Positions 1 to 43,686 of a DNA stretch of 43,686 nucleotides are shown in pieces; positions within the stretch are counted from its first letter, which is position 1; every line of letters starts with the position of its first letter. Under the pieces are notes generated by a model. That model saw only the letters and a list, made by a program, of their open reading frames with translations. It was not told the origin of the DNA and searched no databases. The translations under genes were made by a program, and so were the position numbers. Origin of the DNA: Verrucomicrobiales bacterium (GTDB lineage Bacteria; Verrucomicrobiota; Verrucomicrobiia; Methylacidiphilales; JAAUTS01); assembly GCA_031265365.1 (NCBI GenBank), contig JAISCS010000206.1, positions 1 to 43,686 of the forward strand, written 5' to 3'.

Positions 1-7
1 TTGGTGG

Positions 8-105
8 GACACAGAGTAGGCACAGAGAAACACAGGGTTCATTTTTTAGTTTAATAAATCTCTGTGGTTCTCTGTGTCTGCTCTGTGCTCTCTGTGGGCG
101 AAGGT
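8..105. repeat. imperfect inverted repeat rich in CACAGAG
   Basis: The left arm carries CACAGAG-type units and the right arm carries their complements (CTCTGTG), so the stretch can form an imperfect hairpin around an AT-rich loop at about 40-56. I see no gene here. Short ORFs through it are low-complexity artefacts. It belongs to the general class of dispersed intergenic palindromes seen throughout this window. Confidence 0.7.
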
Positions 106-189
106 GACGTTAGGACGAACGGCGGCGGATGAGGGCCTATGCGCCGAGACCCGCGCCGATGAGGTACCAGGTGGACGGTTCCGGGACGG

Positions 190-332
190 CGGTGGCGTGG
201 TAGGTCAGCGTCTCAGGGGACTAGCACCGAACGCAGACCTACCCCGGCGCTACGCGCCACCCCTTCACGGAAGGGGAATTATGCTCCGCTTACCTCACAC
301 CACTGCCATTCCTCTGTTCACGGGATAGAACC
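190..332. repeat. family A palindromic element, copy 1 (left half degenerate)
   Basis: The right half is intact: a stem arm ending in CTACCCC, the GCCACCCCTTCACGGAAGGGG arm, then the tail ending CACGGGATAGAACC. The left half is recognisable (GGTAGGTCAGCGT around 200) but eroded, so the long stem is imperfect. The element lies directly upstream of the EpsI-like gene. Positions 113-190 hold nothing I can identify. Confidence 0.75.
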
Positions 333-422
333 AGAGATGTACAGGCGGCGGAGCGCGAGCGAGTTTTGGGGGGAAAATATTTGGGACTTCCCCCGCGTTT
401 GGAATTTGGTATTCTCAGCAGC

Positions 423-1097
423 GTGAATACCAAGATTTGGAAATTAATCGCGCCGGTGGTGTTGTTTGCCACCGCGCTGCTGGTCTGCTGGCTCTCGCCC
501 AACCCCAACACCACACCCGTCGCCGGCGTGAAAATGGTGTTGCCCGACCAGGTCGGCGACATGACCGGCGGCGAGTTGCAGGGCATGTCCGACGCCGAAA
601 AACGCTTATTGCCCGGTGACACTGAAATGACGCGCCGCGTTTACGGCAACGCGCGCGGCGAGATGCTGGCGTGCACCATCGTCCTCGCCGGCGGCGCGAA
701 GAACAGCATCCACCGCCCCGAGGCTTGCCTGCCCGCGCAAGGCTGGAACATTGACAGCGAGGAGGTCATCCCCGTCACCCTCGCCAACGGTCACTCGCTG
801 GACGTCATGAAGGTGACGATTCATCTCGACGACATCAGCACCGGCCAAAAGGTGCGGCGGCAGGCGTATTATTTGTATTGGTTCGTCGGGCGCGAGGTCA
901 ACACGCCGAGCCACTGGACGCGCGTGTTTCTGAGCAGTTGGGACCGCGTGTTTCACAACACCAACCACCGCTGGGCCTATGTCAGCGTGTTCATGCCCGT
1001 CGCCAACAACCAGGCCGCCGCCGCGACGCTGGAGGTCATGAAGGACTTCATCGCCAAGTCCGCGCCCGAATATATGTTCTCCGAAATGCCGCGCTGA
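423..1097 (+). CDS. exosortase-associated EpsI-like protein (DUF3485)
   Basis: This is a probable membrane-anchored EpsI-family protein of about 224 residues, a family found with exosortases that process PEP-CTERM proteins and often linked to exopolysaccharide export. A single N-terminal membrane segment (about residues 6-23) is followed by an extracytoplasmic domain. The family hallmark H-x-PE-x-CLPA-x-GW is present at residues 97-108, with Cys102 inside it. I chose the GTG at 423 because it places a normal charged residue pair before the membrane helix; an in-frame TTG at 366 would add 19 unlikely residues. The exosortase itself is not in the window and may lie to the left. The matching cargo protein is at the far right end of the window. 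It is followed by gltX after 55 bases. Confidence 0.82.
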   Translation: MNTKIWKLIAPVVLFATALLVCWLSPNPNTTPVAGVKMVLPDQVGDMTGGELQGMSDAEKRLLPGDTEMTRRVYGNARGEMLACTIVLAGGAKNSIHRPEACLPAQGWNIDSEEVIPVTLANGHSLDVMKVTIHLDDISTGQKVRRQAYYLYWFVGREVNTPSHWTRVFLSSWDRVFHNTNHRWAYVSVFMPVANNQAAAATLEVMKDFIAKSAPEYMFSEMPR

Positions 1098-1152
1098 CCG
1101 TCAGCGGATTACCATTGCCATCGGCGGCGCGCTTCGCTTTAATACCCGGCTT

Positions 1153-2487
1153 ATGAGTGAGGTTCGAGTTCGTTTCGCCCCGTCGCCGACGGGGTTGTTG
1201 CACATCGGCGGGGCGCGCACGGCGTTGTTTAACTGGTTGTTCGCGCGGCATTTTGGCGGGCGGATGATTCTGCGCATCGAGGACACCGACACGGCGCGCA
1301 ACACGCCGGAGGCGGTGGCGATTATTTTCAAAGGCTTGCGCTGGCTCGGCCTCGACTGGGACGAGGGCGCGCAAGAGGGCGGCGGCAACCTCGGCGATTA
1401 CGGCCCGTATTACCAAAGCCAGCGGTCGGAGCTTTATCAAAAATACGCGGCGCGACTGCTCGCGGCGGACCAGGCGTACCGCGAGGCTGACGGAGCCATT
1501 CGCTTTCGGATGCCGCGGACGCCGGGCGTGGTGCGAGATTTGATTTGCGGCGAGATTACGTTCGACCGGACCACGGAGCCGGACCCGACCATCGTGCGGA
1601 AGGACGGCACGCCGGTGTTTCATTTCGTCAACGTGGTGGATGACATGGAAATGCGCGTCACGCACGTCATTCGCGGCGAGGACCATTTGTCGAACACGCA
1701 CAAGCATATCGCCATGTTCGAGGCGCTCGGCGCGCTGCCGCCGCGGTACGCGCACATCCCGCTGATACTCAACCCGGGCGGCTCGAAAATGTCGAAGCGC
1801 GACGTGGGCGCGTCCATCGGCGAGTATATTGAACAAGGCTATTTGCCGGCGGCGGTGCGGAATTATTTGTGCCTGCTCGGTTGGTCGCCAAAGGACAACC
1901 GCGAGGTCATCGGCATCAGCGAGGTGATTGAGAAATTCGACCTGCCGCAAATCAACCGCGGCAACGCGCGCTTCGACCTCAACAAGCTCTACTGGCTCAA
2001 CGGCGAGTATTGGAAAGCGCTGACGGCGGACGAGTATCACGCCTACGCGAAAAATTATTTGCAACAACGCGGGGTCAGCGTCGGCGGGATTGATGCACAA
2101 TATCTGGCCGGCGTGTTCGACATCGTGCGCGAAAAAATCAAGCTCGGCCGCGATTTGCCCGACTGGGTGGAACCGTTCTTCAACGAGGAATTTGCCTACG
2201 ACGAAAAATCGCTGATGGTCACGCTGCGGGAACCGGAGGCGCGGGCGCGGATTGAGAAACTCAGCGCCGCGTTCGGGACGGTCGGCGAGTGGACGGCGGC
2301 GAGGTTGGAGGAGACGTTGAAAGCGCTCGCCGCCGCCGACGGGGTGAAAGCCGGCGCGTATGTGCACCCGTGCCGGGCGGGCGTGGCGGGGCGCGCGGTG
2401 GGGCCGTCGCTGTATCATATGCTGGAGGTCATGGGCCAAGAGCGCGTGCTGGCGCGGTTGCGGCGGACGCTGACGATGAATTTTTAA
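1153..2487 (+). CDS. gltX: glutamyl-tRNA synthetase
   Basis: This class I aminoacyl-tRNA synthetase of 444 residues charges tRNA-Glu with glutamate in the cytoplasm. The Rossmann catalytic core opens with RFAPSPTGLLHIGG, in which HIGG (residues 17-20) is the HIGH motif. The second class I signature KMSKR is at residues 212-216. The IEDTD motif and the VDDMEM...RGEDHLSNTHKH block are also typical of GluRS. The C-terminal helical anticodon-binding part is present but the protein is somewhat shorter than the usual 465-500 residues. The next gene starts one base after the stop, so the two are probably co-transcribed. No Shine-Dalgarno sequence is visible before the ATG. Confidence 0.97.
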   Translation: MSEVRVRFAPSPTGLLHIGGARTALFNWLFARHFGGRMILRIEDTDTARNTPEAVAIIFKGLRWLGLDWDEGAQEGGGNLGDYGPYYQSQRSELYQKYAARLLAADQAYREADGAIRFRMPRTPGVVRDLICGEITFDRTTEPDPTIVRKDGTPVFHFVNVVDDMEMRVTHVIRGEDHLSNTHKHIAMFEALGALPPRYAHIPLILNPGGSKMSKRDVGASIGEYIEQGYLPAAVRNYLCLLGWSPKDNREVIGISEVIEKFDLPQINRGNARFDLNKLYWLNGEYWKALTADEYHAYAKNYLQQRGVSVGGIDAQYLAGVFDIVREKIKLGRDLPDWVEPFFNEEFAYDEKSLMVTLREPEARARIEKLSAAFGTVGEWTAARLEETLKALAAADGVKAGAYVHPCRAGVAGRAVGPSLYHMLEVMGQERVLARLRRTLTMNF

Positions 2488-2488
2488 T

Positions 2489-3556
2489 ATGGACGCCAAA
2501 TTAAATTTCGCCCTCGTCGGCTGCGGCCGGGTTTCGGAAAACCATCTCAAGACGCTGACTTCACCGGCGATGCCGACGCGCTTGGTCGCCGTCGCCGACT
2601 GTGACGCCGCGCGGGCGCGGGCGAAGGGCGAGAAATACGGCGTGCCGCATTACGCCGACTATCACGAAATGCTCGCGCGCCACCCCGAGACGCAAGTCAT
2701 CAACATCGCCGCGCCGACCGGCTACCACGCCGGCCTCGTGTGCGACCTCGCGCGGCACGGGAAGCATCTCGTCACCGAAAAGCCGATGGCGCTGACGGTC
2801 GGCGATTGCGACCGGATGCTCGCCGTCTGCCGCGCGCGCGGGTGCCGCCTGTTCGTCGTCAAGCAAAACCGTTTCAACCCCGCCGTCATCGCCGCGCGCC
2901 GCGCCTACGACGAGGGGCGCTTCGGCAAAATCGTCATGGTCACCGCCCGCGTCCGCTGGCGGCGCGACGACGCCTATTACACCGACGGCTGGCACGGCAC
3001 CTGGTCACTCGACGGCGGCGTGATGTCGCAGCAAGCGAGCCATCATCTCGACCTGCTGCAATGGTTCCTCGGCGACATCACCGGCGTGCAATGCCAGACC
3101 GCGACGCGCCTGCTCAACATGGAGGCCGAGGACACCGCCGCCGCGCTGCTCAAAGGCGCGAACGGCGCGCTGGGCGTGTTCGAGGCGACCGTCGCCGCGC
3201 GCCCGGAAAACATCGAGGGTTCGCTGAGCATCATGGGGGAGCGCGGCACGGTCATCATCGGCGGCATCGCGGTCAACCACATTCAGTATTGGAAATTCGA
3301 GGACCATCGCGCGGAGGACGACCATTGGCCGGCGCGCGCGTCCGAGAACGTCAGCCACGTGTACGGCAGCGGGCACGGCCCCTACCTGCGCAACGTGGTC
3401 GAGGCCATCGTCAGCGGCAAGCCCGCGCTGGTCGAGGGCGATGAAGGGCGCAAAGACATCGCCATCCTGACCGCCCTGTACGAATCCGCCGCCACTGACG
3501 GCGCGCTATTGGCCCCCGGCTGTGCCATCAACCATTCGCGCCTGGGGCGACGTTAA
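2489..3556 (+). CDS. Gfo/Idh/MocA-family oxidoreductase, WlbA/WbpB-like
   Basis: This is an NAD(P)-dependent dehydrogenase of 355 residues. The N-terminal Rossmann fold shows the GCGRVSENH nucleotide-binding turn (residues 11-19) and the family EKP motif is at 97-99. The blocks KQNRFNPAV, GWHGTWSLDGG and a conserved SHHLDLLQWFLG are characteristic of the subgroup that oxidises UDP-N-acetyl-glucuronate-type sugars (WlbA/WbpB) for surface polysaccharides. The substrate assignment is an inference from these motifs. It is packed behind gltX, and the EpsI-like gene upstream would fit a role in envelope polysaccharide synthesis. A repeat cluster begins about ten bases after its stop. Confidence 0.85.
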   Translation: MDAKLNFALVGCGRVSENHLKTLTSPAMPTRLVAVADCDAARARAKGEKYGVPHYADYHEMLARHPETQVINIAAPTGYHAGLVCDLARHGKHLVTEKPMALTVGDCDRMLAVCRARGCRLFVVKQNRFNPAVIAARRAYDEGRFGKIVMVTARVRWRRDDAYYTDGWHGTWSLDGGVMSQQASHHLDLLQWFLGDITGVQCQTATRLLNMEAEDTAAALLKGANGALGVFEATVAARPENIEGSLSIMGERGTVIIGGIAVNHIQYWKFEDHRAEDDHWPARASENVSHVYGSGHGPYLRNVVEAIVSGKPALVEGDEGRKDIAILTALYESAATDGALLAPGCAINHSRLGRR

Positions 3557-3567
3557 ATATTTGTGGA

Positions 3568-3730
3568 TGTTCGCGCGGAGACGCTGAGACGCGGAGTTTT
3601 TTGGTTCTATCCCATGAAAATTCCCCTGCCGTGAAGGGGTGGCGCGGAGCGACGGGGTAGTTCAGCGTTTTATGTGGCAGCATGCGGAACGCTGAACTAC
3701 CCCGTCCGCTGGCGCGGCCACCCCTTCAAT
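3568..3730. repeat. family B unit followed by family A element, copy 2
   Basis: A GCGGAGACGCTGAGACGCGG unit at 3573-3594 leads into GGTTCTATCCC (3603) and then the family A core. The inner stem GGGGTAGTTCAGCGTT pairs with AACGCTGAACTACCCC across a variable loop (about 3674-3690). The outer right arm is truncated after CCACCCCTTCA. It lies between two convergent genes. Confidence 0.85.
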
Positions 3731-3744
3731 ATATTTGTGGGGTG

Positions 3745-3840
3745 ATAAAATCATTTTGTTGGGTAAGAAGAAGATTTTTTGGGGTGTAAAAATCATCAGA
3801 TGGGGTGTGGGAAAGAACAGATGGAGTGAGAAAACCGTCA
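3745..3840. repeat. purine-rich degenerate low-complexity stretch
   Basis: Several imperfect units of the type TGGGGTG followed by A-rich runs (for example around 3779, 3800 and 3824) make this stretch compositionally unlike its surroundings. I see no coding potential. It resembles a decayed tandem array, but no clear unit length can be fixed. Confidence 0.4.
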
Positions 3841-3864
3841 CCACGGGCGCGCTAAAAGTCTGAT

Positions 3865-4023
3865 ATGCCTAGGTCATGGCTTGAGGAGTACCTCCGCGCG
3901 TTTGGTATAGACTGCGACATGACTGCATATCATGAAGCATTGGTTAGTTGTTGTCAAAAGAGGTTTGGAGTGGCGGGAAAACCTCGCGCAGAGACGCAGA
4001 GCCGCGGAGTTTTTTTGGGTTAA
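3865..4023 (+). pseudogene. short orphan ORF, possible gene remnant
   Basis: An ATG at 3865 opens 52 codons. The first 35 or so read like a real protein rather than a shadow frame: they begin MPRSWLEEYLRAFGIDCDMT and continue with a normal amino-acid mix. The last part runs into a family B repeat (from 3982) and stops inside it. Base composition is more AT-rich than the neighbours. The simplest reading is a gene fragment cut off by repeat insertion. A small intact protein is possible. I do not recognise a family. Confidence 0.3.
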
Positions 4024-4060
4024 AAATATCCGCGGCTCCGCGGCTCCGCGCGAGGTTCCT
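3982..4060. repeat. family B hairpin
   Basis: The arm CCTCGCGCAGAGACGCAGAG plus CCGCGGAG is mirrored, after an AT-rich loop (about 4009-4030), by CCGCGGCTCCGCGGCTCCGCGCGAGG. The same GCGGCTCCGC(G/C)TCTCCGCGCGAACC pattern occurs inside uvrA at about 13139 and beside family A elements at 17930, 18228 and 30290. The rest of the gap to 4139 is unremarkable. Confidence 0.7.
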
Positions 4061-4138
4061 TTTATTTCCGCTAAGTGCTCATCCCGCTGGGCGCTTGGTA
4101 TTTTACGCGGGGGGCGATGCTCGCGTTACGGGTAGGGG

Positions 4139-4681
4139 TCACGGCGCGGTGCTTTTGGCGGGGGTGAATAGGCGGGTCATGTTTACTCCCTCGTGGGTGA
4201 GTAGTTGAATTTTGGCGGGGAGGCCGGCGGCGTAACCGGTCAGGTTGCCGTTCGCGCCGATGACCCGGTGGCAGGGGATGATGATGGAGATGGGGTTGTG
4301 ACCCACGGCGCCGCCGATGGCTTGGGCGGACATGGCGGGGCGGTGTTGGCGCACGGCGATTTGTTTGGCGAGGTCGCCGTAGGTGACGACTTGGCCGTAT
4401 GGAATTTGGCACAGGAGCCGCCACACGGCTTGCCGGAATTCGCCGCCGGCGGGGGACAGGGGCAGGTCCGCGATGGCTGGTGGTCGTCCGGCGAAATAGC
4501 GGTCCAACCACTTCCTGGCGGCAATCAGCACAGGCAGACGGTCGCGCGCCATCGGCGGTTCCGTCAGCGTGGCGGCGAAATATTTTTGTCCCGCGCGCCA
4601 CAGGCCGGTCAGTTTTTTTCCGTCGCTCGCCAAGATTAGTTTGCCGACGGGGGAGGTGTATTGGGTGGTGTAGGTCATCAT
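4139..4681 (-). CDS. ogt: methylated-DNA--[protein]-cysteine S-methyltransferase
   Basis: This is a 180-residue suicide repair protein that removes alkyl groups from O6-alkylguanine onto its own cysteine. The active-site motif PCHRV is at residues 136-140, making Cys137 the acceptor. Before it, AIGGAVGHNP supplies the conserved helix and Asn129, and YGQVVTYGDLA is the usual DNA-binding entry helix. Length and layout match stand-alone Ogt/MGMT proteins with a short N-terminal domain; no Ada-type regulatory domain is present. The start lies three bases after the stop of the TPR gene, so the two are very probably co-transcribed. The first two codons are both ATG, so the start could be one residue later. 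Confidence 0.95.
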   Translation of the reverse strand: MMTYTTQYTSPVGKLILASDGKKLTGLWRAGQKYFAATLTEPPMARDRLPVLIAARKWLDRYFAGRPPAIADLPLSPAGGEFRQAVWRLLCQIPYGQVVTYGDLAKQIAVRQHRPAMSAQAIGGAVGHNPISIIIPCHRVIGANGNLTGYAAGLPAKIQLLTHEGVNMTRLFTPAKSTAP

Positions 4682-4684
4682 TTT

Positions 4685-6391
4685 TTAGGGCGAGAGTTTG
4701 ACTTGCAGTTGTTCTCTGGCGGATTCGATTTTCACTTTCAGCGGGGCCGGGTCTTTGAGTTGGGCCGAGGCTTTGGACCACGCGGCGATAGCTTTTTCGG
4801 TGTCGCCGAGTTTGTAGTAGATGTCGGCGAGGTGTTCCAAGATTTCCGGGTCGTCCGGCTCGCCGGCGATGGCTTTTTGCTGATATTCCAGCGCCTTGGG
4901 GTATTCTTTTTTCTGGTAACACACCCAGGCCATGCTGTCAAGATACGCGGGGCTGGCAGGGTCGAGCGCCAGCGCCCGGAGAATGAGTTGCTCCGCCTCG
5001 TCGAGGTTCTCGCCCCGGCTGGCCCAGTGATAACCAAGATAGTTCAGGGCTGGGTGATGGTTGGGATTCAGGTCGAGGCATTTTTTGAACAATCCGACGG
5101 CCTTGGTGAGGTTGCCGCTTCGGTCGCAGGTGACGGCGTAATCAAAATAAAAATTGATGTCAATCAGCTTGTCGTTTTGTTGTTCCAAGTCGGTGAAGAT
5201 GGCCAGCGCCTCGTCCCAGCGCTCCAGGTTTCGCAGGATGTGGGCTTGGGATAGCTTGAGGATGGTGACGGCGGGGAATTTTTTTTCGGCTTGTTGCAAG
5301 GTGGCCAGGGCCAAGGCGGGCTGGTGGTCGCGCGCCTGGGCGTCGGCGAGGCGGAAATAATCCCGCGCATCGGGATTGCCGAGTCGCACATAAAGCTGAT
5401 AGTAGGCGGCGGCTTGGGCCCATTGGTTTTGGTTGCCGTGTAGCTCGGCAATCATCGGGTAGAGGTTTTTGCGGTCGGGATAATCTTCCAGCAGGCTTTC
5501 GAGCACGGCGATGTTTTTGTCCGGTTGTTTCAGGACGTAGTAACAGATGGACATGCGTTCGCGGAGGCCGGGGAGGTCGGCGGTTTTGTGGTGCGCTTGC
5601 TCGTAGTAACTGATGGCGGCTTGGTAGTTTTCCAAGTCGAATTGCAGTTGGCCGAGGCGGAGGGCGAGTTGCGGGTGGGCGGGGTTCAGCACGCGGGCTT
5701 TTTCGTAGAAGGGCAGGACTTGCGCGGCGATTTCCTTGACCGTGAGCGGTTCGGTCCGGGCGAGCACCTGCGCCCACAGGTCGCCGAGCCGGGCGTAGTA
5801 GACGGCTTGGTCGGTGGTGACGGCCAGCGAGCGCGCCATGAGCGGGGGGATTTCCGCGCGCTGGCGTTGGTCCAGGTAATGACGGGCCAGCAGGTGATAG
5901 ACCGCGACCTGTCGTGGGTTTAATTTTTCGGCGGCGAGGGCGCTGGCCAATGCTTTATCGGGCTGGCCTTGGCGCTGATAAAGCCAGGCGAGCAGCGTTT
6001 TGATTTCGGCGGCGGCGGGGAAACTGGTTTCCTTTTCCCGTAGGAACGCGGTGGCGCGGGGCAGTTGGTCAAGTTTGCAGTGGATGATGGCGATGCGGAT
6101 ATGGGTGGGAAGGTAGCTTGGGTCAGCCGCGGCGGCGAGCCGGTACTTGGCCAGCGCGCTGGTGAATTGTCCCCGGCCCTCAAGCTGGACGGCCAGCGCG
6201 AAGTTGGTGGCGGCATTGGCGCGCCGGCCGAAGTCACTGTCAGCGGAATTGGCGGAGTTTGACGGGACGCGCCCCAAGTCCTGCTCGATGACCGTCAGCG
6301 GGTCGGGGACAAGCTCCTGCGCCACAGCGGCCGGCCAAGCGCCGACCACCATCCACAGGCACACCAAAAGCGGTGACAACCTTCGCTTCAC
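4685..6391 (-). CDS. secreted TPR-repeat protein
   Basis: This 568-residue protein is built almost wholly of tetratricopeptide repeats after an N-terminal signal peptide (about residues 1-24, basic start, hydrophobic core, A-V-A-Q end). Repeats can be seen by the recurring pattern of W/L-x2-L/Y-G/A-x3-Y/F-x8-A-x4-A-x4-P, for example the blocks near residues 58-90, 160-190, 330-360 and 440-530. TPRs are helical scaffolds for protein-protein contacts. The export signal suggests a periplasmic or outer-membrane-associated role, but the partner is unknown. The start codon is GTG. It sits between the small basic ribosomal-type protein gene and ogt, all on the minus strand. Confidence 0.85.
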   Translation of the reverse strand: MKRRLSPLLVCLWMVVGAWPAAVAQELVPDPLTVIEQDLGRVPSNSANSADSDFGRRANAATNFALAVQLEGRGQFTSALAKYRLAAAADPSYLPTHIRIAIIHCKLDQLPRATAFLREKETSFPAAAEIKTLLAWLYQRQGQPDKALASALAAEKLNPRQVAVYHLLARHYLDQRQRAEIPPLMARSLAVTTDQAVYYARLGDLWAQVLARTEPLTVKEIAAQVLPFYEKARVLNPAHPQLALRLGQLQFDLENYQAAISYYEQAHHKTADLPGLRERMSICYYVLKQPDKNIAVLESLLEDYPDRKNLYPMIAELHGNQNQWAQAAAYYQLYVRLGNPDARDYFRLADAQARDHQPALALATLQQAEKKFPAVTILKLSQAHILRNLERWDEALAIFTDLEQQNDKLIDINFYFDYAVTCDRSGNLTKAVGLFKKCLDLNPNHHPALNYLGYHWASRGENLDEAEQLILRALALDPASPAYLDSMAWVCYQKKEYPKALEYQQKAIAGEPDDPEILEHLADIYYKLGDTEKAIAAWSKASAQLKDPAPLKVKIESAREQLQVKLSP

Positions 6392-6442
6392 AATGAAGGG
6401 AATATAGCAGGAGTTTTGAACCTGCCCAGCCCAAAGCCACGT

Positions 6443-6547
6443 TTACGACTTGTAACGCAGACGCTTTTTGTGCCGGTTCTCGCGGCGGCGTTTGCGGCGC
6501 TTGTGGTTGGCAATCTTCTTCTTTCTCTGTTTCTTAATTGAACCCAT
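6443..6547 (-). CDS. 34-residue basic protein, bS22 / AURKAIP1-COX24 type
   Basis: A 34-codon gene starts MGSIKKQRKKKIANHKRRKR and ends in LRYKS. More than half of its residues are Lys or Arg. This matches the pattern of the tiny ribosome-associated proteins related to mycobacterial bS22 and mitochondrial mS38 (AURKAIP1/COX24 domain), which begin MGS-(V/I)-x-K-(K/R)-R-(K/R) and sit in the small subunit near the decoding centre. The assignment rests on that pattern and on the size. It starts 33 bases after the hisG stop and lies in the same orientation as hisG and the TPR gene. Genes this short are easily missed. Confidence 0.8.
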   Translation of the reverse strand: MGSIKKQRKKKIANHKRRKRRRENRHKKRLRYKS

Positions 6548-6580
6548 AATTTGAAAAGTGTTGATTAAAGGGATTTTTTT

Positions 6581-7462
6581 TCAAAAGACAACCTTATTTA
6601 GCGAATATTCGATAATTCCTTCCGCGCCCAGTTCTTTAAGGCGCGGGATGATTTCACGGACGACGACCTCGTCGATGATGGTTTCGATGGCGACCCAGCC
6701 GGGTTGCGCGAGGGGGGCGACGGTCGGGTTGCGGAGCGCGGGGAGTTGTCGCAGAAGTTGGGGCAACTTCGCGGCGGGGACGTTCATCTTGATGCCGACC
6801 TTGCCGCGGGCGTTGAGCGCGCCCTCGAGCAACAGAGCCAGCGTGTGAATTTTCTTGCGGCTCCAGGCGTCGCGCCAGACCGCGCGATTGGCAATGAGTT
6901 GCGGGTAGGACTCCATCAGCGTGTCCACGACGCGGAGTTTGTTCGCGCGCAGCGAGGAGCCGGTCTCGGTGATGTCCACGATGGCGTCTACCAACTCCGG
7001 CACTTTCACCTCGGTCGCGCCCCATGAAAATTCGACGCGCGCCTTGATGTTGTGTTTGCGGAGATAGTCCTTGGTGATGCCGACGGCCTCGGTGGCGATG
7101 CGTTTGCCGGCGAGGTGCGCGGGTTTGGTGATTTTGGAATCCTCCGGCACGACGAGCACCCAGCGCGCCGGCGCCGAGGTGGCCTTGCTGAACGACAGGT
7201 TTTGAACGACCTCGACCCGCGCCTTGGTCTCGGCAATCCAGTCCTTGCCGGTGATGCCGAAGTCGAGGAAACCTTCGTCCACATACCGGGCAATCTCCTG
7301 CGCGCGCAACAGGCGCACCTCCAGCTCCGGGTCATCCACGGCGGGCTTGTACGAGCGGCTGGAGACGCTGATGTTGAAGCCGGCGCTTTTGAACAACGCC
7401 AGCGTCGCTTCTTGCAAGCTGCCCTTGGGCAAGCCGAGACGGAGAGGTTTGCGATTTTTCAT
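6581..7462 (-). CDS. hisG: ATP phosphoribosyltransferase (long form)
   Basis: This enzyme performs the first step of histidine synthesis, joining ATP and PRPP to phosphoribosyl-ATP. The protein has 293 residues, the length of the long-form HisG that carries its own C-terminal histidine-sensing domain and needs no HisZ. The start reads [18 protein letters not shown], the standard HisG opening. The PRPP-binding region [19 protein letters not shown] (residues about 160-178) is clear. The C-terminal regulatory domain ends near [20 protein letters not shown]. No other his genes are in the window. A repeat lies between its start and the GxxExxY gene. Confidence 0.96.
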
Positions 7463-7512
7463 GAAGAGAGAGAATAGATTGTTGGCGGGGAAAGTCCAGT
7501 CGGGATTTTTTT

Positions 7513-7602
7513 GACAGGATAAACAGGATTGGCGGGATGGTTTTTAGAAACTGTTGTCCCAATCCTTGTTTGGGCCATCCCATGAATCCTGTTCACCCTG
7601 TC
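7513..7602. repeat. family D palindrome, left copy (overlaps GxxExxY 3' end)
   Basis: GACAGGATAAACAGGATTGG on the left is answered by CCATCCCATGAATCCTGTTC and ACCCTGTC on the right, giving an imperfect hairpin of about 90 bases. The last 20 or so codons of the GxxExxY gene lie within it. A second copy is found at 7993-8074. Confidence 0.85.
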
Positions 7603-7984
7603 TGATTTTCCTGGGCTGGTAAGTTCGCGTTTTGCGTTTGAATTCCAATTTGACTGCACCGAAGTTCAGCAACAAACCGATTTCAATCTTGGTGGCGGTG
7701 AGATAGTTGACCAATTGCGCCTCATTGGCCGGTGACAAGGTCTGGTTGGCTTTTAATTCTAGCAGCACACAGTCTTCGACCAGCAAATCCGCCGAGAAAT
7801 CGCCAGCCTTCACACCTTCATACCAAACGGCGACGGGATATTCACTCGCAACGCGCAAACCGGACCTCTGCAATTCATGCGCCAGCGCCTTTTGATAAAC
7901 CGATTCCAAAAAACCGGGACCGAGCGCGGAATGCACTTTCATTGCACAGCCAATTATTACTCCTGTCAGTTGTTCGTACTCCAT
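7544..7984 (-). CDS. GxxExxY protein
   Basis: This 146-residue protein belongs to the GxxExxY family, named after the motif seen here as GFLESVY near the N-terminus. The fold is thought to be PD-(D/E)xK nuclease-like: the D...ELK pattern (SADLLVEDCVLLELKAN) provides the likely Asp and Glu/Lys residues. The biological role of the family is unknown. I start it at the ATG at 7984 (MEYEQLTG); an upstream in-frame ATG at 8023 would read through repeat DNA (CKSCSSCQK). The C-terminal residues (about 127-146) are encoded by a family D palindrome, and another copy abuts the start, so the gene looks like a repeat-bounded cassette. Confidence 0.88.
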   Translation of the reverse strand: MEYEQLTGVIIGCAMKVHSALGPGFLESVYQKALAHELQRSGLRVASEYPVAVWYEGVKAGDFSADLLVEDCVLLELKANQTLSPANEAQLVNYLTATKIEIGLLLNFGAVKLEFKRKTRTYQPRKIRQGEQDSWDGPNKDWDNSF

Positions 7985-7992
7985 AGTTTTTT

Positions 7993-8074
7993 GACAGGAT
8001 GAACAAGATTTGCAGGATAACAAACGTTTCCAAAATCCTTTTCAAAATATCCTGTCCATCTTGTTCATCCTGTC
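7993..8074. repeat. family D palindrome, right copy
   Basis: GACAGGATGAACAAGATTTG is matched after a loop by CATCTTGTTCATCCTGTC, giving a hairpin of 82 bases. It sits between the start of the GxxExxY gene and the stop of the CAAX-related protease gene. It is the same family as 7513-7602. Confidence 0.87.
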
Positions 8075-8085
8075 AAAAATCTCAT

Positions 8086-8739
8086 TTACCAAAACCCCCA
8101 CTGGCCGCTGTGCATCACGTAAATGCCGAGCAACAAATTCGTCACCGCGTGGGCGAGGACGCAGGAACCCTGGCTTTTCGTGCGGCAGGCCACCCAATTA
8201 TACAACGCGCCGGTGATGAGCGCCGCCGCGTAATCCGCCGGCTGGTGCTCCAACATAAACCCGACGCTGACGATGCTGAACGACAGCCACGAAAATCGGC
8301 CAAACGGAATTTTGTCCACCGGCGCGGCGATTAAATAACGCAATAGAAATCCGCGCCAAAACAATTCTTCCACCAAGGGCACTATCACCACCAACCGCAA
8401 AAAACGAAACGTCAAGTTGGTCCAATACAGCGGCGGGGTGTCGGCAAACACATTCGGGTCAAAACCATCCAGCCTCGGCGCACGGCCCAGCCAGACTTGC
8501 GGGGCGACCCACAACGCGAATACCACTATGCCGACGCTGACGGTGAAGCTCAGGTTTTTTATTCCGTTGAACGCGTACCGCCGCCAGTAACGCCACAGCA
8601 GCGCGGCGCAAATCACCGTTTGCAGCGGATAAATCACGTAGCGCGCGTGAACGCCGGCGGGCACGGGCAATAGTTCCAACGCAAACAGGCCGATGAACAC
8701 GGCGAATGGCACCACCAACGCTTGCTCCAATTTTGTCAT
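8086..8739 (-). CDS. CAAX prenyl protease-related membrane protein (CPBP family)
   Basis: This is a 217-residue integral membrane protein of the CPBP (Abi/CAAX) intramembrane protease family. The metal-site motif EELFWRGFLLRY is near the middle, followed by FMLEHQPADYAAALITGALYNW and a second conserved His in VLAHAVTNLLLG. About six to seven hydrophobic segments are visible. The C-terminal YVMHSGQWGFW pattern resembles the subgroup described as CAAX prenyl protease-related proteins that accompany exosortase/PEP-CTERM systems, which fits the EpsI-like and PEP-CTERM genes in this window. The ATG at 8739 is preferred over a TTG two codons upstream. The substrate is unknown. Confidence 0.8.
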   Translation of the reverse strand: MTKLEQALVVPFAVFIGLFALELLPVPAGVHARYVIYPLQTVICAALLWRYWRRYAFNGIKNLSFTVSVGIVVFALWVAPQVWLGRAPRLDGFDPNVFADTPPLYWTNLTFRFLRLVVIVPLVEELFWRGFLLRYLIAAPVDKIPFGRFSWLSFSIVSVGFMLEHQPADYAAALITGALYNWVACRTKSQGSCVLAHAVTNLLLGIYVMHSGQWGFW

Positions 8740-8820
8740 GCTCAAACCATTAGCCGCTGCCGCTCACCATGCAAGCATAATCATCGATGAAAACAGCCCG
8801 GCGCTTTTCATAATGACGCG

Positions 8821-10344
8821 TCATGTGCCCGGAAGGTTGTAACCGGCGGTGACTTTGCCGTCCTCGATTTTTTGGACGCGGTAGTTATTGGCAATGTTGT
8901 AGGCTTTGAGAACTTCCTTGATGGTGCCGTAGAATTGGAGCCAGAGGCGGTTGCCGATGGCGCTGGGGATGGCGGTGTTGCCGATGGTGACATCGCACTT
9001 GTAGAAGGTGATGGCTTCGTTGTTGGCCTGAAAGTGGAGGTCGTACTGGAAGAGGAAGTTTTTGCCGAGGCAGGAGGTTTGTTGTTGGAAGCGGAGTTTG
9101 CTGGCAAAGGCTTGGAAGTGGACTTTTTCCAAGGCGACTCCGAGGCTGCCGCTGACGGTGTCTTGGCGGAATTGAACGAGGCGATTGATGGCGGTGTTAA
9201 TCTCGGCGTCGCTCAGTTCGACGAGCAGGTCGCTGTTGTTCACGTCGCGCATGGTGTCACCTTGGGAGATGTAGAGCATCTTCAGCAGCTTGCCGAGAGG
9301 ATGGTCGGCGACGGGGATGGACCTCGGCGCGTCAGCCGCGGCGGGGTCGGTGGCTTCCTCGGTTTTCGCCGGCGCGTCCACTGACGCTAACGCCTTCCCT
9401 GTCTCTTCCGTGATGACGCCCGGCGCGTTGAAAATGCGGACGGCGTAGAACGTGTAAAAGCCCATGAACAGCACGGAGACGATGAGCATGATAAATTCGA
9501 GGAATCCGCCGATGCGGCTTTGGAACACCGCGTAGTAGAAACTGAACAACGCCACCAGCGCGGTCAGCGCGAGGAACACGGCGACGATGACCATAGTGGT
9601 TTGCGAGGCAACCGTGTTGGAGACGATGACGGGCTTGAGCTGGTCCGCGAAGGTTTGCATCCGCTCGGCGCGGCGGGTCTCCTGCGCCTGGTGGATTTCC
9701 GCGCGCGTGCGCCATTCGCCATCCCAGCGCACCTTGCCGGCCTTGAGCAACGCTTGGCGCTCCATCCACGGCTTGAGATAATCGTCAATCGCCGAGGCAA
9801 GGTCAGCGTACCGGCCCTTGAGCTGCTCGCCCGCGCCGAGCTTCCCGTCCAATTCATCCGGCGTGTAATCCTTCGCCTCGTCGAACTCAGTGACGGTAAA
9901 TTCCTTCAACATCTTCTCCTTCTCTTTCTCCTTCTCCGCCTGCTGGGTTTTGCGCGCCTCCAAAATCGTGTGGTACTTGGTGCGGTCAACGACGAGGCTC
10001 TTCTTCAACTCAGGGTAGTTCTTTATCAAATTGTCGTACTGCGCGACGATGTTGGAGATGTTATCGTCGGGCAAGTCTTGGTCCTCCTCGACGTAGAACG
10101 GCAGCACGTCTATCAGCATGTTCAACTGGCGCGCGTTACGCTGGCCCTCCTCGTTGGTTATCCACAGCGCCGGGTCTTTCTTCTCCACTTCCTTCGCGCG
10201 GATGACTTGCAGCCGCCCGTCGCCCGTCTTGACAATCGCGTACACATTGGACTGCGGCTGCTCGGCGCCCTCGTCCTCATCCTGCGCGGGCAACCACGCC
10301 GCCACCAACGTCATCATCAAACCAACCAATAACCACCTGTTCAT
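8821..10344 (-). CDS. membrane protein of unknown function
   Basis: A 507-residue protein that I do not recognise. It has an N-terminal signal peptide ending near LPAQDEDEG. An extracytoplasmic, charged region follows with a Lys/Glu-rich probable coiled coil (about residues 125-150, rich in EKEKEKEK). Two or three membrane segments are visible (about residues 245-300: a VIVAVFLALTALVALFSFYY helix and an IMLIVSVLFMGFYTFYAV helix). The C-terminal domain of about 170 residues follows a Pro/Ala/Asp-rich linker. The start at the ATG at 10344 places the signal peptide correctly; seven more codons upstream are possible. It diverges from uvrA. No operon partner is evident. Confidence 0.75.
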   Translation of the reverse strand: MNRWLLVGLMMTLVAAWLPAQDEDEGAEQPQSNVYAIVKTGDGRLQVIRAKEVEKKDPALWITNEEGQRNARQLNMLIDVLPFYVEEDQDLPDDNISNIVAQYDNLIKNYPELKKSLVVDRTKYHTILEARKTQQAEKEKEKEKMLKEFTVTEFDEAKDYTPDELDGKLGAGEQLKGRYADLASAIDDYLKPWMERQALLKAGKVRWDGEWRTRAEIHQAQETRRAERMQTFADQLKPVIVSNTVASQTTMVIVAVFLALTALVALFSFYYAVFQSRIGGFLEFIMLIVSVLFMGFYTFYAVRIFNAPGVITEETGKALASVDAPAKTEEATDPAAADAPRSIPVADHPLGKLLKMLYISQGDTMRDVNNSDLLVELSDAEINTAINRLVQFRQDTVSGSLGVALEKVHFQAFASKLRFQQQTSCLGKNFLFQYDLHFQANNEAITFYKCDVTIGNTAIPSAIGNRLWLQFYGTIKEVLKAYNIANNYRVQKIEDGKVTAGYNLPGT

Positions 10345-10432
10345 GAATATCACTCTGTTAAACATACTAGTCGCCTAATCTACCGATTACACGTCATCGG
10401 TCAACATTAAGACGCGACTGGCGGCATTTTCT

Positions 10433-10462
10433 TTGAATATTTTTTCCGAATGTTGCTATATT
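10433..10462 (+). promoter_or_regulatory. candidate sigma70-like promoter of uvrA
   Basis: TTGAAT (10433-10438) and TATATT (10457-10462) are separated by 18 bases. A start of transcription about seven bases downstream would fall only a few bases before the uvrA ATG at 10472, implying a leaderless or very short-leader mRNA. No Shine-Dalgarno sequence is visible. This is pattern matching only. Confidence 0.4.
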
Positions 10463-10471
10463 TTCCCCTTC

Positions 10472-13400
10472 ATGGCCACCCACGATTTCATCAAACTCCG
10501 CGGCCTCCGCGAAAACAATCTCAAAGGTTTCGACCTCGACCTCCCGCTTAACCAATTCATCGTCGTCACCGGCCTCAGCGGCAGCGGCAAATCCTCGCTG
10601 GCGTTCGACACCATCTTCGCCGAGGGCCAGCGCCGTTACACCGAGACCTTCTCCCCCTACACGCGCCAGTTCCTCGAACGCATGAACAAACCCAAGGCCG
10701 ACAGCATCGAGGGCATCCCGCCCGCCATCGCCCTAAGCCAGGTCAACTCCGTCCGCACCTCCCGCAGCACCGTCGGCTCCATGACCGAAATCGCCGATTA
10801 CTTGAAACTGCTGTTCCCCACCCACGCCGAGCTTCGCAGCCCCGTCACCGGCCAAAAAATCCAGCCGTGGACCCCCGCGCAAATCGTCGCCGAACTCCTC
10901 GCCCGTCACGCTGACACTCAAGTCCTTGTCACCTTCGACCTCGCGTTCTCCGCCAGCATCTCCTGGCCCGCCATCGTCCAAACCCTCCAAGCCCAAGGCT
11001 TCACTCGCGTCCTTTGGAATGACCAACCCGCGCGCCTCGACGACCTGGCAAACGTTACCGCCAGCGCCCCGCTCACCATCAGCGTCATCGCCGACCGCCT
11101 CACCGTCAGCGCCGAAACCCAATCCCGCCTCGCCGAAGCCATCCAAACCGCCCTCCAACACGGCAAAGGTCTAGTCACCATACGACCTATAAGTCCTATA
11201 CGACCCATAAGACCTATAACCTACGCCGACCATTACCTAGACCCCGCCACCCACCACCTCTACACCGCCCCCACCCCCGCTCTCTTCTCCTTCAACAGCC
11301 CCATCGGCGCCTGCCCCGTCTGCAAAGGCTTTGGCCGCACCGTCACCATCGACTACGACCTCGCCCTCCCCGACCGCACCCTCACCATCAGCGGCGGCGT
11401 GGTCAAATGCTTCTCCGGCCAGACCATGCAAGAATGCCAGCGCGACCTCCTCAAAGCCTGCCGCAAACACCGCATCCCCGCCAACATCCCCTTCAACCAA
11501 CTCACCAAAGCCCAGCAAAAATTCGTCATCCACGGCGAAATCACCCCCGGCAAAACCCTCGAACAATCCTATGACGACGGCGAATGGTACGGCGTCAGCG
11601 GCTTCTTCAAATGGCTCGAGATGCGCACCTACAAAATGAATGTCCGCATCCTCATCGCCCGCTACCGCGCCTACCACCCCTGCCCCGCCTGCCACGGTGA
11701 CCGCTTCAAACCCGAAACCACCCTCTGGCAACTCCACGGTAAAACCATCACCACCATCAACGCCACTCCCCTCCGCGACCTCGCCCCGTGGTTCGCCAAC
11801 CTCACCGTCAGCGACGCCTCTGCCAAAATCCTCCTTCACCAAATCACCGCCCGCCTCGCCTACCTCAACCAAGTCGGCCTCGGCTACCTCACCCTTGGCC
11901 GCGCCAGCCGCACCCTCAGCGGCGGCGAACTCCAGCGCGTCAACCTCACCACCTGCCTCGGCACCAGCCTCGTCGGCACCCTCTTCGTCCTCGACGAACC
12001 CAGCATCGGCCTCCACCCCCGCGACACCGCCCAACTCACCAACATCCTAAAAACCCTCGCCCGCCAGGGCAACACCGTCCTCGTCGTCGAGCACGACGCC
12101 GCCATCATCCGCGCCGCCGACCACCTCATCGAACTAGGCCCCCGCGGCGGCGCCGACGGCGGCCACCTCATCCACAGCGGCCACCCGGACAAATTCCAAA
12201 CCTCAAATCTCAAACCCCAAATAAATTCCAACCACAAAATATCAAATTCCAAAACCATCTCGCTCACCGCTGACTATCTCTCAGGCCGCCGCGTCATTCC
12301 TCTCCCCGACAAACGCCGCTCCGTTGACGAACACACGCCGCGGCTTGCTTTCAGCGGCGCGTCCAAACACAACATTCACCACCTCGCCGGCCAAATCCCC
12401 CTCGGCAAATTCACCGCCATCACCGGCGTCAGCGGCAGCGGCAAAAGCACCCTCGTCCGCGATATAATCGCCCCCGCGGTGAAAACAATGCTCTCCACCA
12501 AACCACACCGCCGCCGCGACGCCGGGGCGGTTTGGAATTTGAAATCTGGAATCTGGAGCTTGGTTGGAATTTGCGATCTGGAATTTGGCATTTGCGAGGT
12601 TTTAGTCGTCGACCAAAGCCCCCTCACCCGCAGCGCCCGCAGCACCCCCGCCCTCTACCTCGGCGCCTACGACCACATCCGCCAACTCCTCGCCGGCACC
12701 GACAGCGCCCGCCGCCTCGGTCTCACCCCCGCCGACTTCTCCTTCAACACCGGTGCCGGCCGCTGCCCCCGCTGCGCCGGCGCCGGCCACGAAAAAATCG
12801 AAATGCAATTCCTCTCCGATGTTTTCATCACCTGCCCCGTCTGCGACGGCAAACGTTTCCAAGACCACGTCCTCACCGCCGACTACCGTGGCAAAAACAT
12901 CGCCGACCTCCTCTCCCTCACCGTCAGCGAAGCCATCGCCTTTTTTAACTCCAGCCACGCGAAGGCGCAAACACCAGGTGAACAACGCGCGTGCTTAAAA
13001 ACCGCCGCCGCGCTGCACCTGTTGGAACAAGTCGGCCTCGGCTACCTCACCCTCGGCCAACCCACCAGCCACCTCAGTGGCGGCGAAGCCCAGCGCTTAA
13101 AACTCGTCGCCGAACTAACCGCCGCCCCCCTCAAAAAACTCCGCGGCTCCGCCTCTCCGCGCGAACCAAAAGGAAAACTAATCATCCTCGACGAACCCAC
13201 CACCGGCCTTCACTACGAAGACCTCCGCGTCCTGCTCGGCGTCCTGCAAACCCTCGTTGACCGCGGCCACACCCTGCTAGTCATCGAACACAACATGGAA
13301 CTCGTCAAATGCGCCGACTGGGTCATCGACCTTGGCCCCGAAGCCGGCGACCAAGGCGGCCAAATCATCGCCGAAGGCACCCCCGAACAAATCGCCGTCC

Positions 13401-16291
13401 ACCCCGCCAGCCGCACTGCCCCCTACCTAGCACAAGCCCTTCGGGGAACCGATGCGGACTTCCGAGGAGCCTATGCGGACTTCCGAGGAACCGATGCAGA
13501 CTTCCGAGGAGCCTATGCGGACTTCCGAGAAGCCTATGCGGACTTCCGAGGAACCTACGCGGACTTCCGAGAAGCCTATGCAGACTTCCGAGGAACCTAC
13601 GCGGACCTCCGAGGAGCCTATGCAGACTTCCGAGAAACCTACGCGGACTTCCGAGGAACCTCCCCCGTCCCCTCCCCCCCCGCCATCCAAATCACCGGTG
13701 CCACCCACCACAACCTAAAAAACCTCACCGTCAGCATCCCCCGCCAACAAATGACCGTCATCACCGGCCTCAGCGGCAGCGGCAAAAGCACCCTCGCCTT
13801 CGACCTCCTCTTCGCCGAGGGCCAGCGCCGCTACCTCGACTGCCTCAACAGTTACGCCCGTCAATTCATCGAACAACTCGAAAAACCCCGCGTGGACGCC
13901 ATCACCGGCATCCCCCCCACCGTCGCCATCGAACAACGCGCCACCCGTGGCGGACACAAAAGCACCGTCGCCACCGTCACCGAAATCTACCACTTCCTCC
14001 GCCTCCTCTACGCCAAACTCGGCGCCCAGCACGACCCCGCCACCGGCACCCCCTGCATCCAACAAACCCCCGCGCAAATCACCACCCAAATCAAAAAACA
14101 ACTAACCACCGCCCGCGAACACCTCCTCCTCGCCCCCCTAATCCGCGCCCGCAAAGGCAACTACACCGAACTCGCCGCCTGGGCCGCCAAAAAAGGCTAC
14201 CCCTACCTCCGCGTCAACGGCACCATCACCCCCACCGCCGACTTCAAACCCCTCAACCGCTACCGCGAACACACCATCGACCTAATCATCGCCACCCTCA
14301 CCCCCCGCACCCCCAACCTCCCCGCCCTCATCACCCAAGCCTTAGACCACGGCAAAGGCACCCTTATCATCAGACCCATAGGAACTATCCACCCCACAGA
14401 AACCACTCACAGCACCCACCTCTATAGCCCCGCCACCGGTAAATCCTTCCCCCCGTTAGACCCCCGACTCTTCTCCTCCAACTCCCCCCACGGCTGGTGC
14501 CCTCGCTGCCAAGGCTACGGCACCCTCGCCAACCTCTCCGCCGACGCCACCCTCACCCCCCTCGAACAAGAACAACAACAAGAACTAGCCCGCGAACACC
14601 TCGACGACCTCGCCGCCACCCCCTGCCCGGCCTGCCACGGCACCCGCCTCAACGAAACCGCCCGTGCCGTCCGCTTCGCCGGCCGCCCCGTCACCGACCT
14701 CAACGCCATGACCGTCAGCGCCCTCGACCGCTTCCTCACCACCCTCAAACTCAAAGGCCGTGCCGCCGCCATCGCCCGCGACATCCTGCCCGAACTCCGC
14801 CAACGCCTCCAATTCCTCCGCCACGTCGGCCTCGACTACCTCAACCTCGACCGCCCCGCCCCCACCCTCAGCGGCGGCGAAGCCCAGCGCATCCGCCTCG
14901 CCGCCCAACTCGGCTCCAACCTCCAGGGCGTCCTCTACATCCTCGACGAACCCACCATCGGCCTCCACCCCCGCGACAACGCCGAACTCATCAAAACCCT
15001 CCGCCACCTCCAACAACGCGGCAACACCCTCGTCATCGTCGAGCACGACGAAGCCACCATGCGCGCCGCCGACCACATTATCGACCTCGGCCCCGGCGCC
15101 GGCGTCAACGGCGGCCAACTCATCGCCCAAGGCACCTGGCGCGCCATCACCCGCAACCGCCGGTCCCTCACCGGCAAACTCCTCGGCGCCCCGTTACCAC
15201 ACCCCATGCGCGGCACCCGCCGCAAAACCGACCGGCACACCCAATGGCTCACCATCCCCAACGCCACCGCCAACAACATAAAAAACCTCACCATCAAACT
15301 CCCCCTGGGTAAACTCATCGGCATCAGCGGCGTCAGCGGCAGCGGCAAAAGCACCCTAATGCACAAAATCATCATCCCCGCCGTGCGGAAAAAAATTGAA
15401 ACCAGAAAACAGAAAGCAAAAATTTCAGCTTCCAACTTTCAGCTTTCCAATTTAGTTCAAGTCACCCAAACCCCCATCGGCAAAACCAGCCGCAGCACCG
15501 TCAGCACCTACCTTGGACTCATGGACCGCCTCCGGCAACTCATGGCCCAGCTCCCCCTCGCCAAAACCCGCGGCTACACCCCCGCCCACTTCTCCTACAA
15601 CGCCGGCCCCGGCCGCTGCCCCGCCTGCCAGGGCCAGGGCTTTCTAAAAATTGACATGAACTTCCTCCCCACCGCCTACATCCCCTGCGACCAATGCAAC
15701 GGCCAGCGCTGGACCGCCCCCATCCTCGAAATCACCTACCACGACAAAAACATCTACCAAATCCTCACCCTCAGCGTCGACGAAGCCGTCGAATTTTTTG
15801 CCGGCCAGCCCACCGTCCAAGTCCCGCTGAAACTCCTGCAAGAAACCGGCCTCGGCTACCTCACCCTCGGCCAAACCAGCCCCACCCTCAGCGGCGGCGA
15901 AGCCCAGCGCCTTAAACTCGTCACCGAACTCGCCAGCCTCCGCCTCCAAGAACACCGCCAGCGCCCCGCCACCCGCGCCGCCGGCGCCGGGCGAACCCTC
16001 TATCTGCTGGAAGAACCCACCGTCGGCCTCCACCTCGCCGACGTCCAAAGATTGCTTGAAGTCCTGCACCAACTCGTTGACGCCGGCCACACCGTCATCG
16101 TCATCGAACACCACCTGGACCTGCTCGCCGAATGCGACCACCTCATCGACCTCGGCCCCGAAAGCGGCGCCAAAGGGGGCCGCGTCATCGCCGCCGGCCC
16201 CCCCGAACAAATCGCCGGCAACCAACGCAGCCACACCGGCCGCTACCTCCGCCCCCTGCTATATCTCCCAAAAATCGACGCGGCCAAATAG
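10472..16291 (+). CDS. uvrA: tandem-duplicated excinuclease ABC subunit A
   Basis: This giant UvrA has 1939 residues, about twice the normal 940. UvrA is the damage-sensing ATPase of nucleotide excision repair. Two complete UvrA units are fused, giving four ABC ATPase domains: Walker A motifs lie near residues 34, 652, 1099 and 1620, and each domain has an LSGGE signature and a Walker B ([27 protein letters not shown], and [10 protein letters not shown] near 1845-1853). Zinc-binding CxxC pairs occur in each unit ([24 protein letters not shown]...CPVCDGKR and the equivalents in unit 2). Tandem UvrA is known from chlamydiae. Six repeat-like segments are inserted in frame, including ten 7-residue repeats in the linker (992-1061). 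The coding strand is very C-rich. It converges on guaB with nine bases between stops. I use the ATG at 10472. Confidence 0.95.
11181..11222. repeat. in-frame repeat-like insert in uvrA (RPI repeat)
   Basis: Imperfect copies of a TACGACCTATAAG-type unit encode an [15 protein letters not shown] stretch. The second UvrA unit has at the same point a shorter [13 protein letters not shown]. The AT-rich base composition contrasts with the gene around it. Confidence 0.6.
12192..12258. repeat. in-frame repeat-like insert in uvrA (CAAAT type)
   Basis: The segment is built of CAAATC / CAAATTCCAA units and encodes an Asn/Ser/Lys-rich loop (about residues 574-596) between the first and second ATPase domains of unit 1. 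The same type of DNA, on the other strand, is at 12529-12600. The AT content is far above that of the gene around it. Confidence 0.65.
12529..12600. repeat. in-frame repeat-like insert in uvrA (GGAATTTG type)
   Basis: Units such as GGAATTTGAAATCTGGAATC encode a Trp/Leu/Gly/Ile-rich loop at about residues 687-710, just after the second Walker A helix. It is the complement in type of the insert at 12192. In the second half of the protein the same loop holds a different insert (15386-15455). Confidence 0.65.
13139..13172. repeat. family B unit inside uvrA
   Basis: CTCCGCGGCTCCGCCTCTCC followed by GCGCGAACC is the family B pattern seen in the intergenic hairpin at 3982-4060 and beside family A elements. 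Here it is read in frame as an Arg/Gly/Ser-rich loop between the LSGGE signature and Walker B of the second ATPase domain. Confidence 0.6.
13445..13654. repeat. ten tandem 21-bp units in the uvrA linker
   Basis: Ten consecutive 21-base units encode the heptapeptide [GE][AT][YD]AD[FL]R, with no interruption (residues 992-1061). The array joins the two UvrA units. Single-base differences between copies are mostly GGA/GAA, GAT/TAT and TAT/TAC. It is a variable-number tandem repeat candidate and not a CRISPR array, since there are no spacers. Confidence 0.95.
15386..15455. repeat. in-frame repeat-like insert in uvrA (TTTCAGCTT type)
   Basis: An A-rich part followed by TTCAGCTTCC / TTTCAGCTTTCC units encodes a Lys/Arg/Ser-rich loop at about residues 1639-1662. 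It occupies the loop that in unit 1 carries the insert at 12529-12600, but the sequence type differs. Confidence 0.6.
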
Positions 16292-16300
16292 CCGGATTGC

Positions 16301-17878
16301 TCAACTCGCCGCCGCCTTGATTTCGATAATGTCATGCGGGGCGGCCTCGCGCTGACCGGCGGTCGTCACCCGCACAAAACGCGCCTTGCGCCTGAGCTCG
16401 CCAAGGTCGGCGGCGCCGAGATAACCCATGCCGCTCTGAATGCCGCCGGTGAGTTGCGCCAGCACCTCGGCCAGCGAGCCGGAAACTTCCTTCAACGCCT
16501 CGACCCCCTCGGCGGTGACTTTGCGGTTGAGGTCCTTGCCCTCGTGACCATAACGCGCCGCGCTGCCCGCCTTCATCGCCTCCATACTGCCCATGCCGCG
16601 ATATTGTTTGTAAAACTTGCCGTTGATTTCGATGATTTTGCCAGGCGCTTCCTTGCATCCCGCCAGCATACCGCCGCAGATGACCGCGTCGGCAATGGTC
16701 AGCGCCTTCACAATATCGCCGGACTTGGTGACGCCGCCGTCAGCGATAAGGCGGACGCGGTGTTTCTTCGCCAAGCGGCTGCCCACATACAACGCGGTGA
16801 GTTGCGGAATACCGACGCCGGCGACGACGCGCGTGGTGCAAATGGAACCCGGCCCCTGCCCCACTTTCACCGCGTCAGCGCCCGCCTTGGCGAGAAACGC
16901 CACGCCCTCGGCGCTGGTAACATTGCCGGCGATGATGGTCAGCGCGGGGAAATTTTCCCGCGTCAATTTGACCGCCTCGCCAACGCCGGCGGTGTGCCCG
17001 TGCGCGGTGGAGACAGCCACGGCGTCCACGCCCTCGCGCGCGAGGTTGGCGACGTGCGCGAGGAAACGGTCAGCGTCCAGCCGCCCGTCCGCCGCGCGCG
17101 GCGCGCTGACGGCGGCGCCGCAGACGAGGCGGAATTTGCTATCCCGCGCGGCCCGGTGGTGCGAACCGGCCTCCCCGGTGATGCGCTCAATGTCGCTGAG
17201 GGTGAACATCCCGCGAATTTTGTCCGCCTGGTCCACGACGAGCAATTTGTGAATGCCCATGTGCTCGTTGAAAAACTTATCCGCCGCCGCGATGGGATTG
17301 CCGCCGAGCTTGGTGTCGCTGATGGTGAACACCTCCGCGCGCGGCGCCATCGCCTCGCTGACGCTCTTGCCCGCGTACCGCTCACGCACAACGTGGCCGA
17401 ACAACAACCCCGCCAGCGTGCCATCGTCAGCGACCACGGGGAACGTGCTGAACTTGTACCCGCGCTCGGCGATAAGCGCCAGCACATCGCCGATGCGCTG
17501 CGCCGGCTTGACGGTGATGGGTTCTTGAATCAGGCCGTGGACGTGGTTCTTGACGCGGGCGACTTGCTTGACCTGCTGCCGCTCGGTCATGTTGTAATGG
17601 ATAAGGCCGAGGCCGCCGTTGAGCGCCATGCCGATGGCCATCTCGGACTCGGTGACCGTGTCCATGTCGGAGGAAATGACGGGCAGTTGCAGCGTCAGCG
17701 AGTCGGAAAGCGTGGTCTCCAACTTGGTCTGACGCGGGAGGACGGCGGAGTAATTCGTGGCGAGGGAGACATCGTCATACGTCAACGCCTCGCCGGAGAA
17801 CTTGGCGAAAAAGGACTCGACGCCGAGGTAGTGGTTGTTTTCGTTAAACTTGAGAACGGAGGAAGATTTGGTTGCCAT
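16301..17878 (-). CDS. guaB: inosine-5'-monophosphate dehydrogenase
   Basis: This enzyme oxidises IMP to XMP with NAD+, the committed step of guanine nucleotide synthesis. The protein has 525 residues from the ATG at 17878. The TIM-barrel starts with [13 protein letters not shown] and is interrupted by a tandem CBS (Bateman) module at about residues 115-235, a nucleotide sensor. The catalytic loop GPGSICTTR has Cys347 as the nucleophile, and the [13 protein letters not shown] and [16 protein letters not shown] blocks bind phosphate and form the mobile flap. The C-terminal extension reads through [13 protein letters not shown]. The upstream in-frame TTG/ATG region was not used, as it lacks conservation. 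A repeat composite begins about 48 bases upstream of the start. Confidence 0.97.
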
Positions 17879-17925
17879 GAAATAGAAAACCACAAGCGCG
17901 CCGCGTTTGGCAAGAATATTTTCAA

Positions 17926-18252
17926 TGTTCGTGCGGAGACGCTGAGACGCGGAGAATTTATCAGGTTAAAAAACTCGGTTCCTCGCTGTTAGCAGTGGCA
18001 GCACTGACGTCGGCCTCCCTCCACCGCCCATGCCCTTGCGTGAGCTAATTCCCCTTCCGTGAAGGGGTGGCCGCGGAGCGGACGGGGTAGTTCAGCGTTA
18101 ACAGGAACCTCGCCCCAAACGCTGAACTACCCCGTCGCTCCACGCCACCCCTTCACGGAAGGGGAATTATGCTCCGCTTACCACCCGCCGCTGCCATTCC
18201 ACTGTTCACGGGATAGAACCAAAAATTCATATCTCCGCGTCTCCGCGCGAAC
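17926..18252. repeat. composite inverted element: family B flanking family A copy 3
   Basis: The outer parts are inverted family B units (GCGGAGACGCTGAGACGCGG at 17934; CTCCGCGTCTCCGCGCGAAC at 18234). Inside are a left tail from GGTTCCTCGCTGTTAGCAG (17979) and the complete family A palindrome (18047-18172): an outer stem of about 25 bp containing CCCCTTCCGTGAAGGGG, and an inner stem GGGGTAGTTCAGCGTT / AACGCTGAACTACCCC. The right tail ends GGGATAGAACC at 18220. This is the best preserved copy in the window. Confidence 0.9.
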
Positions 18253-18253
18253 C

Positions 18254-18829
18254 TCAAATATTATCCACCACCGGATACACCGTCTCGATATGCTCAAGGA
18301 TGACGTGCATAATCCACGTGTGCAACTCCTGCGCGCGCGCCGTGTTGTCAGTGGGGATGACGATGGCGTGGTCGGACAACTCCCGCGCCTTGCCGCCGCC
18401 CTTGCCCAGCAGACTGACGGTGATAATGCCCAGCTTCTTCGCCGCGCCGAGCGCCTTGATGAGATTCGCCGAGTTGCCGCTGCCGCTGAAGATGACCAGA
18501 ATGTCCCCCGCGTGGCCGAGGCCCTCGATTTGGCGCGAGAAGACGGCGTCGTAACCCCAGTCATTGCCGATGCACGTCAGCGCCGTGACATCCGCTGACA
18601 GTGAGATGGCCGGCAGCGAGCGCCGGTTGCCGCGATAGCGTCCGACCAATTCCTCCGCCATGTGCAGCGCGTCCGCCGCGCTGCCGCCGTTGCCACAGGT
18701 CAGCACCTTGTGGCCGTTCTTGAAACATTGCTCGAACAACGGGAACAATTTTTCGACTTGCGGCAGAAAACGCTCGAAACTCACCACGACTTGTTTAAGC
18801 TCGGCATACTGTTGTTGGACTAATGACAT
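18254..18829 (-). CDS. gmhA: phosphoheptose isomerase
   Basis: A SIS-domain protein of 191 residues that converts sedoheptulose 7-phosphate to D-glycero-D-manno-heptose 7-phosphate, the first step towards the heptose of the LPS inner core. The phosphosugar-binding loop CGNGGSAADALHMAEELVGR is at about residues 45-64, and FSGSGNSANLIKAL is the second SIS motif. The C-terminal helix QELHTWIMHVILEHIE carries the conserved His of the family. Length matches typical GmhA. Its start faces that of the LptF/LptG permease gene with 32 bases between, so both LPS genes probably share a divergent promoter region. Confidence 0.93.
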   Translation of the reverse strand: MSLVQQQYAELKQVVVSFERFLPQVEKLFPLFEQCFKNGHKVLTCGNGGSAADALHMAEELVGRYRGNRRSLPAISLSADVTALTCIGNDWGYDAVFSRQIEGLGHAGDILVIFSGSGNSANLIKALGAAKKLGIITVSLLGKGGGKARELSDHAIVIPTDNTARAQELHTWIMHVILEHIETVYPVVDNI

Positions 18830-18861
18830 GAGAAAACACTAACGCGCCCCGGAAATTTGTC

Positions 18862-20004
18862 ATGAAGATTATTGACCGCTATCTGCTCACACATCTGCTG
18901 CTGCCGTTCTTGTTCTGCCTGGCGAGTTTGTTTTGTATTTTCGTTATCATTGACTTGTTCGGTTCGATGGACGATTTCCTCAAAGCGCACACCCCCCTGC
19001 TCGCGGTGGCGCACATTTACGCCGTGATGTTCGGGCAAGTCGCGCCGCTGCTCATCCCGTTCGCGTTCTTCCTCGCGTGCGTGTACTTGCTGGGCAATCT
19101 ATCCGCGCACAAGGAACTCGTCGCCCTCATGTCCGCCGGCGTCAGCCTCTCGCGGTTGGTGGTGCCGTTCTTCCTCATCGCGCTGTGCCTCGCGGGCGTG
19201 GAATATTATCTGTACCTCGACCTCGCGCCCACCGCCGCCACCCGCCGCGCGGCGCTGACGCAGGAATGGTCGAAAAAAAACAAGCCGACGCGGGTGTTCA
19301 CCGGTGTCGTGTACAAAAACCCCAGGACCGGCGTGATGTGGTATATCCAGCACCTTGACACCGCCAGCGGTGCCATCACGCAGGCGGAAATCAACCTGCC
19401 CGACGACCGTGGTGGCGACCGTGAAAAATTCTTCGTCGCGCGCGGCAACTACCGCAACGGCTATTGGGACCTCGTCGGCATCCGGCAGATGACCTTCAGC
19501 AGCGGCGCGGCCGAGCCGCCGCACAACCTCGGCCAGCTCGACGCCACCTTCCTCACCGAATCACCGTGTGACCTCGCCGCCACGCTGTTGCGACCCGACG
19601 GCTACCCGTGGCGCGACCTGCACCGCTTCATCACCGCGCCCTATCAACCGTCGCCGCCGCGCATGGCGCCATACAAAACCGAGTACTTCCGCCGTCTGGC
19701 CGACCCGCTGCTGGCGCCGCTGCTGTGCCTATTCGCCTTCGCTGCCGGCATCGTGCACGACCGCAAGAACCGCGCCAGCGCGATGGTCAACTGTATGCTC
19801 ATCCTCGTCTCGCTGTTCATCGTCACGGAGATTTGCAACAAACTGGGCAACCGCAGCCGCATCACGCCGGAACTGGCGGGCTGGTTCCCCGTGCTGACCT
19901 ACGGCGGCATAGCGCTCGCGCTGTTCATCTACCGCGTCGGGATTTGGTGGGAATTTGTCTATCTGCTCAAGAGCAATTTGTGGCCACGAAAAGCCGTGAA
20001 ATAA
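18862..20004 (+). CDS. LptF/LptG-family LPS export permease
   Basis: This 380-residue inner-membrane protein belongs to the YjgP/YjgQ (LptF/LptG) family, which with LptB forms the ABC transporter that extracts LPS from the inner membrane. It opens with the usual MKIIDRYLLTHLLLPF. Three N-terminal membrane segments (residues about 13-33, 55-78, 95-118), a periplasmic beta-rich domain (about 120-285), and three C-terminal membrane segments (about 285-370) give the family layout. Which of LptF or LptG it is cannot be decided here. It stands beside gmhA, consistent with LPS biogenesis. Confidence 0.88.
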   Translation: MKIIDRYLLTHLLLPFLFCLASLFCIFVIIDLFGSMDDFLKAHTPLLAVAHIYAVMFGQVAPLLIPFAFFLACVYLLGNLSAHKELVALMSAGVSLSRLVVPFFLIALCLAGVEYYLYLDLAPTAATRRAALTQEWSKKNKPTRVFTGVVYKNPRTGVMWYIQHLDTASGAITQAEINLPDDRGGDREKFFVARGNYRNGYWDLVGIRQMTFSSGAAEPPHNLGQLDATFLTESPCDLAATLLRPDGYPWRDLHRFITAPYQPSPPRMAPYKTEYFRRLADPLLAPLLCLFAFAAGIVHDRKNRASAMVNCMLILVSLFIVTEICNKLGNRSRITPELAGWFPVLTYGGIALALFIYRVGIWWEFVYLLKSNLWPRKAVK

Positions 20005-20070
20005 ATCTCGCGCCAAAACGCATATTTTTATTCTAATTAACTTTGCGTCCTGGCGTCTTTACGCGAGTTC

Positions 20071-20101
20071 TTGACCTTGATGGTGAAACTGGCAACATCA
20101 T
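20071..20101 (+). promoter_or_regulatory. possible promoter of tRNA-Leu
   Basis: A TTGACC hexamer at 20071 and a weak -10-like CATCAT at 20096-20101 with a 19-base gap precede the tRNA by about a dozen bases. The -10 match is poor. The 20040-20066 stretch resembles the repeat unit at 27318. Confidence 0.25.
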
Positions 20102-20113
20102 ACGCACAATTTC

Positions 20114-20194
20114 GGGCACGTGGCGAAATGGCAGACGCGCTGGATTTAGGTTCCAGTGGAGCAATCCATGTAGGTTCGAGTCCTATCGTGCCCA
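20114..20194 (+). tRNA. tRNA-Leu(UAG)
   Basis: Acceptor stem GGGCACG (20114-20120) pairs with CGTGCCC (20187-20193), followed by discriminator A. The anticodon arm CTGGA-TTTAGGT-TCCAG has anticodon TAG, which reads CUN leucine codons. A long variable arm (TGGAGCAATCCA) marks a class II tRNA such as Leu. The T arm is GTAGG-TTCGAGT-CCTAT. The 3' CCA is not encoded. A palindromic repeat starts about 28 bases downstream. Confidence 0.96.
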
Positions 20195-20222
20195 AGGTAC
20201 CCTTTCACGTGTGACGTTTTTT

Positions 20223-20459
20223 CCAATGCCCCGCAGGGGCTAAACCTTGAATAACCGTGGGTGGAAGGCCAGTCTGCTGGCATGGAACCCACGGACTGAC
20301 CTAGTGAGCAACAGCGTCCCCGCAGGGGGCGAATATCGATGCTTGGTTCGCCCCTTGCAGGGACGCTGTTACTCTCTATATCTACCCGTGGGTTCCGCTC
20401 GGCAGACCTCGCTCTACCCACGGTTATTCATGGTTTAGCCCCTACGGGGCATTGGCCTG
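20223..20459. repeat. nested palindrome with GCCCCGCAGGGGC ends (family E)
   Basis: The outer arms are AATGCCCCGCAGGGGCTAAA and TTTAGCCCCTACGGGGCATT, extended inward by ATAACCGTGGGT / ACCCACGGTTAT. Further arms with AACCCACGG / CCGTGGGTT lie inside. In the centre a second hairpin (20310-20370) pairs AACAGCGTCCC...GGGGCGAA with TTCGCCCC...GGGACGCTGTT. The stretch from 20195 to 20470 holds no gene. Confidence 0.85.
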
Positions 20460-20483
20460 CTTCCACTGCCCACGGGATAGAAT

Positions 20484-20693
20484 CTTTGGGGTTCCCCATC
20501 GTTAGCCGTGGAAGCGCTGACGCCGTCAAACCCCGCCAACCATGCCCTGCGTCAGCAAATTCCCCTTCCGAGAAGGGGTGGCCGCGTAGCGGACGGGGTA
20601 GTTCAGCGTTACCGGGCACTTGGCACCGAACGCCGAACTACCCCATCGCTACGCGTCACCCCTTCACAATTCCTCTGATAATGGGATAGAACC
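20484..20693. repeat. family A element, copy 4
   Basis: A left tail (from about 20500, TTAGCCGTGGAAGCGCTGAC) is followed by the core palindrome 20558-20669. The stem arm GCGTAGCGGACGGGGTAG is mirrored by CTACCCCATCGCTACGC, where copy 3 has GGAG/CTCC: a paired change that keeps the stem. The right tail ends AATGGGATAGAACC. The rest of the gap to 20811 shows no feature. Confidence 0.85.
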
Positions 20694-20810
20694 ATCTTTG
20701 ATAATCATTAATGGGAATGCAAACCACTGTTACGCCTGGCATGTGTTCGGGCAACACCAGATAACACCGCCGCGCGGTTGACGCTGATGGTGACCGCCAA
20801 CGTCATGATA

Positions 20811-21473
20811 TTATTCTTCCGCACCCATCATCACGCGGCGGATTTTTTTCAGGCCGTCCTGCATTTTATCAGGCAACCGCAACGGCGGGTCGGGCGGTGG
20901 CGCGTAGGAATACACAACCTGCATCACGGCGGAATCAAGGCATAATGGAAAGAGCTTCTCAACATCCACCCACGCGGTCCATTCGTTGTTTTGATAAACG
21001 TGACACTTGCGACCCTGCCACGGCTTGACGCCTCGGTAAGTACTCGCCGTAATCCATTTCAAGTTTGGCAGCACGTCCTCAGGCGGCGATTGCGAAAAAT
21101 CCCAAGTTTTCATGTCCTGGGACACGCGGTGAAAGCGGAGGTCACCGTAGCGCCAAAATTCATACCGCAGATTATTGGTGTATTCGCGCGTCTCCAAACC
21201 GACAGTGCCACTCATGGCAATTTCCAATTTTAGCACCTGCGGCGAGGCGTTGAAAAAATCCCGCACCTTTTGTTGTGCCGGGGTTAGTTTGGGGTCAAGC
21301 GGTTTCTGTTTGTAAGTGAAGACGGCACTGATGGTGACGTCAGTGGCCGACGAGTTACGGTAAAGTGGCGTTGGCGGTGTTAATTTGGACTTGGTTTCCG
21401 CTGCCGTCACCGTCAACGCCAAGGCTAGAAACACAACGCTGACACTGAGGAAAATACTGGTTTTGTTATTCAT
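20811..21473 (-). CDS. secreted protein of unknown function
   Basis: A 220-residue protein that I do not recognise. The first 25 or so residues form a signal peptide (MNNKTSIFLSVSVVFLALAL then TVTAA). The mature part has many aromatic and charged residues, with recurring W (for example KTWDFSQSPP, VKPWQGRKCHVYQ), as in small beta-rich periplasmic or outer-membrane proteins. I start it at the ATG at 21473; the open frame extends upstream into the preceding gene, which is not credible. It starts just four bases beyond the stop of the Verru_Chthon-type gene, so the two are probably one operon and may act together. Confidence 0.75.
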   Translation of the reverse strand: MNNKTSIFLSVSVVFLALALTVTAAETKSKLTPPTPLYRNSSATDVTISAVFTYKQKPLDPKLTPAQQKVRDFFNASPQVLKLEIAMSGTVGLETREYTNNLRYEFWRYGDLRFHRVSQDMKTWDFSQSPPEDVLPNLKWITASTYRGVKPWQGRKCHVYQNNEWTAWVDVEKLFPLCLDSAVMQVVYSYAPPPDPPLRLPDKMQDGLKKIRRVMMGAEE

Positions 21474-21477
21474 AATT

Positions 21478-24400
21478 TTACTCCACCACCGGTTCGAGTT
21501 GCTGGTCCACAATCTCCCCGGTGAACCGGTCAATGGCGATGTGTAGCCAGTAATGTTTTTCACCCTCGACGATGAAATTTCGCAAGTCGTTCACGCCGGA
21601 GCCGTAACGCCCGACTTGCGCGACAAGGTCAATCAACAAATTCCAAGTCCGCACTTGCACACTGCCGGTGAGCGCGCGCAACACCGCCTCATGCCGCCCC
21701 TTGCTGTCAACGGAGAAATTGGCCCTGTCAATTACGCCATTATTGCCCGACATCACGACTGGCAGGTCGCCAAGGCTGGACAGCGGCAGTGCCCCGGCGC
21801 GCTCGTTGATAATTCGGGCGATTTTTGACATGTCACTGGCGGTAAGCGTGTCGTTGTCGCTGACGGTGGCGGTGCCGGATGAAAATTTTGCGTAGTCATT
21901 GGCAGCGCCACTGATGATGGATTCCAGCACCAGCGCGCCGCCGTTGTTGTAATCACGTGCGGCACTGTTGAGATTAATTTTGCCCGCGACCGCGGCAACC
22001 GCGGGCGTGCCACCGTCAGCGCGCGGCACACCGCTGCCGATGTAAAAAACATCGAGCAAGCCGGTGTCGGCGCTGTTGGCGGAAAACAAATTCAACGTTT
22101 TCCACGGGTCGTCGCGAAACACATAACCCAGCTCGGCCATGCTGCGAAAGCGGCGGTTGAGCATGATGGGCCGGCGGCTCGCCGCTGACGATGCTTGCGG
22201 CGCATAACCTTGGCCACCGACAGCATCAGCGTGGCGGAGTACAAAATCACGGTCGGTGTAGTAGGTGCCGTTCGCCTGTTCATTGCTTGCCCAGTTTGCC
22301 ATGCTTTTGGTAACGCGCATGAATGTGGCATTGCCGTTGGAATCAATCGGACCGTTCGGCGACTCCGTCGGCCTTTCGCCGTCTCTGTAAAAATGCGGTC
22401 CCCAAGTGAATTGTCTGTCAAGATTGACCTGCTCCGATGGATTAAAATTGAACGCCAGCACGGACTGGTTGTTTTGGAAACCGTTGGGAATGCCGCTTGG
22501 CGAGTCCGACAGTTGCAGATTGGTCCGCTGCGAGCGCGGGTCGCTGAAATATAAGGCCACGGCCTCCTTGTTATTCGCGCGCCGGAAGATGTTGGGCACC
22601 AAATTACTGGCATTATTGGTAATAAGCCGTCTTGCCGGCATATTTTGCCCCGGACCAATTTGCTGCCATGCATTATTGACAATATACTCATAGTATTCCG
22701 GCACAATAGCGTCATAATTGGTGTTATTCCAAGTGGGGTCATTTTCCTCCATGAACGGGTTGCCGCGTCCCTCAATGTCATTGGTTATGGAATTCAACGT
22801 TTGGTAGGTGTGCCAAGTGCCGGGACTGGCCGGGTCCTCGTATTGCAGATGAATGCGTATCGGCCCGCCGCTGGCCTCAAATTCACCTGTCGCGGTTTCC
22901 CTCAGCAACGGCCAAAAACGGCTGTAAACCACGGCACCCCCGCCAAGTGGCGGATACCGATAGTTGCTGGGTGGGATATGCGTCCATTGCCGGGCGTCCC
23001 TATTAGTTTCCCGCCACCAATAAAACCTTTTTCCGTCACTGTCAACTTCTTCCGGCTGGCCACCACCGCCGGTGACGGTGATTGTCGGCGGGTCATTATA
23101 CATCGGAAAAAGCGGCTCGGTCTGTGGAATCTTGAATGGATTTTCCGGCGCATACGACCAGCCGGTATAAATGGCGGCGCGCTTCCAGCCATATTGCGAG
23201 CGCACGATGCCAAAGCGGTCATTCAGGTTTGCGCTGCCCGGATTTTTGGAGTCCGAGGTGTAGGCTTTGTCTATGCCTGAATTAATCAAGTCCGTCGGCT
23301 CGGCACAATTATTATAGTCAGCCAGCTTGAACGCCACCCACGCCGGACCGGACGGAGTAGTGTTCGAGGTCGGCGACGGGGCGGTGGACGGCACAAGCGC
23401 GCGGTTGAGGCCGAGAAAAGTCCGCCTTTGATAATAGTGCCCCTCCTCGGACGCCACATCCTGATATTTTGAAAAATCATGAATCTGCGGGCAAATACTG
23501 CCATTGGTGGCGAGAATCCTCACACTCGGCGGGCGCAACGCGATACCGGAGTTCAACAAATCAGCGGCGTTTTGGTGCGGATTCCACAGGCCGAAATTCA
23601 GCCAGCTATGCAAATAAGCATGCCAGTCGTTGGGCCATATCGTATTGTCAACTGCACCCTCCGCGAAGCTGACGACGCTCTGGCCGATTGACAAAATATA
23701 AGGCAAATTTTCCACGCCGTAAAATGACTTGCCGCCCATGCGGATTTCCGTCGGAAAATTGTCCTCGTCCCACTGGTCAATGATGTTCGCGCCAATCTGT
23801 AAAATTTGATGTTTTTCCTGCGCGTAAATCAGCGCATATATATCATCGCTTATGGCCTCAAAACGTCCGATTGGGGCGCTGATGATGGAGCCGCGGTTGC
23901 CGCGATTGTCGGTAAAAACCTGCATGTCTTGCATGCGCCGGAACTCGCCGCGATTTAAGGCCAAGTTGGACTCCGGATATCCGGTGGTGAGACCAAGGCT
24001 GCCCCGCAAAATGACGGCTTGGAGCAACTCGAAAAAATCCGGCTCACGCCCGGCGGCAGCCACTTCCGCCAGGGTGCAAATCCGCACACGCTCGTCGCTA
24101 GTGCGCCCGCCATGGTCGTATTCCCATGCGCCGCCGATGCACACACCGTTACTGGGATTAACCGTGCCATCGGGTATGCGGCGCAATCCGAAATTATCAT
24201 ATATATTTTTCTCAAAGTCAGCGTCAGCGGGAAAATAACTTGGCCGCACGCCGTTGAACCTCAGCCAGTCAATTTTTGCAAGGTCGAAGCGATACTTGAC
24301 CAGCGACTCGCCAACTTCCATCCTTTCGCCGCTCAATCTCGTGCCGCTGACGCTGACAGTGACGTTGGGAATAAAGCGATTGTTCGAGGCGGGGTCATCG

Positions 24401-25552
24401 CGCTTGGCATAATAATCGTAAGTGGGGCGGGTGCCTGTGTCCGGGTCAATTGGCGTGAGCATTCCCGGATTATTGATACCGCTCCAAAACTCGGCGTCAT
24501 GGGCCGGTCCCCAAGAGGGCGCGTTTTTCTCGCGCGAAAATGTTGTGAAATACGGGTAAAAGTCCTCGAAGCCAAGCCGTTGCGCGGCGTCGAGAAAATC
24601 CTGCCGGCTGACAAACACACTGTCACCGTCAGCGACGCGCCGGAACCCGCTGGCCGACGCCGCGCCGGTGCCGCTGAGGTATTCGACGTAGGTCGTGCCA
24701 CTGGCCGCGCTCTGACGGTTGCGATACTCCTTGACCAGCTCGTCAACATCAGCGGCGCCCAAGCCGAGCCGGGTCAGGTCGGCGTAACCGACATTACCCT
24801 TGCGCGCGACCTCGTCGTCAGCGACATCGCTCGCGTGCCCGATGGCGTTGATGTCCGGCAAGCCGCCCGTGTCATACACGATGTAGGCGTAACGACCGAT
24901 GACAAAATCCGCGTTGCCCGCGACACTGTCAGCGAGCGTGCCGGAGCTGAGCAACGCCTCCGCCCGTTCCGCCGCCAGCGGCCCGCGCCGTGTGAACAAC
25001 ACCCAGTGCGGGTCAATGCTCGTCGCCAGCGTGTCGCTGTTGCCGATGAACGCCCGCTCCCAACGCGCATGGTCAATATAGCGGCCATTCGCCGCCGGTG
25101 TCGCGGCGCTGACGTTGACCGCCGGCGCGCCGCCGCTGGCGGTGAATTCGTCACCCTCCCACAGCGGGCGGTCATTCGCGCTCCATTTGATAAGATTAAA
25201 CGGCACCGTGCCGCTACCGCTAAGGTCCGCGTCGCGCACCATGCGGAACGGCAGCATATTTTCGGGCACCGCCGGTTCGAACGCCCCCGCCGAACCGTTG
25301 ACCGTGGAGCCGGCCTTGATTTCCTCTAACAAATCCGCCTTGACGAAATCCAGCGCGCTGGCGGCGAGCACCTGCGCCCGCGCCTGCGCCGCGCTGGAAA
25401 AGGAAATTTTTCGATTCAACCGCGCCTGGCCGAAGAAGGCGAGCACGCTGACGGTTATCAACAGCAGCGCGAACAGCGCGATAATGAGCGCCGCGCCACG
25501 GGAAGCCCAGCCTTGACTAGCAACTAAATAGTGTCTACCCCCCCCCCCTCAT
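21478..25552 (-). CDS. Verru_Chthon cassette protein A-like, prepilin-like; start out of frame at a G tract
   Basis: A very large (about 1350 residues) extracytoplasmic protein with a type IV prepilin-like N-terminus: a short basic leader, then SRGAALIIALFALLLITVSV as the helix, then a Gln/Ala-rich stalk. This, the length and the C-terminal WNLLIDLVAQVGRYG...HYWLHIAIDRFTGEIVDQ pattern match what I know of Verru_Chthon cassette protein A. The function of the family is unknown. The continuous frame has no credible start: TTG at 25461 lies inside the hydrophobic helix. Upstream, ATG at 25552-25550 is followed by eleven G and is one base out of frame; with ten G it would read M-R-G-G-G-R-H-Y-L-V and join the frame exactly. 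So it is phase-variable, frameshifted, or misread. The usual companion prepilin genes (B, C, D) are absent; gdhA is upstream. Confidence 0.75.
25538..25548 (-). repeat. homopolymeric tract of 11 G (coding strand)
   Basis: Eleven C on the + strand, thus eleven G in the direction of the gene, immediately after ATG-A. One fewer G restores the reading frame of the downstream 1350-residue protein. Tracts of this length are prone to slipped-strand mispairing and also to sequencing error. Confidence 0.9.
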
Positions 25553-25559
25553 TAAATAT

Positions 25560-25574
25560 TTATACATTGTATAA
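25560..25574. promoter_or_regulatory. 15-bp palindrome TTATACATTGTATAA
   Basis: A perfect inverted repeat with 7-base arms and a one-base centre, lying eight bases upstream of the candidate ATG at 25552. In the gene direction it contains TATACA and TGTATAA, so it may be a -10 region, an operator, or both. No convincing -35 was found. Confidence 0.35.
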
Positions 25575-25698
25575 TGTGTGGAAATATCCGATTGTTGAAG
25601 GAGCGTGTTTCGTTTGTGCGACTTTTTCATTTTTGCAATATTCCATTCCCTCACTGGAAAATGCAAGCATTTTTTATTTGATTTTTCACCGCCGTAAC

Positions 25699-25731
25699 AA
25701 AACAGCCCCGGTGTTGTGCCGGGGCCGTTTT
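25699..25731 (-). terminator. bidirectional intrinsic terminator of gdhA
   Basis: GCCCCGG (25705-25711) and CCGGGGC (25719-25725) form a 7-bp GC stem with a 7-base loop, extended by AAAC/GTTT outside one mismatch. T-rich runs follow in both directions (TGTTTTGTT on the minus strand). It lies 22 bases beyond the gdhA stop. Confidence 0.85.
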
Positions 25732-25752
25732 GTTTTGCGAATAACACGCGGA

Positions 25753-27252
<1,500 letters not shown>

Positions 27253-27317
27253 TTAAATGAGTTCAAAGTGCTCTAGCGCCAGTACCGTGCTGGGTAGTGC
27301 GTCAGTTTGATTTTTTA

Positions 27318-27350
27318 ACACGAAGGCGCGAAGAACGCAAAGGCGCAAAG
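27318..27350. repeat. GCGAAGAACGCAAAGGCGCAAAG-type repeat unit
   Basis: ACACGAAGGCGCGAAGAACG followed by CAAAGGCGCAAAG lies against the maf stop codon. A reverse relative (CTTTGCGTCCTGGCGTCTTT) is at 20041. Between it and gdhA (27097-27317) I see no gene or clear regulatory structure. Confidence 0.55.
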
Positions 27351-27351
27351 T

Positions 27352-27939
27352 TCAGCGGTCGGGGTGGGCTTCTCTCCACCAGCGGGTGATGATTTCCATC
27401 GGCAGACCGATGATGTTGGTGGGGGAGCCTTCGATGTGGGCGACGATTAGCTCGCCGTGCTCTTGGTAGCCGTAGGCGCCGGCTTTGTCCATGACGTTGA
27501 CTTTGGTTAGATAATCGTTGATGAGCGCGTCGGTCAGCGGGCGGAAGGTGACGCGGGTGCGCTCGACGTGGGTTTTGAGTCCACCGTCAGCGGCGGTGCC
27601 GTCTCGCCAGGCGATGCCGGTGAGGACTTCGTGGGTTTTGGCGCTGAGGAATTTGAGCATGGCGATGGCCTCTTGACGGTCGGCGGGTTTGCCCATGAAA
27701 CGGCCCGCGCACCAGACCGTTGTGTCGGCGGCGAGGATGATGGCGCGCGGGTGACGGTCAGCGACGCGGCGAACTTTGCGTTGGGCGTTGGCGAGGACAA
27801 TTTCGGCGGGCGTCAGCGCGGGGTGGGTGCGGTGGTCCCATTCGTCAAGGTCGGGAACGACGACGGTGAAGGGAATGCCGGCCGCCGCCAGCAAATCACG
27901 ACGGCGCGGTGAGGCGGAGGCTAAAATCAAGGGGGACAT
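27352..27939 (-). CDS. maf: Maf-family nucleotide pyrophosphatase
   Basis: A 195-residue protein of the Maf/YhdE/YceF house-cleaning pyrophosphatases, which hydrolyse non-canonical or selected NTPs to NMPs. The N-terminal signature ASASPRRRDLL is followed by the conserved AADTTVW segment with catalytic acidic residue, KPADRQEAIAMLKFLSAKTHEV, and the C-terminal AGAYGYQEHGELIVAHIEGS block. Its start is 15 bases past the stop of the Prc-type protease gene, in the same direction, so they are likely co-transcribed. The exact subfamily (dTTP/UTP versus m7GTP) cannot be fixed by eye. Confidence 0.92.
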   Translation of the reverse strand: MSPLILASASPRRRDLLAAAGIPFTVVVPDLDEWDHRTHPALTPAEIVLANAQRKVRRVADRHPRAIILAADTTVWCAGRFMGKPADRQEAIAMLKFLSAKTHEVLTGIAWRDGTAADGGLKTHVERTRVTFRPLTDALINDYLTKVNVMDKAGAYGYQEHGELIVAHIEGSPTNIIGLPMEIITRWWREAHPDR

Positions 27940-27954
27940 GACGCTGACGGTGGC

Positions 27955-30195
27955 TTATTTTTTCGCGGCGACTTGGTCGCTGACGCTCAGGTTTATCCAG
28001 TCGGCCAAAATTCGCGCGGTCTCGCGCAGGGTGAGGTCGGCGGCGAAGTTGTCCATGACGGTGAGTTTTTTGTTGTTGCCGGCGCTGTCATCCTCGGCGT
28101 CGGTGTCGCCGTCACTGTCAGCGACGAGGTCTTTTTTATCGTCAGCCTCGTTGCCGATTTTCTCGACGATGTTGTTTTTGTCGTCGAAGCTGAGGGTGAC
28201 GATGAGCGGCAGCTTGGCGGCGATGGCCTTGATGGTTTGCGTGCGCTCGTCGTTGCGTTTTTTCTCGTCAGCGGCCTCGGCGACGCGCTTGACCTCGTTC
28301 AGCGAGGAGCGTTTGTCCTCCTGATGTTTTTTCACGAACGCGATGTCGTCCTCCAGCAGCTTATAGTCAGGGTCGGCGGCGACGCGCGCGGCGGAGTCCT
28401 TGGCCAGCGCTGGCAGGGACGGGCCATAGGGTTTGGACCACTTGGCGAACTTGGTGGTTTCAATTTCGTCCCATGGCAGGGCGTGCGGCAGACTGGCCTC
28501 GCCGAGGTCGAGATAATCCAGCGTGGAGGGCAGTTGAATATCAGGGATGACGCCGCGCATTTGCGTGGAGTGGCCGTTGGGGAGATAGAATTTCTGGATG
28601 GTGATTTTCAGCGAGCCGGAGTCGGGCGCGAGGCCGAACAAGCTGGGGATGAAGCGGTTTAACTCGGCGACGGTTTGCACGGTGCCCTTGCCGTGGGTGC
28701 TGTGGTCGCCGACGATGATGGCGCGTTGGTAATTTTGCAGCGCGCCGGCGGCGATTTCCGAGGCGGAGGCGCTGTATTTGTTGGTGAGGACGACGAGCGG
28801 GCCGCCGTAGACGAGGGCGGGGGTGTCGTCGGCGAGGACTTGCTTGCGGCCGCCCGCGTCCTTGACCTGGACGACGGGGCCTTGGTTGATGAACAGGCCG
28901 GCGAGTTTGACGGCCTCGTTGAGCAGACCGCCGCCGTTGGAGCGCAGGTCGAGCACCAAGCCGTCAATGTTTTTCTCCTTCAGTTTTTCGAGAAGTTGCC
29001 GGACGTCGTCGGAGCAACCAGTGTCGACGCCATTTTCCCCGTCGCCGGTGATGTTGTAAAAACCGCCGAGCTTGATGACGCCGATTTGGAACGTTTTGCC
29101 ATCGCCGCCGGTCAACGGGAACAACACCGCCTTGGCGCGCTGCTGGTTGACCTTGACCTCGTTGCGAACGATTTTGATTTCCTCGCGCGCGCTCTCGGAA
29201 CCGGCGGGGATGATTTTCAGCCGCACCGTGGTGCCCTTGTCGCCGCGGATGAGGCGCACGGCGTTGCGGAGCGGCATTTCGATGATGTCCGTGTAATCGG
29301 CGTTGCCTTGGGCGACGGCGATGATTTTGTCGCCGGGCTTGAGCCGCTTGTCAAGGTCAGCGGGGCCGCCGGCGATGATTTCGTTGATGACGCAATAGCC
29401 ATCCTTGGTCATCAGCACCGCGCCGATGCCGACGAGTTTCAGCTGCATGGCGATGCGGAAATCTTCCTCGCTCTTGCGGCTCATGAAACTGGTGTGCGGG
29501 TCGTACAACGCTGACAGTGAGGTCAGGTAAGTCTCGATGACGTCCTCGTGGTCGAGTTGGTCGAGGTTTTTCTTGAGCAACGCGTAGCGTTTTTTGATGG
29601 TCTTGACCGGCTCCGTGTTTTTTTTCTTCTCGCTTTTCTCGCCGAGGCGGTCGAACAGCACCTCGTATTTCAGGCGTTCCTCCCAGAGCTGGTCAGCGGC
29701 AGCGGCGTCGGCGGGCCAGTCGGCTTTCGAGCGGTCGGCGGTGTAATAATCATCGGCGGTGAAATCGAACGGCTTGGTCAGGCGTTGCTGCACCCATTTC
29801 ATGCGGTCGTCAACGCGCTGCTGGAAGACTTTGAAAATCTCGAACGCGGGAGTGAAATCGCCGCGCCGGATTTTGTCGGCGACGGTGGGCGTGTCGCTGC
29901 CGGTGAACTGTTCCACGTCGCTTTTCAGGAAGAACAAATGGGTGCCGTCGAGGTTCTTCATGAAGTTTTCCAGCCACTCCTTGCTGGTGGCGCGGTCAAT
30001 GGGATGGCGGGCGAAGTGGTCGTTTTCGAGGCAGCGGGCGACGAGGGCGGCGGACTGGCGGTAGAGTTGGTCAATTTGCTCGCTGCTGGCGGCGGGCTTG
30101 GGCGCGGCGTCGGTGGCGTGGTCGGGCTTGCCGCAGCAGGTCAGCGTCAGCGTGCCCGACCAAGCCAGAGCGAGAAGATAATGGTTGAGTCGCAT
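27955..30195 (-). CDS. prc: carboxy-terminal (tail-specific) protease
   Basis: A 746-residue periplasmic serine protease of the S41 family that degrades proteins by their C-terminal tails. The N-terminus is a signal peptide with an atypical lipobox (LTLTC, Cys20). An N-terminal helical region includes TSKEWLENFMKNLDGTHLFF, typical of Prc. A PDZ domain (about 250-330: VGIGAVLMTKDGYCVINEI...GPADLDKRLKPGDKI) precedes the protease core. The catalytic dyad is Ser477 in YSASASEI and Lys503 in HGKGTVQT. The core is followed by a C-terminal DUF3340-like part. Length is above the E. coli 682. The symbol follows the long Tsp/Prc architecture. Confidence 0.92.
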   Translation of the reverse strand: MRLNHYLLALAWSGTLTLTCCGKPDHATDAAPKPAASSEQIDQLYRQSAALVARCLENDHFARHPIDRATSKEWLENFMKNLDGTHLFFLKSDVEQFTGSDTPTVADKIRRGDFTPAFEIFKVFQQRVDDRMKWVQQRLTKPFDFTADDYYTADRSKADWPADAAAADQLWEERLKYEVLFDRLGEKSEKKKNTEPVKTIKKRYALLKKNLDQLDHEDVIETYLTSLSALYDPHTSFMSRKSEEDFRIAMQLKLVGIGAVLMTKDGYCVINEIIAGGPADLDKRLKPGDKIIAVAQGNADYTDIIEMPLRNAVRLIRGDKGTTVRLKIIPAGSESAREEIKIVRNEVKVNQQRAKAVLFPLTGGDGKTFQIGVIKLGGFYNITGDGENGVDTGCSDDVRQLLEKLKEKNIDGLVLDLRSNGGGLLNEAVKLAGLFINQGPVVQVKDAGGRKQVLADDTPALVYGGPLVVLTNKYSASASEIAAGALQNYQRAIIVGDHSTHGKGTVQTVAELNRFIPSLFGLAPDSGSLKITIQKFYLPNGHSTQMRGVIPDIQLPSTLDYLDLGEASLPHALPWDEIETTKFAKWSKPYGPSLPALAKDSAARVAADPDYKLLEDDIAFVKKHQEDKRSSLNEVKRVAEAADEKKRNDERTQTIKAIAAKLPLIVTLSFDDKNNIVEKIGNEADDKKDLVADSDGDTDAEDDSAGNNKKLTVMDNFAADLTLRETARILADWINLSVSDQVAAKK

Positions 30196-30284
30196 AAAAC
30201 GGGTTTGACCTTAGGCCAAAGCAGTGGTCCTGTCATTTGCTTTATGATTACAAATCAGTAATTGGTAGGCTAAATGAGACCAAT

Positions 30285-30582
30285 AAAAAACGCCGCGTCT
30301 CCGCGCAAACATTTTAATTTTTTCAAGGTTCGTGCAGAGACGCGGAGATTGGAACCAAAAAACTGGTTCCTCGCTGTTAGCAGTGGCAGCGTTGACGCCG
30401 CCCCCCTCACCGCCCCAGCCTTCTGCGCCAGCGCATTCCCCTTCCGTGAAGGGGTGGCCGCAGAGCGGACGGGGTAGTTCAGCGTTAACAGGGACCTCGC
30501 CCCAAACGCTGAACTACCCCGGCGCTCCGCGCCACCCCTTCACGGAAGGGGAATTAAATTCCTCTGTTCACGGGATAGAACC
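30285..30582. repeat. family B units and family A element, copy 5
   Basis: A family B pair in opposite directions (CGCGTCTCCGCGCAAAC at 30292; GTGCAGAGACGCGGAG at 30332) leads to GGTTCCTCGCTGTTAGCAG (30365) and the family A core 30435-30555, with both outer and inner stems intact. The right tail is shortened but ends CACGGGATAGAACC. It lies between divergent genes (prc and phoH) and leaves little room for other promoter DNA. The stretch 30196-30284 shows nothing further. Confidence 0.88.
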
Positions 30583-30632
30583 AAAAAACTAGAATCTGGT
30601 GTTTTTTGAAAATGCCGGTAGCTTGTTATTCC

Positions 30633-31601
30633 ATGTCTCACGCCAAAACACTCAATTTCGAGAACGCGCGGGCGTTGTCCGGTCTTTATGCCGGACAAAC
30701 CGCGTTGCTGGAGACGGTGGAGAAAAAACTCGGCGTCAAAATCACCTCGCGCGACGGGTGGTTGAAGGCGGAGGGCGCGGCGCAGGGCGTGGCGCGGACC
30801 GTCGAGTTGTTCGCCCACCTCCAGCACGCCGCCGGTCACGGGGTGAAAATCCGCGCGCATGAGTTTCTCTTCACGCTGGACGCCGTGGCTGGGGGACGGG
30901 GCGCTGACCTTGACGAGTTGTGGCAGTCGCGCGTCAGTTTGCCGGGCCACCGGGCGGCGCTGACGCCGCGGACGTTCGCGCAGAAGGCTTATCTGGACGC
31001 GCTGCGCGGTCACGACTTGTGCTTCGGCATCGGGCCGGCGGGGACGGGGAAGACGTTCCTCGCGGTGGCGATGGCGGTGGCGGCGTTGAAACACGCTGAC
31101 GTTCACCGCATCGTCCTCACGCGCCCGGCGGTGGAGGCGGGCGAGGCGCTGGGCTTTTTGCCGGGTGACTTGAACGAGAAGATTTTTCCCTACCTGCGCC
31201 CGCTGTACGACGCCTTGCAGGAATTGCTCGGCGCTGACGAGGTCGCGCGATGCATGGAGAAGGGCGTTATCGAAATCGCGCCGCTGGCGTACATGCGCGG
31301 GCGGACGCTGGCCAATTCGTTCGTGATTCTCGATGAGGCGCAGAACACGACGACCGAGCAGATGCTGATGTTCCTCACCCGCCTCGGCCCCGAATCGCGC
31401 TGCGTGGTCACCGGCGACCCGACACAAATTGACCTGCCCCGGCATCGCAAGTCGGGCTTGGTCGAGGCGGCGGCGGCGTTGCGGGGGGTGGAAGGCATTG
31501 CTTTTTATCATTTTGGCGGGCAAGATGTCATCCGGCACGAATTGGTCGGCAAGATTGTCGCGGCGTACAAGAAACATCGCGGCGCGAAACAGGAAGACTG
31601 A
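30633..31601 (+). CDS. PhoH-family ATPase
   Basis: A 322-residue PhoH-like protein (ybeZ type), a cytoplasmic P-loop ATPase linked to RNA metabolism and genetically tied to YbeY. The N-terminal KH-like segment (NARALSGLYAGQTALLETVE, then KLGVKITSRDGWLKAEG) is intact. Walker A GPAGTGKT is at residues 134-141 and Walker B FVILDEAQN near 229-237. TRPAVEAGEALGFLPGDL and VTGDPTQIDLP are the family blocks. I choose the ATG at 30633 since conserved sequence starts there; in-frame starts at 30606 and 30612 are possible. It begins a three-gene + operon with the 7TM-HD gene and ybeY. Confidence 0.93.
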   Translation: MSHAKTLNFENARALSGLYAGQTALLETVEKKLGVKITSRDGWLKAEGAAQGVARTVELFAHLQHAAGHGVKIRAHEFLFTLDAVAGGRGADLDELWQSRVSLPGHRAALTPRTFAQKAYLDALRGHDLCFGIGPAGTGKTFLAVAMAVAALKHADVHRIVLTRPAVEAGEALGFLPGDLNEKIFPYLRPLYDALQELLGADEVARCMEKGVIEIAPLAYMRGRTLANSFVILDEAQNTTTEQMLMFLTRLGPESRCVVTGDPTQIDLPRHRKSGLVEAAAALRGVEGIAFYHFGGQDVIRHELVGKIVAAYKKHRGAKQED

Positions 31602-31603
31602 CG

Positions 31604-33256
31604 ATGATACTGCAATGGCTCAAACGCAAGTCCCTTGAACGCCGTGGTCTGTCCAGCGGCAAAACCCGGCGGTTGGACCAGGAAACCGACTGGCGCGATG
31701 TCTTTGACCAAAACCGCCCCGCCCACTGGTCCATGCTCGTCCTGCTGTTCCTCGCCTTCGTCCGCATCGGCGCGTGGGCCAGCACGGCGGCGGCTTACGA
31801 GACCTTCGCGCTGTCGGTGCTGCTCATCACGCTGTTCCTGTTTCTGGTGCCGCTGGTGGCGAAGGACGTGTGGAAAAGCAACCAGCTTTTGCTCCTGACC
31901 ATCCTGTGCCTGATAATCAACCTGTTCGTCAACAAATCCATTTTCCTGTACACCAACGACATCAAAATCAGCGGCGAGCAAATCCCCGTGCTGTTGCTGC
32001 CCTCGGCCTTCGCGCCGATGTTGCTCACGATTCTAATCTCACCGTCAGCAGGCTTCATCACGGCCTTCATCTTGTCTGTGTCCGGCATCCTGTTTATTGA
32101 CGCCACGCCGGGCATGTTCCTCAGCAGCCTGCTGACCGGCCTCATCGCGGCGCAACTCAGCCAGCACGTCCGCCGCCGCTCGGACATCCTCATGGCGGGC
32201 GTCAAAATCAGCTTCGTCGGCCTCGCCTGCGCGCTGTTGCTGGGCGGCGTGCTCGACCTCGCCGACGCCAGCACCATCCGTGACAAAACCCATTTCCTGT
32301 TCGTGCAAGCCATCCTCGCCATCGCGCTGGGCGTCATCACCTCCTTCATCGTGCTCGCCATTCTGCCGGTGTTTGAATGGCTGTTCGACCGCATCACCGA
32401 CATCTCGTGGGTCGAGCTGGCCGACCTCAAGCATCCGCTGCTCAAGCAACTCGCTGATGAAGCCCCCGGCACGTTTCACCACAGCTTGAACGTCGCCAAC
32501 CTCGCCGAGTCCGCCGCCGAGGCCATCGGCGCCAACCCCACGCAATGCCGCGTCTGCGCGTACTTCCACGACATCGGCAAGCTCGACAAGCCGCAGTATT
32601 TCACCGAGAACATCCCGCCTGGCCAGGACCCGCACGCGTCGCTGACCCCCTCCATGAGCGCGCTGATTATCATCAACCACGTCAAGGACGGCATTGACCG
32701 CGCGCTCAAACACGGCCTGCGCCAGCCGCTGATTGACGTCATCAAGGAGCACCACGGCACCTCGCTGGTCTATTACTTTTTCAAGCGCGCCCAGCAACAA
32801 CAGCAGGACGCCCGTGTCGGCATCAAAATCATGAAACTGCGCGAGGAGGACATCCCCGCGGTCGACCCCGGTTCCTTCCGCTACCCCGGCCCCATCCCGC
32901 AAAGCAAGGAATCCGCCATCATCTCGCTCGCCGACGTCGTGGAAGGCGCCTCGCGCTCGCTGAAAAATCCCACCGCCCAGCGCGTCGAGAGCTTCGTCCG
33001 CGAAATCATCAAGGGGCGCATCCAAGAAGGCCAACTTGACGAGTCCTGCCTCACGTTTAACGAAATCTCCGTCATCACCAGCCGCTTCATTTTCACCCTG
33101 AAGAACATGCTCCATGCACGCCCCGAATACCCCAGCAAAAACAAAAAGGAAAAGGAAAAGCCCGCCAACGGTCAAAACGGCCAGCACGGTCAAGGTCAGC
33201 ATCCTCAACCGCCAGCGCCGCAGACTCCCGCTCCGCCAACTGCGCCGGCAAACTGA
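31604..33256 (+). CDS. 7TM-HD domain protein, PgpH-like
   Basis: A 550-residue membrane protein with about seven hydrophobic segments (residues 43-250) followed by a cytoplasmic HD domain. The metal site shows HHSLNVANLAE and HDIGK (His322-Asp323), and the later H-H in KEHHGTSL. In Firmicutes the relative PgpH degrades cyclic di-AMP; that activity here is inferred. The large extracytoplasmic domain usual for this family is missing: the first helix starts at about residue 43. The C-terminus is a disordered Lys/Gln/Pro-rich tail whose DNA also encodes the start of YbeY. The order phoH, HD protein, ybeY is a well-known neighbourhood. Confidence 0.87.
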   Translation: MILQWLKRKSLERRGLSSGKTRRLDQETDWRDVFDQNRPAHWSMLVLLFLAFVRIGAWASTAAAYETFALSVLLITLFLFLVPLVAKDVWKSNQLLLLTILCLIINLFVNKSIFLYTNDIKISGEQIPVLLLPSAFAPMLLTILISPSAGFITAFILSVSGILFIDATPGMFLSSLLTGLIAAQLSQHVRRRSDILMAGVKISFVGLACALLLGGVLDLADASTIRDKTHFLFVQAILAIALGVITSFIVLAILPVFEWLFDRITDISWVELADLKHPLLKQLADEAPGTFHHSLNVANLAESAAEAIGANPTQCRVCAYFHDIGKLDKPQYFTENIPPGQDPHASLTPSMSALIIINHVKDGIDRALKHGLRQPLIDVIKEHHGTSLVYYFFKRAQQQQQDARVGIKIMKLREEDIPAVDPGSFRYPGPIPQSKESAIISLADVVEGASRSLKNPTAQRVESFVREIIKGRIQEGQLDESCLTFNEISVITSRFIFTLKNMLHARPEYPSKNKKEKEKPANGQNGQHGQGQHPQPPAPQTPAPPTAPAN

Positions 33257-33614
33257 GCTGACCCTCGGCGCGCTGGCCCGCCGCTGGCCGGCGCGCCTGC
33301 GGGAACTCACCGTCGTCATGGTCAGCGAGGCCGAGAGCGGGCGCGTCCACGCCGAGTTTCTCAACGACCCAACGCCGACCGACGTCATCACCTTCGCCGA
33401 CGGTGAACTCATCATCTGCCCCGCCGTGGCTGACCGTCAGCGGCACATCGAGGGATTGACACTGCCAGCGGAAGTATTGACCTACATCATCCACGGTTGC
33501 CTGCACCTCTGCGGCTACGACGACCGTGCCGACGCCGATTTTCAAACCATGCGCCGCGCACAAACGCGCCTTCGCCGGCAAATACAGGCCACAAAGGTGA
33601 TTCCTCGTCATTAG
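33114..33614 (+). CDS. ybeY: endoribonuclease YbeY, variant metal site
   Basis: YbeY is a single-strand endoribonuclease for rRNA maturation and ribosome quality control. The family start VKVSILNRQRRR is at about residues 27-38, and NDPTPTDVITF matches the usual PTDVLSF. The zinc motif normally reads HGxLHLxGYDH; here it is HGCLHLCGYDD, so the third ligand is Asp137 in place of His. The gene overlaps the HD-protein gene by 143 bases, in another frame. The first 26 residues are basic and unconserved and no better start is visible. Its last codons and stop (KVIPRH-stop) come from family A left-tail sequence (ATTCCTCGTCATTAGCAGTG). Length is 166. Confidence 0.85.
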   Translation: MHAPNTPAKTKRKRKSPPTVKTASTVKVSILNRQRRRLPLRQLRRQTELTLGALARRWPARLRELTVVMVSEAESGRVHAEFLNDPTPTDVITFADGELIICPAVADRQRHIEGLTLPAEVLTYIIHGCLHLCGYDDRADADFQTMRRAQTRLRRQIQATKVIPRH

Positions 33615-33799
33615 CAGTGGCAGCACTGACGCCGGCACACTCCCCACCGCCCCTGCCTCCCGCGCCAGCAAATTCCCCTTCCGTGAAGGGGTGGCGGCGC
33701 GAGCCGACGGGGTAGTTCAGCGTTACTGGGGAAGTACTAACCCCGAACGCTGAACTACCCCGTCCGCTGGCGCGTCCATTCCTTCACGGAAGGGAAATT
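33599..33799. repeat. family A element, copy 6
   Basis: The left tail begins in the ybeY 3' end (ATTCCTCGTCATTAGCAGTG), and the core palindrome covers 33670-33799, with AATTCCCCTTCCGTGAAGGG on the left and CCTTCACGGAAGGGAAATTT on the right. The right end abuts the stop codon of pit. The loop (33726-33747) differs from the other copies. Confidence 0.88.
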
Positions 33800-34869
33800 T
33801 ACCCAATTCCCAGCCACCCGAACAGCCGGTACATGCAGTAGCTGAACACCCCGCACACCGGCAGCGTGAAAATCCACGCCCAGACCATTTGCTCCACCAC
33901 GCCCCATTTCACCGAGCGAAACCGCTTGGCGCAGCCCATGCCCATGATGGACGAGGAGATGACGTGCGTGGTCGACACCGGAATGCCCCAGTGCGAGGCG
34001 ATTTGAATGATGGTCGCCGACGCCGTTTCCGCCGCGAACCCGTGCACCGGCTGCATCTTCACCATCTTGTGACCGAGGGTGCGGATGATGCGCCAGCCGC
34101 CCGCCGCCGTGCCCGCCGCCATCGTCAACGCGCAGGTGATTTTCACCCACAGCGCGACGTCGAAGGCCGGCGTGCGGAGGAAGTGCAACCAGCGCGGCAA
34201 TTGCTCGAACACGCCGCCGCTGGTGGCGGTGAACAGCGCCAGCGCGATGATGCCCATGGTTTTTTGCGCGTCGTTCATGCCGTGGCTCAGCGCCATGTAC
34301 GCGGCGCTGACCCACTGGCCTTTGCCGAAGATGCGGTTGGCCAGGCTGGGCCGCATTTTTTGACACAGGACGAGGATGGCCATCATCATGATGAAGCCGA
34401 GGATGAAGCCCGCCGCCGGCGAGAGCAGCATCGGCAGGATGACCTTCGGCCACAGGCCCTCGGCGTGGCCGGTGACGGGGTTGAGAATGTCCCACTTGAG
34501 CACGCCCCAGTCCCCGCGCGCGGTGGCCAGCGCCGCGCCGCACAGGCCGCCGATGAGCGCGTGGCTGGAGCTGGACGGCAGGCCGACGTACCAGGTGAGC
34601 AGGTTCCAGAAAATCGCGCCGAGCAGCGCGGCGGCGATGGTGCCGAGGGTGACGGAGTGCGCGTCCACGATGCCGCTGCCGATGGTCTTGGCGACGGCGA
34701 CGCCGATGAGCGCGCCGAACAGGTTGCACGCGGCGGCGAGGCAGATGGCGGCGCGCGGCGAGAGGGCGCGGGTGGACACCACCGTGGCGATGGAGTTGGC
34801 GGTGTCGTGGAAGCCGTTGATGTATTCAAACACCAGCGCGGCCAGGATGACAAATAGGACGACGGTCAT
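33799..34869 (-). CDS. pit: PiT-family inorganic phosphate transporter
   Basis: A 356-residue low-affinity phosphate permease driven by a cation gradient. The two family signatures are GFHDTANSIATVVSTRAL (residues 19-36) and SHGMNDAQKTMGI in the second half, in inverted-repeat topology with about ten membrane segments. VGLPSSSSHALIGGL and VSTTHVISSSIMG are the paired re-entrant motifs. Upstream in the same direction lies a DUF47 gene, the usual accessory partner. Between the two is a long inverted repeat (34879-35045). The stop codon touches the end of a family A element, which may serve as terminator. Confidence 0.94.
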   Translation of the reverse strand: MTVVLFVILAALVFEYINGFHDTANSIATVVSTRALSPRAAICLAAACNLFGALIGVAVAKTIGSGIVDAHSVTLGTIAAALLGAIFWNLLTWYVGLPSSSSHALIGGLCGAALATARGDWGVLKWDILNPVTGHAEGLWPKVILPMLLSPAAGFILGFIMMMAILVLCQKMRPSLANRIFGKGQWVSAAYMALSHGMNDAQKTMGIIALALFTATSGGVFEQLPRWLHFLRTPAFDVALWVKITCALTMAAGTAAGGWRIIRTLGHKMVKMQPVHGFAAETASATIIQIASHWGIPVSTTHVISSSIMGMGCAKRFRSVKWGVVEQMVWAWIFTLPVCGVFSYCMYRLFGWLGIG

Positions 34870-34878
34870 GGTAGGGTT

Positions 34879-35045
34879 AACTCAAATCGCAAAACTCAAA
34901 TCGCAAAACCATAGGGCAAATCGCAAAACTCGCTGGCGCTAACAAGGCGGACAGCCAAATAGCGCCAGCGACTTTTGGGTTTTGCCTTGTGGTTTTGCGC
35001 TTTGAGCTTTGAGTTTTGAGTTTTGAACTTTGCATTTTGAGTTCC
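34879..35045. repeat. inverted repeat of CAAAACTCAAA units (family G) inside the pit operon
   Basis: The left arm is built of AACTCAAATCGCAAAACTC units and CTCGCTGGCGCTA; the right arm mirrors it with TAGCGCCAGCGA and GTTTTGCGCTTTGAG-type units. The whole can form a long hairpin with a GC-rich cap (34930-34972). It fills the entire gap between the DUF47 gene and pit. Confidence 0.8.
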
Positions 35046-35046
35046 T

Positions 35047-35676
35047 TCAGGAGTACTTCAACACGATGTAATTAATGATGTTCCCCGTCGTGCGGCAGCG
35101 GTCGATGATTTTTTCCAGCGTCTCGTAAAGGTGCCGGCGGATGATGACCGTCAGCGGGTCGTAGCGGCCGCTGTACAAGTCCTTGAGCAACTCCAGCATC
35201 AACCGGTCGCCCTCGCCCTCGATGGTTTGCAGATGGTTGTTCAAGTCGCGCACGTTCTCGATGTTGGCGTGGCGGCGCAGTTTTTTCACCATCTCGCGGA
35301 TGGTCTGCGTGGCGTCGTCCAGCAACAGCGCCTGCTTGAGAAAATCCGCCGTCTGGATGTGGTCGGGCGACACCAGCAGCCGCTCGCAAAAACGCTCGAC
35401 GGTCTTTGGGATTTTGTACAAGGCCAGCGTCAGCGACTCGATGTCCTCGCGCTCAATCGGCGTGCTGAAGCTGGTGGCGAGCAGCGTGGAAATGTCGTCG
35501 CGGATGCGTTTTTGCTTGCGGCGGTGGTCGGTGAATTTGTCGAGCCGGCGCTCGGCGGCGGGCGTCTTGAGCAGGGCGACCAGCTCGATGGCGCTGTCGT
35601 GGCACTCCTCCGAGGCCGCGCCAAGCAAGTCGTAAAACTTGTCGCTGTTACTGAACCAACGCTGAATGGAAAACAT
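35047..35676 (-). CDS. DUF47 / PhoU-like Pit accessory protein
   Basis: A 209-residue all-helical cytoplasmic protein of the DUF47 (YkaA/Pit accessory) family related to PhoU. It starts FSIQRWFSNSDKFYDLLGAA. Helical blocks with conserved E/D residues (DKFTDHRRKQKRIRDDISTL, TPIEREDIESLTLALYKIPK) match the family. The C-terminal YETLEKIIDRCRTTGNIINY is the canonical end. Genes of this family are usually paired with pit and are thought to control it. Here it precedes pit in the same direction, with a 170-base inverted repeat between. Confidence 0.9.
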   Translation of the reverse strand: MFSIQRWFSNSDKFYDLLGAASEECHDSAIELVALLKTPAAERRLDKFTDHRRKQKRIRDDISTLLATSFSTPIEREDIESLTLALYKIPKTVERFCERLLVSPDHIQTADFLKQALLLDDATQTIREMVKKLRRHANIENVRDLNNHLQTIEGEGDRLMLELLKDLYSGRYDPLTVIIRRHLYETLEKIIDRCRTTGNIINYIVLKYS

Positions 35677-35733
35677 AGGGCGGGGATTGTGACAGAAAAA
35701 CGGCGGGGTTCAAAGCGCAAAACCGTGGCGGGT

Positions 35734-37224
35734 TCACTGCTCCATGCTGGAAAGCTGCGCCAGCTTCACGCGCAGGCGGAACCACCAATCGGCCTCGTCA
35801 AAGAGGTTCATGTTCTCCGCGCGCGCGCTGGCGAAATCGCGTTCCAGCATTTGATGAACGTCAGCGGCGAAGGCCCGGTCGTTCACGGCGGCGGTCAACT
35901 CGAAGTTGAGCATCAGCGAGCGGTAGTCCGCGTTGACCGAGCCAACCAGCGCGAGGTCATCGTCAGCGAGCAACACCTTCTGGTGCATGAAGCCGGGCAG
36001 ATAACGGTAAATCTTCACCCCCGCGTCGCGCATCGCGGGGTAGTAGGAGAACGCCGACCACCACGGCAGCAGATGGTCGGGCCGCGACGGCAGCAGCACC
36101 CGCGTGTCCACGCCGCGCAAGGCCGCCTGCGTCAGCGCCTGCCGCAACACCGAGTCCGGCACGAAGTACGGGCTGGCCAGCCACAACCGCCGCTTCGCCG
36201 CCTGAATGACCGTGGCGAACACGGACAGGCAGCCGTTGCAGCGGTCGGCGGGGCCGGAGGCGAACACGACGGCGGGGAGGGATTGATGATGGAATATTGA
36301 GGATTGATTATTTGGGCGGGGCCGGTCTGCAACGCCGGCGGCTGGCCAATTATCAATCGGCAAACCATCGTCGATTAGCTCCTCCGTGGCGTAAAACCAG
36401 TCCTCGGCAAAGTTCACCCGCAGCGCGCTGACGGCGGGGCCGCGCAACTCCATGTGCGTGTCGCGCCACGAGTCGAATTTTGCGCCGCCGGTGAGGTACT
36501 CGTCCGCGGCGTTCAAGCCGCCGAGAAACGCCGCCTCATGGTCGGCGAGCACCAGCTTGCGGTGGTTGCGGAAGTTGATTTGAAAGTTCATACCGAGCTG
36601 CCGGTTGGTGACAAAGCCTTGAATCCGCACCCCCGCACGGCGCAGCGCCTCAAGGTAAGGCAGGGTGATTTGTTTGGAGCCGACGCTGTCATACAGCACG
36701 TAAATTTTCACCCCGCGCCCGGCGGCGGCGATGAGGCGGTCTTTCAACCGGTTGCCGAGTTGGTCGTCGCTGATGATGAAGAACTGCACCAGCACCGAGT
36801 GCCGCGCCGCGTCAATGGCGGCGAAGATGGCGTCGAACGTTGCCGTGCCGTTGACCAGCAGCCGCGCCGAGTTGCCGCCGGTGACGGGCAGCCCGCGCAA
36901 TTTCTCCACCAGCAGCGCCGCGTCCGCGTATTTTTCGGAGAACCCGCCGCGCGCCGCCGACATTGACGACCAGGCGCGGACGAGCATGGCATCCAACCCG
37001 GCGTTGCCGCCGTCGCCGGCCTTGGTGTAGCCGGAGAAGCGCGACTCCCCGAACACCAAGAACAGCGGGATGGCGAACACCGGCAGGAACAGCAACGCCA
37101 GGCTCCACCCCACCGCCGCCTGCGGTGTGCGGGCGATGAACAGCGCCTTGGGAATCAACACCCAGCCGGTGAGTTGAATCACCGCCAGCAAGAAACTCGC
37201 AATCCAGTGCCAGTGAATTTCCAT
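35734..37224 (-). CDS. cls: cardiolipin synthase (phospholipase D superfamily)
   Basis: A 496-residue membrane-bound enzyme that joins two phosphatidylglycerol molecules to cardiolipin. Two N-terminal membrane helices (about residues 8-25 and 38-58) precede two PLD domains. HKD motifs are HRKLVLAD (near residue 221) and HQKVLLAD (near residue 415). GFMHQKVLLADDDLALVGSVN and the FNxRS-like ADYRSLMLNFEL are typical. A segment encoded at about 36284-36355 (residues about 290-313, Asn/Gln/His/Pro-rich) reads like an insertion between the two PLD domains, made of ATTGATGATGG-type DNA. Close to DUF47 and pit but separated by 57 bases. Confidence 0.93.
   Translation of the reverse strand: MEIHWHWIASFLLAVIQLTGWVLIPKALFIARTPQAAVGWSLALLFLPVFAIPLFLVFGESRFSGYTKAGDGGNAGLDAMLVRAWSSMSAARGGFSEKYADAALLVEKLRGLPVTGGNSARLLVNGTATFDAIFAAIDAARHSVLVQFFIISDDQLGNRLKDRLIAAAGRGVKIYVLYDSVGSKQITLPYLEALRRAGVRIQGFVTNRQLGMNFQINFRNHRKLVLADHEAAFLGGLNAADEYLTGGAKFDSWRDTHMELRGPAVSALRVNFAEDWFYATEELIDDGLPIDNWPAAGVADRPRPNNQSSIFHHQSLPAVVFASGPADRCNGCLSVFATVIQAAKRRLWLASPYFVPDSVLRQALTQAALRGVDTRVLLPSRPDHLLPWWSAFSYYPAMRDAGVKIYRYLPGFMHQKVLLADDDLALVGSVNADYRSLMLNFELTAAVNDRAFAADVHQMLERDFASARAENMNLFDEADWWFRLRVKLAQLSSMEQ
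36284..36355. repeat. in-frame repeat-like insert in cls
   Basis: TTGATGATGGAATATTGAGG and ATTGATTATTT, then after 30 GC-rich bases CCAATTATCAATCGG, form an AT-rich imperfect palindrome inside a GC-rich gene. It encodes a polar, low-complexity loop between the two PLD domains. Confidence 0.55.
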
Positions 37225-37269
37225 CCCGCCGAGAATGCGGCAAGTGGCGGGAAAACGAAAGCCTTTTTA

Positions 37270-37312
37270 GGTTCCATCCCATTATCCGTGAAATTGTTGG
37301 TACCGAAACAGG
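37270..37312. repeat. remnant of a family A tail
   Basis: GGTTCCATCCCATTATCCGT is the reverse of the ATGGGATAGAACC end of copy 4 (20672-20693). It pairs with a GGAACC 25 bases downstream. The core of family A is absent. Otherwise the stretch 37225-37417 shows no feature. Confidence 0.45.
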
Positions 37313-37417
37313 AACCATATTTCCAGATAAAACACAAAAGAAACCGTGATACGTCCATTCCGCTCGGCTCTGCATTTGTTACCCTTGTTTTACCGTGAAA
37401 TCAACCAAGGGAAAAAC

Positions 37418-37525
37418 ATGAAAACAATCGAGGCATTCATCTTGGGATTCTTGTTGGCGGGAAGTGTCCAGACCACCCTCGTCCTGCTGGGCGTCGGCGC
37501 GTCCGTGGTATGGGGCCTGCGGTGA
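37418..37525 (+). CDS. 35-residue membrane peptide
   Basis: An ATG with a fair Shine-Dalgarno-like AAGGG eight bases upstream opens a 35-codon gene. The product begins MKTIEAFILGFLLAGSVQTT and consists of one or two hydrophobic segments ending in WGLR. A strong terminator-like hairpin follows 35 bases after the stop, as expected for a real transcription unit. I do not recognise the family. It could be a small membrane regulator or a type I toxin-like peptide, but nothing else points to a toxin. Confidence 0.5.
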   Translation: MKTIEAFILGFLLAGSVQTTLVLLGVGASVVWGLR

Positions 37526-37559
37526 CGGGGAAAATTTCATGGGTGATTGGGTTCCTTGG

Positions 37560-37610
37560 CCGGCGGCGGTTGCATTCAGGAGAGTGAACCGCCGCCGGTT
37601 TGATTTTTTA
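37560..37610 (+). terminator. intrinsic terminator after the 35-residue gene
   Basis: CCGGCGGCGGTT (37560-37571) pairs perfectly over 12 bp with AACCGCCGCCGG (37587-37598). TTTGATTTTTTA follows. The next gene starts 30 bases after the stem. Confidence 0.85.
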
Positions 37611-37627
37611 GAAAGACGCTGACAGTC

Positions 37628-38767
37628 ATGAAACTCGACTATGTGAAAAAATACCTGCCCGTGGGTTCCTTCGGAATCTCACTGCTGCTCCACCTCGCCA
37701 TCTTCATCGGCATCAGCGGCATCGTCCTCATCCAATCAGTCCCCTCCAAGCAATTCTTCTCCACCGAACCCGGCGGCCCCACCTCCGACCTGCCGCCGCC
37801 CCCCGAAATACCCGACGAGAATATTGACCCCGACCCGTCCGGCGACCCCGCTGACGCTGCCGAGGAAGTCCAGCCCGCCCGCTCCGCCGTCCCCGTCGAG
37901 CAAATCACCAGCAGCGTCGCCACCAACGTCACCTTCACTCTGCCCCCGCAAATCGGCACCGTTACCGGCGCCGCCGACGGCATTGGCAAGGGTGGCGTCC
38001 CCGGCGGCAAGGGCAGCGGCGGCAGGGGCGGCCCGCCCCGCGCGCTGGCCAACCCCTTCGGCGACCGCAATATCAGCGGCGATGACGCCCTCGTCGGCAC
38101 CATGTACGACCTCAAGCAAACCGCCAACCGCAAACCCTCCAAATTCGCCCCCGACACCGCGCGGGAAGAATACCTCGCCTTCGTCAAACGCCTCGCCTCT
38201 TCTTGGAACCGCGCCCTGCTCGAACCCTATTACAAAGTGGAGCAACCCATCGGCACCTATCAAATCTTCATCCCCAAAATATTCGCCACCGCCGCGCCCG
38301 CCGCGTTCAAGGCGGAAAAATACGTCGCCCCCAAGCGCTGGGTCATCCTCTACACCGGCAACTTCACCTCCCCCGCCAGCGGCACCTACCGCTTCGTCGC
38401 CCTCGCCGACGATGTGTTGGTCGTCCGCCTCAACGGTCGCGTCGTCGCCGACGGCTCCCTCTTCCCCGCCACCAGTTGCCGCCGCGAAATCCTCGGCAAA
38501 CCGTATATCATCGACCACCCGCAATTCCAAATGTACGCCGGTGAATGGTTCCAGTTGGAGAAAGGCAAGCAATATCCCCTCGAAATACTCCTCGGCGAAA
38601 ACCCTGGCGGGGATTTCGCCGCCTACCTGCAAATCCAGGAAAAAGGCGTCGAATATCCGCAAAGGAAAGGCTTCGGTCCCGCGCTCCCCGTCTTCCAAAC
38701 CCGCCCCTGCGCCATCCCGCGCGGCATCATCCCCCCCATCGCCCCCAAGCCCTTCGTCAACGAATGA
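37628..38767 (+). CDS. membrane-anchored protein with PA14-like domain
   Basis: A 379-residue protein with one N-terminal membrane anchor (about residues 15-37, SLLLHLAIFIGISGIVLI), in the style of TonB-like or envelope-anchored proteins. It is followed by a Pro/Asp/Glu-rich linker (45-90) and a Gly-rich segment (117-138). The C-terminal half (about 190-345) has the look of a PA14-type carbohydrate-binding beta-barrel: VILYTGNFTSPASGTYRFVA, then LADDVLVVRLNGRVVADGS. PA14 domains bind sugars or proteins at the cell surface. No enzymatic motif is seen. The domain call is by pattern only. A family A element follows its stop. Confidence 0.65.
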   Translation: MKLDYVKKYLPVGSFGISLLLHLAIFIGISGIVLIQSVPSKQFFSTEPGGPTSDLPPPPEIPDENIDPDPSGDPADAAEEVQPARSAVPVEQITSSVATNVTFTLPPQIGTVTGAADGIGKGGVPGGKGSGGRGGPPRALANPFGDRNISGDDALVGTMYDLKQTANRKPSKFAPDTAREEYLAFVKRLASSWNRALLEPYYKVEQPIGTYQIFIPKIFATAAPAAFKAEKYVAPKRWVILYTGNFTSPASGTYRFVALADDVLVVRLNGRVVADGSLFPATSCRREILGKPYIIDHPQFQMYAGEWFQLEKGKQYPLEILLGENPGGDFAAYLQIQEKGVEYPQRKGFGPALPVFQTRPCAIPRGIIPPIAPKPFVNE

Positions 38768-38791
38768 CCGCGCGCGCCGGCGACAAGGGTA

Positions 38792-38913
38792 AATTCCCCT
38801 TCCGTGAAGGGGTGGCCGCGCCAGCGGACGGGGTAGTTCAGCGTTACAGGGACTTGGCCCCGAACGCTGAACTACCCCGTCGCTCCGCGCCACTCCTTCA
38901 CGGAAGGGGAATT
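38792..38913. repeat. family A element, copy 7
   Basis: Compact copy: AATTCCCCTTCCGTGAAGGG on the left, inner stem GGGGTAGTTCAGCGTT / AACGCTGAACTACCCC around a 16-base loop, right arm CTCCTTCACGGAAGGGGAAT. The long tails are missing. The remaining bases up to recO (38914-39017) show no feature. Confidence 0.88.
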
Positions 38914-39017
38914 GGGGAATTGCCGGGTGTGTGGCCATGCCCGGTGGCGGCGCTGACTGACGCCGCCGCCCGTTTTGCTTGCGCGCGGTGGACGGGTGAT
39001 TAGAATGGCCGCCGTTC

Positions 39018-39557
39018 ATGGAAGACCAAGGCATTATCCTCCGCCGGTTGCCGTACTCGGAGACCAGTCTCATCCTGAGCTGGCTCACGGAACGGCACGG
39101 GTTGGTTCGCACGCTGGCCAAGGGGGCGGCGAAACCCAGACAGCCGTTGCATGGCAGGACGGATGTTTTTTCGCAGGGGCGCGTGTGCTGGATTCCGTCG
39201 GCGTGGTCGCAGTTGCACATTTTGAAGGAGGTCACGGTCGAGCACGCCAATCGCGGCCTCGCCAAGTCTTACGCCAGTCTGCTGACGGCGACGTATTTTT
39301 GCGAGGTCATCGAGTTGCTGGTCGAGCCGCAGCATCCGGTTCCCGAAATTTACGGTCTTTATCATCAGGCACTGCGTTATCTGCAAGAAAAGCCGGCCAG
39401 TCCGCTGTTGGTGGAGCGGTTCGAGCGCAAGTTGCTTGACCTTCTCGGTCTTAACCACGGTGACAAACCCATCGAGCAACTCCGCCGCCACGCTTATCCG
39501 CGCCAGCCGAGGACTTACCAACGCTTGAAGGATGAGCTGGCCGGGGGCCGGCCATGA
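39018..39557 (+). CDS. recO: DNA repair protein RecO (short form)
   Basis: RecO helps RecR load RecA onto SSB-coated DNA. The N-terminal OB-fold domain is clear: EDQGIILRRLPYSETSLILS followed by TERHGLVRTLAKGAAKPRQPL and an L-HILKEVTVEHANRGL strand. The C-terminal helical domain is present (TATYFCEVIELLVEP...RFERKLLDLLGL), but the zinc-finger region and the last 50 or so residues of the usual 230-250 are missing, giving 179. The gene overlaps the next by four bases (ATGA), so translation is probably coupled. Confidence 0.87.
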   Translation: MEDQGIILRRLPYSETSLILSWLTERHGLVRTLAKGAAKPRQPLHGRTDVFSQGRVCWIPSAWSQLHILKEVTVEHANRGLAKSYASLLTATYFCEVIELLVEPQHPVPEIYGLYHQALRYLQEKPASPLLVERFERKLLDLLGLNHGDKPIEQLRRHAYPRQPRTYQRLKDELAGGRP

Positions 39558-40225
39558 GCGCCGGCCGTTATCCTGAATTTCTCGAATTTGCCCCGCTGAC
39601 GGTGGCGGCGCTGTCGCATTGTTTCACTTTGCGAACCGCGCCGCCCGCGCGCGCGCCGGTGTTCCCGTTCGCCGGCGCCCGCCATGTTCAGGCGGAGCAA
39701 GTTCATGGTCACCTCACCGTCAGCGTCGGCGCCGCCGACCATGACCGCGTCATCCCCGGCGCCGACGCGCTCATCACCGACACGCCGCGGCTGACACTGG
39801 CCGTCCGCGTCGCCGACTGCGGGCCGGTGTATTTTTTCGACCCCGCGCGAAACGCCATCGGCCTCGCCCATGCGGGGAAAAAAGGCACGGCGCTGAACAT
39901 CACCGGTGTCACCGTCAGCGCCATGACCCAACACTTCGGCACCCGCCCGCGCGACCTCGTCGTGGTGCTCGGCCCGTGCATCCGCCCGCCGCATTACGAG
40001 ATTGATTTCGCCGCTGACATTCACCGGCAGGCGCGCGCCGCCGGCGTGGTGAATTTTTACGATTGCGGGCTGGACACCGCCGCCGACCGTGACCGCTTTT
40101 ATTCCTACCGCATGGAACAAGGCCGGACCGGGCGGCACTACGCCTTCCTCATGCTGAACGGCCCGCCGTCCCCTGCCCCCGCCACAACCATTTCACCAGC
40201 AGGTAAGTCGTCACGCCGCAAATAA
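39554..40225 (+). CDS. pgeF: YfiH/PgeF-type polyphenol oxidase-fold protein
   Basis: A 223-residue protein of the DUF152 (YfiH, PgeF, LACC1) family, described as purine nucleoside phosphorylase/deaminase or as editor of peptidoglycan precursors. The metal-binding triad is visible: QVHG (His51), VADC (Cys89) and AHAG (His106). The conserved GPCIRPPHYEIDF follows. In HAGWRG the Trp-Arg are replaced by Lys-Lys (HAGKKGT), a mild variation. It overlaps recO by four bases. Its last 26 codons overlap, tail to tail, the 3' end of the DUF2062 gene on the other strand (77 bases). Confidence 0.85.
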   Translation: MSAGRYPEFLEFAPLTVAALSHCFTLRTAPPARAPVFPFAGARHVQAEQVHGHLTVSVGAADHDRVIPGADALITDTPRLTLAVRVADCGPVYFFDPARNAIGLAHAGKKGTALNITGVTVSAMTQHFGTRPRDLVVVLGPCIRPPHYEIDFAADIHRQARAAGVVNFYDCGLDTAADRDRFYSYRMEQGRTGRHYAFLMLNGPPSPAPATTISPAGKSSRRK

Positions 40226-40712
40226 TCCCCAGCAACGTGCAGCCCAGGAACAGCGGCCACACCGCCTCGGCGAAAATATGTTCCACGGAACCGCCGTCGT
40301 GGTGGAAATGTTTTCGCAGCAGGAAATAATCCCAAAAGTTTTCGCAAATGTTCTTGATAATGCCGAGGTGCCGGCTCGGAATCCGCAGCACCCAGCAGCC
40401 GAACAAATACGCGCCGGCATAGTAAAACGGCGCGGTGAACACGTTGGTCACCCACTGAATCGCGAACGTCAGCGGGATGTTGGCGCGGAACACGATGGCG
40501 AGAAAAGTGGAGATAATCGTGTGCAGGCCGAAGAACGGCGACAACGCCACCAGCAACCCGATGCAACCGGCCCGCGCCACCGCGTTCCGGCGCGGCAGCC
40601 ACAATTTCTTCTCCAACAGACAATCCCCCAGCCAGCCGTGCATCCACCCGCCGCGCAATTTCGCGCGGGAGAGACCGGCCCGATGCAAGCGGCGGTAAAA
40701 TTTCAGTTTCAT
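40149..40712 (-). CDS. DUF2062 membrane protein
   Basis: A 187-residue protein of the DUF2062 family. It has three hydrophobic segments (about residues 48-75, 84-110, 155-178) and the family-typical N-terminal block SPFFGLHTIISTFLAIVFRA plus NIPLTFAIQWVTNVFTAPFYY. The function is unknown; the family is often fused to or located beside glycosyltransferases. The ATG lies within the last codons of the Sel1-repeat gene (overlap four bases), so these two are translationally coupled. The 3' end overlaps the YfiH gene. Confidence 0.85.
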   Translation of the reverse strand: MKLKFYRRLHRAGLSRAKLRGGWMHGWLGDCLLEKKLWLPRRNAVARAGCIGLLVALSPFFGLHTIISTFLAIVFRANIPLTFAIQWVTNVFTAPFYYAGAYLFGCWVLRIPSRHLGIIKNICENFWDYFLLRKHFHHDGGSVEHIFAEAVWPLFLGCTLLGIICGVTTYLLVKWLWRGQGTAGRSA

Positions 40713-41584
40713 TGGTCGTCCAGCGTTTCCGGCGCCGCCACGAATTGTTTGGCCAAGTCCCGCGCCGTGGCGACGTTGGCGGGGGACATGATGTCGGCGA
40801 GACGGCCGGCGTCCTCCCGCGCCTGTTCGTCACCGGCGGCGGCGGCGATGAGGTACCACTTCAGCGCGCTGACATAGTCCGGCGTTTGGCCCGATTCGTG
40901 CAGCACGGCGAGATTGTATTGCGCGGTGACAGAGCCTTGGCCGGCGGCGCGGGCCAGCCATTTGAGGCCCAGCGGCAAATTTTGCTCCACACCGTTGCCC
41001 TGCGCGTACATCAAACCCAAATCGTTCTGCGCCTTCGCCACGCCACGGCCGGCGGCTTTTTCAAACCATGCCGCCGCTTGCTTGCCATCGGCCAGCACGC
41101 CCCAGCCCTTCATGTAGCAAATGCCCAACGCGCTTTGCGCGTCGAGGTCGCCGGCCTCCGCCGCGCGGCGGAGCCACTCCGCGCCAGCCTTGCTGTCCTG
41201 CGCGGTGCCGATGCCTTGCAAGTGCATTTTGCCGAGATTGAACATCGCCGGCGCGCAGCCCGCCGCCGCTGACTTTTGATACCACGCCATCGCCGCCGCG
41301 AGGTCAGGCTCGACGCCGTGGCCGTTGGCCAGGCAAACGCCGGTCATGTTCATCGCGCGCGGATTCCCGGCGTCAGCGGCCTTCCGCAACCACTCGTAGC
41401 CCTTGCGTTGGTCGCCCGGCGCTTTGCCGCCCTGCAAGTACATCACGCCCAGCTTCATCATGGATTCCGCGTCGCCGGCTGACGCTGACTTGGCAATTTG
41501 CTCCGGCGTTGGCAATTCCGCGCCGCTGACCCTGACCATCACCATCAGCGCCGCCGCCACAATTATCAATCGCGAATTATCCAT
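40709..41584 (-). CDS. secreted Sel1-repeat protein
   Basis: A 291-residue protein of Sel1-type (TPR-like) repeats after a signal peptide (MDNSRLIIVAAALMVMVRVS, then GAE). Repeats follow the consensus A-x2-L-G-x2-Y-x2-G-x-G-V-x(4-6)-A-x2-W-x2-K-A-A-x-x-G-x-x-x-A and can be seen at about residues 38-72, 76-108, 112-145, 149-180, 184-216 and 220-250. Sel1 repeats form scaffolds for protein interactions. The function here is unknown. The ATG at 41584 is preferred over the TTG two codons earlier. It overlaps the DUF2062 gene by four bases and is nine bases beyond the phosphoesterase stop. Confidence 0.88.
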   Translation of the reverse strand: MDNSRLIIVAAALMVMVRVSGAELPTPEQIAKSASAGDAESMMKLGVMYLQGGKAPGDQRKGYEWLRKAADAGNPRAMNMTGVCLANGHGVEPDLAAAMAWYQKSAAAGCAPAMFNLGKMHLQGIGTAQDSKAGAEWLRRAAEAGDLDAQSALGICYMKGWGVLADGKQAAAWFEKAAGRGVAKAQNDLGLMYAQGNGVEQNLPLGLKWLARAAGQGSVTAQYNLAVLHESGQTPDYVSALKWYLIAAAAGDEQAREDAGRLADIMSPANVATARDLAKQFVAAPETLDDQ

Positions 41585-41593
41585 CGCCAATCC

Positions 41594-42328
41594 CTACGCC
41601 CCCATGCCAATCCGCACCGCCAGCGGCTCCGGCAAACCGGCCTGCCGGATTTTTTCCTGCGCCCGCGCCAAGTCATACGCCAGCCGGCGGTATTCAATCC
41701 GGTTTTCCGCCGGCGTGTAAATCACATAACTCGCCCGCCAATCATGGTCGCGCGGCTGGCCCACCGCGCCGACGTTAATCAAATAGCGCGTCCCCCTTTG
41801 CAACTCAAGGCGGGCCGGCCGGGGCAACTCGCGCACACCGTTGTACTTGGCGAAAATCCGGGCGACGTGCGTATGCCCGTAGAAACACAGCGGCGTGTTC
41901 TGGTAAATGAAACTGCTCTCCGCCTCCAGTTCCGTGGAAACGTAATTCCACTTGGCCGGCTCGTCGAGGGAGGAATGCACCACCGTGAACTGGCCGACGC
42001 GCAGGCTCATCGGCAGCGCGGCGAGCCAGCGTTTGTCGTCATCCGACAGCCGCTTGCGGGAGAACGCGATGCCCTCGCCGGCCAGCGCGTTGAAGTTCCG
42101 CGCCTCGCGGGTCTCGGCGACCATCTCGTCGTGATTGCCCTTGATGACGGGGCAGTTCAATTCCCGCACCAGCCGCAGACACGCGCGCGGGTCGGCGTTG
42201 TAACCCACGATATCGCCGAGGCAAATCGGATGGGTCACGCCCTGCGCCACCATGTCGTCCAGCACGACGCGCAACGCCTCCAGATTGCTGTGGATGTCGC
42301 TAAAGATACCGTATTTGATTTTGAGCAT
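41594..42328 (-). CDS. metallophosphoesterase
   Basis: A 244-residue calcineurin-like phosphoesterase of the YfcE/MJ0936 group. All metal-binding motifs are present in order: FSDIHSN (residues 9-15), GDIVGY (near 38-43), GNHD (near 64-67), VHSS (near 117-120) and YGHTH (near 149-153). Most homologues hydrolyse phosphodiesters; the substrate here is unknown. It heads a minus-strand set with the Sel1 and DUF2062 genes, with gaps of nine and minus four bases. Confidence 0.93.
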   Translation of the reverse strand: MLKIKYGIFSDIHSNLEALRVVLDDMVAQGVTHPICLGDIVGYNADPRACLRLVRELNCPVIKGNHDEMVAETREARNFNALAGEGIAFSRKRLSDDDKRWLAALPMSLRVGQFTVVHSSLDEPAKWNYVSTELEAESSFIYQNTPLCFYGHTHVARIFAKYNGVRELPRPARLELQRGTRYLINVGAVGQPRDHDWRASYVIYTPAENRIEYRRLAYDLARAQEKIRQAGLPEPLAVRIGMGA

Positions 42329-42417
42329 AAGCCGCTGTCAGTGGGCTTAGATTAGGCGATAAATTGAAATCATCCAGCCTAATTTATGGTTGGCCGGTTA
42401 ACACGGGGCAAGTCAAC

Positions 42418-42508
42418 AACGTAGCACAGGCAATCCTGCCTGTGTATTAAACATGGAGCGGCGCTGCCACTCTGACACAAACACAGGCAGGATTGCCTGT
42501 GCTACGTT
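42418..42508. repeat. perfect 28-bp inverted repeat (family F)
   Basis: The arms 42418-42445 and 42481-42508 are exact reverse complements over 28 bases. Each arm itself contains a small palindrome (CAGGCAATCCTGCCTG). The loop is 35 bases. It lies eight bases beyond the stop of the PEP-CTERM gene and may terminate it. The stretch 42329-42417 shows nothing further. Confidence 0.95.
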
Positions 42509-42516
42509 GGTTACGG

Positions 42517-43686
42517 TCAGCGGCGGCGGCGCAGGGTCGTCACCAGCAGCGCCGCGCCGATGGTCAGCAGCAGCCACGTTGAAGGCTCTGGTATTTGGGC
42601 GTGCAACAGCAGGTTGTTGCCCTCCAGTATGAAGTGGTAATCGTAGCCGCGTGTGTCGGTCACGTTGAGGTTGTCCAAATTGCCGACCACACTCTCGAAG
42701 CCGGATACGATTTGCCAGCTTGCCGTGTCAAAGTCCGGCGTGTAGTCGGCGGATAGAAAATTCAGCCGGATGGTGGCGTAGTCCTCGAACGTCAGCGTCG
42801 CGTTGTTATTCAGGCTAACAATCATGTCGTTGGTCAGGTCGTCCGCGATGTCAATGTCCAGGAACGCGCCAGCTTTGAACGTCAGCGCCTCCACGTAATC
42901 GCCGAGGAACAGCGTGCCGGCTTGCAGCTTGCCGCTGAGGTCGCCGGGGGCGATGCGGCCGCCGCTGTTGACGGTGACGGTGTCTTTCGTGCCTGTCGTG
43001 CCGCCGATGTTGAGTTGACTGCCCTCCACGTCGGTGAAATTCACGGTGCCGTTGCCGCTGAGCTTGGTGATTTCCACGCGGCTGTTGTTGCCCACCGTCA
43101 GCGCGCCGCCGAGGTCCACGCGCAATTCGCTGTTGGTGATGGCGTGCGAATGATTAGCCAAGGCGAGGCCCTGCACCAAGGTCGAGCCGCCGTAGCTGTT
43201 GGAGCCGGACAGGGTGGTGATGCCCGCTTGCGCCAAAATCAGGCCGGGCGCGGGGTCGTCGGCGTCGAGGTCGTTGGTCAGCGTCAGTTCGGGGCCGAAG
43301 GTCATGGGGTTCAGGGCGCCGTACACGATGAGCGCGCGCGTGCCACTGCTGATGGTGCCGGTGCCGGTGATGGTGATTCCGGCGCTGTTGTGCTGCCCGC
43401 CGAGCAACACGCCGCTGGTGATGGTCAGCTTGGCGTTGATGGTCTGCGTCGTGTTCAGGCCGGCCTTCAGCGCGTTGATGGTTTGGTCGGTATTGAGGGT
43501 GTTGTGACCGCTCAGATACACATTAGTATTGACGCCAGAGGTGAAGTTGGTGGCGTATTCGGCAGCCGTCAGCGGGCGGAAGCCATCCTCGGATGTGTAG
43601 GTCACCAAATCAGTGCCGGCGTATTGGTACAGGTCATAGCTCAACCAGTTACTATTATAGTTGCCACTCATGCCAGAATTGGCCGC
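42517..43686 (-). CDS. PEP-CTERM surface protein (5' end outside window)
   Basis: The last 389 codons of a secreted protein, open at the right window edge, so the true start is outside. The body consists of Gly/Asn/Thr-rich beta-helix-like sequence resembling autotransporter passenger repeats (for example ITTLSGSNSYGGSTLVQG and VNSGGRIAPGDLSGKLQAG). The C-terminus is a full PEP-CTERM sorting signal: IPEPSTW, a membrane helix LLLTIGAALLVTTL, and RRRR. Exosortase would cleave here. Such proteins are exported, sorted and attached to or shed from the surface. The EpsI-like and CAAX-related genes in this window fit the same system. Confidence 0.92.
   Translation of the reverse strand, partial: AANSGMSGNYNSNWLSYDLYQYAGTDLVTYTSEDGFRPLTAAEYATNFTSGVNTNVYLSGHNTLNTDQTINALKAGLNTTQTINAKLTITSGVLLGGQHNSAGITITGTGTISSGTRALIVYGALNPMTFGPELTLTNDLDADDPAPGLILAQAGITTLSGSNSYGGSTLVQGLALANHSHAITNSELRVDLGGALTVGNNSRVEITKLSGNGTVNFTDVEGSQLNIGGTTGTKDTVTVNSGGRIAPGDLSGKLQAGTLFLGDYVEALTFKAGAFLDIDIADDLTNDMIVSLNNNATLTFEDYATIRLNFLSADYTPDFDTASWQIVSGFESVVGNLDNLNVTDTRGYDYHFILEGNNLLLHAQIPEPSTWLLLTIGAALLVTTLRRRR

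Follow-up and report, generated by a model that had tools for sequence, protein, structure and literature searches.

The minus strand of the window (the whole 43,686-nucleotide stretch analysed here, which is contig C196 of a genome of 2.76 Mb, in 213 contigs and 78% complete) carries an uninterrupted run of eleven G that is likely to serve as the slipped-strand switch of a contingency locus with translational phase variation. The run stands between start codons and an intact open reading frame for a giant pseudopilin-like protein, and the gain or loss of a single base would toggle the connection between them. Similar runs recur in the leaders of other secreted genes of the genus, where related loci differ in length and phase. 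To judge from these comparisons, we are very probably dealing with a real system of surface variation rather than with a run that arose by chance or one isolated error of assembly. For this particular gene, the tract counts only once: it is a single case, since the orthologues in three relatives (G001-G003) and the paralogue in the same genome (C185) are tract-free.

The order at the locus, read on the minus strand, is ...TATACAATGTATAAATATTTAATGA-GGGGGGGGGGG-TAGACACTATTTAGTTGCTAG... The proximal ATG (25550..25552, minus strand) is followed by an A, by the G homopolymer (25538..25548, minus strand; C11 on the plus strand), whose length is exactly 11, and at once by TAG (25535..25537, minus strand), which terminates the start frame as MRGGG. 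The long ORF lies in a different frame, and the phase analysis joins it to the start at 10, 13 or 16 G. The sequence-only reading had described precisely this arrangement, with the frame off at eleven G and a complete N-terminus at ten, and our analysis agrees. It had also stated that no other start codon lies upstream of the helix. This is correct for the ORF's own frame, where the first ATG, GTG or TTG at 11 G is the TTG at 25461, within the hydrophobic helix, and where no alternative start bypasses the run; but two upstream ATGs do exist, the distal one at 25628..25630 on the minus strand (ATGAAAAAGTCGCAC...), hereafter ATG 25630 (ATGAAAAAG...), and another at 25567, both in the frame of ATG 25552 and both stopped by the same TAG. 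The position of ATG 25630 relative to the tract matches the starts of sibling leaders, and it may be the true start rather than the proximal ATG; the proximal MRGGG for its part matches the motif MRN-GGGG that sibling leaders carry in the relatives G002 and G003. The leader reads MKKSHKRNTLLQQSDISTHYTMYKYLMRGGG... from 25630 and MRGGG... from 25552. Finally, the gene had been called off. It is indeed out of frame in the assembly, but an assembled homopolymer length may be wrong or mixed. "Out of frame in the assembly" is how its state should be worded, because an assembly error at the locus is possible and because a reference G11 of Bifidobacterium breve turned out to hide a mixture of 37% G11 and 60% G12 (PMC9187656).

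The giant ORF (21478..25548, minus strand; 1356 residues, not in the frame of the starts when the run has 11 G) is open from a TGA overlapping ATG 25552, just before the tract, to 21478, with no internal stop, and the chance of an open frame of this length is ~2e-19 at the local G+C. Its hydrophobic N-terminal helix (AALIIALFALLLITVSVLAFF, 25432..25494, minus strand) is preceded by SRG, with a candidate prepilin cleavage site at the G. Profile matches are confined to the N-terminus: 15.6 bits to TIGR02600 (Verru_Chthon cassette protein A; residues 18-73 only, cut-off 332.3) and 22.6 bits to NF037980 (GspK of the type II secretion system; E 6e-5, residues 17-80, cut-off 130), and neither cut-off is reached. 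The protein had been called Verru_Chthon-type, a label that we reduce to a resemblance, the score being far under the TIGR02600 cut-off. Profile searches gave no relative of solved structure, the two structure models are poor (mean pLDDT of 45 and 43), and the PEP-CTERM motif (TIGR02595/PF07589) is absent from the C-terminus. The next gene (20811..21473, minus strand) begins at the extreme end of the giant ORF and encodes a secreted protein of ~220 aa that belongs to no family. It is kept downstream of the giant homologue in C185 and in G001, G002 and G003, and is likely to be a functional partner. Upstream, a near-perfect hairpin followed by T's (25705..25725, minus strand) is terminator-like on both strands (the scan listed it on the plus strand); it is likely to close the transcript of gdhA (25753-27198, minus strand), which would leave the giant gene with a promoter region of its own. 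Elsewhere in the window (10433-16291, plus strand), a UvrA-like protein of 1952 residues joins two UvrA halves in a single ORF, i.e., a double-length UvrA, the halves being ~42% identical over 589 residues.

Long G/C runs are not in excess in this genome, where we found 9 of at least 10 nucleotides against ~23 expected from base composition. Four of the five that lie away from contig edges are in leaders of secreted genes (C70 G11, C119 G10, C186 G12 and the C196 G11 of the window). Over five genomes of the genus, this is the case for 17 of 26 non-edge runs of at least 10, which are located between start and signal helix. With the opening 120 nt of genes in general as the reference, the leader placement has P ~7e-11 (with runs classified by hand and an assumed gene number of 2600). 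We excluded from these counts the tracts at the contig ends of C3, C21 and C202 and a run of 69 G in G002 (C164), all of which resemble assembly junk. Two genus members, G001 and G004, have no leader runs of 10 or more. When the pattern of the C-type leader was searched in 62 genomes of the order, it matched in G002 and G003 only, and a reversed control gave no match. A phylum-wide search for the C-type leader gave sporadic single hits in 28 of 388 genomes, and none of the seven inspected was clearly a leader with a signal helix. A more distant genome of the same class (G391) has five separate sites of ATGARR followed by C10, which may mark switch genes that form a set of their own.

Some further runs and contig ends deserve mention. 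In the window genome, a G9 lies in frame within a signal peptide (L036 290-298, contig C61) and is possibly another, shorter switch. Corresponding G9 and G10 runs, which are not in leaders, occur at the 3' end of a gene in the window genome (L040 1009-1017, C96) and in G002 (L164 2103-2112, C187), just before a conserved ATGAATACTAAACTG gene. In G004 (L149, C181), a G11 that is not a leader run is in frame within an ORF of at least 414 codons. Four contigs of G003 end at most ~65 nt from a leader tract (L167 and L168, the ends of C121 and C136; L150 and L157), and two of them have low-complexity G/C sequence after the tract, which fits either mixtures of lengths or sequencing trouble.

The phase of the tract can be tested in 17 leader genes, 4 in the window genome, 9 in G002 and 4 in G003; beyond these, two leaders are cut at contig ends and two are on contigs that end in low-complexity sequence past the tract. 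The three siblings in the window genome (C70, C119, C186) encode paralogous proteins with a signal helix and a C-terminal PEP-CTERM motif. The genus is rich in such motifs (80 in the window genome, 79 in G003, 63 in G002), so the switch leaders touch only a small share of them. Leaders come in two types. The G-type is longer and basic, and several of its members end in motifs such as FHMRN-GGGG, whereas the C-type reads MKxNxLT-PPPP-AFCKSL and has a conserved upstream region like TACTTGTCA..GTGCTTGCAAGCAGCTAATTA. Leader tracts range in length from 10 to 17. The upstream start is in frame in 4 of the 17 genes (C186 in the window genome; C133, the second copy on C137, and C164 in G002) and out of frame in 13, a count that is mildly dependent on the start chosen: G003 C96, among the thirteen, offers a second in-frame ATG closer to its tract, and in C70 and C119 a GTG or ATG in frame touches or overlaps the run. 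This proportion is close to the one third expected if lengths drift freely, and thirteen genes out of frame would have P 1e-4 if all were truly in frame and the assembly error were 30%.

Comparisons between copies point to the run itself as the conserved element. In G002, the genes on C146 (G12, read as glycine) and C184 (C12, read as proline) have passengers that are 82% identical in DNA and leaders that differ. By this comparison it is the run that is kept, not the peptide it encodes, glycine and proline being interchangeable, and leaders appear to have been exchanged between genes. Orthologues in G002 and G003 have tracts of C11 versus C14 (95% identity) and C12 versus C17 (92%), with less certain lengths in the G003 copies, which stand at contig ends. 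The dN/dS of these two pairs is 0.29 and 0.65, respectively. That of the window gene is 0.23-0.28 against C185 and G003, with dS near saturation in these comparisons. The proteins behind tract leaders thus stay under coding selection. The slipped-strand switching proposed from the window alone is strengthened by this selection and by the recurrence of the arrangement in at least 16 other secreted genes, with lengths of 10-17 in random phase.

Where the window gene obtained its leader is suggested by the flanks of the tract. The homologues of its protein (C185, 53%; G002 and G003, 51-52%; G001, 47%) have likely starts ~8-30 residues before the helix (in C185, at AAAAGGAGTTTAACT-ATG), whereas the window gene is without such a start. 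Upstream of its tract, TATACAATGTATA (25561..25573, minus strand) is found in the window genome, at up to one mismatch, only beside the three G11-12 leaders of C196, C70 and C186, in the same frame and read as YTMY, YTMY and YTIY, respectively. We considered this element as a genus-wide operator and rejected the idea: in the family searched, it occurs in the window genome only, plus one single-mismatch site in G005. In local alignments of the 220 nt upstream, C70 beats 400 of 400 shuffles and C186 all but 3. For the downstream flank, the best partner is G003 C254 (0.02), whose G12 leader carries TTAGTTGCTAG after the tract in the same frame as the window gene (25517..25527, minus strand). Most other pairs of sibling flanks do not rise above shuffles when compared with the window flanks. 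As its flanks are shared in frame with two PEP-CTERM siblings, the leader of the window gene is probably of their type, and the pseudopilin seems to have acquired this G-type leader.

The mechanism that we propose is as follows. Replication slippage would add or remove G's. Ribosomes that initiate at ATG 25630 or 25552 would translate a short basic leader and continue into the pseudopilin-like protein when the tract has 10, 13 or 16 G; any other length would bring them to a stop within a few codons (at 11 G, on the TAG right after the tract). The window gene would belong to a genus-wide set of genes, whose tract leader serves mainly PEP-CTERM surface proteins and, in this one instance, a pseudopilin with homologues that start plainly; a population would then display changing combinations of surface proteins. 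We infer in this way the actual change of length and its rate, the capture of the leader by the window gene, the surface location of the protein and the benefit of switching. Loss of mismatch repair was rejected as the cause of slippage, mutS being present in all seven genomes and mutL in six of seven. The presence of mismatch repair may slow slippage, but runs this long may still slip. A broader hypothesis, to which we grant slightly less than an even chance, is that, in this genus of termite-gut Verrucomicrobiota, exchangeable switch leaders (start, G- or C-run and signal region) have spread over many PEP-CTERM proteins, and that an unrelated giant pseudopilin has captured such a leader. A non-pathogenic symbiont would then have a combinatorial repertoire at its surface.

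Homopolymers of ten or more can provoke slippage of RNA polymerase, and some in-frame product might be made at any genomic length if the polymerase, or the ribosome, slipped on the run in a programmed manner. This would account for the conservation of proteins encoded by genes that are off. Yet C-runs and G-runs serve alike and lengths drift without holding one frame, which makes programmed slippage improbable as the main explanation, even if transcriptional slippage could add leaky expression in the off states. An assembly or sequencing error, with a true tract of 10 G everywhere and a gene that is always on, is unlikely too, if marginally less so. G runs are not reliably resolved in an Illumina consensus (PMC9187656), and the contigs of several siblings break off in low-complexity sequence at the tract, but error at a rate of 30% does not account for the thirteen leaders out of frame, nor for orthologous tracts that differ by 3-5 bases, and it leaves unexplained why pure runs of 10-17 persist at the leader position.

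Two other explanations are less probable again. A frameshift may have broken the leader and left a young pseudogene, as might be suggested by an ORF frame that has no start at 11 G and by the singularity of the tract among orthologues. We judge such decay very unlikely: 1,356 codons are free of stops, the dN/dS of the gene is not above the 0.285 found between its tract-free homologues, the downstream partner gene is retained and the siblings have the same arrangement. The least probable is that the run acts as a structure of DNA or RNA (a G-quadruplex or an element of translation control) and not through its length. Runs are near the start codon in all members, but the run on the coding strand may be G or C, and the folding of RNA around the window leader tract is not unusual (z -1.2). 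Slipped-strand switching of translation is thus the reading that we retain.

Contingency loci are best known from mucosal pathogens. If our reading is true, an uncultivated insect-gut symbiont has a whole repertoire of switches, and surface switching is important to gut commensals as well, perhaps in relation to phage, to grazing by protists or to attachment. It would also give a handle on the role of PEP-CTERM proteins. Automatic annotation will misplace the starts of tract genes or label them as pseudogenes. The named relatives in the genus are "Verrucomicrobiales bacterium" Gx481_bin192, Gx485_bin111 and Cf509_bin41. Gx485 was sampled from the lower termite Glyptotermes, and a different bin of this sample has been described (PMC11707648); the window genome, being of the same genus, presumably also comes from a termite gut.

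Phase variation by homopolymers is itself known; such loci typically switch by slipped-strand mispairing, as is established in Neisseria and elsewhere. In Neisseria, Campylobacter and Helicobacter, leaders with G-runs and with C-runs are not known to replace one another on homologous passengers. In the literature searched, we found nothing that links PEP-CTERM proteins to homopolymer phase variation, and neither leader switches of PEP-CTERM proteins, nor G/C leader interchange, nor capture by a pseudopilin. The window protein shares with GspK and Verru_Chthon A (NF037980, TIGR02600) an N-terminal RG|AAL... helix and a weak match to both profiles, but it has ~1,350 residues and is far under both cut-offs. 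The poly-G and poly-C loci of Neisseria, Campylobacter and Helicobacter, e.g., hmbR/hpuAB (PMC3786947), are alike in that changes of one base in an in-frame homopolymer toggle the translation of a surface protein; they belong to another phylum and to other protein families, and their switching has been shown experimentally. Within the same phylum, Akkermansia muciniphila has long mononucleotide repeats biased to gene ends, for which phase variation was suggested, including (G)8 and (C)10 in two capsule genes (PMC3048395); its named examples are these capsule genes, and a family of PEP-CTERM leaders has not been described there. The closest parallel in a gut commensal is found in the sortase-dependent pilus loci bbr_0113 and bbr_1889 of B. 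breve, which vary by replication slippage of G-tracts (PMC9187656). These are Gram-positive pili; a strain has no more than two of the loci, and they have been measured by deep sequencing, whereas the genus of the window belongs to the Verrucomicrobiota and has many loci, known here from assemblies, with G or C runs before PEP-CTERM proteins and one pseudopilin. In both, an intragenic run (G10-11 in B. breve) would fuse, at its productive length, the start with the ORF of a surface appendage gene, and in B. breve the annotated length proved not to be that of the majority.
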